NCBI GenBank assembly: GCA_905612525.1
Contig: CAJQSG010000030.1
Span: 1 to 43,373, forward strand
Direction: 5' to 3'
Origin: an uncultured Candidatus Pelagibacter sp.
GTDB lineage: Bacteria; Pseudomonadota; Alphaproteobacteria; Pelagibacterales; Pelagibacteraceae
DNA: 43,373 nucleotides
The translations under genes were made by a program, and so were the position numbers. This document shows, one piece after another, positions 1-43,373 of this stretch. Within the stretch, counting starts at the first letter, position 1, and every line of letters begins with the position of its first letter. The notes below the pieces were generated by a model. It did no database searches, was not told the origin of the DNA, and saw nothing but the letters and a program-made list of their open reading frames with translations.

Positions 1-304
1 ATAAATCATTTGGCTTTTTAACCACAATTTTATCTTTATAAAAATTTGATAATACTTTTTTTACCAAAAGACAGTTTATTTTTGTCAAATTATTCAATGA
101 TAATTGAACCATGTTAACTTGGAAAAAAATACTAACAAATAAATTTCCCTTGAATGAGGTCCACTTTTTTCCATATTGACCTCTTCCTCTTATCTGTTTC
201 TCGGCGATTACAATTCCTGATTTATTATTAGTATTTTTAATTATCTGAAATGCTCTATCGTTTGTACTATTTATGATTTTAAAATTAAACTTTTTTAACT
301 TCAT
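1..304 (-). CDS. birA: Biotin--[acetyl-CoA-carboxylase] ligase, N-terminal part (cut by window edge)
   Basis: Translation of the minus strand from an ATG at 304 gives about 101 residues and runs off the left end of the window. It carries the biotin protein ligase signature: an early NSTND segment (residues about 12-16), then GIVIAEKQIRGRGQYGKKW (about 29-47) with the GRGQxG loop that binds biotinoyl-AMP, followed by the SxKGNLxxS strand. The protein begins straight with the catalytic domain, so it lacks the N-terminal HTH repressor domain of E. coli BirA and should act only as the enzyme that biotinylates carboxylase carrier proteins. Its ATG overlaps the nuoN stop (TAATG), so it is translationally coupled to the end of the complex I operon, a position common in alphaproteobacteria. 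Confidence 0.9.
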   Translation of the reverse strand, partial: MKLKKFNFKIINSTNDRAFQIIKNTNNKSGIVIAEKQIRGRGQYGKKWTSFKGNLFVSIFFQVNMVQLSLNNLTKINCLLVKKVLSNFYKDKIVVKKPNDL

Positions 305-1719
305 TAAATTATATTAATACTAGATACAATTTCCACCAGTTTACTGGGAAAGATAAAGTACAGAAGAATTAACAACGTCGAAAAAGTTAATGATATTTTC
401 AACCAAATGCTATGGTCTGTGTCATATTTTTCTCTTTCTTCATCAAAATAAATAACCTTAATTATCCTTAAATAATAAAAGGCAGCTATCACAGTTGATA
501 ATAAACCAACAATTGCAAGAAAATACATTGATTGCTCAATTACAGACTTAAACACATAAAATTTAGCAAAAAAACCGGCTAATGGTGGAATACCAGCCAA
601 TGAAAAAAGTATAACAAGTAATGACAAGGATAAAACTGGATGGTTTTTTGACAGTCCAGATAAATCATCAATAGTTTCAAAATACTGATTTTTTCTTTTC
701 ATCATAAATAAACAGCTAAATAAACCAAGATTCATTACTATGTAGATAGAAATATAAACTATAGATGATTGAATACCTTCGTTAGTTCCAACAGAAAGTC
801 CAGCTAAAGCGTAACCAATATGACTAATAGAGCTATACGCAACTAACCTTTTTAAATTATTTTGTCCAATCGCTGCAACAGCACCAAATATCATTGAAGC
901 AATTGCTAAAAAAATTATGATAGGTTGCCATTGATCAATCATATTAAAAAATGGAACATACAAGAATCTAATAAAGACAGTTAAAGCCGCAACCTTAGGA
1001 ACTATGGCAAAAAATAGTGTTACAGATGTAGGAGATCCTTCATAAACATCTGGTGCCCACATATGAAATGGTACAGCTGATATTTTAAATGCTAATCCAA
1101 CTAAGATAAAAACTATTCCAAATGTTAGTCCATAATGTGTTGAATCCATTGAATTACCAATAATATTAAAATTAGTTGATCTAGAAAATCCATAGATTAG
1201 AGAACAGCCATAAAGTAATAAACCAGAAGAAAGTGCACTTAATACAAAATACTTGAGACCTGACTCAGATGATTTTAATTGATCTCTATTAAATGATGCT
1301 AACACATACAAGGCTAATGATTGTAATTCAAGTCCAATATAAAAAACCATAAGATCATTAGAGCTAATCATAACCATCATTCCTAAAATTGAACAAAGGA
1401 TCAAGATTGGATATTCTATTAAGAAAATCTTAGATATTTTTAAATATTTTGTTGAAATTGATAAAACAAAAGCTCCTCCTAAAATTGTAAGAATTTTCAT
1501 TAAAGATGAGAGGTTGTCGATTACATAACTATTACCAAATAAAGTTATAGCACTATCAAAAGGATTATTTAATATTAAAATTCCAGTAATTAGTAAAAGT
1601 CCTATTGAAAGATTATGAATTAAACTTGAGCTATTTTTTTTAAAAACACCCAAAATCAATAAAAACATTATTGATAAAGAGATAAAAATCTCAGGAGAAA
1701 TAAAATTCAAATTATTCAT
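304..1719 (-). CDS. nuoN: NADH-quinone oxidoreductase subunit N
   Basis: A 471-residue polytopic membrane protein of the Mrp-antiporter-like family, one of three proton-channel subunits in the membrane arm of complex I. It has about 14 hydrophobic segments. The family core PFHMWAPDVYEGSPTSVTLF, followed by a conserved TM lysine in AIVPKVAAL, lies near residues 220-245. The second half-channel segment LKRLVAYSSISHIGYALAG is near residue 290. It is the last nuo gene. Its start overlaps the nuoM stop by one base and its stop overlaps the birA start. Length is normal for alphaproteobacterial NuoN (about 470-480). Confidence 0.96.
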   Translation of the reverse strand: MNNLNFISPEIFISLSIMFLLILGVFKKNSSSLIHNLSIGLLLITGILILNNPFDSAITLFGNSYVIDNLSSLMKILTILGGAFVLSISTKYLKISKIFLIEYPILILCSILGMMVMISSNDLMVFYIGLELQSLALYVLASFNRDQLKSSESGLKYFVLSALSSGLLLYGCSLIYGFSRSTNFNIIGNSMDSTHYGLTFGIVFILVGLAFKISAVPFHMWAPDVYEGSPTSVTLFFAIVPKVAALTVFIRFLYVPFFNMIDQWQPIIIFLAIASMIFGAVAAIGQNNLKRLVAYSSISHIGYALAGLSVGTNEGIQSSIVYISIYIVMNLGLFSCLFMMKRKNQYFETIDDLSGLSKNHPVLSLSLLVILFSLAGIPPLAGFFAKFYVFKSVIEQSMYFLAIVGLLSTVIAAFYYLRIIKVIYFDEEREKYDTDHSIWLKISLTFSTLLILLYFIFPSKLVEIVSSINII

Positions 1720-3212
1720 TACTTTAGCACCTCAAGACCAAACATGTTTAGGTTAAAATTATACATTTCAATTAAGTCATATACCGATACTTCAATTGTA
1801 TTAATAAGAGGTTCTGGGTAAAAACCAAAGAATAATACTGGTAAAGCTAAACTCCACAAAATAAATTTTTCTGAATTATCTAAATCAGGTATTTTTAAAA
1901 GATCTTTGTTTGTTAAATTTCCAAAAACTACCCTTCTATATAACCATAACATATAGGCAGCCCCAAAAATCACACCAAAACTAGCAATTACTGCTACTAA
2001 AAAATTATCTTTGAATGCACCCATTAAAATCAAAAATTCACCTATGAAGCCACTAGTACCAGGCAGTCCTAATGCAGCTAAAGTAAATAACATAAATAAA
2101 ATTGAATATTTAGGCATAACAGAAACTAAACCACCATAAGTTTTAATTAATCTTGAATGTATACGATCATAAACTACACCCACACATAAAAATAATGCAG
2201 CTGAAACAAGCCCATGACTAATCATTTGGATTATACTTCCTTCAATACCTTGCTGTGTAATTGTAAAAATTCCTAAAGTTACAAACCCCATATGAGCCAC
2301 GGAGGAATATGCTATCAATTTTTTCATATCTTCTTGCATTAAGGCGACAAGAGATGCGTAAATTATTGCTATTAAGCTTAAAGAATAAACCAAAGGGGTA
2401 AATATTTCAGAGGCTACAGGAAACAAGCCTAATGAAAATCTGATAAAACCATACCCAGCCATTTTTAAAAGAATAGCAGCCAGTAAAACAGATCCGGCTG
2501 TTGGAGCTTCTACATGTGCGTCAGGTAACCAGGTATGGACTGGCCACATAGGTGTTTTAACGGCAAAAGAGCTGAAAAAAGCAAGCCATAATAAGTTTTG
2601 ATATTTTATATCTATGCCTAATTCATAAAGTTGTACTATATCGGTTGTGCCAGCAATCCAATAAATTGAAATTATTGCAACTAACATCAAAACAGACCCA
2701 AGCAAAGTGTATAAAAAAAATTTAAAGGCAGAATAAACTCTTCTTTCACCTCCCCAAATTCCAATAATTAAAAACATAGGAATTAATCCCGCCTCAAAAA
2801 ATAAATAAAATACAACTAGGTCAAGTGAACAAAAAACACCAATCATTAAACTCTCCATTATCAAAATAGCAATAAGAAAATCTCTTAATCTTACTTTAAT
2901 TGTGTTGTTAACTGATATTATGCACAATGGAGTAATAAACGTTATTAGAATTATGAATAAAATTGAAATTCCATCTATACCCACTTTATAATTAACAAAA
3001 CCTTTTAACCACTCTCTATTTTCAACAAATTGAAAGTTTGATGTGGACGAATCAAATAAATACCATAAGTAAATTGAGATTAGAAAATTAACAAAAGAGG
3101 TAAACAGAGCAACATATTTTCCTGTATTTGAATTTTTATCTTTTGAAAATAGTAAAAATACAGCCCCAATAGTTGGTAAAAGAATTAAAGATGATAAAAT
3201 TGGAAAATTCAT
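1719..3212 (-). CDS. nuoM: NADH-quinone oxidoreductase subunit M
   Basis: A 497-residue antiporter-like proton-pumping subunit of complex I with about 14 transmembrane helices. Visible family features are FYLFFEAGLIPMFLIIGIWG with the conserved TM5 glutamate (about residues 135-155), MWPVHTWLPDAHVEAPTAGS and the following conserved lysine in AAILLKMAGYG (about 222-253), and MKKLIAYSSVAHMGFVTLG (about 297-315). It overlaps nuoL by one base and nuoN by one base, as expected for tightly coupled translation of equimolar membrane subunits. Confidence 0.97.
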   Translation of the reverse strand: MNFPILSSLILLPTIGAVFLLFSKDKNSNTGKYVALFTSFVNFLISIYLWYLFDSSTSNFQFVENREWLKGFVNYKVGIDGISILFIILITFITPLCIISVNNTIKVRLRDFLIAILIMESLMIGVFCSLDLVVFYLFFEAGLIPMFLIIGIWGGERRVYSAFKFFLYTLLGSVLMLVAIISIYWIAGTTDIVQLYELGIDIKYQNLLWLAFFSSFAVKTPMWPVHTWLPDAHVEAPTAGSVLLAAILLKMAGYGFIRFSLGLFPVASEIFTPLVYSLSLIAIIYASLVALMQEDMKKLIAYSSVAHMGFVTLGIFTITQQGIEGSIIQMISHGLVSAALFLCVGVVYDRIHSRLIKTYGGLVSVMPKYSILFMLFTLAALGLPGTSGFIGEFLILMGAFKDNFLVAVIASFGVIFGAAYMLWLYRRVVFGNLTNKDLLKIPDLDNSEKFILWSLALPVLFFGFYPEPLINTIEVSVYDLIEMYNFNLNMFGLEVLK

Positions 3213-5125
3213 TAGTGTAAAATTAAAAATGTTAATAATGCAGAAAGGCCTATTAATATCATAAAGGCGTAATGATAAATAAACCCACTTTGAAATTTGC
3301 TAGCTCTTAATGATAAATTTTTAATTAGTAAAGAAAGACCATCCGGTCCAAACTTATCTATGATTTTTATATCAATTGTTTTCCAAAAGAATAGTCCAAT
3401 TTTTTTTGAAGATTGGATAAATAGGAAGTCGTATAATTCATCAAAATACCATTTATTAACTAAAAAATTATATAAAGGTTTATTAAATTGAACAAATTGA
3501 TTTGGTAATTCTTTATTTTTTACAAATAAATAATAAGCGATTGGAATAGATAAGAGAACAAGTATGGGCGTAATCAAAACAATCCATAACGGTGGGTGAT
3601 CTGTGCTTAATGGGTTTAGAAATTTAATAGACTCTCCCCAAAAGTGATTTTCTCCTCCATGACCAATAAATAAATCTTTAAATAAAAAACCTGAAAAAAG
3701 TGCTCCGATTGCTAGTACAATTAAAGGTATAAGCATAACTAATGGGGACTCATGTATTTCTTCTATTTTTAACTTTTGATTATTATAAGTACCATTAAAT
3801 GTTTTAAAAATTAGTCTCCAAGAATATACTGAAGTAAGTAAGGCTGTTAAAATACCAACACCAGCAGCATAATAACCTACTGTATTACCTCTAAGATAAG
3901 CAAATTCTATAATTGCGTCTTTTGAGTAGAAGCCAGAAAGAAAGGGAAAGCCTGTAAGAGCAAGTGTCCCAATAATCATTAAAATCCAAGTGTAAGGTAA
4001 CTTTTTATACACAGCTCCCATTTGATTAATATCTTGTTCATTCTTAAATGAGTGGATTACAGATCCCGATCCTAAGAAAAGTAATGCCTTGAAAAATGCA
4101 TGAGTAAACAAATGAAACATTGCAACATTATAGGCACCAACACCAGCTGCAAAAAACATATAACCTAATTGACTACATGTTGAATAAGCAATTATCTTTT
4201 TAATATCTGTTTGGACTAAAGCTACGGTTGCAGCAAAAAAAGCAGTTGTCATTCCAACTACTGTAATAATATTTAGGGTTAAAGGAGAGTATTCAAAAAT
4301 TGGAGAGCATCTAACAATCAAAAAAACTCCTGCTGTGACCATTGTGGCAGCATGTATTAGCGCAGATACAGGTGTAGGACCTTCCATAGCATCTGGTAGC
4401 CATGTGTGTAAAAAAATTTGCGCTGATTTACCCATAGCTCCAATAAATAAAAGGATGCAAATTAAATCAATGGACTTGATGCGTATTCCTAAAAATAATA
4501 ATTCTTTGTCAACAATTTGTGGAATTTGTTGAAACACCTCAGAGTAATTAACAGTACCAAATAAATAAAAAATTAAAAATATTCCTAAAGCAAATCCAAA
4601 ATCACCCACTCTATTTACTACAAAAGCTTTTATAGCGGCTGCATTTGCTGTATCTTTTTTATACCAAAAGCCAATTAAAAAATAAGAACAAAGACCCACA
4701 CCTTCCCAACCAAAAAATAATTGAAGAAAATTATCAGATGTAACCAACGTTAACATTGCGAATGTAAAAAGAGAAAGGTATGCCATAAACCTAGGTTTAT
4801 GTGGATCGTGAGACATATAACCAATTGAATAAATATGAACTAATGAAGAAACTAGAGTTACAACAACGAGCATTACCGAAGATAACGCATCCACTTTAAT
4901 AGACCAATTTACATCAAGTGTTCCTGAATTAATCCAAGTAGCAATAACCACATTGTTTTCATATCCGTTAACAATAACTTGATAAAATAAAGTTAAAGAT
5001 AATAATGCTGAAATCGAAACAAATAAACTAGTTATTATCTCTGAATTTCTGTCACCTATAAATTTACCAAAAAAACCAGATGTAATAGATGCTAGTAAGG
5101 GAAGAAATAATAATGCAAATTCCAT
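3212..5125 (-). CDS. nuoL: NADH-quinone oxidoreductase subunit L
   Basis: A 637-residue membrane subunit, the most distal proton channel of the complex I membrane arm. It has the NuoL/ND5 core: LFFGWEGVGLCSYFLIGFWY with the TM5 glutamate (about residues 136-155), IFLHTWLPDAMEGPTPVSAL (about 237-256) and IKKIIAYSTCSQLGYMFFA (about 308-326). A long C-terminal stretch ending in a last TM helix corresponds to the lateral amphipathic helix and anchor specific to NuoL. Length is normal. It follows nuoK with a one-base gap and overlaps nuoM by one base. Confidence 0.97.
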   Translation of the reverse strand: MEFALLFLPLLASITSGFFGKFIGDRNSEIITSLFVSISALLSLTLFYQVIVNGYENNVVIATWINSGTLDVNWSIKVDALSSVMLVVVTLVSSLVHIYSIGYMSHDPHKPRFMAYLSLFTFAMLTLVTSDNFLQLFFGWEGVGLCSYFLIGFWYKKDTANAAAIKAFVVNRVGDFGFALGIFLIFYLFGTVNYSEVFQQIPQIVDKELLFLGIRIKSIDLICILLFIGAMGKSAQIFLHTWLPDAMEGPTPVSALIHAATMVTAGVFLIVRCSPIFEYSPLTLNIITVVGMTTAFFAATVALVQTDIKKIIAYSTCSQLGYMFFAAGVGAYNVAMFHLFTHAFFKALLFLGSGSVIHSFKNEQDINQMGAVYKKLPYTWILMIIGTLALTGFPFLSGFYSKDAIIEFAYLRGNTVGYYAAGVGILTALLTSVYSWRLIFKTFNGTYNNQKLKIEEIHESPLVMLIPLIVLAIGALFSGFLFKDLFIGHGGENHFWGESIKFLNPLSTDHPPLWIVLITPILVLLSIPIAYYLFVKNKELPNQFVQFNKPLYNFLVNKWYFDELYDFLFIQSSKKIGLFFWKTIDIKIIDKFGPDGLSLLIKNLSLRASKFQSGFIYHYAFMILIGLSALLTFLILH

Positions 5126-5126
5126 A

Positions 5127-5438
5127 TTATCCCTTCAAACTATTTATCTCTTCAACTCTAATTGTTGATGAGTTTCGATAATAAACTACTATTATGGCTA
5201 AACCTATGGCGGCCTCTGCAGCAGCTACAGTTAGTATAAAGAGAGTAAAAATTTGTCCAGTTATATCATTCAAGAAAATAGAGAAAGCTACCAAATTAAT
5301 ATTCACTGCTAATAGAATAAGTTCGATACTCATTAATATTACTATGATATTTTTTCTATTTAAAAATATACCTACTATACCAATGGTAAATATTATCGCT
5401 CCTAAAGTAAGGTAGTGACCCAAACCTATATCAATCAT
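5127..5438 (-). CDS. nuoK: NADH-quinone oxidoreductase subunit K
   Basis: A 103-residue, three-helix membrane subunit of complex I (ND4L homologue). The second helix carries the conserved [18 protein letters not shown] segment with its channel glutamate (about residues 36-53), and the third carries [15 protein letters not shown] with the second conserved glutamate (about 70-84). The start lies inside the end of nuoJ (8-bp overlap). Length matches the family (about 100). Confidence 0.97.
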
Positions 5439-6063
5439 CAGATTTAACTCCTTGATTACTTGGAATATCTATCAACTCAACACCATCAGATCTTTCTCTA
5501 GATATTTGACTAAAATAACTTTGTCTTTTAACACCAGATCTCTGCCTAAAAGTAAGAACAATAGCTCCTACCATTGCAACTAATAAAATCATTCCACTTA
5601 ATTGAAAGATGTGAATGTAGTCAGTATATAAAACATACCCAATAGCATGGGTATTACTAATGTTATTATCTATATTTAACGACATAGATGAAACAAGATC
5701 TGGCTTGTATTTCCACCCTCCAATAACAATAATTAATTCAAAAAATATAATAGTACTAATAATTAATCCAACAGGAATATGTTTTGAGTTCTCTTTTGCA
5801 CTAAACCATTGGTTTTTTTGTTGAGCAACATTAAGCATCATCACAACAAATAAGAATAGTACCGCTACTGCTCCAACGTAAATAATTAACATTATCATAC
5901 CAAGAAATTCAGCACCTATCATGATAAATAAGCAAGAAATACTAATGAAATCTAAAATTAAAAAAAAAACAGAATGAACAGTGTTTTTAGAAACTGTAAC
6001 CATAATTGCAGAAATAATTGCTATTAATGAAAAGATATAAAAAAAAATTGCGTGTGCTAACAT
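5431..6063 (-). CDS. nuoJ: NADH-quinone oxidoreductase subunit J
   Basis: A 210-residue membrane subunit (ND6 homologue) with five hydrophobic segments and a polar C-terminal tail. The third helix shows the ND6/NuoJ signature [21 protein letters not shown] around residues 54-75, containing the pi-bulge tyrosine-valine-glycine motif. The tail after about residue 170 is rich in Arg and Ser and is slightly longer than in enteric NuoJ. It sits between nuoI (5-bp gap) and nuoK (8-bp overlap). Confidence 0.95.
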
Positions 6064-6068
6064 AATGC

Positions 6069-6554
6069 TTATCTGTAAGGTTTGTCTGCCTTAATATTGG
6101 CGGCTAAGATATTTTCCCATCTATCTCCATTGTCTAAAAGTTTTTCCTTATTATAATAAAGTTCTTCTCTAGTTTCTGTTGAAAATTCAAAGTTAGGACC
6201 TTGAACAATAGCATCTACGGGGCAAGATTCCTCACAAAGACCACAGTAAATACACTTCATCATATCAATATCATATCGAGTAGTTTTTCGACTTCCATCT
6301 GCTCTTTCGGAAGATTCAATTGTAATTGCTTGAGCTGGGCATACAGCTTCACATAACTTACAAGCAATACATCTTTCTTCACCATCAGGGTATCTTCTTA
6401 AAGCGTGTTCGCCTCTAAATCTTGGGCTAATTTTTCCTTTTTCAAAAGGATAATTTATTGTTTTTTTAGGTTTAAAAAGTTCTCTTAATGCAATAGTAAG
6501 ACCTCCTAAAAAATCTAACATAAAAATTGTTTTAAATATTCTTGAAATTTTCAT
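6069..6554 (-). CDS. nuoI: NADH-quinone oxidoreductase subunit I (two 4Fe-4S)
   Basis: A 161-residue ferredoxin-like subunit of the complex I peripheral arm. It has two CxxCxxCxxxC clusters: Cys62, 65, 68 and 72 followed by a proline, and Cys101, 104, 107 and 111 followed by a proline. These bind clusters N6a and N6b, which pass electrons from NuoG to the terminal N2 cluster in NuoB. The N-terminal [15 protein letters not shown] helix lies on the membrane surface. The sequence [18 protein letters not shown] is the strongly conserved mitochondrial/alphaproteobacterial (TYKY) form. Gap to nuoH is 2 bp. Confidence 0.98.
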
Positions 6555-6556
6555 AA

Positions 6557-7555
6557 TTAATTAGTTGGTAGTAGGTTAAAATAAAATAAGTAACTTGATG
6601 TGAGAACCACCCACGTCAAAGCTAAAGGTAGAAAAATTTTCCAACCAAGTCTCATCAGCTGATCATATCTATATCTTGGTACAGTAGCTTTTACCAATGC
6701 AAATAGTATAAAAAGAAATAAAATTTTTAAGATCAACCAGATGGCGCCCGGAATTAAAGTGAATGGATAAATTTCAATTGGTGACAACCATCCACCTAAA
6801 AAAAGAATTGATCCCATTGCACACATAAGAAGAATATTTGCATACTCTCCTAACCAAAACATTGCATACATCATTCCAGAGTATTCAGTTTGATAACCCG
6901 CAACAAGTTCTGCTTCTGCCTCTGGTAAATCAAATGGTGGTCGGTTTGTTTCTGCCAAAGCTGAAATAAAGAAGATTACAAACATTGGAAATAATGGGAT
7001 TATAAACCATAAGTTTGTTTGGGCCATAACTATATCGTTTAAGTTTAACGAACCTACACAAAGTAAAACATTAATTATAATAACACCAATTGAAACCTCA
7101 TAAGATACCATTTGGGCTGCTGATCGGATTGCACCAAGAAAAGGATACTTTGAATTTGAAGCCCAACCACCCATAATAATTCCATAAACACCCAAAGATG
7201 AAACTGCAAATAAGTAAAGAATACCAACATTGATATCTGCTAGTACTTGAGTTTCGCTAAAAGGAATAACCGCCCAGGAGATTAACGCCAAAGTCATCGT
7301 AACAATTGGTGCTAATATAAATATAATTTTATTGGAGCTTGATGGAATAATAACTTCCTTAAACATATACTTTAGTGCATCAGCTAATGATTGAAGCAAA
7401 CCAAAAGGTCCAACAACATTAGGTCCCTGTCTTTTTTGAACAAAGGCCCATATACGACGATCAAGCCAAACAACCATTGCAACTGAAACAAGAACTGGAA
7501 CTAATAAAAATAAAATTTTATACGTCTCTGAAAAAATTATACTTAAATAATCCAT
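6557..7555 (-). CDS. nuoH: NADH-quinone oxidoreductase subunit H
   Basis: A 332-residue, eight-helix membrane subunit (ND1 homologue) that forms the quinone chamber and the connection between peripheral arm and proton channels. Conserved features are the [21 protein letters not shown] loop start (about residues 30-50), the [16 protein letters not shown] segment, and the acidic loop [20 protein letters not shown] around residue 202-222, which is among the most conserved sequences in the complex. Length is normal. It is 4 bp from nuoG. Confidence 0.97.
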
Positions 7556-7559
7556 TTTA

Positions 7560-9602
7560 TTAACCTTCTGTGCCCGTTAATTTTAAATTTGTCTTAGCAC
7601 TTTTACATTCAAACATGGTTTTCGAAGCTCTTGCTATGGCATTTGAATAATAATAATCTTCATTATTAACTTTTAAAATCTCTTGTTTAAATTCTAAATT
7701 TTCAACATTTAAGGGTTTAATAGATTTACTTTTTTTAATATGTAAATTAATTTGATTAAGCAAACTGCTATCTAACTCATCTTTGTCATTAAATAATTTT
7801 CTATGATTCATTGCTTCTGCTAATTCATTAATTATTAACCAGTCTTCCTTGGCTTCTTCTGGTGGATAAGAGGCTTTATAAGCTTTTTGCATTTTACCCT
7901 CTAGGTTCGTAAAATAACCATTTTGTTCTGTGTATGCGGCGCCCGGAAGTATAATATCTGCAATCTCAGCTCCTTTATCTCCGTGGCTTCCTTGATAAAT
8001 TATAAATTCATCTTTTTTTTTAAATTTAAGATTATCTACTCCCAATAAATAAACAATTTCAAACATATGATTTTCTAAATCTTTTAGTACCTCGTTTGAG
8101 CCATCTACTGTTTTATACAATCCTAAATCAAAGCTACCAACGGTAGATGCATTTTCTGAAATTGTATTTAAAGAATTCCATTCTTCTGATATTTTTTTAT
8201 TTTTTCTTAAAAAAGATTTAACAGATTCAACAATGTATTTTGCAGATTTAGTTTTTAGAGATGACTGACCAAAGATAATCAAAGGTTTTTTGGCCTCTTT
8301 TATTAAGTTCGATATTTTATGATTATCTTCTGTAATTTTTTTAATATTTTCAATATCACCATCTAAAAACTCGTATGGATAAGTCAGATCACCAATATCA
8401 TTTAAAGAAATTATTTTTGTTTTATTTTGTAAGTATGCTTTTCTAATACGTGCATTTAAAATTGTTGCTTCATACCTGGGATTGCTTCCTATAAGTAAAA
8501 TAAAATCCGCTTCTTCTATTCCGTTGATTGTTGAATTGAATAAGTAATTTTCTCTATTTTGAGGGTTTAGATATGTATGATCACTTCTTGATTCAACATT
8601 ATAGGAACCTAGTGTTTTATTGAAAAACTCTTTAAATATATAAAGTGTCTCCATATTAACTAAATCACCAGACATTCCACATATTTTATCTTTGTTAGCA
8701 TTTTTAAATTTGGACTTAATTATATTAAAAACTTCAATCCATGATGCTTTCTCAAATTTACCATTATATTTTATATAAGGCGTATCTAGACGTTGATTTA
8801 ACAAGCCATCACAAGCATATCTTGTTTTATCTGAAATCCATTCTTCATTAATATCTTCATTTATTCTTGGTAAAATTCTTTTTACCTCCCAGCCATATGT
8901 ATCGATTCTTATATTACTGCCGATGGCATCCATTACATCTATAGATTCTGTTTTTTTTAGCTCCCAGGGTCGAGCCTCAAATACATAGGGTTTAGATGTT
9001 AAAGCACCAACGGGACATAAATCTACAACATTAGCTGATAATTCTGATTGCATGGATTGCTCAAGATATGTTGTAATTTCCATATCTTCACCTCTGCCTA
9101 TTGCTCCAATCTCTGTTACACCAGCAACCTCTGTAGCAAATCTAACACATCTCGTACAATGTATGCATCTAGTCATTTGTGTTTTGATTAAAGGTCCCAT
9201 ATTTTTTTCAGAGACTGCTCTTTTATTTTCTTTGTATCTAGACTTATCAACACCATAGAACATGGATTGATCTTGCAAATCACATTCACCACCTTGATCA
9301 CAAACAGGACAGTCTAATGGGTGGTTAGCCAACAAAAATTCCATGACTCCTTTTCTTGCTTTTTCAACAAACTCAGTATTTGTTTTAATATTCATTCCTT
9401 CTGCCGCTGGCATGGCACATGAGGCTACAGGTTTGGGAGATTTTTCTAATTCTACTAAACACATTCTGCAATTTCCTGCTATTGATAATTTTTCATGATA
9501 ACAAAATCTTGGGATTTCAACTCCAGCTTTTTCACAAGCTTGAAGTACAGTTAGCCCCTCTTCAACTTCTATATCAATTTCATTTACTTTTAATTTAAGC
9601 AT
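7560..9602 (-). CDS. nuoG: NADH-quinone oxidoreductase subunit G (iron-sulfur, molybdopterin-oxidoreductase-like fold)
   Basis: A 680-residue peripheral-arm subunit (mitochondrial 75-kDa homologue). The N-terminal 2Fe-2S ferredoxin domain has Cys34, 45, 48 and 62 (cluster N1b). It is followed by His94, Cys98, 101 and 107 (cluster N5), then Cys146, 149, 152 and 196 (cluster N4). The C-terminal two thirds resemble molybdopterin oxidoreductases but have lost cofactor binding, as in mitochondria. No extra N7 CxxCxxxC motif is evident, unlike the E. coli type, which fits the alphaproteobacterial short form. It overlaps nuoF by 8 bp. Confidence 0.96.
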
Positions 9603-10926
9603 TTTTTTTATCCAATAAGTGTTGATCTATTAAATAGGGAATATTTTTTTCTTTTTTTATAGTTGGGTTAAGATCGTTTCTATCCTCAATCTCTTTTTTA
9701 AAATGTCTTAATAATCCTTGTACAGGCCATGAAGAACCCTCACCAAAAGCACAAATAGTGTGTCCCGCAATTTGATTTGTTACGTCTCCCAACATATCAA
9801 CTTCATCTCTTGATGCTTCACCTTTAGCCATTCTTTCAAGCATTCTCCACATCCACCCTGTACCTTCTCTGCAAGGTGTACATTGACCACAACTTTCATG
9901 TTTATAAAATCTAGCAATTCTTGCCATGCATTTAATTATGTCTTGATCTTTATTAATAACAACTATACCTGCAGTTCCTAATCCACTTTTTTCTGCCATT
10001 AATGAATCAAAATCCATTGTTAATGTCTCACAAGTTTTTTGTGGTATTAACGGCATTGATGAACCACCAGGTATAACTGCTTGTAAATTATCCCACCCAC
10101 CAATTACACCACCAGCATGAACTTCAATTAACTCTTTAAGTGATATACTCATTTCTTCTTCAACGTTACATGGGTTATTAACATTACCAGATATACAAAA
10201 TATTTTTGTACCAGTATTTTTTGCTTTACCCAAAGAAGCAAACCATTTTCCTCCTCTTCTTAATATAGTTGGGACAACCGCTATAGTTTCAACATTATTG
10301 ATTATAGTCGGACATCCATAAAGACCAATTAAAGCTGGGAAAGGTGGTTTTAACCTCGGTAGACCTTTTTTACCTTCTATACTTTCAAGCAAAGCTGTCT
10401 CTTCACCACATATATAAGCACCCGCTCCGTAATGAATATAGATGTCTAAATCCCAACCACTCTCTAATGCATTTTTTCCTATCAAATTTTTTTCATAGGC
10501 TTCATCAATTGCTGCTTGAAGTTTTTTTCCATCTATAAAATATTCTCCTCTTATATAAATATAACAAACATGAGCTTGTACTGCGTATGCGGCAATCAAA
10601 CATCCTTCGATTAATTTATGAGGCTCAAATCTTAAAATATCTCTGTCTTTACAGGTGCCTGGTTCTGATTCATCTGCATTTATCACTAGATAATGTGGCC
10701 TAGAACCTAATTCTTTTGGTGCAAAAGACCATTTTAAACCAGTTGGAAATCCAGCCCCTCCTCTTCCTCTAAGTTCTGAGGCTTTAACTTCATTTATTAT
10801 CCAATCTCTGCCTTTTTCAATTAATTCTTTAGTATTCGTCCAGTCACCTCTTTTTTTTGAAGACTCAACGTCTGAACCATTATCGTTATATAAATTCTGA
10901 AATATTCTATCTTTATCTTTAAGCAT
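9595..10926 (-). CDS. nuoF: NADH-quinone oxidoreductase subunit F (NADH- and FMN-binding)
   Basis: A 443-residue cytoplasmic subunit (51-kDa homologue) where NADH hands a hydride to FMN. The NADH/FMN-binding glycine loop [11 protein letters not shown] is at residues 53-63. A second glycine-rich segment [16 protein letters not shown] (about 167-182) lines the FMN pocket. The cluster N3 motif [15 protein letters not shown] near residue 350 supplies three cysteines and the fourth is in the downstream HTICAFGEG segment. Overlaps with nuoE and nuoG are 8 bp each. Length is typical. Confidence 0.98.
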
Positions 10927-11527
10927 TTTTTAAATCCATAAGTGTTTTTCTATTGTTCTCAGGTTCATTGTTTATACGACCTCTATATGATCCTGGCTTA
11001 GGTGTTTCACCACTTAAGATTATATCTAAAATTTTTAATGTTTTACCTTTATTTAAATCTTCATAATATTCATCATTTATCTGCATCATAGGTGCGTTAA
11101 CACATGCACCTAAGCACTCTACTTCCATCCAAGAGCAACTTAAATCTTTTGATAATTTATTTTCATTTTCAGAAATTTTTTCTTTACAAGCTTCAACAAG
11201 TTTATGTGCGCCTCTAATCATGCATGGTGTAGTTGTACAAACTTGTATAAAATATTTACCCACAGGAGCAAGATTATACATTGTATAAAATGTTGCTACT
11301 TCGTAAACCTTTATATAGGGCATGTCTAAGAACTTACCTATATATTTCATTGCAGCTAATGGAATCCAGTTACTGTTTTGTTTTTGTGCGATATAAAGTA
11401 AAGCCATTACAGCGCTTTCTTTTTTATCTTTAGGATATTTTTCAGCAATTGATTTAGCTGCTTCTAATGAAGCTGAATTAAATTCGAAATTCTCAGGCTG
11501 TTCTTTTGAAGGTCTTCTTATACTCAT
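10919..11527 (-). CDS. nuoE: NADH-quinone oxidoreductase subunit E (2Fe-2S)
   Basis: A 202-residue thioredoxin-fold subunit (24-kDa homologue) that carries cluster N1a next to the FMN of NuoF. The four ligands are Cys97 and Cys102 in [11 protein letters not shown] and Cys138 and Cys142 in [11 protein letters not shown]. An N-terminal helical region (about residues 15-90) matches the family four-helix bundle. The start overlaps the nuoD stop by one base. Confidence 0.97.
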
Positions 11528-12702
11528 TATCTATCCACCTCTCCAAAAACAATATCTAGCGATCCTAATACAGCAGGTACGTCAGCAAGCATGTGGCCTT
11601 TAATTAAATAATCCATTGCTGCTAAATGAGAAAACCCTGGGGCTCTAATTTTGCACTTATACGGTTTGCTAGAACCATCTGATATTAAATAAACACCAAA
11701 CTCACCTTTTGGAGCCTCTACAGCTGTATAAATTTCATCTTTATCAACTCGGTAACCTTCCGTAAATAGTTTGAAATGATGAATTAAAGCTTCCATAGAT
11801 TGATTAAGATCTTTTTTTGGTGGTGGACTAATCTTTCCATCGGTTGATTTAATTGGTCCTTTAGTCATTTTAGCAAGACATTGTTTGATTATAGAAACAC
11901 TCTCTTTCATTTCATCTATTCTACATAAATATCTATCATAACAATCTCCATTTTTTCCAACAGGTATCTTAAACTCTAGTTGTTCATAACATTCATAAGG
12001 TTGTGATTTTCTTAAATCCCAAGGAACACCTGACCCTCTAATCATAACACCACTAAAAGAATAATCTAAAGCATCTTCTTTAGTCACAATTCCAATATCA
12101 ACATTTCTTTGTTTAAATATTCTGTTGTCTGTTAATAAAGTTTCAAGATCATCAATTATTTTTGGAAATGACATGCAAAACTTACTTATATCCTCCTCTA
12201 GTCCTGTAGGTAAATCCTGATGAACACCTCCAGCTCTAAAATAATTAGCATGCAGTCTTGAACCTGAGGCTCTCTCATAAAAAGTCATTAAAGTTTCACG
12301 TTCTTCAAAACCCCATAACGACGGTGTTAATGCACCAACGTCTAGTGCTTGAGTTGTTACATTTAATATATGACTTAAAATTCTTCCAATCTCACAGAAC
12401 ATAACTCTTATAAATTGAGCTCTTACTGGCACATCAATCTTTAATATTTTTTCAATAGCCAAGGCAAAAGCATGCTCTTGATTCATTGGTGCAACATAAT
12501 CAAGTCTGTCAAAATATGGCACTGCTTGCATATAAGTTTTATTTTCTATTAGTTTTTCAGTACCACGATGCAACAATCCGATGTGAGGATCTGCTTTTTC
12601 AACAATCTCACCATCTAATTCTAAAATTAATCTTAGTACACCATGAGCAGCTGGGTGCTGAGGTCCAAAATTAAGATTTAATGTTTTAGTTTTTTTTGTC
12701 AT
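11527..12702 (-). CDS. nuoD: NADH-quinone oxidoreductase subunit D
   Basis: A peripheral-arm subunit (49-kDa homologue, related to the [NiFe]-hydrogenase large subunit) that forms the quinone site with NuoB. I place the start at the ATG at 12702, giving 391 residues. The reading frame is open to 12762, but this start puts [21 protein letters not shown] at the N-terminus, where the family begins, and gives a 17-bp overlap with nuoC instead of a 77-bp one. The [12 protein letters not shown] motif with the quinone-site histidine and the [12 protein letters not shown] segment are present. NuoC and NuoD are separate proteins here, not fused as in E. coli. Confidence 0.96.
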
Positions 12703-13294
12703 TTTCTTGATCTGTTTGTTCTTTAATATATTTTGTTCCTTCCCAGGGGCTTTCGTAATCAAAATTTCTATAGTTTTGTTCTAACTTAACAGGCTCTTTA
12801 ATTACTTTTTTTTGTTCTTCACTATACCTAACTTCCGTATGTCCAGTTAAAGGGAAGTCTTTTCTTAACGGATGACCCTCAAAACCATAATCTGTAAGTA
12901 TTCTTCTTAAATCTGGATGATCTTTAAATTTAACACCATACATATCAAAGACTTCACGTTCCATCCAATTAGCGGCTGGGTATATGGTGGTTAATGAAGG
13001 GATCATTTCATTTTCACTTATAAAATAACTTAATATTATTCGTTGGTTAAATTCGTGACTTAGAAATAAATAAACAACTTTAAACCGTTGAGTGTTTTCT
13101 GGGTAATCTACAACAGTAATATCAATTAATTGTCGAAATTTTGTATTTTTATTACTCTTAATAAACAATGTGACATCAATCAAATCTTTACTATCGATAT
13201 TAATATAAAGTTGCTCATGTCTAATATTAGATTTTTTAATTTTAGTTGTAAGCTCTGAGTTAATTTTTTTTTCAAGATCTGTTAAGTTAATCAT
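12686..13294 (-). CDS. nuoC: NADH-quinone oxidoreductase subunit C
   Basis: A 202-residue peripheral-arm subunit (30-kDa homologue) with no cofactor. The family signature, from residue about 125, reads [20 protein letters not shown], followed by [18 protein letters not shown]. This is the strongest diagnostic stretch in NuoC. The charged, asparagine- and lysine-rich C-terminal tail is not conserved in the family. It starts 5 bp after nuoB. Confidence 0.97.
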
Positions 13295-13299
13295 AATAA

Positions 13300-13821
13300 T
13301 TATCTGTCAAAAGATCCTTTATTTCTAATTTTTTTTTGAAGTTGCATAATACCATAAAGTAATGCTTCAGCTGATGGCGGACAACCAGGAACATAAATAT
13401 CAACTGGGACAATTTTATCACAACCACGAACAACAGAATAAGAGTAATGATAATAACCACCACCATTGGCACAACTACCCATAGATATAACATATCTTGG
13501 TTCTGGCATTTGATCATAAACTTTTCTTAAAGCTGGTGCCATTTTATTTGTTAATGTACCAGCAACAATCATAACATCAGACTGTCTAGGCGAACCACGA
13601 GGCGCTGCTCCAAATCTTTCTAGATCATACCTTGGCATTGCAGTTTGCATCATCTCAACAGCACAACAAGCTAAGCCAAAAGTCATCCAATGCAGTGACC
13701 CAGCTCTTGACCAATTAATAAGATTGTCAAGTGAAGTTGTTATAAAGCCATTTTTACTAAAGTCTTCTGAAAGTTTTTTAAATTCTTCTGGGATCTGATT
13801 ATTTTTATTTTCTAAATTCAT
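13300..13821 (-). CDS. nuoB: NADH-quinone oxidoreductase subunit B (cluster N2)
   Basis: A 173-residue subunit (PSST homologue) that holds cluster N2, the direct electron donor to quinone. Ligands visible are the adjacent Cys52-Cys53 in LACCAVEMM, Cys117 in [13 protein letters not shown], and Cys147 in [12 protein letters not shown]. The region [20 protein letters not shown] (61-80) is nearly invariant among alphaproteobacteria and mitochondria. Short gaps separate it from nuoA (10 bp) and nuoC (5 bp). Confidence 0.98.
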
Positions 13822-13831
13822 ATTTAAATTT

Positions 13832-14200
13832 TTATTCCCAATCTAGAGCACCTTTTCTCCACTCATAAATAAAACCAATCGTAAGTATAAATAAAAAAAT
13901 CATCATTGAAGAAAAACCTAATAAGCCTATGTTTCCTAAAGAGATTGCCCAAGGAAATAGAAATGCTATCTCTAAGTCAAAAATTATAAAAAGAATCGCT
14001 ACTAAATAAAATCTAACATCAAATTCCATTCTTGAATCTTCAAAAGGTTCAAAACCACATTCGTAAGCTGATAATTTTTCAGGATCTGGGTGTTTAGGTG
14101 AAAGAATAAAATTAATTACCACAAATGCACAGCTTAAACCCAGTGCGATTATTAAAAATAATATTATTGGAAGATAATCTTTTAAAAACACTGAAAGCAT
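13832..14200 (-). CDS. nuoA: NADH-quinone oxidoreductase subunit A
   Basis: A 122-residue, three-helix membrane subunit (ND3 homologue), first gene of the operon. The signature [20 protein letters not shown], with the flexible-loop cysteine, lies around residues 44-63, and the third helix carries WRKGALDWE at the end. The frame is open to a TTG at 14224, but I prefer the ATG at 14200. It gives the usual family length of about 121, is an ATG, and has an AAGGTG ribosome-binding sequence 12 bases upstream. Two tRNA genes lie upstream on the same strand. Confidence 0.95.
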
Positions 14201-14214
14201 AAATCTATATAACA

Positions 14215-14247
14215 CCTTTTTCAATATGTTGAAGAGAGCAAAAAGGG
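14215..14247 (-). promoter_or_regulatory. Possible hairpin over the nuoA ribosome-binding site
   Basis: On the minus strand, within the 85-base leader between tRNA-Asp and nuoA, CCTTT can pair with AAAGG. A nested TTCAA-CATA-TTGAA hairpin lies inside, with an 8-base bulge on the 5' side. The AAAGG arm is part of the AAGGTG ribosome-binding sequence of nuoA, so folding would mask it. The arms are AT-rich and short, so chance pairing is plausible. Confidence 0.3.
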
Positions 14248-14285
14248 TAATTTAATGAATATTAACAGCCATAAATTACGAAAAG

Positions 14286-14362
14286 TGGCGGGAGTGAAGG
14301 GACTCGAACCCTCGACCTATCGCGTGACAGGCGATCGCTCTAACCAACTGAGCTACACCCCC
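14286..14362 (-). tRNA. tRNA-Asp (GTC)
   Basis: A 77-base cloverleaf on the minus strand with a CCA end encoded in the DNA. The acceptor GGGGGTG pairs with CACTCCC (one G-U), the D-loop region is TAGCTCAGTTGGTTAGAGC, the anticodon stem-loop has CTGTCAC with anticodon GTC, and the T-arm carries the GGTTCGAGTCC motif. It lies 11 bases downstream of tRNA-Val and ahead of nuoA, so the tRNAs and the nuo operon may share a transcript. Confidence 0.97.
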
Positions 14363-14373
14363 ACTTTAGTCTT

Positions 14374-14449
14374 TGGTGGGCAGTAAAGGACTCGAACCTT
14401 TGACCCCCTCGGTGTAAACGAGATGCTCTACCAACTGAGCTAACCGCCC
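14374..14449 (-). tRNA. tRNA-Val (TAC)
   Basis: A 76-base cloverleaf on the minus strand including an encoded CCA. The acceptor GGGCGGT pairs with ACTGCCC, the D-arm is TAGCTCAGTTGGTAGAGC, the anticodon loop TTTACAC gives anticodon TAC, and the T-arm contains GGTTCGAGTCC. A Val-Asp tRNA pair between lon and nuoA is a common alphaproteobacterial arrangement. Confidence 0.97.
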
Positions 14450-14601
14450 AAAACCAAATAACGGACTATTTATAACAACTAAATTAGGAATGCAAACTTA
14501 AAAAGAAGGCCTGAGAGGTCTATTAGTGAACAATCGCTTTATCCGTTATCCGTTGCATGAAATATTTGATCATGTATAGATTGTTAGGTAGGTAACTATT
14601 G
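14450..14601. other. 152-bp gap between lon and tRNA-Val; no hupB
   Basis: This is one of the longest gene-free stretches of the housekeeping block. It contains a possible lon terminator at 14500-14521, a tandem TATCCGT heptamer pair near 14540-14553, and a wide inverted pair AACAATC (14529-14535) / GATTGTT (14579-14585). I found no open frame resembling a protein. In many alphaproteobacteria the HU gene hupB follows lon; it is not here. Confidence 0.5.
14500..14521 (-). terminator. Candidate terminator downstream of lon
   Basis: On the minus strand AGACCT-CTC-AGGCCT forms a short hairpin with one A-C mismatch and is followed immediately by TCTTTTT. It lies about 80 bases after the lon stop and before tRNA-Val. 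The stem is short, so termination may be weak. Confidence 0.35.
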
Positions 14602-16983
14602 TTATTGAATGCTAGCTTGTGATTTATCGTCTGATTTAGAAATTTTTTCAACTTCTACCCATTCGACTCTTTTTAATTCTTTAGTCAGAGCTATCTTCAA
14701 GACTTCGTCCGCATGCTCTACAGGTGTAATTTTTATGTCATCCGTAATCTTTTTAGGCATATCAACTAAATCTTTTTCGTTTTCCTTCGGTATAATAACC
14801 TGTTTGATCCCAGCTCTATGAGCTGCTAATAATTTCTCCTTTAAACCTCCAATCGGCAAAACTTGGCCAGTAAGTGTGACTTCTCCAGTCATTGCAACAT
14901 CTCTTCTTACAGGGATTTTTGTTATCGCAGAAACTATAGAGGTCACCATTCCAATACCAGCTGAAGGACCATCTTTAGGCGTGGCACCTTCTGGTACATG
15001 AATATGAAAATCTTTTTTTTCAAATAATGGTGGAATAATTCCATAATCTAAACTTTTAGATCTGATAAATGATTTTGCTGCTTTAATTGATTCTTGCATA
15101 ACTTCTCCAAGTTTACCAGTAATTTGCATTCTACCTTTTCCAGGCATAATAACAGTTTCAATTTTAAGAATTTCACCTCCATACTCAGTCCAGGCTAAAC
15201 CAGTAACAACACCGATCTTATCATTATTTTCAAGTTCACCAAAAGTAAATTTTTGAATACCAAGATAGTCATGCAAATTATTTAAGTCTATATTAACTTC
15301 TTTTTCTTCTCCGGATACAACTTTTTTTACAACTTTTCTCGCAACTTTTGATATTTCTCTTTCTAGATTTCTAACACCTGATTCTTTTGTGTAACTTCTA
15401 ATAATTTCTTTAATAATACCTTCAGACAGAGTCATTTCTTTTTCCTTAACACCATTATCTTTAATTTGTTTAGGTAAAAGATATTTATTAGCAATATTAA
15501 TTTTCTCGTCTTCTGTATAGCCAGCTAATCTTATTACTTCCATTCTGTCTAATAATGGAGGCAATATATTAAGAGTGTTTGCTGTCGTTACAAACATCAC
15601 GTCTGATAAGTCATAATCAACTTCTAAATAGTGATCATTAAATGTAGTATTTTGCTCAGGATCTAAAGCTTCGAGCAAAGCAGAAGATGGGTCACCTCTA
15701 TAGTCATTGCCAATTTTATCTATTTCATCAAGAAGAATTAAGGGGTTTTTTGTTCCAGCCTTTTTCATCATTTGAATAATTTTTCCTGGTAAAGAGCCAA
15801 TATAAGTTCTCCTATGACCTCTTATTTCTGCTTCATCACGCATACCACCAACTGACATTCTTACAAATTCTCTGTTAGTTGCTCTAGCAATCGATTTCCC
15901 CAAAGATGTTTTTCCAACACCTGGGGGACCGACTAAGCATAAAATCGGACCTTTAATTTTTTCCATTCTTTTTTGAACCGCTAAAAATTCAATAATTCTT
16001 TCTTTAACTTTATCTAAACCGAAATGATCTGCATCTAATACTGCAAGTGCTTTTTTAAGGTCAATATCAACTTGACTTTTTTTAAACCAGGGCAGATCTA
16101 TCATCCAATCAAGGTAGTTTCTGATAACTGTAGCCTCCGCTGACATAGGGCTCATATTTTTTAATTTTTTAAGTTCTGCCATACATTTTTTTTCTACTTC
16201 TTTTGGCATTTTTGCTTTTATGATGGATTTGTTTAGACTGGAAGTCTCATCTTTTCCATCCTCAATTTCACCTAATTCTTTCTGAATAGCTTTAAGTTGT
16301 TCATTTAAATAATACTCTCTTTGGGTTTTTTCCATCTGTGTTTTAACCCTACCTCTAATTTTTTTTTCCACTCCTATAATGCTAGTTTCATTTTCCATAA
16401 TTTTAATTATAGAATTAAGTCTTTTTTTAACATCAATGGTTTCAAATATTTGCTGTTTTTCTGAAATTGTAGCAGTTAAATGTGATGCAATATTATCTGC
16501 TATATGTGAGGCGTCAGTTAATTTTTTAATATTATTGATTGTTTCACTTGAAACTTTTTTATTAATTGATGTTAGTTTTTCAAGTCTTCTGACGGCAGTC
16601 ATTGCAAGTGGAATTAAATCCTCATCTATTACTACAATATTGTGATGATGGGCGTACTCACATATAATAAATTTATCATTATCTTTAAAATCAAGGATTT
16701 TAACTCTTTTACTTCCTTCAACTAGAACTTTTACTGTTCCATCAGGTAGTTTTAATAATTGAAGAATATTACACTCACAACCATACATAAAAACATCTGC
16801 TTTTTTAGGGTCATCAATCTCTGAGTTTTTTTGTGTAACAAGAATAATTTTTTTGTCTTTTTTCATTACCTCGTTTAATGCGGAAATAGATTTATCCCTT
16901 CCAACAAAAAGCGGAATAACCATGTTAGGAAATACAACTATATCTCTTAATGGTAATAAAGGTTTTTCGATTTTAACATTCAT
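14602..16983 (-). CDS. lon: ATP-dependent protease Lon
   Basis: A 793-residue cytoplasmic AAA+ serine protease that degrades misfolded and regulatory proteins. The N-terminal LON substrate domain begins [20 protein letters not shown] (about 10-30), followed by a coiled coil. The Walker A motif is GPPGVGKTS (about 350-358) and Walker B is LILLDEID. The C-terminal protease domain has the Ser-Lys dyad: Ser674 in [10 protein letters not shown] and Lys717 in [10 protein letters not shown], 43 residues apart as in E. coli Lon. Length is typical. An imperfect dyad ATATCC/GGATAT (16982-17000) overlaps the start codon. Confidence 0.98.
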
Positions 16984-17013
16984 ATCCTAAATATGGATAT
17001 TAAATTTGATATT

Positions 17014-17031
17014 GCAATAGCTATTTATTGC
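17014..17031. repeat. Small inverted repeat between clpX and lon
   Basis: GCAATA-GCTATT-TATTGC is a 6-bp perfect dyad with a 6-base loop, lying in the 62-bp clpX-lon gap. It lacks a following T-run. It could be a processing or weak attenuation hairpin, or chance in AT-rich DNA. Confidence 0.3.
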
Positions 17032-17045
17032 TTATTAACATAAAA

Positions 17046-18314
17046 TTAGGCTGCAGATATTTTATCTGTCTTACTTTTGCTATTATTTTTTGAATGAACT
17101 ATAATGGGTTGAGTTATTCCTTTGGCTGCACTAGCATCGACAATTACTTCCTCCACATTATCCTGACTTGGTAGATCATACATTGTTTTTAATAGAATGT
17201 TTTCTAAAATAGATCTAAGTCCTCTTGCGCCAGTTTTTTTGTTGATTGCTTTTTGTGCAATCTCTTTAATAGCATTTTCTTTGAAGCTTAGCTTCGCTCC
17301 ATCTAATTTAAATAATTCTTGGTATTGTTTGATCAGGGAGTTTTTAGGCTCCTGTAGTATTTTTACTAAAGATTTCTCATCAAGGTCTTCTAAAGTTGCT
17401 ATCATGGGTAGTCTTCCAATAAACTCTGGAATTAAGCCATATCTCAGTAGATCTTCAGGCTCTAAACTTTTCATCCATTCACCAGTTTTTTTATCATCTG
17501 TTTTTTTGACATTTGCACCAAACCCAATTGAAGTACCTTTATCCCTTTGAGAGATAATCTTGTCTAGACCAGCAAAAGCTCCCCCACAAATAAATAAAAT
17601 ATTAGTTGTATCTACTTGCAGAAATTCTTGTTGAGGATGTTTTCTTCCTCCTTGAGGTGGAACACTTGCAATAGTTCCTTCCATAATTTTCAATAAAGCT
17701 TGCTGCACACCTTCGCCAGAAACATCTCTAGTAATTGATGGATTTTCAGATTTTCTGCTTATCTTGTCAACTTCATCAATATAGACAATTCCTCTTTGGG
17801 CTTTTTCAACATTGTAATCTGCAGCCTGTAATAGTTTTAAAATAATATTCTCAACATCCTCACCAACATAACCCGCTTCTGTTAGTGTAGTGGCATCTGC
17901 CATTGTAAAGGGTACGTCTAAAATTCTAGCTAATGTTTGTGCTAATAAAGTTTTACCGCAACCTGTTGGTCCAACTAGAAGAATGTTAGATTTAGAAAGT
18001 TCAACAGTCTTGCTGCTTTTACTTTCGTAATTAAGTCTTTTGTAGTGATTGTGAACAGCTACAGATAAAACTTTTTTAGCGTGCTGTTGACCAATAACAT
18101 AATCATCCAATACTGCACAAATTTCTTTTGGTGGTGGTAATCCATCTTGATGCTTAACAAAAGTATCTTTACTTTCTTCCTTAATAATATCCATACAAAG
18201 CTCAACACACTCATCGCAGATGAATACAGTAGGTCCTGCAATTAATTTTCTGACTTCATGTTGGCTCTTGCCACAGAATGAACAGTAAAGAATATTTTTA
18301 TTATTAGTAGTCAT
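17046..18314 (-). CDS. clpX: ATP-dependent Clp protease ATP-binding subunit ClpX
   Basis: A 422-residue AAA+ unfoldase that recognises substrates and threads them into ClpP. The N-terminal zinc-binding domain has Cys11, Cys14, Cys33 and Cys36. The Walker A motif is [12 protein letters not shown] (about residues 115-126) and the pore/Walker B region contains [11 protein letters not shown]. The IGF loop that docks on ClpP is present as IGFG near residue 262. It lies directly after clpP and before lon on the same strand, the usual proteostasis cluster. Confidence 0.98.
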
Positions 18315-18404
18315 AAATTTTGTAAACGAATCAATTAATGTACTTTAATATAAATGAGTCATACTAATCAAGTGCACGTTTAGCAGCCTACAAGGTGTTG
18401 TGTA

Positions 18405-19016
18405 TTAAGATCTATTTACTACTACTTTGTCAATTAAACCAAAGTCTTTAGCAGTTTCTGGGGTCATGAAATTGTCTCTCTCAAGTGCTTTTTTAACTTC
18501 CTCTACCGATTTATCAGTATGTTTAGAGTAAATTTCATTAAGTCTTTTTTTTAAAGCTAAGACTTCATTTGCATGTATCTCGATATCTGTTGCTTGACCT
18601 TGAAAACCTGCTGAGGGTTGATGTACCATTATACGAGAATTGGGCAATGAAAATCTTTTTCCCTTTGTACCAGCAGCTAACAAAAAAGAACCCATGGATG
18701 CTGCTTGACCAATACACAATGTTGAGACATCAGGTTTAATATATTGAATTGTATCATAAATACCTAGACCAGCAGTAACAAGTCCACCAGGACTATTAAT
18801 ATATAGATTAATTTCTTTTTTTGGATCTTCGGACTCTAGAAATAAAAGTTGGGCTGTAACTAAAGAGGCTACATTGTCATCGATAGGACCTACTAAAAAA
18901 ATTATTCTTTCTTTTAAGAGCCTTGAATAAATATCATAAGCTCTTTCACCCTTGTTAGATTGTTCAACAACCATGGGGACTAAGGTATTCATTTGATTAA
19001 ATAAATTTGTTGTCAT
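18405..19016 (-). CDS. clpP: ATP-dependent Clp protease proteolytic subunit
   Basis: A 203-residue serine protease that forms the tetradecameric barrel used by ClpX. The triad is Ser107 (GQAASMGS), His132 (MVHQPSAG) and Asp181 (ERDNFM), with spacing identical to E. coli ClpP offset by ten. The protein has a short N-terminal propeptide-like segment before [20 protein letters not shown]. It sits 32 bp after the trigger factor gene and 90 bp before clpX, the widespread tig-clpP-clpX order. Confidence 0.98.
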
Positions 19017-19048
19017 AAAATGATTCTCTTAACTTATACAACTTGTGA

Positions 19049-20467
19049 TTACTTTTTACTAACTTTTTTTGTTGAGGTTTCTTTGGATTTTTTAGTTTTT
19101 AACTTATCTATTTTTTTTTTAGTAACAGCTTTTTTTTCTTTTGGATGGTCGTGATCATGATTGAAATCATGTTCTTGTTTTTGATGCTCTTTTAAAATTT
19201 TTTCTGCTTCTTCTTTGGTAATTTCTTTTTTATTAGGTCTTGCTTTAGTTTTGATTAAATTAATAATTTTTTCTTCATAAACAGTTCCTCTTAAACTTGC
19301 TAATGCAGATGGGTTTTTCTGGTAAAACTCCATAACCATTTTTTCTTGGCCCGGCATCATACTAAGCTGTTTTTGAACTTCTGCTTGAACCTCTTGTTCT
19401 GTAACTTTTATTTTGTTCTTTTCACCAAATTCATTCAAAATTAATCCAACTTTAATTCTTTTTTTAGCTACATCTTCAAAATTTTTTCTACTTTTTTTTG
19501 CATCCTCTTCACTCATACCTTCAGCTAATATCTTAATTTCTTCTTCTATTAAGTTACCTGGAATTTCATCAACTTTGAAATTTTCAATTTCTTTTAAAAT
19601 TTGTTTTTTAGATAATTTATCTAAAGAATTTTGATATTCTTCATTAATTTGTTTTGAGACTAAAAATTTTAAATCTACAAGGTCTTTAGCTCCAAGATTT
19701 TTTGCAAAATTATCATCAATTTTAATATCTTCAGATTTTTTTACAGCTAGAATTTTGCATACAAAGTTAGCTTTTTTCTTTGCAAATTCTTTTTGTGGAT
19801 AATTTTCAGGGAGTACGGCCTCTACTATCTTTTCATCATTTTTTTTTACACCAACTAATTGTTTATCAAACCCTTTAATAAATAAGTCTTTTCCTAGAAT
19901 TAGTTGTGTGTTTTTTCCTTCACCACCAGTAAAATCTTTTCCATCAATAGTAGCTTTGTAGTCAAATACAACTGAATTGCCATCAGCAGCTTTAACTTCC
20001 TCAGCCACATCGGTAAAATTATTTTGGCTTTTTGCTATTTCTTTAATTCTTTTATCAATTTCATCAGTTTTAATTTTAACTGAATATTCGTCATATTTAA
20101 TATTTTCAACTGACTTGAGCTCTACTTTTGGAAGCTCTGTTACAGTCATTACATATTCTAAATCTTTATCTTCACCATAAGTTTTAAGGTCAAGTTTAGG
20201 TTGGCCGGCTGGCTTGATTTTATTATCCTCTAAAGCTTTAATTGATGTATCTTTAAGAACTTTATCGAGGACTTCACTAAAAATTGCTTGTCCAAATTGT
20301 CTTTTAAGAATTTCTTTAGGAACTTTTCCAGGTCTAAAGCCTTTTAAATTTACAGTTTTTTTGATTTCCTCAAACTTTACGTCCATATGTGAATTCATAG
20401 TTTTTTTATCTATGAAGACTTTAACTTCTTTATTTAAACCTTTTACATTTTCAATTGTTACTTTCAT
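19049..20467 (-). CDS. tig: Trigger factor (ribosome-associated chaperone)
   Basis: A 472-residue chaperone and peptidyl-prolyl isomerase at the ribosome exit tunnel. The ribosome-binding loop signature GFRPGKVPKEILKRQFG lies near residues 41-57. A PPIase domain follows (about 150-240), then the helical C-terminal arms. The frame is open to 20521, but that extension runs through the 3' half of tRNA-Leu, so I use the ATG at 20467, which gives the family N-terminus MKVTIENVKGLNKEV. The last 45 residues form an unusual His/Asp-rich then Lys-rich tail (HDFNHDHDH, then many Lys). The leader between the tRNA CCA end and this ATG is only 15 bases. Confidence 0.95.
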   Translation of the reverse strand: MKVTIENVKGLNKEVKVFIDKKTMNSHMDVKFEEIKKTVNLKGFRPGKVPKEILKRQFGQAIFSEVLDKVLKDTSIKALEDNKIKPAGQPKLDLKTYGEDKDLEYVMTVTELPKVELKSVENIKYDEYSVKIKTDEIDKRIKEIAKSQNNFTDVAEEVKAADGNSVVFDYKATIDGKDFTGGEGKNTQLILGKDLFIKGFDKQLVGVKKNDEKIVEAVLPENYPQKEFAKKKANFVCKILAVKKSEDIKIDDNFAKNLGAKDLVDLKFLVSKQINEEYQNSLDKLSKKQILKEIENFKVDEIPGNLIEEEIKILAEGMSEEDAKKSRKNFEDVAKKRIKVGLILNEFGEKNKIKVTEQEVQAEVQKQLSMMPGQEKMVMEFYQKNPSALASLRGTVYEEKIINLIKTKARPNKKEITKEEAEKILKEHQKQEHDFNHDHDHPKEKKAVTKKKIDKLKTKKSKETSTKKVSKK

Positions 20468-20482
20468 AATTTTATAACTTTC

Positions 20483-20567
20483 TGGTAGGCGAAAAAGGAC
20501 TCGAACCTTCACATCTTTCAATACTGGTTCCTAAGACCAGCGCGTCTACCAATTCCGCCATTCGCCC
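20483..20567 (-). tRNA. tRNA-Leu (TAG)
   Basis: An 85-base class II tRNA on the minus strand with encoded CCA. The acceptor GGGCGAA pairs with TTCGCCT (the first pair is G-U). The anticodon stem CTGGT/ACCAG encloses CTTAGGA, giving anticodon TAG. A variable arm TATTGAAAGATGTG and a T-arm GGTTCGAGTCC follow. It lies 15 bases upstream of tig and is probably transcribed with it. Confidence 0.96.
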
Positions 20568-20667
20568 ATAATTCTTGTGGCTTTATATATTATTGATATC
20601 ATTTGTCCAATGACAATAATTATGAAATATATTAATAATCAATTATATTTAGTATTAATTTAAAAAA

Positions 20668-20919
20668 ATGATTATTTCACCCTGTATAAGCATATGTAAA
20701 ACTGATCCTAGGACAGGCTATTGTTACGGATGTGGTAGAAATAATGAAGAAAAGAAATTATGGAAATTAGAAGATACTTCCAATCAATGGAAGAGTGTTA
20801 ATTTGAACAATATTCAAAAAAGACTTACTGGATGGCAACTAGAAAGTTTTAAAGATTCATATAAATATAAAATAGAAAATGGTATTTCTCTGTTTAAAAA
20901 AAATTTAAATAATGAATAA
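20668..20919 (+). CDS. DUF1289 small cysteine-motif protein
   Basis: An 83-residue cytoplasmic protein. The N-terminus has the DUF1289 pattern SPCxxxCxxDxxxGxCxGCxR with Cys6, 10, 19 and 22, which suggests binding of zinc or an iron-sulfur cluster. The following WKxxNLNNIQKRLTGWQLESF part fits the family helix. No function is established for the family. It opens a three-gene plus-strand cluster whose members overlap by 8 and 14 bp. Confidence 0.85.
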   Translation: MIISPCISICKTDPRTGYCYGCGRNNEEKKLWKLEDTSNQWKSVNLNNIQKRLTGWQLESFKDSYKYKIENGISLFKKNLNNE

Positions 20920-21085
20920 ATCTACAGTAGTTATATTTATTTATGCATTGGGAATAATTTTTGGTGCCTTTTTTTTTAATGTTTGGGGTGCTGAGACATC
21001 ATTTGTAAAAACCATGTCAGTATTTATTTGGACAATTATTTTTTTAATAGCACTATTTTATACTGATAAACATGAAAAAAAATAA
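20912..21085 (+). CDS. Small two-helix membrane protein, unknown function
   Basis: A 57-residue open frame starting at an ATG that overlaps the end of the DUF1289 gene by 8 bp. Two hydrophobic helices (about residues 5-24 and 35-51) are separated by the short polar stretch WGAETSFVKTM, and the C-terminus is charged (TDKHEKK). The overlapping arrangement with genes on both sides and the clean membrane topology support it as real. I do not recognise a family. Confidence 0.6.
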   Translation: MNKSTVVIFIYALGIIFGAFFFNVWGAETSFVKTMSVFIWTIIFLIALFYTDKHEKK

Positions 21086-21504
21086 TTTTAGAACTGAGTT
21101 TTTTGTACTGTCATTTTTTTGTTTAATTTTCAAGGTATAGTTTTTTCAGAAATAATGCTTTTGACAGGATGTAAAAATTTAAATGATGGTTTTATTAAAA
21201 ATGAATACATTCTAGATTTTGAAAAATCTTTAATGATAAGAAATTATGTTTATGACAACAAAACATATAAAAATTATAAAAGAACAGACTTAAGTGTAAA
21301 GAAAGAGAATATTTTAGAATGGTTTGTGTATGAGGACAAAAATCTAATCTTTACAGATAAAATTGGTTACCCTCAATTTTACACTCAATTAGTTTTTGAA
21401 AAAAAAACCCTATAATTAATATTAGAACTGTAATTAATGGTGAAGAAGCTATTTCAAAAGTATCAACTTGTAATAAAGTAGAGCTTTTTGAAAAAGAAAG
21501 TTAA
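21072..21504 (+). pseudogene. Exported small protein with two apparent homopolymer frameshifts
   Basis: The reading runs across three frames. An ATG at 21072 opens a hydrophobic signal-like N-terminus (MKKNNFRTEFFVLSFF) that stops soon after a T7 run (21114-21120). One extra T would join it to the next frame (FNFQGIVFSEIMLLTGCKNL and onward to 21415). That frame stops just after an A9 run (21399-21407), and one extra A would join it to NPIINIRTVINGEEAISKVS through a TAA at 21502-21504. The repaired product is about 144 residues with an export signal, possibly a lipoprotein (LTGC). Both shifts have the same sign and both occur at homopolymers, so an under-called base, transcriptional slippage and a genuine pseudogene are all possible. 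No family recognised. Confidence 0.6.
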
Positions 21505-21647
21505 GACTTTTTTTTTGTAGCACTAACCTTGTTGGTCTTGATAATAAAATTTAATTTTTTTGCTCCAAATTTAGTGTTTGTAATATTACTTCGGTGCTTT
21601 GCAAAAGCTTGTTTTTGAGCTAGCTTCATTGCTTTTTTTGATGACAT
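21501..21647 (-). CDS. Short basic protein, 48 residues
   Basis: An ATG at 21647 gives MSSKKAMKLAQKQAFAKHRS at the N-terminus, then NITNTKFGAKKLNFIIKTNK and a Lys-rich end. About 13 of 48 residues are lysine and there are few acidic residues, so nucleic-acid or ribosome binding is plausible but unproven. Its TAA stop lies in the same TTAA as the stop of the converging plus-strand gene. It is too short for routine gene calling. I recognise no family. Confidence 0.5.
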   Translation of the reverse strand: MSSKKAMKLAQKQAFAKHRSNITNTKFGAKKLNFIIKTNKVSATKKKS

Positions 21648-21684
21648 TAATATATTCTATATTTTATTATAAAAAAATATAGCT

Positions 21685-22245
21685 TTAATTATTAGATGTT
21701 TTTTGCCTAGCAAGAATATTAAAATCTTTATCTGCTATGATAATTTCACCTGAAGAAACAGATAAATTTAAAACTTCTAAAATTACAACATAATGTGTAA
21801 CAAAAATTAAGTTACCTTTGCCATTCCACTTTTTTATAAATTCTTTTAATTCTTTAATCTGTTTAGTTTTGTTTTGAGCATGTTTGTGACTAAAAAATGA
21901 ATTTAAAAAGCTTTTAGTTTTGAAGTTTTTAAAGGCATATTTTGCTGTTTGCCTACATCTACACCATTCGCTAGATAAAACTAAGCTACTATCCATATGA
22001 TTTTCTAAAAACAATTTATTAATAGTCTTCGCTTGATCAATACCCTCTTGATTCAAATTCCTCTGTGTAGCACAATTAGATAAATCAAAATTATCTGGAT
22101 CACCACTGCCTGGGGCGTACGCATGTCTTATAAATATTAATTTTTCTCCCTCACTTAGTAAATACTGCAAATCATCATTTGAATTAGCTACCAACGCTGT
22201 ATTAAAGGATATAAATAGAAATATAATAATTTTAATTAACTTCAT
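21685..22245 (-). CDS. Exported histidine phosphatase family protein
   Basis: A 186-residue protein with an N-terminal signal peptide (KLIKIIIFLFISFNTALVA, cleavage likely near residue 20). The histidine phosphatase core follows: FIRHAYAPGSGDP around residue 39 with the phospho-accepting histidine, SSEWCRCRQTA with a phosphate-binding arginine, and FVTHYVVILE with the second catalytic histidine. The usual RHG is RHA here. It is short and periplasmic, so it more likely dephosphorylates small molecules than acts as a glycolytic mutase. Its ATG lies only 2 bp from that of the divergent uracil-DNA glycosylase. Confidence 0.85.
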   Translation of the reverse strand: MKLIKIIIFLFISFNTALVANSNDDLQYLLSEGEKLIFIRHAYAPGSGDPDNFDLSNCATQRNLNQEGIDQAKTINKLFLENHMDSSLVLSSEWCRCRQTAKYAFKNFKTKSFLNSFFSHKHAQNKTKQIKELKEFIKKWNGKGNLIFVTHYVVILEVLNLSVSSGEIIIADKDFNILARQKTSNN

Positions 22246-22247
22246 TC

Positions 22248-22928
22248 ATGAACATTAAATTTAAAAAACTAAATAATTCAATAATTAAATGTAAAAAGTG
22301 TCCTAGATTAATAAAATTTAGTAAAAAAATTTCAATAATTAAAAGAAAACAAAATATATCAGAAGTTTATTGGGGTAAACCTGTAACAGGGTTTGGTGAT
22401 ATTAAAGCAAAACTAATGATTATTGGTCTTGCACCAGCAGCTCATGGTGGAACAAGAACTGGTAGAGCATTTACAGGTGATAAGTCTGGTAACTTTCTGT
22501 TCAATTGTTTGTACGCAGCAGGTATATCAAATTTACATACGTCAATACATATAAAAGATGGCTTAAAACTTAACAGTACTTATGTCACAAATATCTTAAA
22601 ATGTGTTCCACCAGATGATAAACCTTTGGGTGTAGAACTAAATAACTGTTCAAATTATTTTGATCGTGAAATTCAAGGTTTAAAAAATTTAAAAGTTATA
22701 ATTACATTGGGTAAAGTTGCATTTGATAATTGTTTAAAGTTTTATAAAAAAAATTTTATAATTGATAAAAAATTAATTTTTAAACATGGTGTAAAATATT
22801 TTCTACCTGATGGTAAAATTCTAATCCCTAGTTACCATCCAAGTCCAAGAAATGTTAATACAAAAGTTATAAACATACAAAAGATGATGAGCATACTTAA
22901 AATGGCCAAAAAATTCTCTAAACTTTAA
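22248..22928 (+). CDS. Uracil-DNA glycosylase, family 5 (UDGb type)
   Basis: A 226-residue DNA repair enzyme that removes uracil and other deaminated bases. Four cysteines placed as in iron-sulfur UDGs are visible: Cys15, Cys18, Cys119 and Cys134. Motif 1 is GLAPAAHGGTRTGRAFTGD (60-78), the family 5 form in which the family 4 active-site Glu/Asp is replaced by Ala. Motif 3 is HPSPRNVNT near residue 196. The start is back to back with the histidine phosphatase gene and the 3' end overlaps the converging ybgC-like gene by 11 bp. Confidence 0.9.
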   Translation: MNIKFKKLNNSIIKCKKCPRLIKFSKKISIIKRKQNISEVYWGKPVTGFGDIKAKLMIIGLAPAAHGGTRTGRAFTGDKSGNFLFNCLYAAGISNLHTSIHIKDGLKLNSTYVTNILKCVPPDDKPLGVELNNCSNYFDREIQGLKNLKVIITLGKVAFDNCLKFYKKNFIIDKKLIFKHGVKYFLPDGKILIPSYHPSPRNVNTKVINIQKMMSILKMAKKFSKL

Positions 22929-23340
22929 TACTGTCACAAAAATAAGGCTTAAAGTCCTGAAATAGAGCCCCAGGTATTCTCGTGGGTTTACCCTCATTGT
23001 TAACAAAAACTAGATGTACTTTTGCTTCAACTATTATGTCTTCTCCTCTTGTAATAAATTGGTTCATAAAAAAAGATGTTTTTGTGATTGATTTGACAAA
23101 AGATCTAATATTTAATTTATCTTCAAGGTGGGCTGGTTTTTTATATTCGATATTACACGATTTAACTATTATTAGAGATCCAAAATCTTCTTTGATTTTT
23201 TTATTACTAAAGCCTAGTGTAACTAACGCTTCTGTTCGTGCTCGTTCTAGAAATTTTAAATAATTTGCATAATAAACAATGCCACCAGCATCGGTATCTT
23301 CATAATAAACTTTAAGTTTATGAAAAAAATTTTCATGCAT
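22918..23340 (-). CDS. ybgC: YbgC/4-hydroxybenzoyl-CoA-type acyl-CoA thioesterase
   Basis: A 140-residue hotdog-fold thioesterase. The active-site segment YYEDTDAGGIVYYANYLKF (12-30) has the catalytic Asp17 of YbgC proteins and is followed by FLERARTEAL. Length is normal. YbgC enzymes hydrolyse acyl-CoA thioesters and in many Proteobacteria sit at the head of the tol-pal operon. No tol-pal genes are adjacent here, so the symbol rests on sequence alone. Confidence 0.88.
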   Translation of the reverse strand: MHENFFHKLKVYYEDTDAGGIVYYANYLKFLERARTEALVTLGFSNKKIKEDFGSLIIVKSCNIEYKKPAHLEDKLNIRSFVKSITKTSFFMNQFITRGEDIIVEAKVHLVFVNNEGKPTRIPGALFQDFKPYFCDSIKV

Positions 23341-23376
23341 ACTTATATGATAACAAAAAAACTATTAAAAACCTCT

Positions 23377-24021
23377 TTATTCTTCAGAAAAATAAATATT
23401 TTGATAATATGATATTGCTTTTAATTTTGAATTATCTGTATCTGTCATTATCGCAACACCAGTTAAATCAACTACATCTAAATCGTGAAATTTCTTAAAA
23501 TGGTCTTTAACGTTAGCTTTAACAGTGACCCATGTATCAAGATTTTCTTTAGTCGTAGACAGAACATAATCAACTGACTTTTTTGTATAAGGACTGCGCC
23601 AATTTTCATCAACATTTTGATTGCTAGAAAAAACATAGTTTATTGCTCTATTAGAAAGCATTGTAGAGCCTGTTTTTTTAATAACAAAAACTCTTGCAGC
23701 ATAATCATGGCCTTTTTTCGTTTTTTCATTGATTCCTGATAAATCTTTTTCAACTTTCCATGTAATGTTAATAAAGGGTGTTTTTGATAAATCGATTTTG
23801 ACTTCCTTGCCTAACCCAGATCCTTTACCCTCAGCTTCTGCTTTAATAAAATTGCCTTTTTCATTTGAGCCTAAACGCCATGTTGTTTCGCCTTTGACCT
23901 TTTTGACTTGCAATGTTTTAAATTCACCTTCTGTAAAATCAAAAACGGTAACTTTTTCGGCTAAAACAATGCTTGAAAATAGGAGAGAGGAAAATAGTAT
24001 TGTTAGAAAATTTTTATACAT
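23377..24021 (-). CDS. Exported DUF3047 family protein
   Basis: A 214-residue protein with a signal peptide (FLTILFSSLLFSSIVLA, cleavage about residue 21). The body has the DUF3047 features: FDFTEGEF near the start, the ITWKVEKDLSG strand, DYAARVFVI, the segment AINYVFSSNQ, and ending with GVAIMTDTDNSKLKAISYYQNIYF. The fold is expected to be a beta-jelly-roll-like carbohydrate-binding domain, but no function is established. It is a single gene with 90 bp upstream before the next open frame. Confidence 0.8.
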   Translation of the reverse strand: MYKNFLTILFSSLLFSSIVLAEKVTVFDFTEGEFKTLQVKKVKGETTWRLGSNEKGNFIKAEAEGKGSGLGKEVKIDLSKTPFINITWKVEKDLSGINEKTKKGHDYAARVFVIKKTGSTMLSNRAINYVFSSNQNVDENWRSPYTKKSVDYVLSTTKENLDTWVTVKANVKDHFKKFHDLDVVDLTGVAIMTDTDNSKLKAISYYQNIYFSEE

Positions 24022-24111
24022 TAGTATTTGTATATCTATTATTTTTTAAAAAACAATATTTGAACATATTTTCAACAACCTAATATCAACATTGAACGTT
24101 AAAAGTAAGAA

Positions 24112-24231
24112 ATGAAATCAATTTCTATATTTGTGCTCTTAATTTACTGGTCATTTATTTTACTTGCCCCTGTGATCTCTAAAGAAAATAAAGCTGATAT
24201 GGCGATACTTAAAACAGCAGTTAGTAAGTAG
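24112..24231 (+). CDS. Tiny exported/membrane peptide ORF, 39 residues
   Basis: An ATG preceded by AAGTAAGAA starts MKSISIFVLLIYWSFILLAP, a signal-anchor-like hydrophobic stretch, followed by a short charged tail ending at a TAG. The end overlaps the converging SDR gene by 11 bp. It may be a true small secreted peptide or the remains of a longer exported protein. Evidence is limited to the start context and hydrophobic profile. Confidence 0.3.
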   Translation: MKSISIFVLLIYWSFILLAPVISKENKADMAILKTAVSK

Positions 24232-24967
24232 ATCTACCACCACTAATATCAAACACAGCAGCAGTTGAAAATGAGTTTTCCTCAGAAGAAAGCCAACAAA
24301 CCAGTGACGTAAACTCTTCTATCTCTAAAAATCTGCCTCTAGGTACTTTTGATAGCATTCTAGCTACATGCTCTTTTGACATTTGGTCTAAAATTCTCGT
24401 TTTGGCACCCGCTGGAGTAACAGCGTTTACAGCAATATTTTTATCAGCTAACTCTTTTCCTAATGATTTAGTTAATCCAATAACACCAGCTTTAGCTGAG
24501 CTATAAGCACTAGCATTAGCATTGCCGTCTTTGCCGGCAACGGAAGCAACGTTAACAATTCTACCATAATCATTTTTAATCATGTAAGGCACCACGTACT
24601 TACAGCAGTTAAATGTACCCATTAGGTTAATTTGAACAATTTTATTCCATTCACTAACATCATAATCCCATAATGATGATGTTGAGCCAGTAATACCGGC
24701 GTTATTAATTAAAATATCAATTTTTGAAGATTTTACTATTTCCTCTACGGTTTCTTTAACATTTTTAAAATTAGAAACATCCACAACATTGTATGAAAGA
24801 TTTGGGTTATCTATTGCTTTGGTAGCTTTTTTTAATTCATCTTCATCAATGTCCCAAATAATAGCTTTTGCACCTGAATTTAAAAAACGCTTAGCTATAT
24901 CCAGACCAAAACCTTGCGCACCACCCGTTATAATTCCTGTTTTATTTTTTAAATCAAATTGATGCAT
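24221..24967 (-). CDS. SDR family NAD(P)-dependent oxidoreductase
   Basis: A 248-residue classical short-chain dehydrogenase. The cofactor glycine motif is TGGAQGFG (14-21), NNAG is at 88-91, and the catalytic Ser142, Tyr155 and Lys159 (YSSAK) are present. An acidic residue at the end of strand 2 (WDIDED, about 38-43) suggests NAD(H) preference. The substrate cannot be told from sequence. It is the last gene of the leftward TRAP/NCS1 operon, 4 bp after the permease, so it probably oxidises the imported compound or a product of it. Confidence 0.9.
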   Translation of the reverse strand: MHQFDLKNKTGIITGGAQGFGLDIAKRFLNSGAKAIIWDIDEDELKKATKAIDNPNLSYNVVDVSNFKNVKETVEEIVKSSKIDILINNAGITGSTSSLWDYDVSEWNKIVQINLMGTFNCCKYVVPYMIKNDYGRIVNVASVAGKDGNANASAYSSAKAGVIGLTKSLGKELADKNIAVNAVTPAGAKTRILDQMSKEHVARMLSKVPRGRFLEIEEFTSLVCWLSSEENSFSTAAVFDISGGRSTY

Positions 24968-24971
24968 AAAA

Positions 24972-26429
24972 TTATTTATTAGCCAATAGATAGTAAGTCA
25001 ATGAAGAGATAAAAGCTCCTATCATCCAAGAATAGGAGTGAAAACCCATTAAGTTTACGTTCCAAATTGTTGAGGCAGCAAAAATAAAACCCAATACTAA
25101 CGAATAGATAGCTTTTATGTGCCAACCATTAGAATAAAAATATAAACCATCACTTTCTAGAGAAAAAATATCTTTATTATCAAAATTAGTTTTTTTAACT
25201 AAATAATAATCGATAACCATGACACCAAATAGAGGTCCAAAAAAAGCACCAAAAGTATCCACAAATGCTAAAATTCCAATTTGACTTAATAACGGTAACC
25301 AAAAAATTCCAATAATAAAACCTAATACAGTAATAATCACTGCTGAAGTTTTTAGATTAAGCTTCGTTGGCATAAGGTTTAGCAATGTATTTTGTGTTGG
25401 AATATAGTTAGCAATTAAATTTGTAGATGCAGATGAAAAAATTATAAAAAATAAAACTACTACAGTTAATTCTGTATTATTAATTTTTCCAATTATATCT
25501 GTTGGGTTTGTTAAAATTCTTTCCATATTCTCTAAATTTTTATTTAGAAAAATATCTGCACCAATAACAATAAAGACAGCAAAAAATGAAAAAATTAATA
25601 AATTTAGAATTAAACTTAAATTTCCTTTTTTTAATTCATTCTCATTTTTTACATATCTGCTAAAATCACCATAATTTACTATGACAATTGAGAAATACGC
25701 AAAAACAGTACCCGCCACTGTGATTAGCGGAGCTAAATTACCTTTGTCAAAAAGATTATTAATTGAAAAAATATCTGCAAATGCTGCTGAAACAACTTTA
25801 ACATCATGCAGAAATACCACTAAAAAAAAAATCAGCATTCCCGAGTATACAATAACTGCTGAAAATCTTATAATAGATCTATTAAATTGATGACCTTTAC
25901 TAAATAAGAATGCTTGCAAAATAATAGTAAAAACAAAAGATACCCAATCAATAATATTTAATCCCAAAAAGAAAATTAAAAAAATATCATGATCTAAAAA
26001 AGTGCCATCAAAAGAAAAAATAAAAATTCTTATTAAAAAGCTAAATAATCTTGATAAAAAATAGGTTTGAATACCAAACATAAAAATACCAACCAAGCCT
26101 CTAAAGAGGCCAAAGTATTTTGCTCCCTTTACTCCTAAAGAGCTTCTTAAAATTACTAAAAAAGGTAGACCATATTTTTGTGATGGTTTTCCAATAAGGT
26201 TAGCAAAAAAATAGATAAAAACTGAAGCTATTAGAGTTCCAAATAAAACAACAAAAACATTTAACTCATAAACCAAATAAAGTGACGCTATAAGAGAAAA
26301 TCCAATTATACTTTGAATATTATTTCCCCAAAAACAGAATAAATCTTTCCAATCCCAAATTTTATCATTAGGATTCACTGAAACTAATTCCCAGTTAAGT
26401 AGACTATTTTTTGATTTATTTTGATTCAC
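24972..26429 (-). CDS. NCS1 family nucleobase/cation symporter-like permease
   Basis: A 485-residue inner-membrane transporter with about 12 hydrophobic helices. The N-terminal NPNDKIWDWKDLFCFWGNNI matches the NCS1 TM1 region. The QKYGLPFLVILRSSLGVKG segment (about 79-97) and FVDTFGAFFGPLFGVMVIDYY late in the protein are also NCS1-like. Known members carry cytosine, uracil, allantoin, hydantoins or thiamine; I cannot choose among them. It lies between dctM (25-bp gap) and the SDR gene (4-bp gap). Confidence 0.85.
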   Translation of the reverse strand: MNQNKSKNSLLNWELVSVNPNDKIWDWKDLFCFWGNNIQSIIGFSLIASLYLVYELNVFVVLFGTLIASVFIYFFANLIGKPSQKYGLPFLVILRSSLGVKGAKYFGLFRGLVGIFMFGIQTYFLSRLFSFLIRIFIFSFDGTFLDHDIFLIFFLGLNIIDWVSFVFTIILQAFLFSKGHQFNRSIIRFSAVIVYSGMLIFFLVVFLHDVKVVSAAFADIFSINNLFDKGNLAPLITVAGTVFAYFSIVIVNYGDFSRYVKNENELKKGNLSLILNLLIFSFFAVFIVIGADIFLNKNLENMERILTNPTDIIGKINNTELTVVVLFFIIFSSASTNLIANYIPTQNTLLNLMPTKLNLKTSAVIITVLGFIIGIFWLPLLSQIGILAFVDTFGAFFGPLFGVMVIDYYLVKKTNFDNKDIFSLESDGLYFYSNGWHIKAIYSLVLGFIFAASTIWNVNLMGFHSYSWMIGAFISSLTYYLLANK

Positions 26430-26454
26430 TCTCTAGATAATAAACTAATAAAAT

Positions 26455-27789
26455 CTACTGTCCATATAGATAGGCCGGAAGCCACAAAGCAATCTGTGGA
26501 AATACTATGATTAAAATTAAACCAATTACTTGGATGACCATAAATTGCATCATGCCATAATAAATATCTTTAAGATCCCACTCTGGAACCACACCTTTTA
26601 AAAAATAAGCAGATAGAGCAACAGGAGGTGATAGCCATGCGGTCTGGAGGTTTACAGCAACAAGTATTGCAAACCAAGTTAAATTAAAACCAAGCGCCTC
26701 AACTAATGGCAATATTATTGGCACTATAATCATAACAATTGGTACCCACTCTAAAGGCCACCCTAAAAGAAAGATCATACCCATAATCATTGCCAGAATT
26801 AAATATCTATTCATTTCTAAACCCAGTAAAAATTCAGTCATAAGCATTGGTGTTCCCAACCTAGCAAATACTGCACCAAAAAAGTTTGATGCTGCAACTA
26901 AGACCATAATCAATGCTGAAATTTCTAATGTTTTAACTAAAGCATCTTGTAATTTTTTTAATGTTAGTTTCCTATATCCTAGGGCTAACAATAGTGATCC
27001 TAAAGCACCGCATCCCGCAGCCTCTGTTGGTGTTGCAAATCCAAATAAAATACTACCTAATGCAGCCGTAACCAATAAAGCTGGTGGTACTAAACCAAAA
27101 AAGAATTCAATCCAAACTTCTTTCATGCTGCCAGCTCTTTGCTCTAAAGGTAAAACTGGACCCAGACTTGGATCTATCCAGCACCTAATTGTTATATATA
27201 AGGCATAAAGTCCTGCTAATAATATTCCTGGTATTATTGCAGCTGCAAAAAGATCTATAACTGGGATTTCCATTATTGGTCCCATCACAACAAGCATAAT
27301 GCTCGGAGGTATTAAAATACCAAGAGTACCACCTGCCGTAATTGTTCCAGCAGCTAACCTGACGTTATAGCCTGATTTGTTCATGGATTTCGCAGCCATA
27401 ATTCCTAAAATTGTTACTGATGCCCCAACAATACCTGTTGCTGCAGCAAAAATAACTGACACAAACAACACAGCATAATACAGCGCACCTCTAACTCTGG
27501 ATAGCATTAGTTGGAAAGCTGAAAATAATCTTTCCATTAATCCTGCTCCTTCCATCATAATACCCATAAAGACAAAGAGTGGGACAGCAGCAAGAGTTTG
27601 CTCGGTCATAACCATTGAAAACTGTAAAGTCATTAAATAAAAAACTAAATGACCAAATCCTAAGAAACCAAATACAAATCCTAAGAAAATTAACGTAAAA
27701 GAAATAGGAAATCCTATGAATATTGCAAATAACATTACACCAATTAAAATAAAACCCAAAATAGCTGGATCAATAAATTCTGCTAACAT
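26455..27789 (-). CDS. dctM: TRAP transporter large permease subunit (DctM)
   Basis: A 444-residue membrane protein of the TRAP-T family that, with the small subunit, drives Na+-coupled solute uptake. I use the ATG at 27789, overlapping the dctQ stop (TAATG); the frame is open 21 bases further. Typical DctM segments are FVFMGIMMEGAGLMERLF, AGTITAGGTLGILIPPSIML (about 148-167), FATPTEAAGCGALGSLLLAL (about 250-270) and the end-region NLQTAWLSPPVALSAYFL. Length is that of the TakM/mannitol-chloroaromatic branch. Confidence 0.93.
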   Translation of the reverse strand: MLAEFIDPAILGFILIGVMLFAIFIGFPISFTLIFLGFVFGFLGFGHLVFYLMTLQFSMVMTEQTLAAVPLFVFMGIMMEGAGLMERLFSAFQLMLSRVRGALYYAVLFVSVIFAAATGIVGASVTILGIMAAKSMNKSGYNVRLAAGTITAGGTLGILIPPSIMLVVMGPIMEIPVIDLFAAAIIPGILLAGLYALYITIRCWIDPSLGPVLPLEQRAGSMKEVWIEFFFGLVPPALLVTAALGSILFGFATPTEAAGCGALGSLLLALGYRKLTLKKLQDALVKTLEISALIMVLVAASNFFGAVFARLGTPMLMTEFLLGLEMNRYLILAMIMGMIFLLGWPLEWVPIVMIIVPIILPLVEALGFNLTWFAILVAVNLQTAWLSPPVALSAYFLKGVVPEWDLKDIYYGMMQFMVIQVIGLILIIVFPQIALWLPAYLYGQ

Positions 27790-28403
27790 TATTTTTTTTC
27801 TCCAGGCCACTCACCCTTAGTTGATGCCCAATAACTTTTAAGTAATTCTGAAATTCCTTGTATCAACAAAAAAACTATTCCAACCCATAAGCAAGCTTTT
27901 ATAGGCCACATATAAGGCATCCAACCAGAGTCCATAGCTTTTTCACCTCGTTGGAATGACTCATAAACAAAAATATTTGTCATATATAAAAAAACTATAA
28001 GTCCTGGAAAATAAAATATTAAATAAAGCCAAAAATCTACAAGTCCTTGTGTTTTAACTTTAAAATTTCTATATAAAAAATCTGCTCTTATATGAACTCC
28101 CTTAGATAATGCATATCCAGCACCTAGCATAAACATTGCTCCGTAAAGAAAGCGGCTAACATCGTAAGCCCAATATGTTGGTGCTAAAAATAATTTTCTA
28201 GCAAAAACTTCGTAGGTCATAGCTAATATCAAGGGGATAGTTAACCAACAAACAACATTACCCACCCATTTACTAAATAAATCAATTCTTGTAATAGTTA
28301 ACACCATCCATTTTGGCATATTATTAGGCATTTTTCCTGAACTATCTCTTCGTTCAGCTATCATCTCATCAGAAATATCTAATTTGATTGGTTCTTGTGC
28401 CAT
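27789..28403 (-). CDS. dctQ: TRAP transporter small permease subunit (DctQ)
   Basis: A 204-residue protein with four transmembrane helices. The family pattern EVFARKLFLAPTYWAYDVSRFLYG (here about residues 65-88) precedes the segment with ALSKGVHIRADFLYR, which is diagnostic of DctQ. It is longer than the minimal 160-residue form and has a 35-residue cytoplasmic N-terminus. A 15-bp stem-loop separates it from the upstream dctP. Confidence 0.9.
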   Translation of the reverse strand: MAQEPIKLDISDEMIAERRDSSGKMPNNMPKWMVLTITRIDLFSKWVGNVVCWLTIPLILAMTYEVFARKLFLAPTYWAYDVSRFLYGAMFMLGAGYALSKGVHIRADFLYRNFKVKTQGLVDFWLYLIFYFPGLIVFLYMTNIFVYESFQRGEKAMDSGWMPYMWPIKACLWVGIVFLLIQGISELLKSYWASTKGEWPGEKK

Positions 28404-28421
28404 AAAATTTTGTGATTAAAT

Positions 28422-28454
28422 AAACAAAGCGGATTTATAAAATCCGCTTTGTTT
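28422..28454 (-). terminator. Perfect 15-bp stem-loop between dctP and dctQ
   Basis: AAACAAAGCGGATTT and AAATCCGCTTTGTTT form a perfect 15-bp stem with a 3-base loop, 20 bases after the dctP stop on the transcribed (minus) strand. It is by far the strongest hairpin I found in the window. The position fits an intra-operon attenuator or mRNA stabiliser that lets the binding protein be made in excess over the permeases, as is common for solute-binding proteins. Confidence 0.75.
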
Positions 28455-28474
28455 TAAATTAATAGTTAATTTAA

Positions 28475-29569
28475 TTATTTTAATGTATTTGCGTGAGCCA
28501 TTCCTAGCTTAGCATTAGACATTTGAGCACCACTCCAAAATGGAACAGCTATATCAGCAAAAGCTTTTTGGGAATCCCAAACTTTTTTGAAAAATGCATT
28601 TTCTTTTGAATTTCTCTCTAAAGTAGCTTTAGCTGCTGCCATATACTCTGTAAAGTAATCAGAAGGAGTATCTTCTAAAATAACTCCATGAACCTCTGTT
28701 AATTCTTTTAAAGCCTTACCATTTTCGTAAATTCTATAGCTTAAAGATTTATTCAAAGATGCATTAGCCGCAACTTCCATTGATTTTTTTTCATGTGCCG
28801 AAAATGATCTGTATGTTTTACCGTTAACATAAAAATCAGCATTAACAACTACTTGGTGCAAACCCTGCAAATAATAGTGTTTTAACACCTTTTGAAAACC
28901 AAAGACCATGTCAGGTTTTGGACAACACCATTCAGCAGCATCAATTGTTCCTGCTTGTAACGCTGGAAGAATATCTCCACCACCCATTGCAACAGAAGCT
29001 ACACCAATATCTTTGTAAGTTTGTCCAGGTATTCCTGGAGGAGTTCTGAACTTATATTTTCTAAAGTCAGCCATACTTTCCATTTTTTCTGGAAACCAAC
29101 CCAATGCTTCTGGACCAGCGGGTTGAAGCATAAATCCTTTTATGTCTCTTCCCATTTCTTTCCATAATTGCTCATAAAGCTCTTTACCACCAGCATACTG
29201 AAACCATGATAAAAATGCTATATTATCAATACCAACACCTGAACCTGCTACTGGAGAACCAAATAACATTGTAGCTGGATGGTCACCCCAATAGTGAGTC
29301 CATGCAAAACCACAATCTAATAATCCTTTATCAATTGCATCTAACGTTTCTTTACCACCAACTACAGTGCCTTTTGGTAGGATTTCAAATTTAAGTGATC
29401 CACCAGTTAGTTCAGTTACTGTATCAGTGAAGTCTTTTAACATTGTAACTTCATCTGCTTTCGGATTAAGCACAGTTTGACATTTCAATGTTTTTGCAGC
29501 ATTCGCTCCTGTAACTGTCATAACAGTTAAAAGAAGAGATCCTACAAATAATGATATGATTTTTTTCAT
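28475..29569 (-). CDS. dctP: TRAP transporter substrate-binding protein (DctP family)
   Basis: A 364-residue periplasmic binding protein with a signal peptide (MKKIISLFVGSLLLTVMTVTGANA). I set the start at the ATG at 29569, which has GAGAGG 10 bases upstream, instead of an earlier in-frame codon at 29659. The conserved Arg175 in KYKFRTPPG is the residue that salt-bridges the ligand carboxylate in this family, so a carboxylate substrate is likely. The region AAEWCCPKPDMVFGFQKVLKHYY resembles the TakP-type (2-oxo acid/lactate) subgroup, but the exact ligand is not determinable. Confidence 0.93.
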   Translation of the reverse strand: MKKIISLFVGSLLLTVMTVTGANAAKTLKCQTVLNPKADEVTMLKDFTDTVTELTGGSLKFEILPKGTVVGGKETLDAIDKGLLDCGFAWTHYWGDHPATMLFGSPVAGSGVGIDNIAFLSWFQYAGGKELYEQLWKEMGRDIKGFMLQPAGPEALGWFPEKMESMADFRKYKFRTPPGIPGQTYKDIGVASVAMGGGDILPALQAGTIDAAEWCCPKPDMVFGFQKVLKHYYLQGLHQVVVNADFYVNGKTYRSFSAHEKKSMEVAANASLNKSLSYRIYENGKALKELTEVHGVILEDTPSDYFTEYMAAAKATLERNSKENAFFKKVWDSQKAFADIAVPFWSGAQMSNAKLGMAHANTLK

Positions 29570-29718
29570 ATTAATTTTTCCTCTCATTGTGTTTTTTATA
29601 AAAAAGAACTCTCTCAAAAAAATAAATCTAAAACAAGAGCTAATATCATTATTTACCACCTAATATTACCGTGAACACTAGTATTTTTAATTTTACAGAT
29701 TATAAACTTCCTATTCTT
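29570..29718. promoter_or_regulatory. Divergent control region between dctP and GMC dehydrogenase operons
   Basis: This 149-bp gap must hold the promoters of the leftward TRAP operon and the rightward seven-gene operon. It includes a perfect 14-bp palindrome TTTTTTATAAAAAA (29592-29605) and the dctP ribosome-binding sequence GAGAGG. I cannot assign -10/-35 elements with confidence in such AT-rich DNA. Confidence 0.45.
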
Positions 29719-31314
29719 ATGGATAATTTTAATTATATAATTATTGGTGCTGGTTCGGCTGGTTGTGTTTTGGCTAATAGACTTTCAAAAAACCCAAACA
29801 ACAAAGTACTTTTAATTGAAGCTGGAGGTAAAGATAACTACCCCTGGATTCATATTCCTGTGGGTTATTTTAAAACCATGCACAATCCAGATGTAGACTG
29901 GTGTTATAATACTGAGCCTGATGAAACTATGAATAATAGATCTATAAGGTATCCAAGAGGTAAAACACTTGGTGGAAGCTCTTCTATTAATGGATTATTA
30001 TATATAAGAGGCCAACATAAGGATTATGATACTTGGAGACAATTAGGAAATAAAGGTTGGGGTTGGAAAGATGTTTTACCTTATTTTATAAAAGCAGAAA
30101 ATCAAGAGAGAGGTCAAAGTGAATTCCATGGTATTGATGGCCCATTATTCATATCTAATCAGAGAATGCACCTTCCGTTGTTAGATGAATTTCAAAATGC
30201 TGCTGAAGAATTTGGTATTCCAAAAACAAGAGATTTTAATACAGGTGACAATCATGGTTGTGGTTACTATCAGGTGACAGTAAAAAATGGTTTTAGATGT
30301 AGTACTGCAGTTGGTTATTTAAACCCTGTAAAAAAAAGACCTAATTTAAAGATTATTACAAAAGCTCATGTTAAAAAAATTAATTTTGAAAATAAAATTG
30401 CTAAAGAAGTTGAGTATTGGATTGAAAATCAACTATTCACTGTAAGTGCAAATAAAGAAATTATCTTATCAGCAGGAGCAATTGGCTCTCCTCAGATTCT
30501 ACAAGTATCAGGCATCGGCAATTCAGAAAAATTAAAAAACCTTGATATTGAAATGGTTCATGAATTAAAAGGTGTAGGTGAAAATTTACAAGATCATTTA
30601 ATGTTTAGACCAATTTATAAAATCCAGAATATTAAATCTTTGAATAAAAAAATTAATAGTTTATTTGGAAATTTGATGATTGGATTAGAGTATGTATTTA
30701 ATAGAAGTGGCCCTATGACAATAGGTGCAAGTCAATTAGGTATGTTTGCTAAAAGTGACCCCACTTTAGAGATGCCAGATCTACAATGGCACGTTCAACC
30801 AATGAGTATGGATACATTGGGTGCTACTAAAAATCATAATTTTCATGGATTCACACCAACTGTTTCAAATATTAGGCCGACAAGTAAAGGTCATATTAGC
30901 ATTGTAGATAGAGATTCAAGAACATTTGCAAAAGTAAAAATGAACTACTTATCAACTGATGCAGATAGAAAAATTGCAGCTGCAGGACTTAAGCTAACAA
31001 GAAAAATTGTTTTAGAATCAGAAACTTTTAAAAAATACAATCCTGAAGAATATCGTCCTGGCCTTCATTTAAATAAAGATGAGGAAATTTTGCAAGCAGC
31101 AGCAGATTATGCCCAAACAATATTTCATCCCGTTGGAACTTGTAAGATGGGTCAAGATGATATGGCTGTTGTTGATGATGAATTAAAAGTTAAGGGTATA
31201 AAAAATTTAAGAGTAATAGACGCTTCAATAATGCCTAATATTACATCTGGTAATACAAATGCTCCTACAATAATGATTGCAGAAAAAGGTGCAGACATGA
31301 TACTAAACAACTAA
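29719..31314 (+). CDS. GMC family FAD-dependent dehydrogenase (choline/alcohol dehydrogenase-like)
   Basis: A 531-residue flavoprotein that oxidises an alcohol to an aldehyde. The FAD-binding motif is IIIGAGSAGCVLANRLS at the N-terminus, followed by GGSSSINGLLYIRG (about residue 85), the GMC signature AGAIGSPQILQVSGIG (about 252-267), and the catalytic histidine and asparagine in HPVGTCKMG and SGNTNAPTIMIAEK near the end. I use the ATG at 29719, where the family N-terminus begins; a GTG at 29671 would add 16 residues. Related to BetA, but no betaine aldehyde dehydrogenase is adjacent, so choline specificity is not supported. Confidence 0.92.
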   Translation: MDNFNYIIIGAGSAGCVLANRLSKNPNNKVLLIEAGGKDNYPWIHIPVGYFKTMHNPDVDWCYNTEPDETMNNRSIRYPRGKTLGGSSSINGLLYIRGQHKDYDTWRQLGNKGWGWKDVLPYFIKAENQERGQSEFHGIDGPLFISNQRMHLPLLDEFQNAAEEFGIPKTRDFNTGDNHGCGYYQVTVKNGFRCSTAVGYLNPVKKRPNLKIITKAHVKKINFENKIAKEVEYWIENQLFTVSANKEIILSAGAIGSPQILQVSGIGNSEKLKNLDIEMVHELKGVGENLQDHLMFRPIYKIQNIKSLNKKINSLFGNLMIGLEYVFNRSGPMTIGASQLGMFAKSDPTLEMPDLQWHVQPMSMDTLGATKNHNFHGFTPTVSNIRPTSKGHISIVDRDSRTFAKVKMNYLSTDADRKIAAAGLKLTRKIVLESETFKKYNPEEYRPGLHLNKDEEILQAAADYAQTIFHPVGTCKMGQDDMAVVDDELKVKGIKNLRVIDASIMPNITSGNTNAPTIMIAEKGADMILNN

Positions 31315-31907
31315 TGTTTGCAGAATTTTTCGTATCCGAACAACTTATTATATTAACTCAAATAATTTTTATCGATTTAGTTTTGGCTGGAGATAACGCC
31401 ATCATAATTGGCATGGTTGCATCTAAATTCCCAGTAGAGCAAAGAAAAAAGGTAATTTTTTGGGGTATAGGTGGTGCTGTAGTTTTAAGAATTATTTTAA
31501 CAATGATGACTGCTTATTTGCTTCAAATAACAGGGTTAAGACTAATTGGTGGTTTGTTGTTACTTTATATTATTTACAAACTTTATGTCGATGTGATCAA
31601 GGGCCAATCTGGTGACGAGGATGTAAAAATAGATAACTCAAGTTTTATTAAAGCCATATGGACAGTTTTACTTGCAGATTTTACAATGAGTTTGGATAAC
31701 GTTTTAGGTGTTGCGGGCGCTGCAGGAGATCATTATGTTCTACTAGTTTTTGGATTAACTTTATCAATAATTCTTATGGCAACTGCTGCTAATTTAATAT
31801 CAAAATGGATTACTGAGTATAAATGGATTGCTTGGATAGGTTTATTTGCTATTTTAATCGTTGCTGTTGATTTAATATATACTGACATAAAGATACTCCT
31901 ACTTTAA
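31314..31907 (+). CDS. TerC family integral membrane protein (YjbE-like)
   Basis: A 197-residue protein with about seven hydrophobic helices. The TerC/YjbE signature DLVLAGDNAIIIGMVASKFP (residues 21-40) and its repeat LADFTMSLDNVLGVAGAA (about 122-139) carry the paired aspartates of the family. YjbE-type members are implicated in manganese efflux. Its ATG overlaps the preceding stop (TAATG). It has no obvious connection with the oxidoreductases around it, other than cotranscription. Confidence 0.9.
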   Translation: MFAEFFVSEQLIILTQIIFIDLVLAGDNAIIIGMVASKFPVEQRKKVIFWGIGGAVVLRIILTMMTAYLLQITGLRLIGGLLLLYIIYKLYVDVIKGQSGDEDVKIDNSSFIKAIWTVLLADFTMSLDNVLGVAGAAGDHYVLLVFGLTLSIILMATAANLISKWITEYKWIAWIGLFAILIVAVDLIYTDIKILLL

Positions 31908-32672
31908 ATGTTTAAAAAGATAGACTTAAAAAATAGAACAGCGTTAGTTACAGGTGCTGGGAAAGGACTGGGCAGAGCCACTGCTATTGCTTTAGCGGAA
32001 GCTGGTGCAAAAGTTGTTATAGTTAGCAGAACTCTGTCTGACTTGATCAAAGTTGAAAAATTAATCAAAAAAACTAAAGGCTCGTGTTTAAAATTTGAAT
32101 GTGATGTGACTAATCTTAATAGATTTAAGGATATTTTAAAAAAAATAAAAAAACTAGATATACTAGTTAATAACGCTGGTAACAATCGTCCAGAACATTT
32201 CACAAAAGTTAAAAAAGAAAATATGGAATACTTGGTTGAACTAAATATGAAAGCTGCTTTTAATGTAGCTCAAATGTGCTCTCAAAAAATGGTTGAGTTA
32301 AAAGATAGAAAAAAAGTAGGAGGTTCGATTATTAATATGTCTTCGCAACTAGGAAGGGTTGGCGCTCCAATAAGAAGCGTTTATAATATGACAAAATTTG
32401 GCCTAGAAGGTTTAACAAGGGGTATGGCTCTTGAGTTGGGAAAGTACAATATACGAGTTAACACAGTCTGCCCTACTTTCGTTGCTACTCCTATGGTTAA
32501 AGAATTCTTAAAAAATAAAAAATTTAAGCAGCAAGTATTAGAGAACATTCCTCTTGGAAGACTTGCTGAAGAAAACGATGTCTCAACAGCTGTTGCTTTT
32601 TTAGCAGCTGATAGCTCGAACTCAATTACCGGAACATCATTTATGGTGGATGGAGGATGGACTGCAAAATAA
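31908..32672 (+). CDS. SDR family oxidoreductase (first of tandem pair)
   Basis: A 254-residue classical SDR. Cofactor motif TGAGKGLG (15-22), NNAG at 88-91, catalytic Ser145/146, Tyr159 and Lys163 (YNMTK). The end of strand 2 is VSRT without an acidic residue, which suggests NADP(H). It is closely related in sequence, length and motif positions to the next gene. It abuts terC directly and overlaps the next start (TAATG). Confidence 0.92.
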   Translation: MFKKIDLKNRTALVTGAGKGLGRATAIALAEAGAKVVIVSRTLSDLIKVEKLIKKTKGSCLKFECDVTNLNRFKDILKKIKKLDILVNNAGNNRPEHFTKVKKENMEYLVELNMKAAFNVAQMCSQKMVELKDRKKVGGSIINMSSQLGRVGAPIRSVYNMTKFGLEGLTRGMALELGKYNIRVNTVCPTFVATPMVKEFLKNKKFKQQVLENIPLGRLAEENDVSTAVAFLAADSSNSITGTSFMVDGGWTAK

Positions 32673-33436
32673 TGCCTAAATTTTTAAAAGATATTAATCT
32701 AAAAGGCAAAGCTGCACTAATAACAGGTGCAACAAAAGGTATTGGTAGATCAACTGCAGTTGCCATGCATCAAGTTGGGGCTTCTATTATAGCTATTGGT
32801 AGAAATACTCGTGAGCTAGCTTCTTTAAAAAGAAAATTAAGAACAAGAATTCAATGTATTGAATGTGATGTAAATGATTATGAAAAAATTAGCAAAGAAA
32901 TTGAGAAAATAAAAAAAATTGATATTCTTGTTAATAATGCGGGTACGAATTTACCGGAACCTTTTTTAAAGGTTAAAAAATCATCATTAGAAACGCTGTT
33001 AAATATTAATATAAAATCTGCTTTTAATGTGGCAAAACTTTGTACAGAAAAAATGTTAAAACTTAAAAATAGAAAAAAAATTGGTGGCTCTATAATTCAT
33101 ACTTCATCAATGTTTGGGCTTGTAGCAGGACCCAACAGAACCGTTTATAGCATGACTAAATTTGGAATTGAAGGTTTAACAAAAGGGATGGCTGTAGATT
33201 TAGCTAAATTCAATATAAGAGTTAATAGTGTCTGCCCTACTTTTGTTGCAACACCAAGAGCTAAAAAATATTTAGCTAATAAAGAATTTAATAAATACGC
33301 ATTAAGTAATATTCCGCTTGGCAGAATTGCCACAGAAAGTGATGTGGCAACAGCAATTACATACTTAAGCTCTAATGCAGCATCAATGATAACTGGTAGT
33401 TCAATAATTATTGATGGTGGATGGACTGCAAAGTGA
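32672..33436 (+). CDS. SDR family oxidoreductase (second of tandem pair)
   Basis: A 254-residue classical SDR, start placed at the ATG at 32672 within TAATG; the frame is open 15 bases further upstream. Motifs TGATKGIG (18-25), NNAG (88-91), Ser145/146, Tyr159 and Lys163 (YSMTK) fall at the same positions as in the neighbouring paralogue. Both end DGGWTAK, with near-identical DNA there. A gluconate 5-dehydrogenase-like or FabG-like role is possible; substrate unknown. Confidence 0.92.
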   Translation: MPKFLKDINLKGKAALITGATKGIGRSTAVAMHQVGASIIAIGRNTRELASLKRKLRTRIQCIECDVNDYEKISKEIEKIKKIDILVNNAGTNLPEPFLKVKKSSLETLLNINIKSAFNVAKLCTEKMLKLKNRKKIGGSIIHTSSMFGLVAGPNRTVYSMTKFGIEGLTKGMAVDLAKFNIRVNSVCPTFVATPRAKKYLANKEFNKYALSNIPLGRIATESDVATAITYLSSNAASMITGSSIIIDGGWTAK

Positions 33437-34224
33437 TGAACAAGTTTTTATTCATAATATCTTTTTTATTTTTTTCACAATTAAATGCTGTTGAATTTAA
33501 AGGTAAGTTTATTCAAGGCCATTTTATTATTGGTAAAACAAATCCTAATACAAAAATTATTATAGATAAAAAAAAAGTTAAAGTTTCAAAAGATGGTTAT
33601 TTTGCTTTTGGAATTGAAAAAGATAGAAAGTTAAATATTGTAATTAAAGAAGGTAACAAAACTATAATTAAAAAAATTCAAAAACGAAAGTATAAGGTTC
33701 AAAAAATAGAAGGATTACCAAAAAAGAAAGTTACACCACCTGAAGAATTTTACGCAAGAATAAAAAAAGAAAATAAGCTAATTGGAAAAGCTAGAGAAAT
33801 TGATAGTGATTTATCATTTTTTAAAGATAAGTTTATTATTCCAGTAGATGATGCGATAATTACTGGTGTTTATGGTAGCCAAAGAATTTTAAATGGTATT
33901 CCTAAATGGCCTCACTATGGATTAGACTTTGCGCAAAAAAAAGGAACTCCTATTAGGGCAATGAATAATGGAGTTGTTACTTTAGCTGAGAAAGATTTGT
34001 TTTATACTGGAGCTACTTTAATTTTTGATCACGGTCATGGTATTTCAACACTTTATATGCATATGTATGAAATTTTTGTAAACGTTGGTGATCATGTTAA
34101 AAAAGGAGATATTGTTGCTACCATTGGAACCAGTGGTAGATCAACAGGACCTCATTTAGACATAAGGCTTAATTGGTTTGGTGCTAGACTAGACCCAGCA
34201 ACTATATTAAACATTCAGCAATGA
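33436..34224 (+). CDS. Exported M23 family (LytM-type) metallopeptidase
   Basis: A 262-residue periplasmic protein with signal peptide MNKFLFIISFLFFSQLNA, start at 33436 overlapping the preceding TGA (ATGA arrangement reversed as TGATG). After a beta-rich linker domain, the LytM domain shows the zinc ligands HYGLDF (HxxxD) and HGHGISTLYMHM (HxH), so it is likely an active peptidoglycan endopeptidase or a divisome-type activator. It is a cell-wall gene embedded in a metabolic operon, overlapping the next gene by 4 bp. Confidence 0.92.
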   Translation: MNKFLFIISFLFFSQLNAVEFKGKFIQGHFIIGKTNPNTKIIIDKKKVKVSKDGYFAFGIEKDRKLNIVIKEGNKTIIKKIQKRKYKVQKIEGLPKKKVTPPEEFYARIKKENKLIGKAREIDSDLSFFKDKFIIPVDDAIITGVYGSQRILNGIPKWPHYGLDFAQKKGTPIRAMNNGVVTLAEKDLFYTGATLIFDHGHGISTLYMHMYEIFVNVGDHVKKGDIVATIGTSGRSTGPHLDIRLNWFGARLDPATILNIQQ

Positions 34225-34997
34225 AAAAAACATTATTAGAAAGTACAGCTGACAAATTAGTTAATGCATTTATAAATAATAAAATAATTGCACCAATTCC
34301 TACAAAATTTACTAAGAAATTAGGTGAGGCTCAAAAACTAAGAAAACTATGTGAAAGCAAAGTTAAAGATCCAATAATTGGATTTAAAGCAGCAGGAACT
34401 GGATTTCCCATAATGAAAAAATTAAAAGAAAAAGAACCTTTTTATGCGGCTATATTCAAGAAGAATTTTTTAAAAAGTGGGCAAAAAGTTAAAATTAATA
34501 AATCAACATTTGGTATTGAACTTGAAGTTTGTTATTTGATTAAACAATCTTTTTTTTCATCTAAAAGTTCAATCACAATAAAAAATGTTACTAAATATAT
34601 TTCTCACATGGCTCCATGTATTGAAGTGATTGGTTATCGTCAAAGAAAAAAAGGAATTACTTCTTTTGGTGATTTATGTAGTGATTTTGGAGCTAATTTT
34701 AAATTTTTAATTGGCCAGAAGAAAAAATATAAAAGAATTAATATTGGAAACCTTAAGACAATTATTTCAAATAAAAAAATCAAACAAAGTGTATCTGGAA
34801 ATACAAATACTGTTTATATAAACCCTCTTAATTCACTAAGGTTTGTACTTAATAAGTTAAAAAAAGATAAAATTAATCTCAATAAAGACTTCTACGTATT
34901 CACTGGTTCTACCGTAGGTGTTGTTCCTATTTTAGGTAAAGGACTATACGAGGGTAAAGTAGAGAGCTTAGGGTCAGCAAAAGCTATTATTCATTAA
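34221..34997 (+). CDS. 2-keto-4-pentenoate hydratase / fumarylacetoacetate hydrolase-like protein
   Basis: A 258-residue protein of the MhpD branch. The conserved metal-site portion FGIELEVCYLIKQ (about 92-104), the segment CIEVIGYRQ (about 131-139) and the C-terminal GSTVGVVPILGKG with GKVESLGSAKA match the family. Such enzymes hydrate or decarboxylate 2-oxo acids in catabolism of aromatic and cyclic compounds. The third metal-binding carboxylate is not obvious by eye. ATGA overlap with the M23 gene. Confidence 0.82.
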   Translation: MKKTLLESTADKLVNAFINNKIIAPIPTKFTKKLGEAQKLRKLCESKVKDPIIGFKAAGTGFPIMKKLKEKEPFYAAIFKKNFLKSGQKVKINKSTFGIELEVCYLIKQSFFSSKSSITIKNVTKYISHMAPCIEVIGYRQRKKGITSFGDLCSDFGANFKFLIGQKKKYKRINIGNLKTIISNKKIKQSVSGNTNTVYINPLNSLRFVLNKLKKDKINLNKDFYVFTGSTVGVVPILGKGLYEGKVESLGSAKAIIH

Positions 34998-36148
34998 TGG
35001 CATTACATTTCAGCAAAGAAGAATTTGAAAAAAGAAAATCTAAAACTTTAAATTCTATGAAAGAGCTAAATCTTGATGCTCTATTAATGTTTAGGCAAGA
35101 GTCAATGTTTTGGCTTACAGGCTATGACACCTTTGGTTATGTTTTTTTTCAAACCTTAATTTTAGATCAAAAAGGAAATGTAATTTTACTAACAAGAGCT
35201 CCAGACTTAAGGCAGGCACAAAATACCTCTAATATAAAGGATATAAGAATTTGGGTTGATAAGGACAATTCTAATCCAACTGATGATCTTAAAATAATTT
35301 TAAATGAACTAAATTTAAAAGGAAAAAAAATAGGGATTGAATACGAAGCATATGGAATGACGGGCCGTAATGCACTAAGGTTAAATAAATCCTTAGATAA
35401 TTATTGTGATGTTGAGGATCAATCTGAATTAATTACAAAACATAGGGTTGTTAAATCAAAAGAAGAAATTGTTTACGTAAAAAAAGCTGCAGAACTGGCA
35501 GATAAAGCGCTTGATGAAGCTTGGAAATATACAAAAGCAGGCGCAGGTGAAGCAAAAATTTTAGCTGAAATGCAAAGAGTTGTCTTGGAAGGTGGTGGGG
35601 ATTATCCAGCAAATGATTATATAATAGGATCAGGACACAATGCACTTCTTTGCAGATATCAAGCAGAAAAAAGAAATTTATCTCATCAAGATCAATTAAG
35701 CATTGAATGGGCAGGTACATATAAACATTATCATTCGGCAATGTTCAGAACAATTCCAATAGGTAAAGTGAATCATAAGCATATAAAAATGCATGAAGCT
35801 TGTGTTGATGCATTAACTAAATGTGAAAAAAATTTAATTCCAGGTAATACTGTTGGGAGAGTGTTTGACGTCCATGCAAAAACATTTGATGATTTAGGTT
35901 ATAATAATTCAAGAATGAATGCTTGTGGTTATTCATTAGGTTCAACATTTTCTCCGAACTGGATGGACTGGCCAATGCTTTACACTGGTAATCCTTATGT
36001 CATTCAGCCGGGTAACGTGTTTTTTATGCACATGATATTGATGGATTCAGCTAATGAGTTGGCCATGAACTTGGGTGAAACGTACTTAGTAACTGAAAAT
36101 GGTAATGAAAGATTAGGTAAGCAAAAATTGGATTTAGTCGTACTATAG
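34997..36148 (+). CDS. M24 family hydrolase, creatinase/ectoine hydrolase (DoeA)-like
   Basis: A 383-residue pita-bread-fold protein with the creatinase N-terminal domain (about 1-140) and M24 domain. Of the five M24 metal ligands, four look replaced: the DxG pair region reads SIEWAGTYKHYHSAMFRT (Glu and Ala for two Asp), the usual GHG is GYSLGS, and the first Glu is His in FFMHMIL. The last Glu is kept (NLGETYLVTENG). This pattern, with a PNWMDWP segment, is like metal-independent creatinase or DoeA/EutD, which open ring compounds such as creatine or ectoine. No doeB/doeD neighbours are present, so substrate is inference. TAATG with the previous gene; last gene of the operon. Confidence 0.8.
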   Translation: MALHFSKEEFEKRKSKTLNSMKELNLDALLMFRQESMFWLTGYDTFGYVFFQTLILDQKGNVILLTRAPDLRQAQNTSNIKDIRIWVDKDNSNPTDDLKIILNELNLKGKKIGIEYEAYGMTGRNALRLNKSLDNYCDVEDQSELITKHRVVKSKEEIVYVKKAAELADKALDEAWKYTKAGAGEAKILAEMQRVVLEGGGDYPANDYIIGSGHNALLCRYQAEKRNLSHQDQLSIEWAGTYKHYHSAMFRTIPIGKVNHKHIKMHEACVDALTKCEKNLIPGNTVGRVFDVHAKTFDDLGYNNSRMNACGYSLGSTFSPNWMDWPMLYTGNPYVIQPGNVFFMHMILMDSANELAMNLGETYLVTENGNERLGKQKLDLVVL

Positions 36149-36212
36149 AATTCAAGGTTGTAGTTTGTTACTAGTTTAATTACTTGCTTGAAGCTTTATT
36201 TTTAAAGTTTTT

Positions 36213-36722
36213 TCATTTAACACATTTCCCTATGGAGCCTAATTTACATTTTATTCCATCTATCCAAATTGCATTGTTTAAATTTGCTCCTTCAAAATTT
36301 GAATCTAAAATATTTGCACCAGTAAAGTCTGCCTCAAAAAGATTACTATTAGTAAAATTTGTTTCAATTAAAGATGATCCTTTAAAATTTACCCTTGTTA
36401 GATTGGCACTTAAGAAATTAGCTTTTTCAAAAATGCCTCCTTCAAGATTTGACTCATATAAATTTGTTTTAACAAATGAAGATTCAGAAAAATTACCATT
36501 AGTTAACGTAGAATTCATCATTACACTCTTATCAAATATAACTTTAATAAAACTAATGAATGATAAATTTGAGTTTGGAATATAGGCTCTACTTAGATCT
36601 TGCCCTTCTGAAAACTGACAGTTAGAATAGTCAACTCCATCTGCTGGAGCGTCATCACAACCAGCATTTGCTGGGCTGAAAATCATAAAACTAAACAACA
36701 AAAAACATAAAATTCTATTCAT
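36213..36722 (-). CDS. Exported pentapeptide-repeat protein
   Basis: A 169-residue protein with signal peptide MNRILCFLLFSFMIFSPANA and a mature start rich in Cys, Asp and Gly. From about residue 35 to 155 it has repeated A(N/D)LxX-like units such as FSSVKTNL, ANFLSANL, VNFKGSSL, TNFTNSNL and ADFTGANI, predicting a right-handed quadrilateral beta-helix of about five coils. Two cysteines flank the repeats near the C-terminus. Function unknown; the plus-strand frame opposite it is an antisense shadow. Confidence 0.85.
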   Translation of the reverse strand: MNRILCFLLFSFMIFSPANAGCDDAPADGVDYSNCQFSEGQDLSRAYIPNSNLSFISFIKVIFDKSVMMNSTLTNGNFSESSFVKTNLYESNLEGGIFEKANFLSANLTRVNFKGSSLIETNFTNSNLFEADFTGANILDSNFEGANLNNAIWIDGIKCKLGSIGKCVK

Positions 36723-36874
36723 TAACTGTTACTTTAACACAAAAAATCCTATCATAATATAATTCTAATTATGTTGAAACTTGTACCTTTTTGAAAATTT
36801 ACTTTTTTAGAAAATAAAAGTTTTATACAAATGATCAAAATCAATGATTGACATAAGACTTATACAAAATCTCT

Positions 36875-37489
36875 TTAAAATTGTAATTGTTTAATAATAT
36901 ATTTTTGAAGAGTTATGCTTAAAATAACCACTCCTTTTTTATTTGGGTGAATTCCATCATCTTGGTTAAGGTCTGGATTTAAAGCAACTCCCTCTAACAA
37001 AAATGGTATTAACTTTAAATTATATTTTTTAGCTAAATTTGGATAAATATTATCGAACTTTTTTTTATAACTAAATCCGTGAGTTGTTGGAGCAATCATA
37101 CCAGCTAAAATTATTTCAATATTTTTAAGTTTTGCAATTTGAATGATTTTTTCTAAATTTTTTTTAGTCTCAATGGGGCTTATTCCTCTTAACATGTCAT
37201 TAGCACCCAATCCTAAGATCATCAAATCAATATCAGGTTGAGATAAAGACCACTCAGCTCTATTTAATCCACCAGCAGATGTGCTTCCAGATACACTTCC
37301 ATCAATAACCTTAAAATTATAACCACTGTCATTAAGATCGTTTTGAAGAACAATGACTAAATGTTTTTCCTGTGGAAGGCCATAACCAGCCATTAAGCTA
37401 TCACCAAATAAGATAATTTTTTCTATAGCATTGACGTTTATAGTCACTAGACAGAAGGTAATAATTTTAATAATAAATCTTTGAATCAT
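36875..37489 (-). CDS. tesA: SGNH-hydrolase arylesterase / acyl-CoA thioesterase I (TesA)
   Basis: A 204-residue periplasmic serine hydrolase with signal peptide MIQRFIIKIITFCLVTINVNA. Block I is FGDSLMAGYGLP with nucleophile Ser31, the glycine and asparagine oxyanion residues appear in GLGANDMLRG, and the Asp-His pair is in DGIHPN near the end. The start is set at the ATG at 37489 because the upstream extension has no homology and lies inside the ABC gene. It shares the CATG tetranucleotide with the ABC gene start. Gene order tesA / ybbA-ybbP is the conserved proteobacterial arrangement. Confidence 0.92.
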   Translation of the reverse strand: MIQRFIIKIITFCLVTINVNAIEKIILFGDSLMAGYGLPQEKHLVIVLQNDLNDSGYNFKVIDGSVSGSTSAGGLNRAEWSLSQPDIDLMILGLGANDMLRGISPIETKKNLEKIIQIAKLKNIEIILAGMIAPTTHGFSYKKKFDNIYPNLAKKYNLKLIPFLLEGVALNPDLNQDDGIHPNKKGVVILSITLQKYIIKQLQF

Positions 37490-38153
37490 GGATAGTCTTC
37501 TTAAGCTAAAAAACGTTAATCTTAAATACCTAACTGGTAATGATACTATAAAGGTTTTAAAGAATGTTAATTTAGAGACTAAAAAAAATGAGTCTATTTC
37601 AATAGTTGGAGAAAGTGGATCTGGAAAAACAAGCTTAATCATGCTTGCTGGAGGTTTGGAGAAAACAACATCGGGTAAGATATTTTTTGAAGATCAAGAA
37701 ATATCTAAAATGAATGAAGATGAAGTTTCTAAAATTAGAAGAAAAAATATTGGAATTGTTTTTCAATCTTTCTATCTTATCCCAAATTACACTGCAGTTG
37801 AAAATGTTGCTCTAACCTTAGAGTTAAATAATTTAAAAAACCCTAACGAACGAGCTAAAGAATTGTTGGATCGATTTGGGTTAAAAAATAGGTTTAATAA
37901 TTTACCAAGTCAACTTTCAGGTGGTGAACAGCAGCGTGTAGCAATTGCAAGAGCTATAGCCATGAAGCCTAAGCTAGTATTGGCAGATGAACCTACTGGA
38001 AATTTAGATAGTGAAAATTCACAAATGATTGCAGACATTTTGTTTAAATATATTAAGGAAGAAAAATCATCTTTAATTATGGTCACCCACGATCTGAAAC
38101 TTGCTAATAAAGCAAAAAGAAAAATCAAAATCAAAGATGGAAAAATTGTCTAA
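37488..38153 (+). CDS. ybbA: ABC transporter ATP-binding protein (YbbA/LolD type)
   Basis: A 221-residue cytoplasmic ATPase. Walker A GESGSGKT (41-48), Q-loop VFQSFYLIP, signature LSGGEQQRVAIARAIA (about 139-154), Walker B LVLADEPTGNLD and the H-loop VTHD are all present, so it should be active. It pairs with the FtsX-like permease that follows, with which it overlaps by 17 bp. The role, by analogy with YbbA-YbbP, is probably lipid or lipoprotein handling at the inner membrane; not determined here. Confidence 0.92.
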   Translation: MDSLLKLKNVNLKYLTGNDTIKVLKNVNLETKKNESISIVGESGSGKTSLIMLAGGLEKTTSGKIFFEDQEISKMNEDEVSKIRRKNIGIVFQSFYLIPNYTAVENVALTLELNNLKNPNERAKELLDRFGLKNRFNNLPSQLSGGEQQRVAIARAIAMKPKLVLADEPTGNLDSENSQMIADILFKYIKEEKSSLIMVTHDLKLANKAKRKIKIKDGKIV

Positions 38154-40662
38154 GCTTTCAGAGTACAAGTTGACTTTGGTATATGCCTTAAGAGACTTAA
38201 GCAGAAATTATAAAAAAATTTTTAGTATTATCTTAACACTTTTTATTAGTTTATTTATCTTAAGTTCAATTTTCACAATTGAAGATAGTTTAAACAAAGA
38301 ACTAAATAATAACTCAAGAGCACTTTTGGGTGGTGATATAGAAATTGATTACAATCGTAATGTTGTCAATTTAGATTTAATTAACCAAGTTAAAGAATTT
38401 GCTACTGTTTCTCAAATGGTTGAGTTTAGCACCATGATCTCAACTACTGATAAATCAATATTTTCCAGAATTAAAACAGTAGATGAAAATTACCCATTAT
38501 TTGGCAAAGTGGGTTATGAACCAAGTGGTGCATTTGAAAAGTTACAAACTACAGAAAACACAATACTTGTTAATGAAAATATTTTCAAAAATCTTAATTT
38601 AGAAATAAATGATAAAATCAAAGTTCAAGACAAACTTTTTACTGTAATTGGTATTGTAAAATCTGTGCCTGATATTGGGGGTGCTTTTGTATTTGGTGAT
38701 TTTGCCTTAGCAGGAAAACAAACATTAGAACTGTTAAAACTTAATAATTTAGGTAGCTTTTTAAACTATGAATATAAAGTAAAATTTAATGAGAGGGATA
38801 ATCCAAAAACTTTATCTAAAAGGATTGAACAATTATTTAAAGATGAAAAAAAAGTTAGACTTAGATATCATGAAAAATCTGATGGTCCTTTAAAGAGAAT
38901 AATTGATAATTTCTCTCAATTTTTGTCCCTTGTATCAATTAGCGCAATGTTAATTGCTGGAATTGGGATTGCTAACACCCTACTTTCATTCATAAATCAG
39001 AACAATATGTCTATAGCAGTTAAGAAGTCTTTAGGCTTTTTCTCAAAGGATATTAAAATAGTCTACTATCTACAATTACTCATTTTATTATTATTAATTT
39101 CTATCGCGGCCTACTCTTTTAGTTTCTTTCTAGTCCCTATTGTGGATGTTTATTTGTCAGCTGGTCTTGGGTTAAATATTGAAGGTAGTTTTTCTATTAT
39201 TAATTATTTCAAAGTTTTTTCAGTAGGTTTATTAGTATTAGTAATATTTTCTATACCAACCATTAATGCAATTGATCAGATTAAAGCTTCAAACTTGTTT
39301 CGTAATGTATTTCAAAACCTTCAGTTTTATTATTCTAAAAAATCAATCGTTTTAAGTCTATTTTTATTATCGATTTTGATTTCTTTATTTACTATTGGTT
39401 CAGCTCGACCCATTTTTAGCTTGGGTTATTTTGGAGCTTTCTTTGTTTGTCTATTGGTCTTCTATTTATTATCAAACTTAATTATTAAATTATTCAAAGG
39501 ACTTAAAGAGCATCCAAATATTTCAATTAAAGTATCGGTTAAAAATATCACTCAAACTAAAAGTATTACTCCTATAACTATTATGTCCTTAGGTTTAGGT
39601 GTCACCTTATTGTTAACTTTAGCTTTTGTTGGTTCAAACTTTAAAAGAGAAATTGCAAAATCTATACCAGAACTTGCTCCTGATTATTTTTTCATTGGTA
39701 TTCAAAACGATGAAAGGCAAATATTTGAAGATTTAATTTTTGATATGGATAAAGAAGCTAACCTTGAAGTTGTACCTATGGTCTCAACGGGTATTGTAAA
39801 AATTAATGGAATAGATCCAAATAGTTATATCGATTCGAGTAATGACAGCCACTGGGTAATTAGAAATGACAGAAGGTCTTCTTGGGCTGATAAAGTTTTA
39901 AAAGATAATCCGATTGTTGCCGGTGAATGGTGGGATTTAAGCAGACCTGATAAACTTCAAATTTCACTTGATAATAAAATTGCTAAAGATTTTAATATTG
40001 AAATTGGTGATATTTTTACACTAAATATTTATGGTCGTGAAATTGAAGGTGAGATCGTAAACTTTAGATTGGTTAACTACAGAGATTTTACTATTAACTT
40101 TGCAATGTTATTAAATCCTCAGTTTGCAAAAAATATACCTCATGAATATTTGGCCACTGCAAAGTTTAAAAGTTTAGAAAATTTTAACGAAATTGTCTTG
40201 TTGGATAAAATGCCTAGTCTTTCTATTATAAAAATTACTGATTACTTGGAAAAAGTAACCGATCTATTAAACAAAGTGTTTATTGCTGTAACTGTTATTT
40301 CCGCAATAACTATAGTCATTGGTTTAATTGTCATATCAAGCGCAATTATAGTTCAGGGAAAAATTAAAGAATTTCAAAACTTAATATTTAAAATTCTAGG
40401 CTTTTCTAAGGTTGAGGTTGTGCTCTCTTCAATCATTGAGTTTTTTATTATATTCACATCCATAATTCTAATAGCTCTATTTTTTGCAGTTATAGGTTCA
40501 CAATTTATCATCGAAAATATTTTCCAAATTACTTGGATGTTTGATTTGGCAATATTTTTAAAGGTAACTATTGGTATTGGACTTGCTACATTAATTTTAA
40601 TTATGATTACTAATTTTAAGTATTTAAGCCCTAAAGTTTACCCACTTATAAGAAATCAATAA
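38137..40662 (+). CDS. ybbP: FtsX-like ABC permease (YbbP type)
   Basis: An 841-residue membrane protein. I start it at the ATG at 38137; the frame is open from a TTG at 38101. It has an N-terminal helix (about 24-44) followed by a large periplasmic domain, two groups of three-helix FtsX domains (about 265-390 and 710-835), and a central pair of helices with a second periplasmic region. This fits YbbP, which is longer than LolC/E. The C-terminal end marks the boundary with a relic gene on the other strand. Confidence 0.88.
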   Translation: MEKLSKLSEYKLTLVYALRDLSRNYKKIFSIILTLFISLFILSSIFTIEDSLNKELNNNSRALLGGDIEIDYNRNVVNLDLINQVKEFATVSQMVEFSTMISTTDKSIFSRIKTVDENYPLFGKVGYEPSGAFEKLQTTENTILVNENIFKNLNLEINDKIKVQDKLFTVIGIVKSVPDIGGAFVFGDFALAGKQTLELLKLNNLGSFLNYEYKVKFNERDNPKTLSKRIEQLFKDEKKVRLRYHEKSDGPLKRIIDNFSQFLSLVSISAMLIAGIGIANTLLSFINQNNMSIAVKKSLGFFSKDIKIVYYLQLLILLLLISIAAYSFSFFLVPIVDVYLSAGLGLNIEGSFSIINYFKVFSVGLLVLVIFSIPTINAIDQIKASNLFRNVFQNLQFYYSKKSIVLSLFLLSILISLFTIGSARPIFSLGYFGAFFVCLLVFYLLSNLIIKLFKGLKEHPNISIKVSVKNITQTKSITPITIMSLGLGVTLLLTLAFVGSNFKREIAKSIPELAPDYFFIGIQNDERQIFEDLIFDMDKEANLEVVPMVSTGIVKINGIDPNSYIDSSNDSHWVIRNDRRSSWADKVLKDNPIVAGEWWDLSRPDKLQISLDNKIAKDFNIEIGDIFTLNIYGREIEGEIVNFRLVNYRDFTINFAMLLNPQFAKNIPHEYLATAKFKSLENFNEIVLLDKMPSLSIIKITDYLEKVTDLLNKVFIAVTVISAITIVIGLIVISSAIIVQGKIKEFQNLIFKILGFSKVEVVLSSIIEFFIIFTSIILIALFFAVIGSQFIIENIFQITWMFDLAIFLKVTIGIGLATLILIMITNFKYLSPKVYPLIRNQ

Positions 40663-40830
40663 TTTTTTGATTTGCATGAAGTTCTGATAATTTTCTAGCA
40701 GCGGATAAACCTGTGTAACCAGCACCTACTATTAACCAGTCACAGAATTCATTTTTTTCTAAAGTTTTTATATTAGATCTTGCATCAGGTCATTGATCCA
40801 ACCACACCTATTATCATTAACTACATTCAT
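40646..40830 (-). pseudogene. Decayed 5' end of an FAD-dependent oxidoreductase gene
   Basis: On the minus strand, 39 bp after the xsc stop, an ATG at 40830 reads MNVVNDNRCGWINDL. A one-base shift near 40785 then continues as PDARSNIKTLEKNEFCDWLI and VGAGYTGLSAARKLSELHAN before ending at about 40663, followed by an unrelated tail DFL and a stop. VGAGYTGLSAARKL is the N-terminal FAD-binding Rossmann motif of DadA/OrdL-type amine or amino-acid oxidoreductases. The remaining 300 or more residues are missing. The homology stops where the convergent ybbP gene ends, so a deletion joined the two. Confidence 0.75.
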
Positions 40831-40838
40831 GTAGTTAA
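40817..40838. repeat. Perfect 9-bp inverted repeat downstream of xsc
   Basis: TTAACTACA-TTCA-TGTAGTTAA is a perfect dyad with a 4-base loop, about 32 bp past the xsc stop on the minus strand. It overlaps the start of the decayed oxidoreductase gene. A second, weaker dyad TAAGAT/ATCTTA (40850-40872) spans the xsc stop. Either could help end or stabilise xsc mRNA; there is no clear T-run. Confidence 0.45.
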
Positions 40839-40869
40839 ATTATGACAGATAAGATATTTTTAAAAGATC

Positions 40870-42654
40870 TTAAGATACCAATGAAGGTTGCTTAATCATG
40901 TCTTCTTTATTGATCCCCGCAACTTTAACAGGAGCTTTCATTGCATCTCTTCTGAAAGGCTCACCCAGTTCTTGGTTTAGAATTACTTCAATAAATGTTG
41001 TAATTCCTTTCTTTTGATCTTCACAAGACTGTTTAATAGCAGCTGTGGTCTCTTCCATTGTACGAACCGTAACTCCTTTTAATCCACAAGCATCAGCAAC
41101 TTTTGCATAACTTAAATTAGGATCAAGTTCTGTTCCAATAAAATTATCATCATACCATAAGGTTGTATTTCTTTTTTCCGCTCCCCACTGATAATTTCTG
41201 AAAATTACCATTGAAATTGCTGGCCATTCAGGTCTTGCCACGGAACTCATTTCGTTCATACTTATTCCAAACGCACCATCTCCTGCAAAACCTATTACTG
41301 GTGTATCAGGACATCCAATTTTTGCTCCAAGAATCGATGGAAAACCATAACCACATGGACCAAATAATCCCGGTGCTAAATATTTTCTACCTTTTTCGAA
41401 TGTAGGATAAGCATTTCCAATTGCACAGTTATTACCAATATCACTTGATATAATTACATCATCAGGCATACCTGCTTGAATTCCTCTCCATGCTTCTCTA
41501 GGAGACATTCTATCTGCATCCCTTTTTCTAGCCTCAGCATTCCAAACTGTACCTTCATCATCATCCTCGTGATCTAAGCTTGACAATTCTTGTAACCAAG
41601 CTGATTTAGTTTGGTGAATAGTATTTTTTCTTTCTTCTCTATTCGTATCTCCTGCTGTTGGGGAGAGTTGAGCTAAAATTTGTTGAGCTACTAGTTTTGC
41701 ATCCCCACAAATACCAACTGATACTTTTTTAGTTAAACCAATTCTATCTGAGTTCATATCAACTTGAATGATGCTTGCGTCTTTTGGCCAATAATCCATT
41801 CCATAACCTGGTAAAGTTGAGAAAGGATTTAATCTTGTACCAAGTGCAAGAACAACATCTGCTTTGCTAATTAATTCCATTCCAGCTTTTGATCCATTAT
41901 ATCCTAATGGTCCAGCAGCTAATGGGTGACTCCCAGGAAAGCTGTCATTATGTTGGTACCCAGAACAAACTGGGGCATCTAGTTTTTCAGCTAATTTTTT
42001 ACAATCTTCAATCGCTCCACCAATCACAACACCAGCACCAGATAATATTACTGGAAACTTAGCATTTGATAATAAGTCAGCAGCTTTTTTAATTGCCTCA
42101 ACACCACCTGCTTGTTTTTCTAATCTTACAATTGGAGGAAGGTCTATATCGATTACTTGTGTCCAATAATCTCTTGGAACATTTATTTGTGCTGGAGCTG
42201 ATCCTCTAATTGCTTTTTCGATTACTCTATTTAATACTTCTGCCATTCTTGAAGGGTCTCTAACTTCTTCTTGATAGCAAACCATATCTTTAAATAAATT
42301 CATTTGTTCTACTTCTTGAAAACCACCTTGGCCCATAGTTTTATTTGCAGCTTGTGGTGAAACTAAAAGTAACGGTGTGTGATTCCAGTATGCAGTTTTA
42401 ATTGGTGTAACAAGACCAGTAATTCCAGGGCCATTCTGTGCAATAACCATTGACATTTTACCAGTAGACCTGGTGTAACCATCTGCAATTAATCCACCAT
42501 TAGTTTCGTGTGCTACATCCCAAAAAGTTATTCCAGCATCAGGAAAGATATCTGAGATAGGCATAAAGGCTGAACCAATTATTCCGAATGCGTGTTCAAT
42601 TCCGTGCATTTGTAAAACTTTTACAAAAGCTTCTTCTGTTGTCATTTTGGTCAT
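40870..42654 (-). CDS. xsc: Sulfoacetaldehyde acetyltransferase
   Basis: A 594-residue thiamine-diphosphate enzyme that converts sulfoacetaldehyde and phosphate to acetyl phosphate and sulfite. The N-terminus TTEEAFVKVLQMHGIEHAFG and the stretch GIIGSAFMPISDIFPDAGI are those of Xsc rather than acetolactate synthase. The TPP glutamate is in WDVAHETNGG, and the C-terminal pyrophosphate segment is IGFAGDGAFGISMNEM. Two in-frame ATGs (42654 and 42645) are possible; AGAAAGG lies 9 bases before the first. It is the final step of taurine, isethionate and sulfoacetaldehyde catabolism. Confidence 0.95.
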   Translation of the reverse strand: MTKMTTEEAFVKVLQMHGIEHAFGIIGSAFMPISDIFPDAGITFWDVAHETNGGLIADGYTRSTGKMSMVIAQNGPGITGLVTPIKTAYWNHTPLLLVSPQAANKTMGQGGFQEVEQMNLFKDMVCYQEEVRDPSRMAEVLNRVIEKAIRGSAPAQINVPRDYWTQVIDIDLPPIVRLEKQAGGVEAIKKAADLLSNAKFPVILSGAGVVIGGAIEDCKKLAEKLDAPVCSGYQHNDSFPGSHPLAAGPLGYNGSKAGMELISKADVVLALGTRLNPFSTLPGYGMDYWPKDASIIQVDMNSDRIGLTKKVSVGICGDAKLVAQQILAQLSPTAGDTNREERKNTIHQTKSAWLQELSSLDHEDDDEGTVWNAEARKRDADRMSPREAWRGIQAGMPDDVIISSDIGNNCAIGNAYPTFEKGRKYLAPGLFGPCGYGFPSILGAKIGCPDTPVIGFAGDGAFGISMNEMSSVARPEWPAISMVIFRNYQWGAEKRNTTLWYDDNFIGTELDPNLSYAKVADACGLKGVTVRTMEETTAAIKQSCEDQKKGITTFIEVILNQELGEPFRRDAMKAPVKVAGINKEDMIKQPSLVS

Positions 42655-42693
42655 AATAATTGGCCTTTCTGTCTAAGTTGTTTAAAAATTTTA

Positions 42694-42713
42694 TAAATTA
42701 ATTTGTTAATTTA
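42694..42713. promoter_or_regulatory. Possible operator dyad between xsc and suyA
   Basis: TAAATTAA-TTTG-TTAATTTA is a perfect 8-bp inverted repeat in the 112-bp divergent promoter region. Its position between two sulfonate operons would suit a shared regulator, but it is pure A/T in an AT-rich background, so chance is not excluded. No regulator gene is in the window. Confidence 0.3.
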
Positions 42714-42766
42714 AAGGATTAATATATAAGAATTAGAAAATTTCAAACAAACAAATCGACACAATT

Positions 42767-43051
42767 ATGGCTACAGATATCATTATACATGACGAAAAAG
42801 ACAACGTAGGAGTGGTTGTTATTGATAAAATTATTCCAAAACAAGATTGTGCTTGCTGGATTATGGAGAATGATAAAACAATTCAAATTCAATCTGTAGA
42901 TGAAATTCAATTAGGACATAAGATTGCAATGGTTGACCTTAATGAAGGTGATACTATTTTGAAATATGGTCATGACATTGGAAAAGTAGTTAAATCAATC
43001 AAAAAAGGTGAGCATGTTCATGTTCACAATGTTAAAACGAAGAAGTGGTAA
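42767..43051 (+). CDS. suyA: (2R)-sulfolactate sulfo-lyase small subunit (SAF domain)
   Basis: A 94-residue protein made of a single SAF domain, as in the N-terminal part of altronate dehydratase (UxaA). Typical features are the [11 protein letters not shown] strand, [20 protein letters not shown] (about 45-64), and the [23 protein letters not shown] end with paired histidines. In the Suy enzyme the small and large parts are separate genes, as here. The pairing with xsc across a divergent promoter supports SuyA over altronate or galactarate dehydratase. Confidence 0.85.
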
Positions 43052-43056
43052 AAAAT

Positions 43057-43373
43057 ATGGAAATTCCAAAAAGTTTTTTAGGTTATAAAAGAGAAAATGA
43101 CCGAGTTGGTACTAGAAATCATGTAATTATCTTACCTGTAGATGATATTTCAAATGCCTGTGCTGAAGCTGTAGCAAATAATATTAAAGGTACAATGGCC
43201 CTTCCTCACTCTTATGGGAGACTTCAATTTGGAGCAGACTTAGATCTTCATTTTAGAACAATGATTGGGACTGGAAAAAACCCTAACGTTGCTGCTGTAA
43301 TTGTTATTGGAATTGAGCCTAAATGGACAAAAAGAATTGTTGATGAAATTGCTAAAACTGGAAAACCAGTAGA
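43057..43373 (+). CDS. suyB: (2R)-sulfolactate sulfo-lyase large subunit, N-terminal part (cut by window edge)
   Basis: An ATG at 43057, 5 bp after suyA, opens about 105 residues reaching the end of the window. The start [20 protein letters not shown] is the UxaA/GarD-family beginning, and [20 protein letters not shown] followed by [21 protein letters not shown] matches SuyB. With SuyA it splits (R)-sulfolactate into pyruvate and sulfite. The rest is outside the window. Confidence 0.85.

Follow-up and report, generated by a model that had tools for sequence, protein, structure and literature searches.

A signal-peptide protein gene split by two one-base deletions in a draft Candidatus Pelagibacter assembly

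Frameshifts at A/T runs have been described in AT-rich insect endosymbionts. In Blochmannia, poly(A)/poly(T) frameshifts occur without accelerated evolution and are thought to be rescued by transcriptional slippage (PMC3017870), and in Buchnera and E. coli longer runs bring exponentially more single-nucleotide insertions in transcripts (PMC5574713). A search for literature on homopolymer frameshifts in SAR11 returned nothing relevant. We analysed a stretch of 43,373 nucleotides (the window) from an uncultured Candidatus Pelagibacter sp., which is contig C30 of a draft assembly (G000; 802,203 bases in 53 contigs, 64.67% complete) and carries a gene broken by two one-base deletions. With the endosymbiont frameshifts (Blochmannia, Buchnera; PMC3017870) the window shares an AT-rich genome, one-base indels at A/T-rich sites and little decay. 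In contrast, it comes from a free-living lineage and a draft assembly, no relative shares its breaks, and its second lesion is most simply a T lost from between A runs. Indel errors of draft single-cell and metagenome assemblies offer another comparison, and the window's genome has in common with them mixed-sign one-base lesions at A/T runs, a lesion in an indispensable gene and local clustering, the last seen in a sister draft. The closest described proteins form an unnamed family (HTCC9565, NZ_LANA01000002, L152; RIS_SAG_65, L153; complete genome G012), which the window copy resembles in its length, signal peptide, KNEY, MxRN, TDLS and GYPQF motifs, two cysteines and overlap with a 57-aa gene, and from which it differs by the two one-base deletions.

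Three frames and two breaks

The target gene, its neighbours and the two break sites are as follows:
20668 to 20919, + strand: DUF1289 gene, intact in the window and frameshifted in two related drafts (G374, AG-337-P03)
20912 to 21085, + strand: gene for a 57-aa membrane protein, intact, with a 14-nt overlap with the target start
21072 to 21504, + strand: broken gene for a Pelagibacterales signal-peptide protein (~139–151 codons), 1 nt short at each of two sites compared with every close orthologue
21072 to 21140, + strand: first frame, which opens with the start codon, covers most of the signal peptide and ends in TAG at 21138–21140 (sequence read directly)
21114 to 21120, + strand: T7 run at or adjoining the first 1-nt deletion, where close relatives have ACA/GCA TTT TTA (alignment)
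21119 to 21415, + strand: second frame, the mature part, a 98-aa open reading frame that an annotator would call
21399 to 21407, + strand: A9 run, equal to the close relatives' A7-T-A2 minus the T (alignment)
21408 to 21504, + strand: third frame, the conserved C-terminus with the second conserved cysteine (STC), ending in TAA at 21502–21504 (partial family match 21346–21501, alignment)
21501 to 21647, − strand: conserved 48-aa gene, tail-to-tail with the target, intact in the window and frameshifted in G374

Read directly, the target ATG lies at 21072, a premature TAA at 21413–21415 and the final TAA at 21502–21504. The distance from ATG to final stop is 433 nt in the window and 435 nt in G166, G374, G179, G086, G007 and RIS_SAG_65, and the window copy therefore has two one-base deletions. 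A first-pass annotation, made from the letters alone, had proposed that the three frames are one signal-peptide protein broken twice in the same sense, and this proved correct on both counts. Joined, the frames give a single 144-codon signal-peptide protein, two bases below the expected length, whose end-to-end match to an orthologous family (61 relatives plus genus genomes searched) is far beyond chance. In a profile search the second and third frames each matched the same protein family, with the first frame supplying its signal peptide. The gene order from DUF1289 through the 57-aa membrane gene to the target is kept in relatives, as is the overlap at the start, so that the window copy sits in the family's usual position.

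The break sites were then compared by alignment with eight relatives of 74–91% DNA identity. At the second break, a T present in all eight is absent from the window (close relatives GAAAAAAATAAC, window GAAAAAAAAAC). Since every close relative has A7-T-A2 here (AAAAAAAT, or a sequence close to it among the aligned relatives), loss of the intervening T accounts most simply for the window sequence, rather than a miscounted homopolymer; alternatively, a T-to-A change may have been followed by the loss of one A. The first break sits where the signal peptide changes fast; close relatives read TCA ACA or GCA TTT TTA CTT and the window TCA TTTTTTTG TTT, so that the alignment does not single out the lost base. 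The earlier description of two broken homopolymers, to be mended by one T and one A, thus holds in part: the T7 and A9 runs are present and each break is a one-base deletion, but the second is a lost T and not a miscounted A, and for the first, loss of a T from the T7 run is just one of the possibilities, close relatives having no T8.

An accessory protein family under constraint

The target belongs to an unnamed Pelagibacterales family of predicted small, beta-rich exported proteins with two conserved cysteines. A protein search of 61 relatives returned eight open orthologues of 140–144 aa, and a profile search gave a family match in 136 of 399 genus genomes. Leaving out the window's genome, one weak match and five partial ones, these comprise ~129 full-length copies, none with an internal stop; only the window copy is interrupted by stops, and it matches the profile in two separate pieces. 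The best 80 of 282 relatives from a scan of named genomes are likewise all intact, in a list that favours intact copies, and the nearest genomes, 85–91% identical to the window, are intact where covered. The look at orthologues in sister genomes that the first-pass annotation had recommended therefore turned up no second broken copy, and orthologues that are consistently short and end at 21415 are excluded.

Neither Pfam nor NCBIfam holds a model for this family, and a PDB sequence search with the family protein returned nothing; a sub-threshold Pua-like match in one orthologue was discarded. An AlphaFold model of the family (mean pLDDT 85.5) has an N-terminal helix and a beta-rich domain. Compared with PDB and viral structures it gave no confident match (best E 0.015 and 0.0055, with low TM-scores), and so no fold was assigned.

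The window copy has the mature domain with two cysteines and GYPQF, and retains all 31 columns that are invariant among 53 family members. Owing to the two deletions it lacks the open frame of ~139–151 codons, and we therefore class it as broken (or mis-assembled) rather than as an intact member. With the two damaged codons masked, dN/dS over the mature part is 0.158 against G166, 0.157 against G374 and 0.187 against G086, next to 0.128 (G166–G086) and 0.135 (G374–G086) for intact pairs, and neighbouring genes give values of the same order. Such values, together with the 31 invariant residues kept, indicate that the gene has been constrained until now or very recently. Relaxed selection would move dN/dS towards 1, and the window's 0.16–0.19 lies near the intact copies, although a very recent event would not show. 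Changes along the window lineage number ~14.7 nonsynonymous to 7.3 synonymous (11 to 9 for G086; small counts) and include T81I and R84W, both at mostly conserved positions. This slight lean towards amino-acid changes does not decide between readings.

The family gene is accessory, being found in 24 of the 57 genomes that are at least 90% complete. In many genomes without a family match, DNA similarity ends where the 57-aa gene ends (query ~425–430), which argues that the gene was repeatedly lost or gained at that place. Seen from the locus (window 20912–21504 and its relatives), the exported-protein gene is patchy at a single junction while the overlapping 57-aa gene and DUF1289 are kept. Such a dispensable gene may have been truly inactivated in the window lineage, recently and by two replication-slippage deletions, as the first-pass annotation had allowed in listing a very young pseudogene. 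We regard this as a tentative second choice that still has to be reckoned with: the accessory status, the repeated loss or gain in the genus and the slight amino-acid excess are all consistent with it, and two lesions in one gene fit absent selection. Against it, no decay is seen, and since dN/dS is near the intact-copy values and no invariant residue has changed, the death of the gene would need to be very recent.

One-base lesions in this draft and its relatives

All readable G000 contigs were compared with the open reading frames of a complete genome of the same genus (G012; 1,343,202 bases); ten contigs below 3 kb read as N. Besides the target, four of 673 orthologue-like genes (plus weaker ones) carry a one-base break:
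C39 around 5165 (L047): rpsS (ribosomal protein S19), single copy, with A8 where the protein needs A7
C37 around 10530: SbmA/BacA-family gene, with T6 where T7 is needed
C46, 2400 to 2900 (L054): zinc-ribbon-like small gene, with A8 for A7 and a nonsense codon relative to G012
C34: SurA-like gene, with a one-base break

This amounts to ~6 one-base lesions in 0.54 Mb. The rpsS case weighs most: S19 is indispensable, and all 38 other genomes that gave a match have rpsS open; its lesion cannot be a real loss of function, which also counts against a young pseudogene at the target. The SbmA-like gene is broken only in G000; the other genomes in which a copy could be aligned have it intact, one distant, short G045 match being not comparable. 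The zinc-ribbon-like gene is perhaps a real pseudogene, as it has a nonsense codon on top of the frameshift. The signs of the lesions are mixed, with one base extra in rpsS and one base short in the SbmA-like gene and the target, a mixture that would be expected from errors but not from a slippage system. Nearly all of the ~1,700 other A/T runs of at least 7 in intact aligned G000 genes read in frame.

The scan also returned items of other kinds. An apparent break at 14282–14434 of the window is two tRNA genes read as protein, and several N-terminal "misses" are most simply over-extended starts in the G012 set and were left uncounted. At 40658–40830 of the window (− strand) lies a remnant of a ~434-aa FAD-dependent oxidoreductase-like gene, which G012 has in full; no more than about its first 58 residues can be made out in the window, and this looks like a genuine older gene loss. 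At two contig ends (C16, ~1–500, L025; C46, ~1–470, L054) gene order looks chimeric, with interrupted genes joined to unrelated sequence. Chimeric contig ends are common in whole-genome-amplified single cells.

As a control, we counted lesions in genes of this neighbourhood (tig, DUF1289, the 57-aa gene, the target, the 48-aa gene, SixA-like and UDG-like) across 109 distinct loci and 104,003 codons, the window's included. Five one-base frameshifts were found: two in the window, two in G374 and one in AG-337-P03. Without the window this is 3 lesions in ~0.31 Mb of codons from 108 other genomes, or ~10 per Mb, the same order as in G000, which is therefore not an exceptional draft. The related-draft lesions strike conserved genes. 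In the sister draft G374 (L262), DUF1289 has an extra A (1010–1238) and the 48-aa gene an extra T (1850–1994), less than 1 kb apart, and clustered one-base lesions thus do occur in such drafts; in AG-337-P03, DUF1289 is frameshifted, apparently by one A too many. Another related assembly (G261) carries the target-family gene twice on contig C8, at 211–630 (− strand) and 25288–25707 (+ strand), with the same score and opposite orientation, which suggests an inverted chimeric assembly.

Because ~129 full-length copies are intact and the same draft breaks rpsS, the loss of the two bases most likely arose in assembly or amplification; failing that, the gene died very recently. We lean towards the former, that both are assembly or amplification indels, a reading supported by rpsS, the background rate, the clustering in G374 and the intact constraint; the option of an assembly error raised by the first-pass annotation thus stands. 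The living cell would then have a normal, unbroken gene, the two bases having dropped out while the fragmented draft (53 contigs, ~65% complete) was amplified, sequenced or assembled. The gene would be transcribed together with the 57-aa membrane gene that it overlaps, and the predicted product would be exported through its signal peptide, cleaved near residue 26, and would fold in the periplasm into a small beta-rich domain in which the two invariant cysteines could pair as a disulfide. Against technical indels, two independent errors within 0.3 kb are improbable (by an estimate from six among 673 genes, ~5% for any gene to be hit twice, a figure tempered by the window having been chosen for being odd), nearly all of the other A/T runs are in frame, and the second lesion cannot be put down to a wrong run length alone.

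Recoding, the short frame and significance

Another reading is that the gene works though broken in the DNA, because RNA polymerase slips at A9/T7 or ribosomes shift to −1 and so recover the frame. A suitably framed −1 slippery heptamer, A-AAA-AAA, lies within the A run, constraint on the window copy is intact, and precedents exist in AT-rich endosymbionts (PMC3017870, PMC5574713). Yet neither break site is conserved in any relative, each product would need two independent events, one of them at a mere T7, and miscounting two homopolymers would not account for both lesions. RNA structure downstream of A9 is not above background (z = 0.13), leaving the slippery run with no stimulatory structure after it, and rpsS of this assembly would have to be corrected in the other direction. 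Programmed or transcriptional slippage, which the first-pass annotation had also put forward, is accordingly unsupported and unlikely, and we give recoding of the gene little credence. Less credible still is the broader version, in which both lesions are real, the full protein is made by slippage or recoding at A/T runs, and rpsS and the SbmA-like gene are corrected likewise, all in a free-living AT-rich bacterium. The idea that the true gene is the short frame stopping at 21415, with the downstream similarity due to chance, can practically be dismissed: this frame is the longest open reading frame at the locus (98 aa), but all of the ~129 full-length copies continue through the conserved C-terminus with its invariant second cysteine, which the window's third frame matches at E = 1e-10.

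Technical indels in an intact gene remain our preferred reading, and as a finding this is a minor one: double frameshifts in SAR11 drafts should not be taken as slippage or pseudogenes without reads, because one-base lesions occur at about ten per Mb in comparable genes of related drafts and have struck rpsS here. Slippage, if true, would extend an endosymbiont phenomenon to a free-living group, in which frameshifts would be tolerated as they are in insect endosymbionts. The analysis also defines an unnamed, accessory family of predicted exported proteins in a very abundant marine group.
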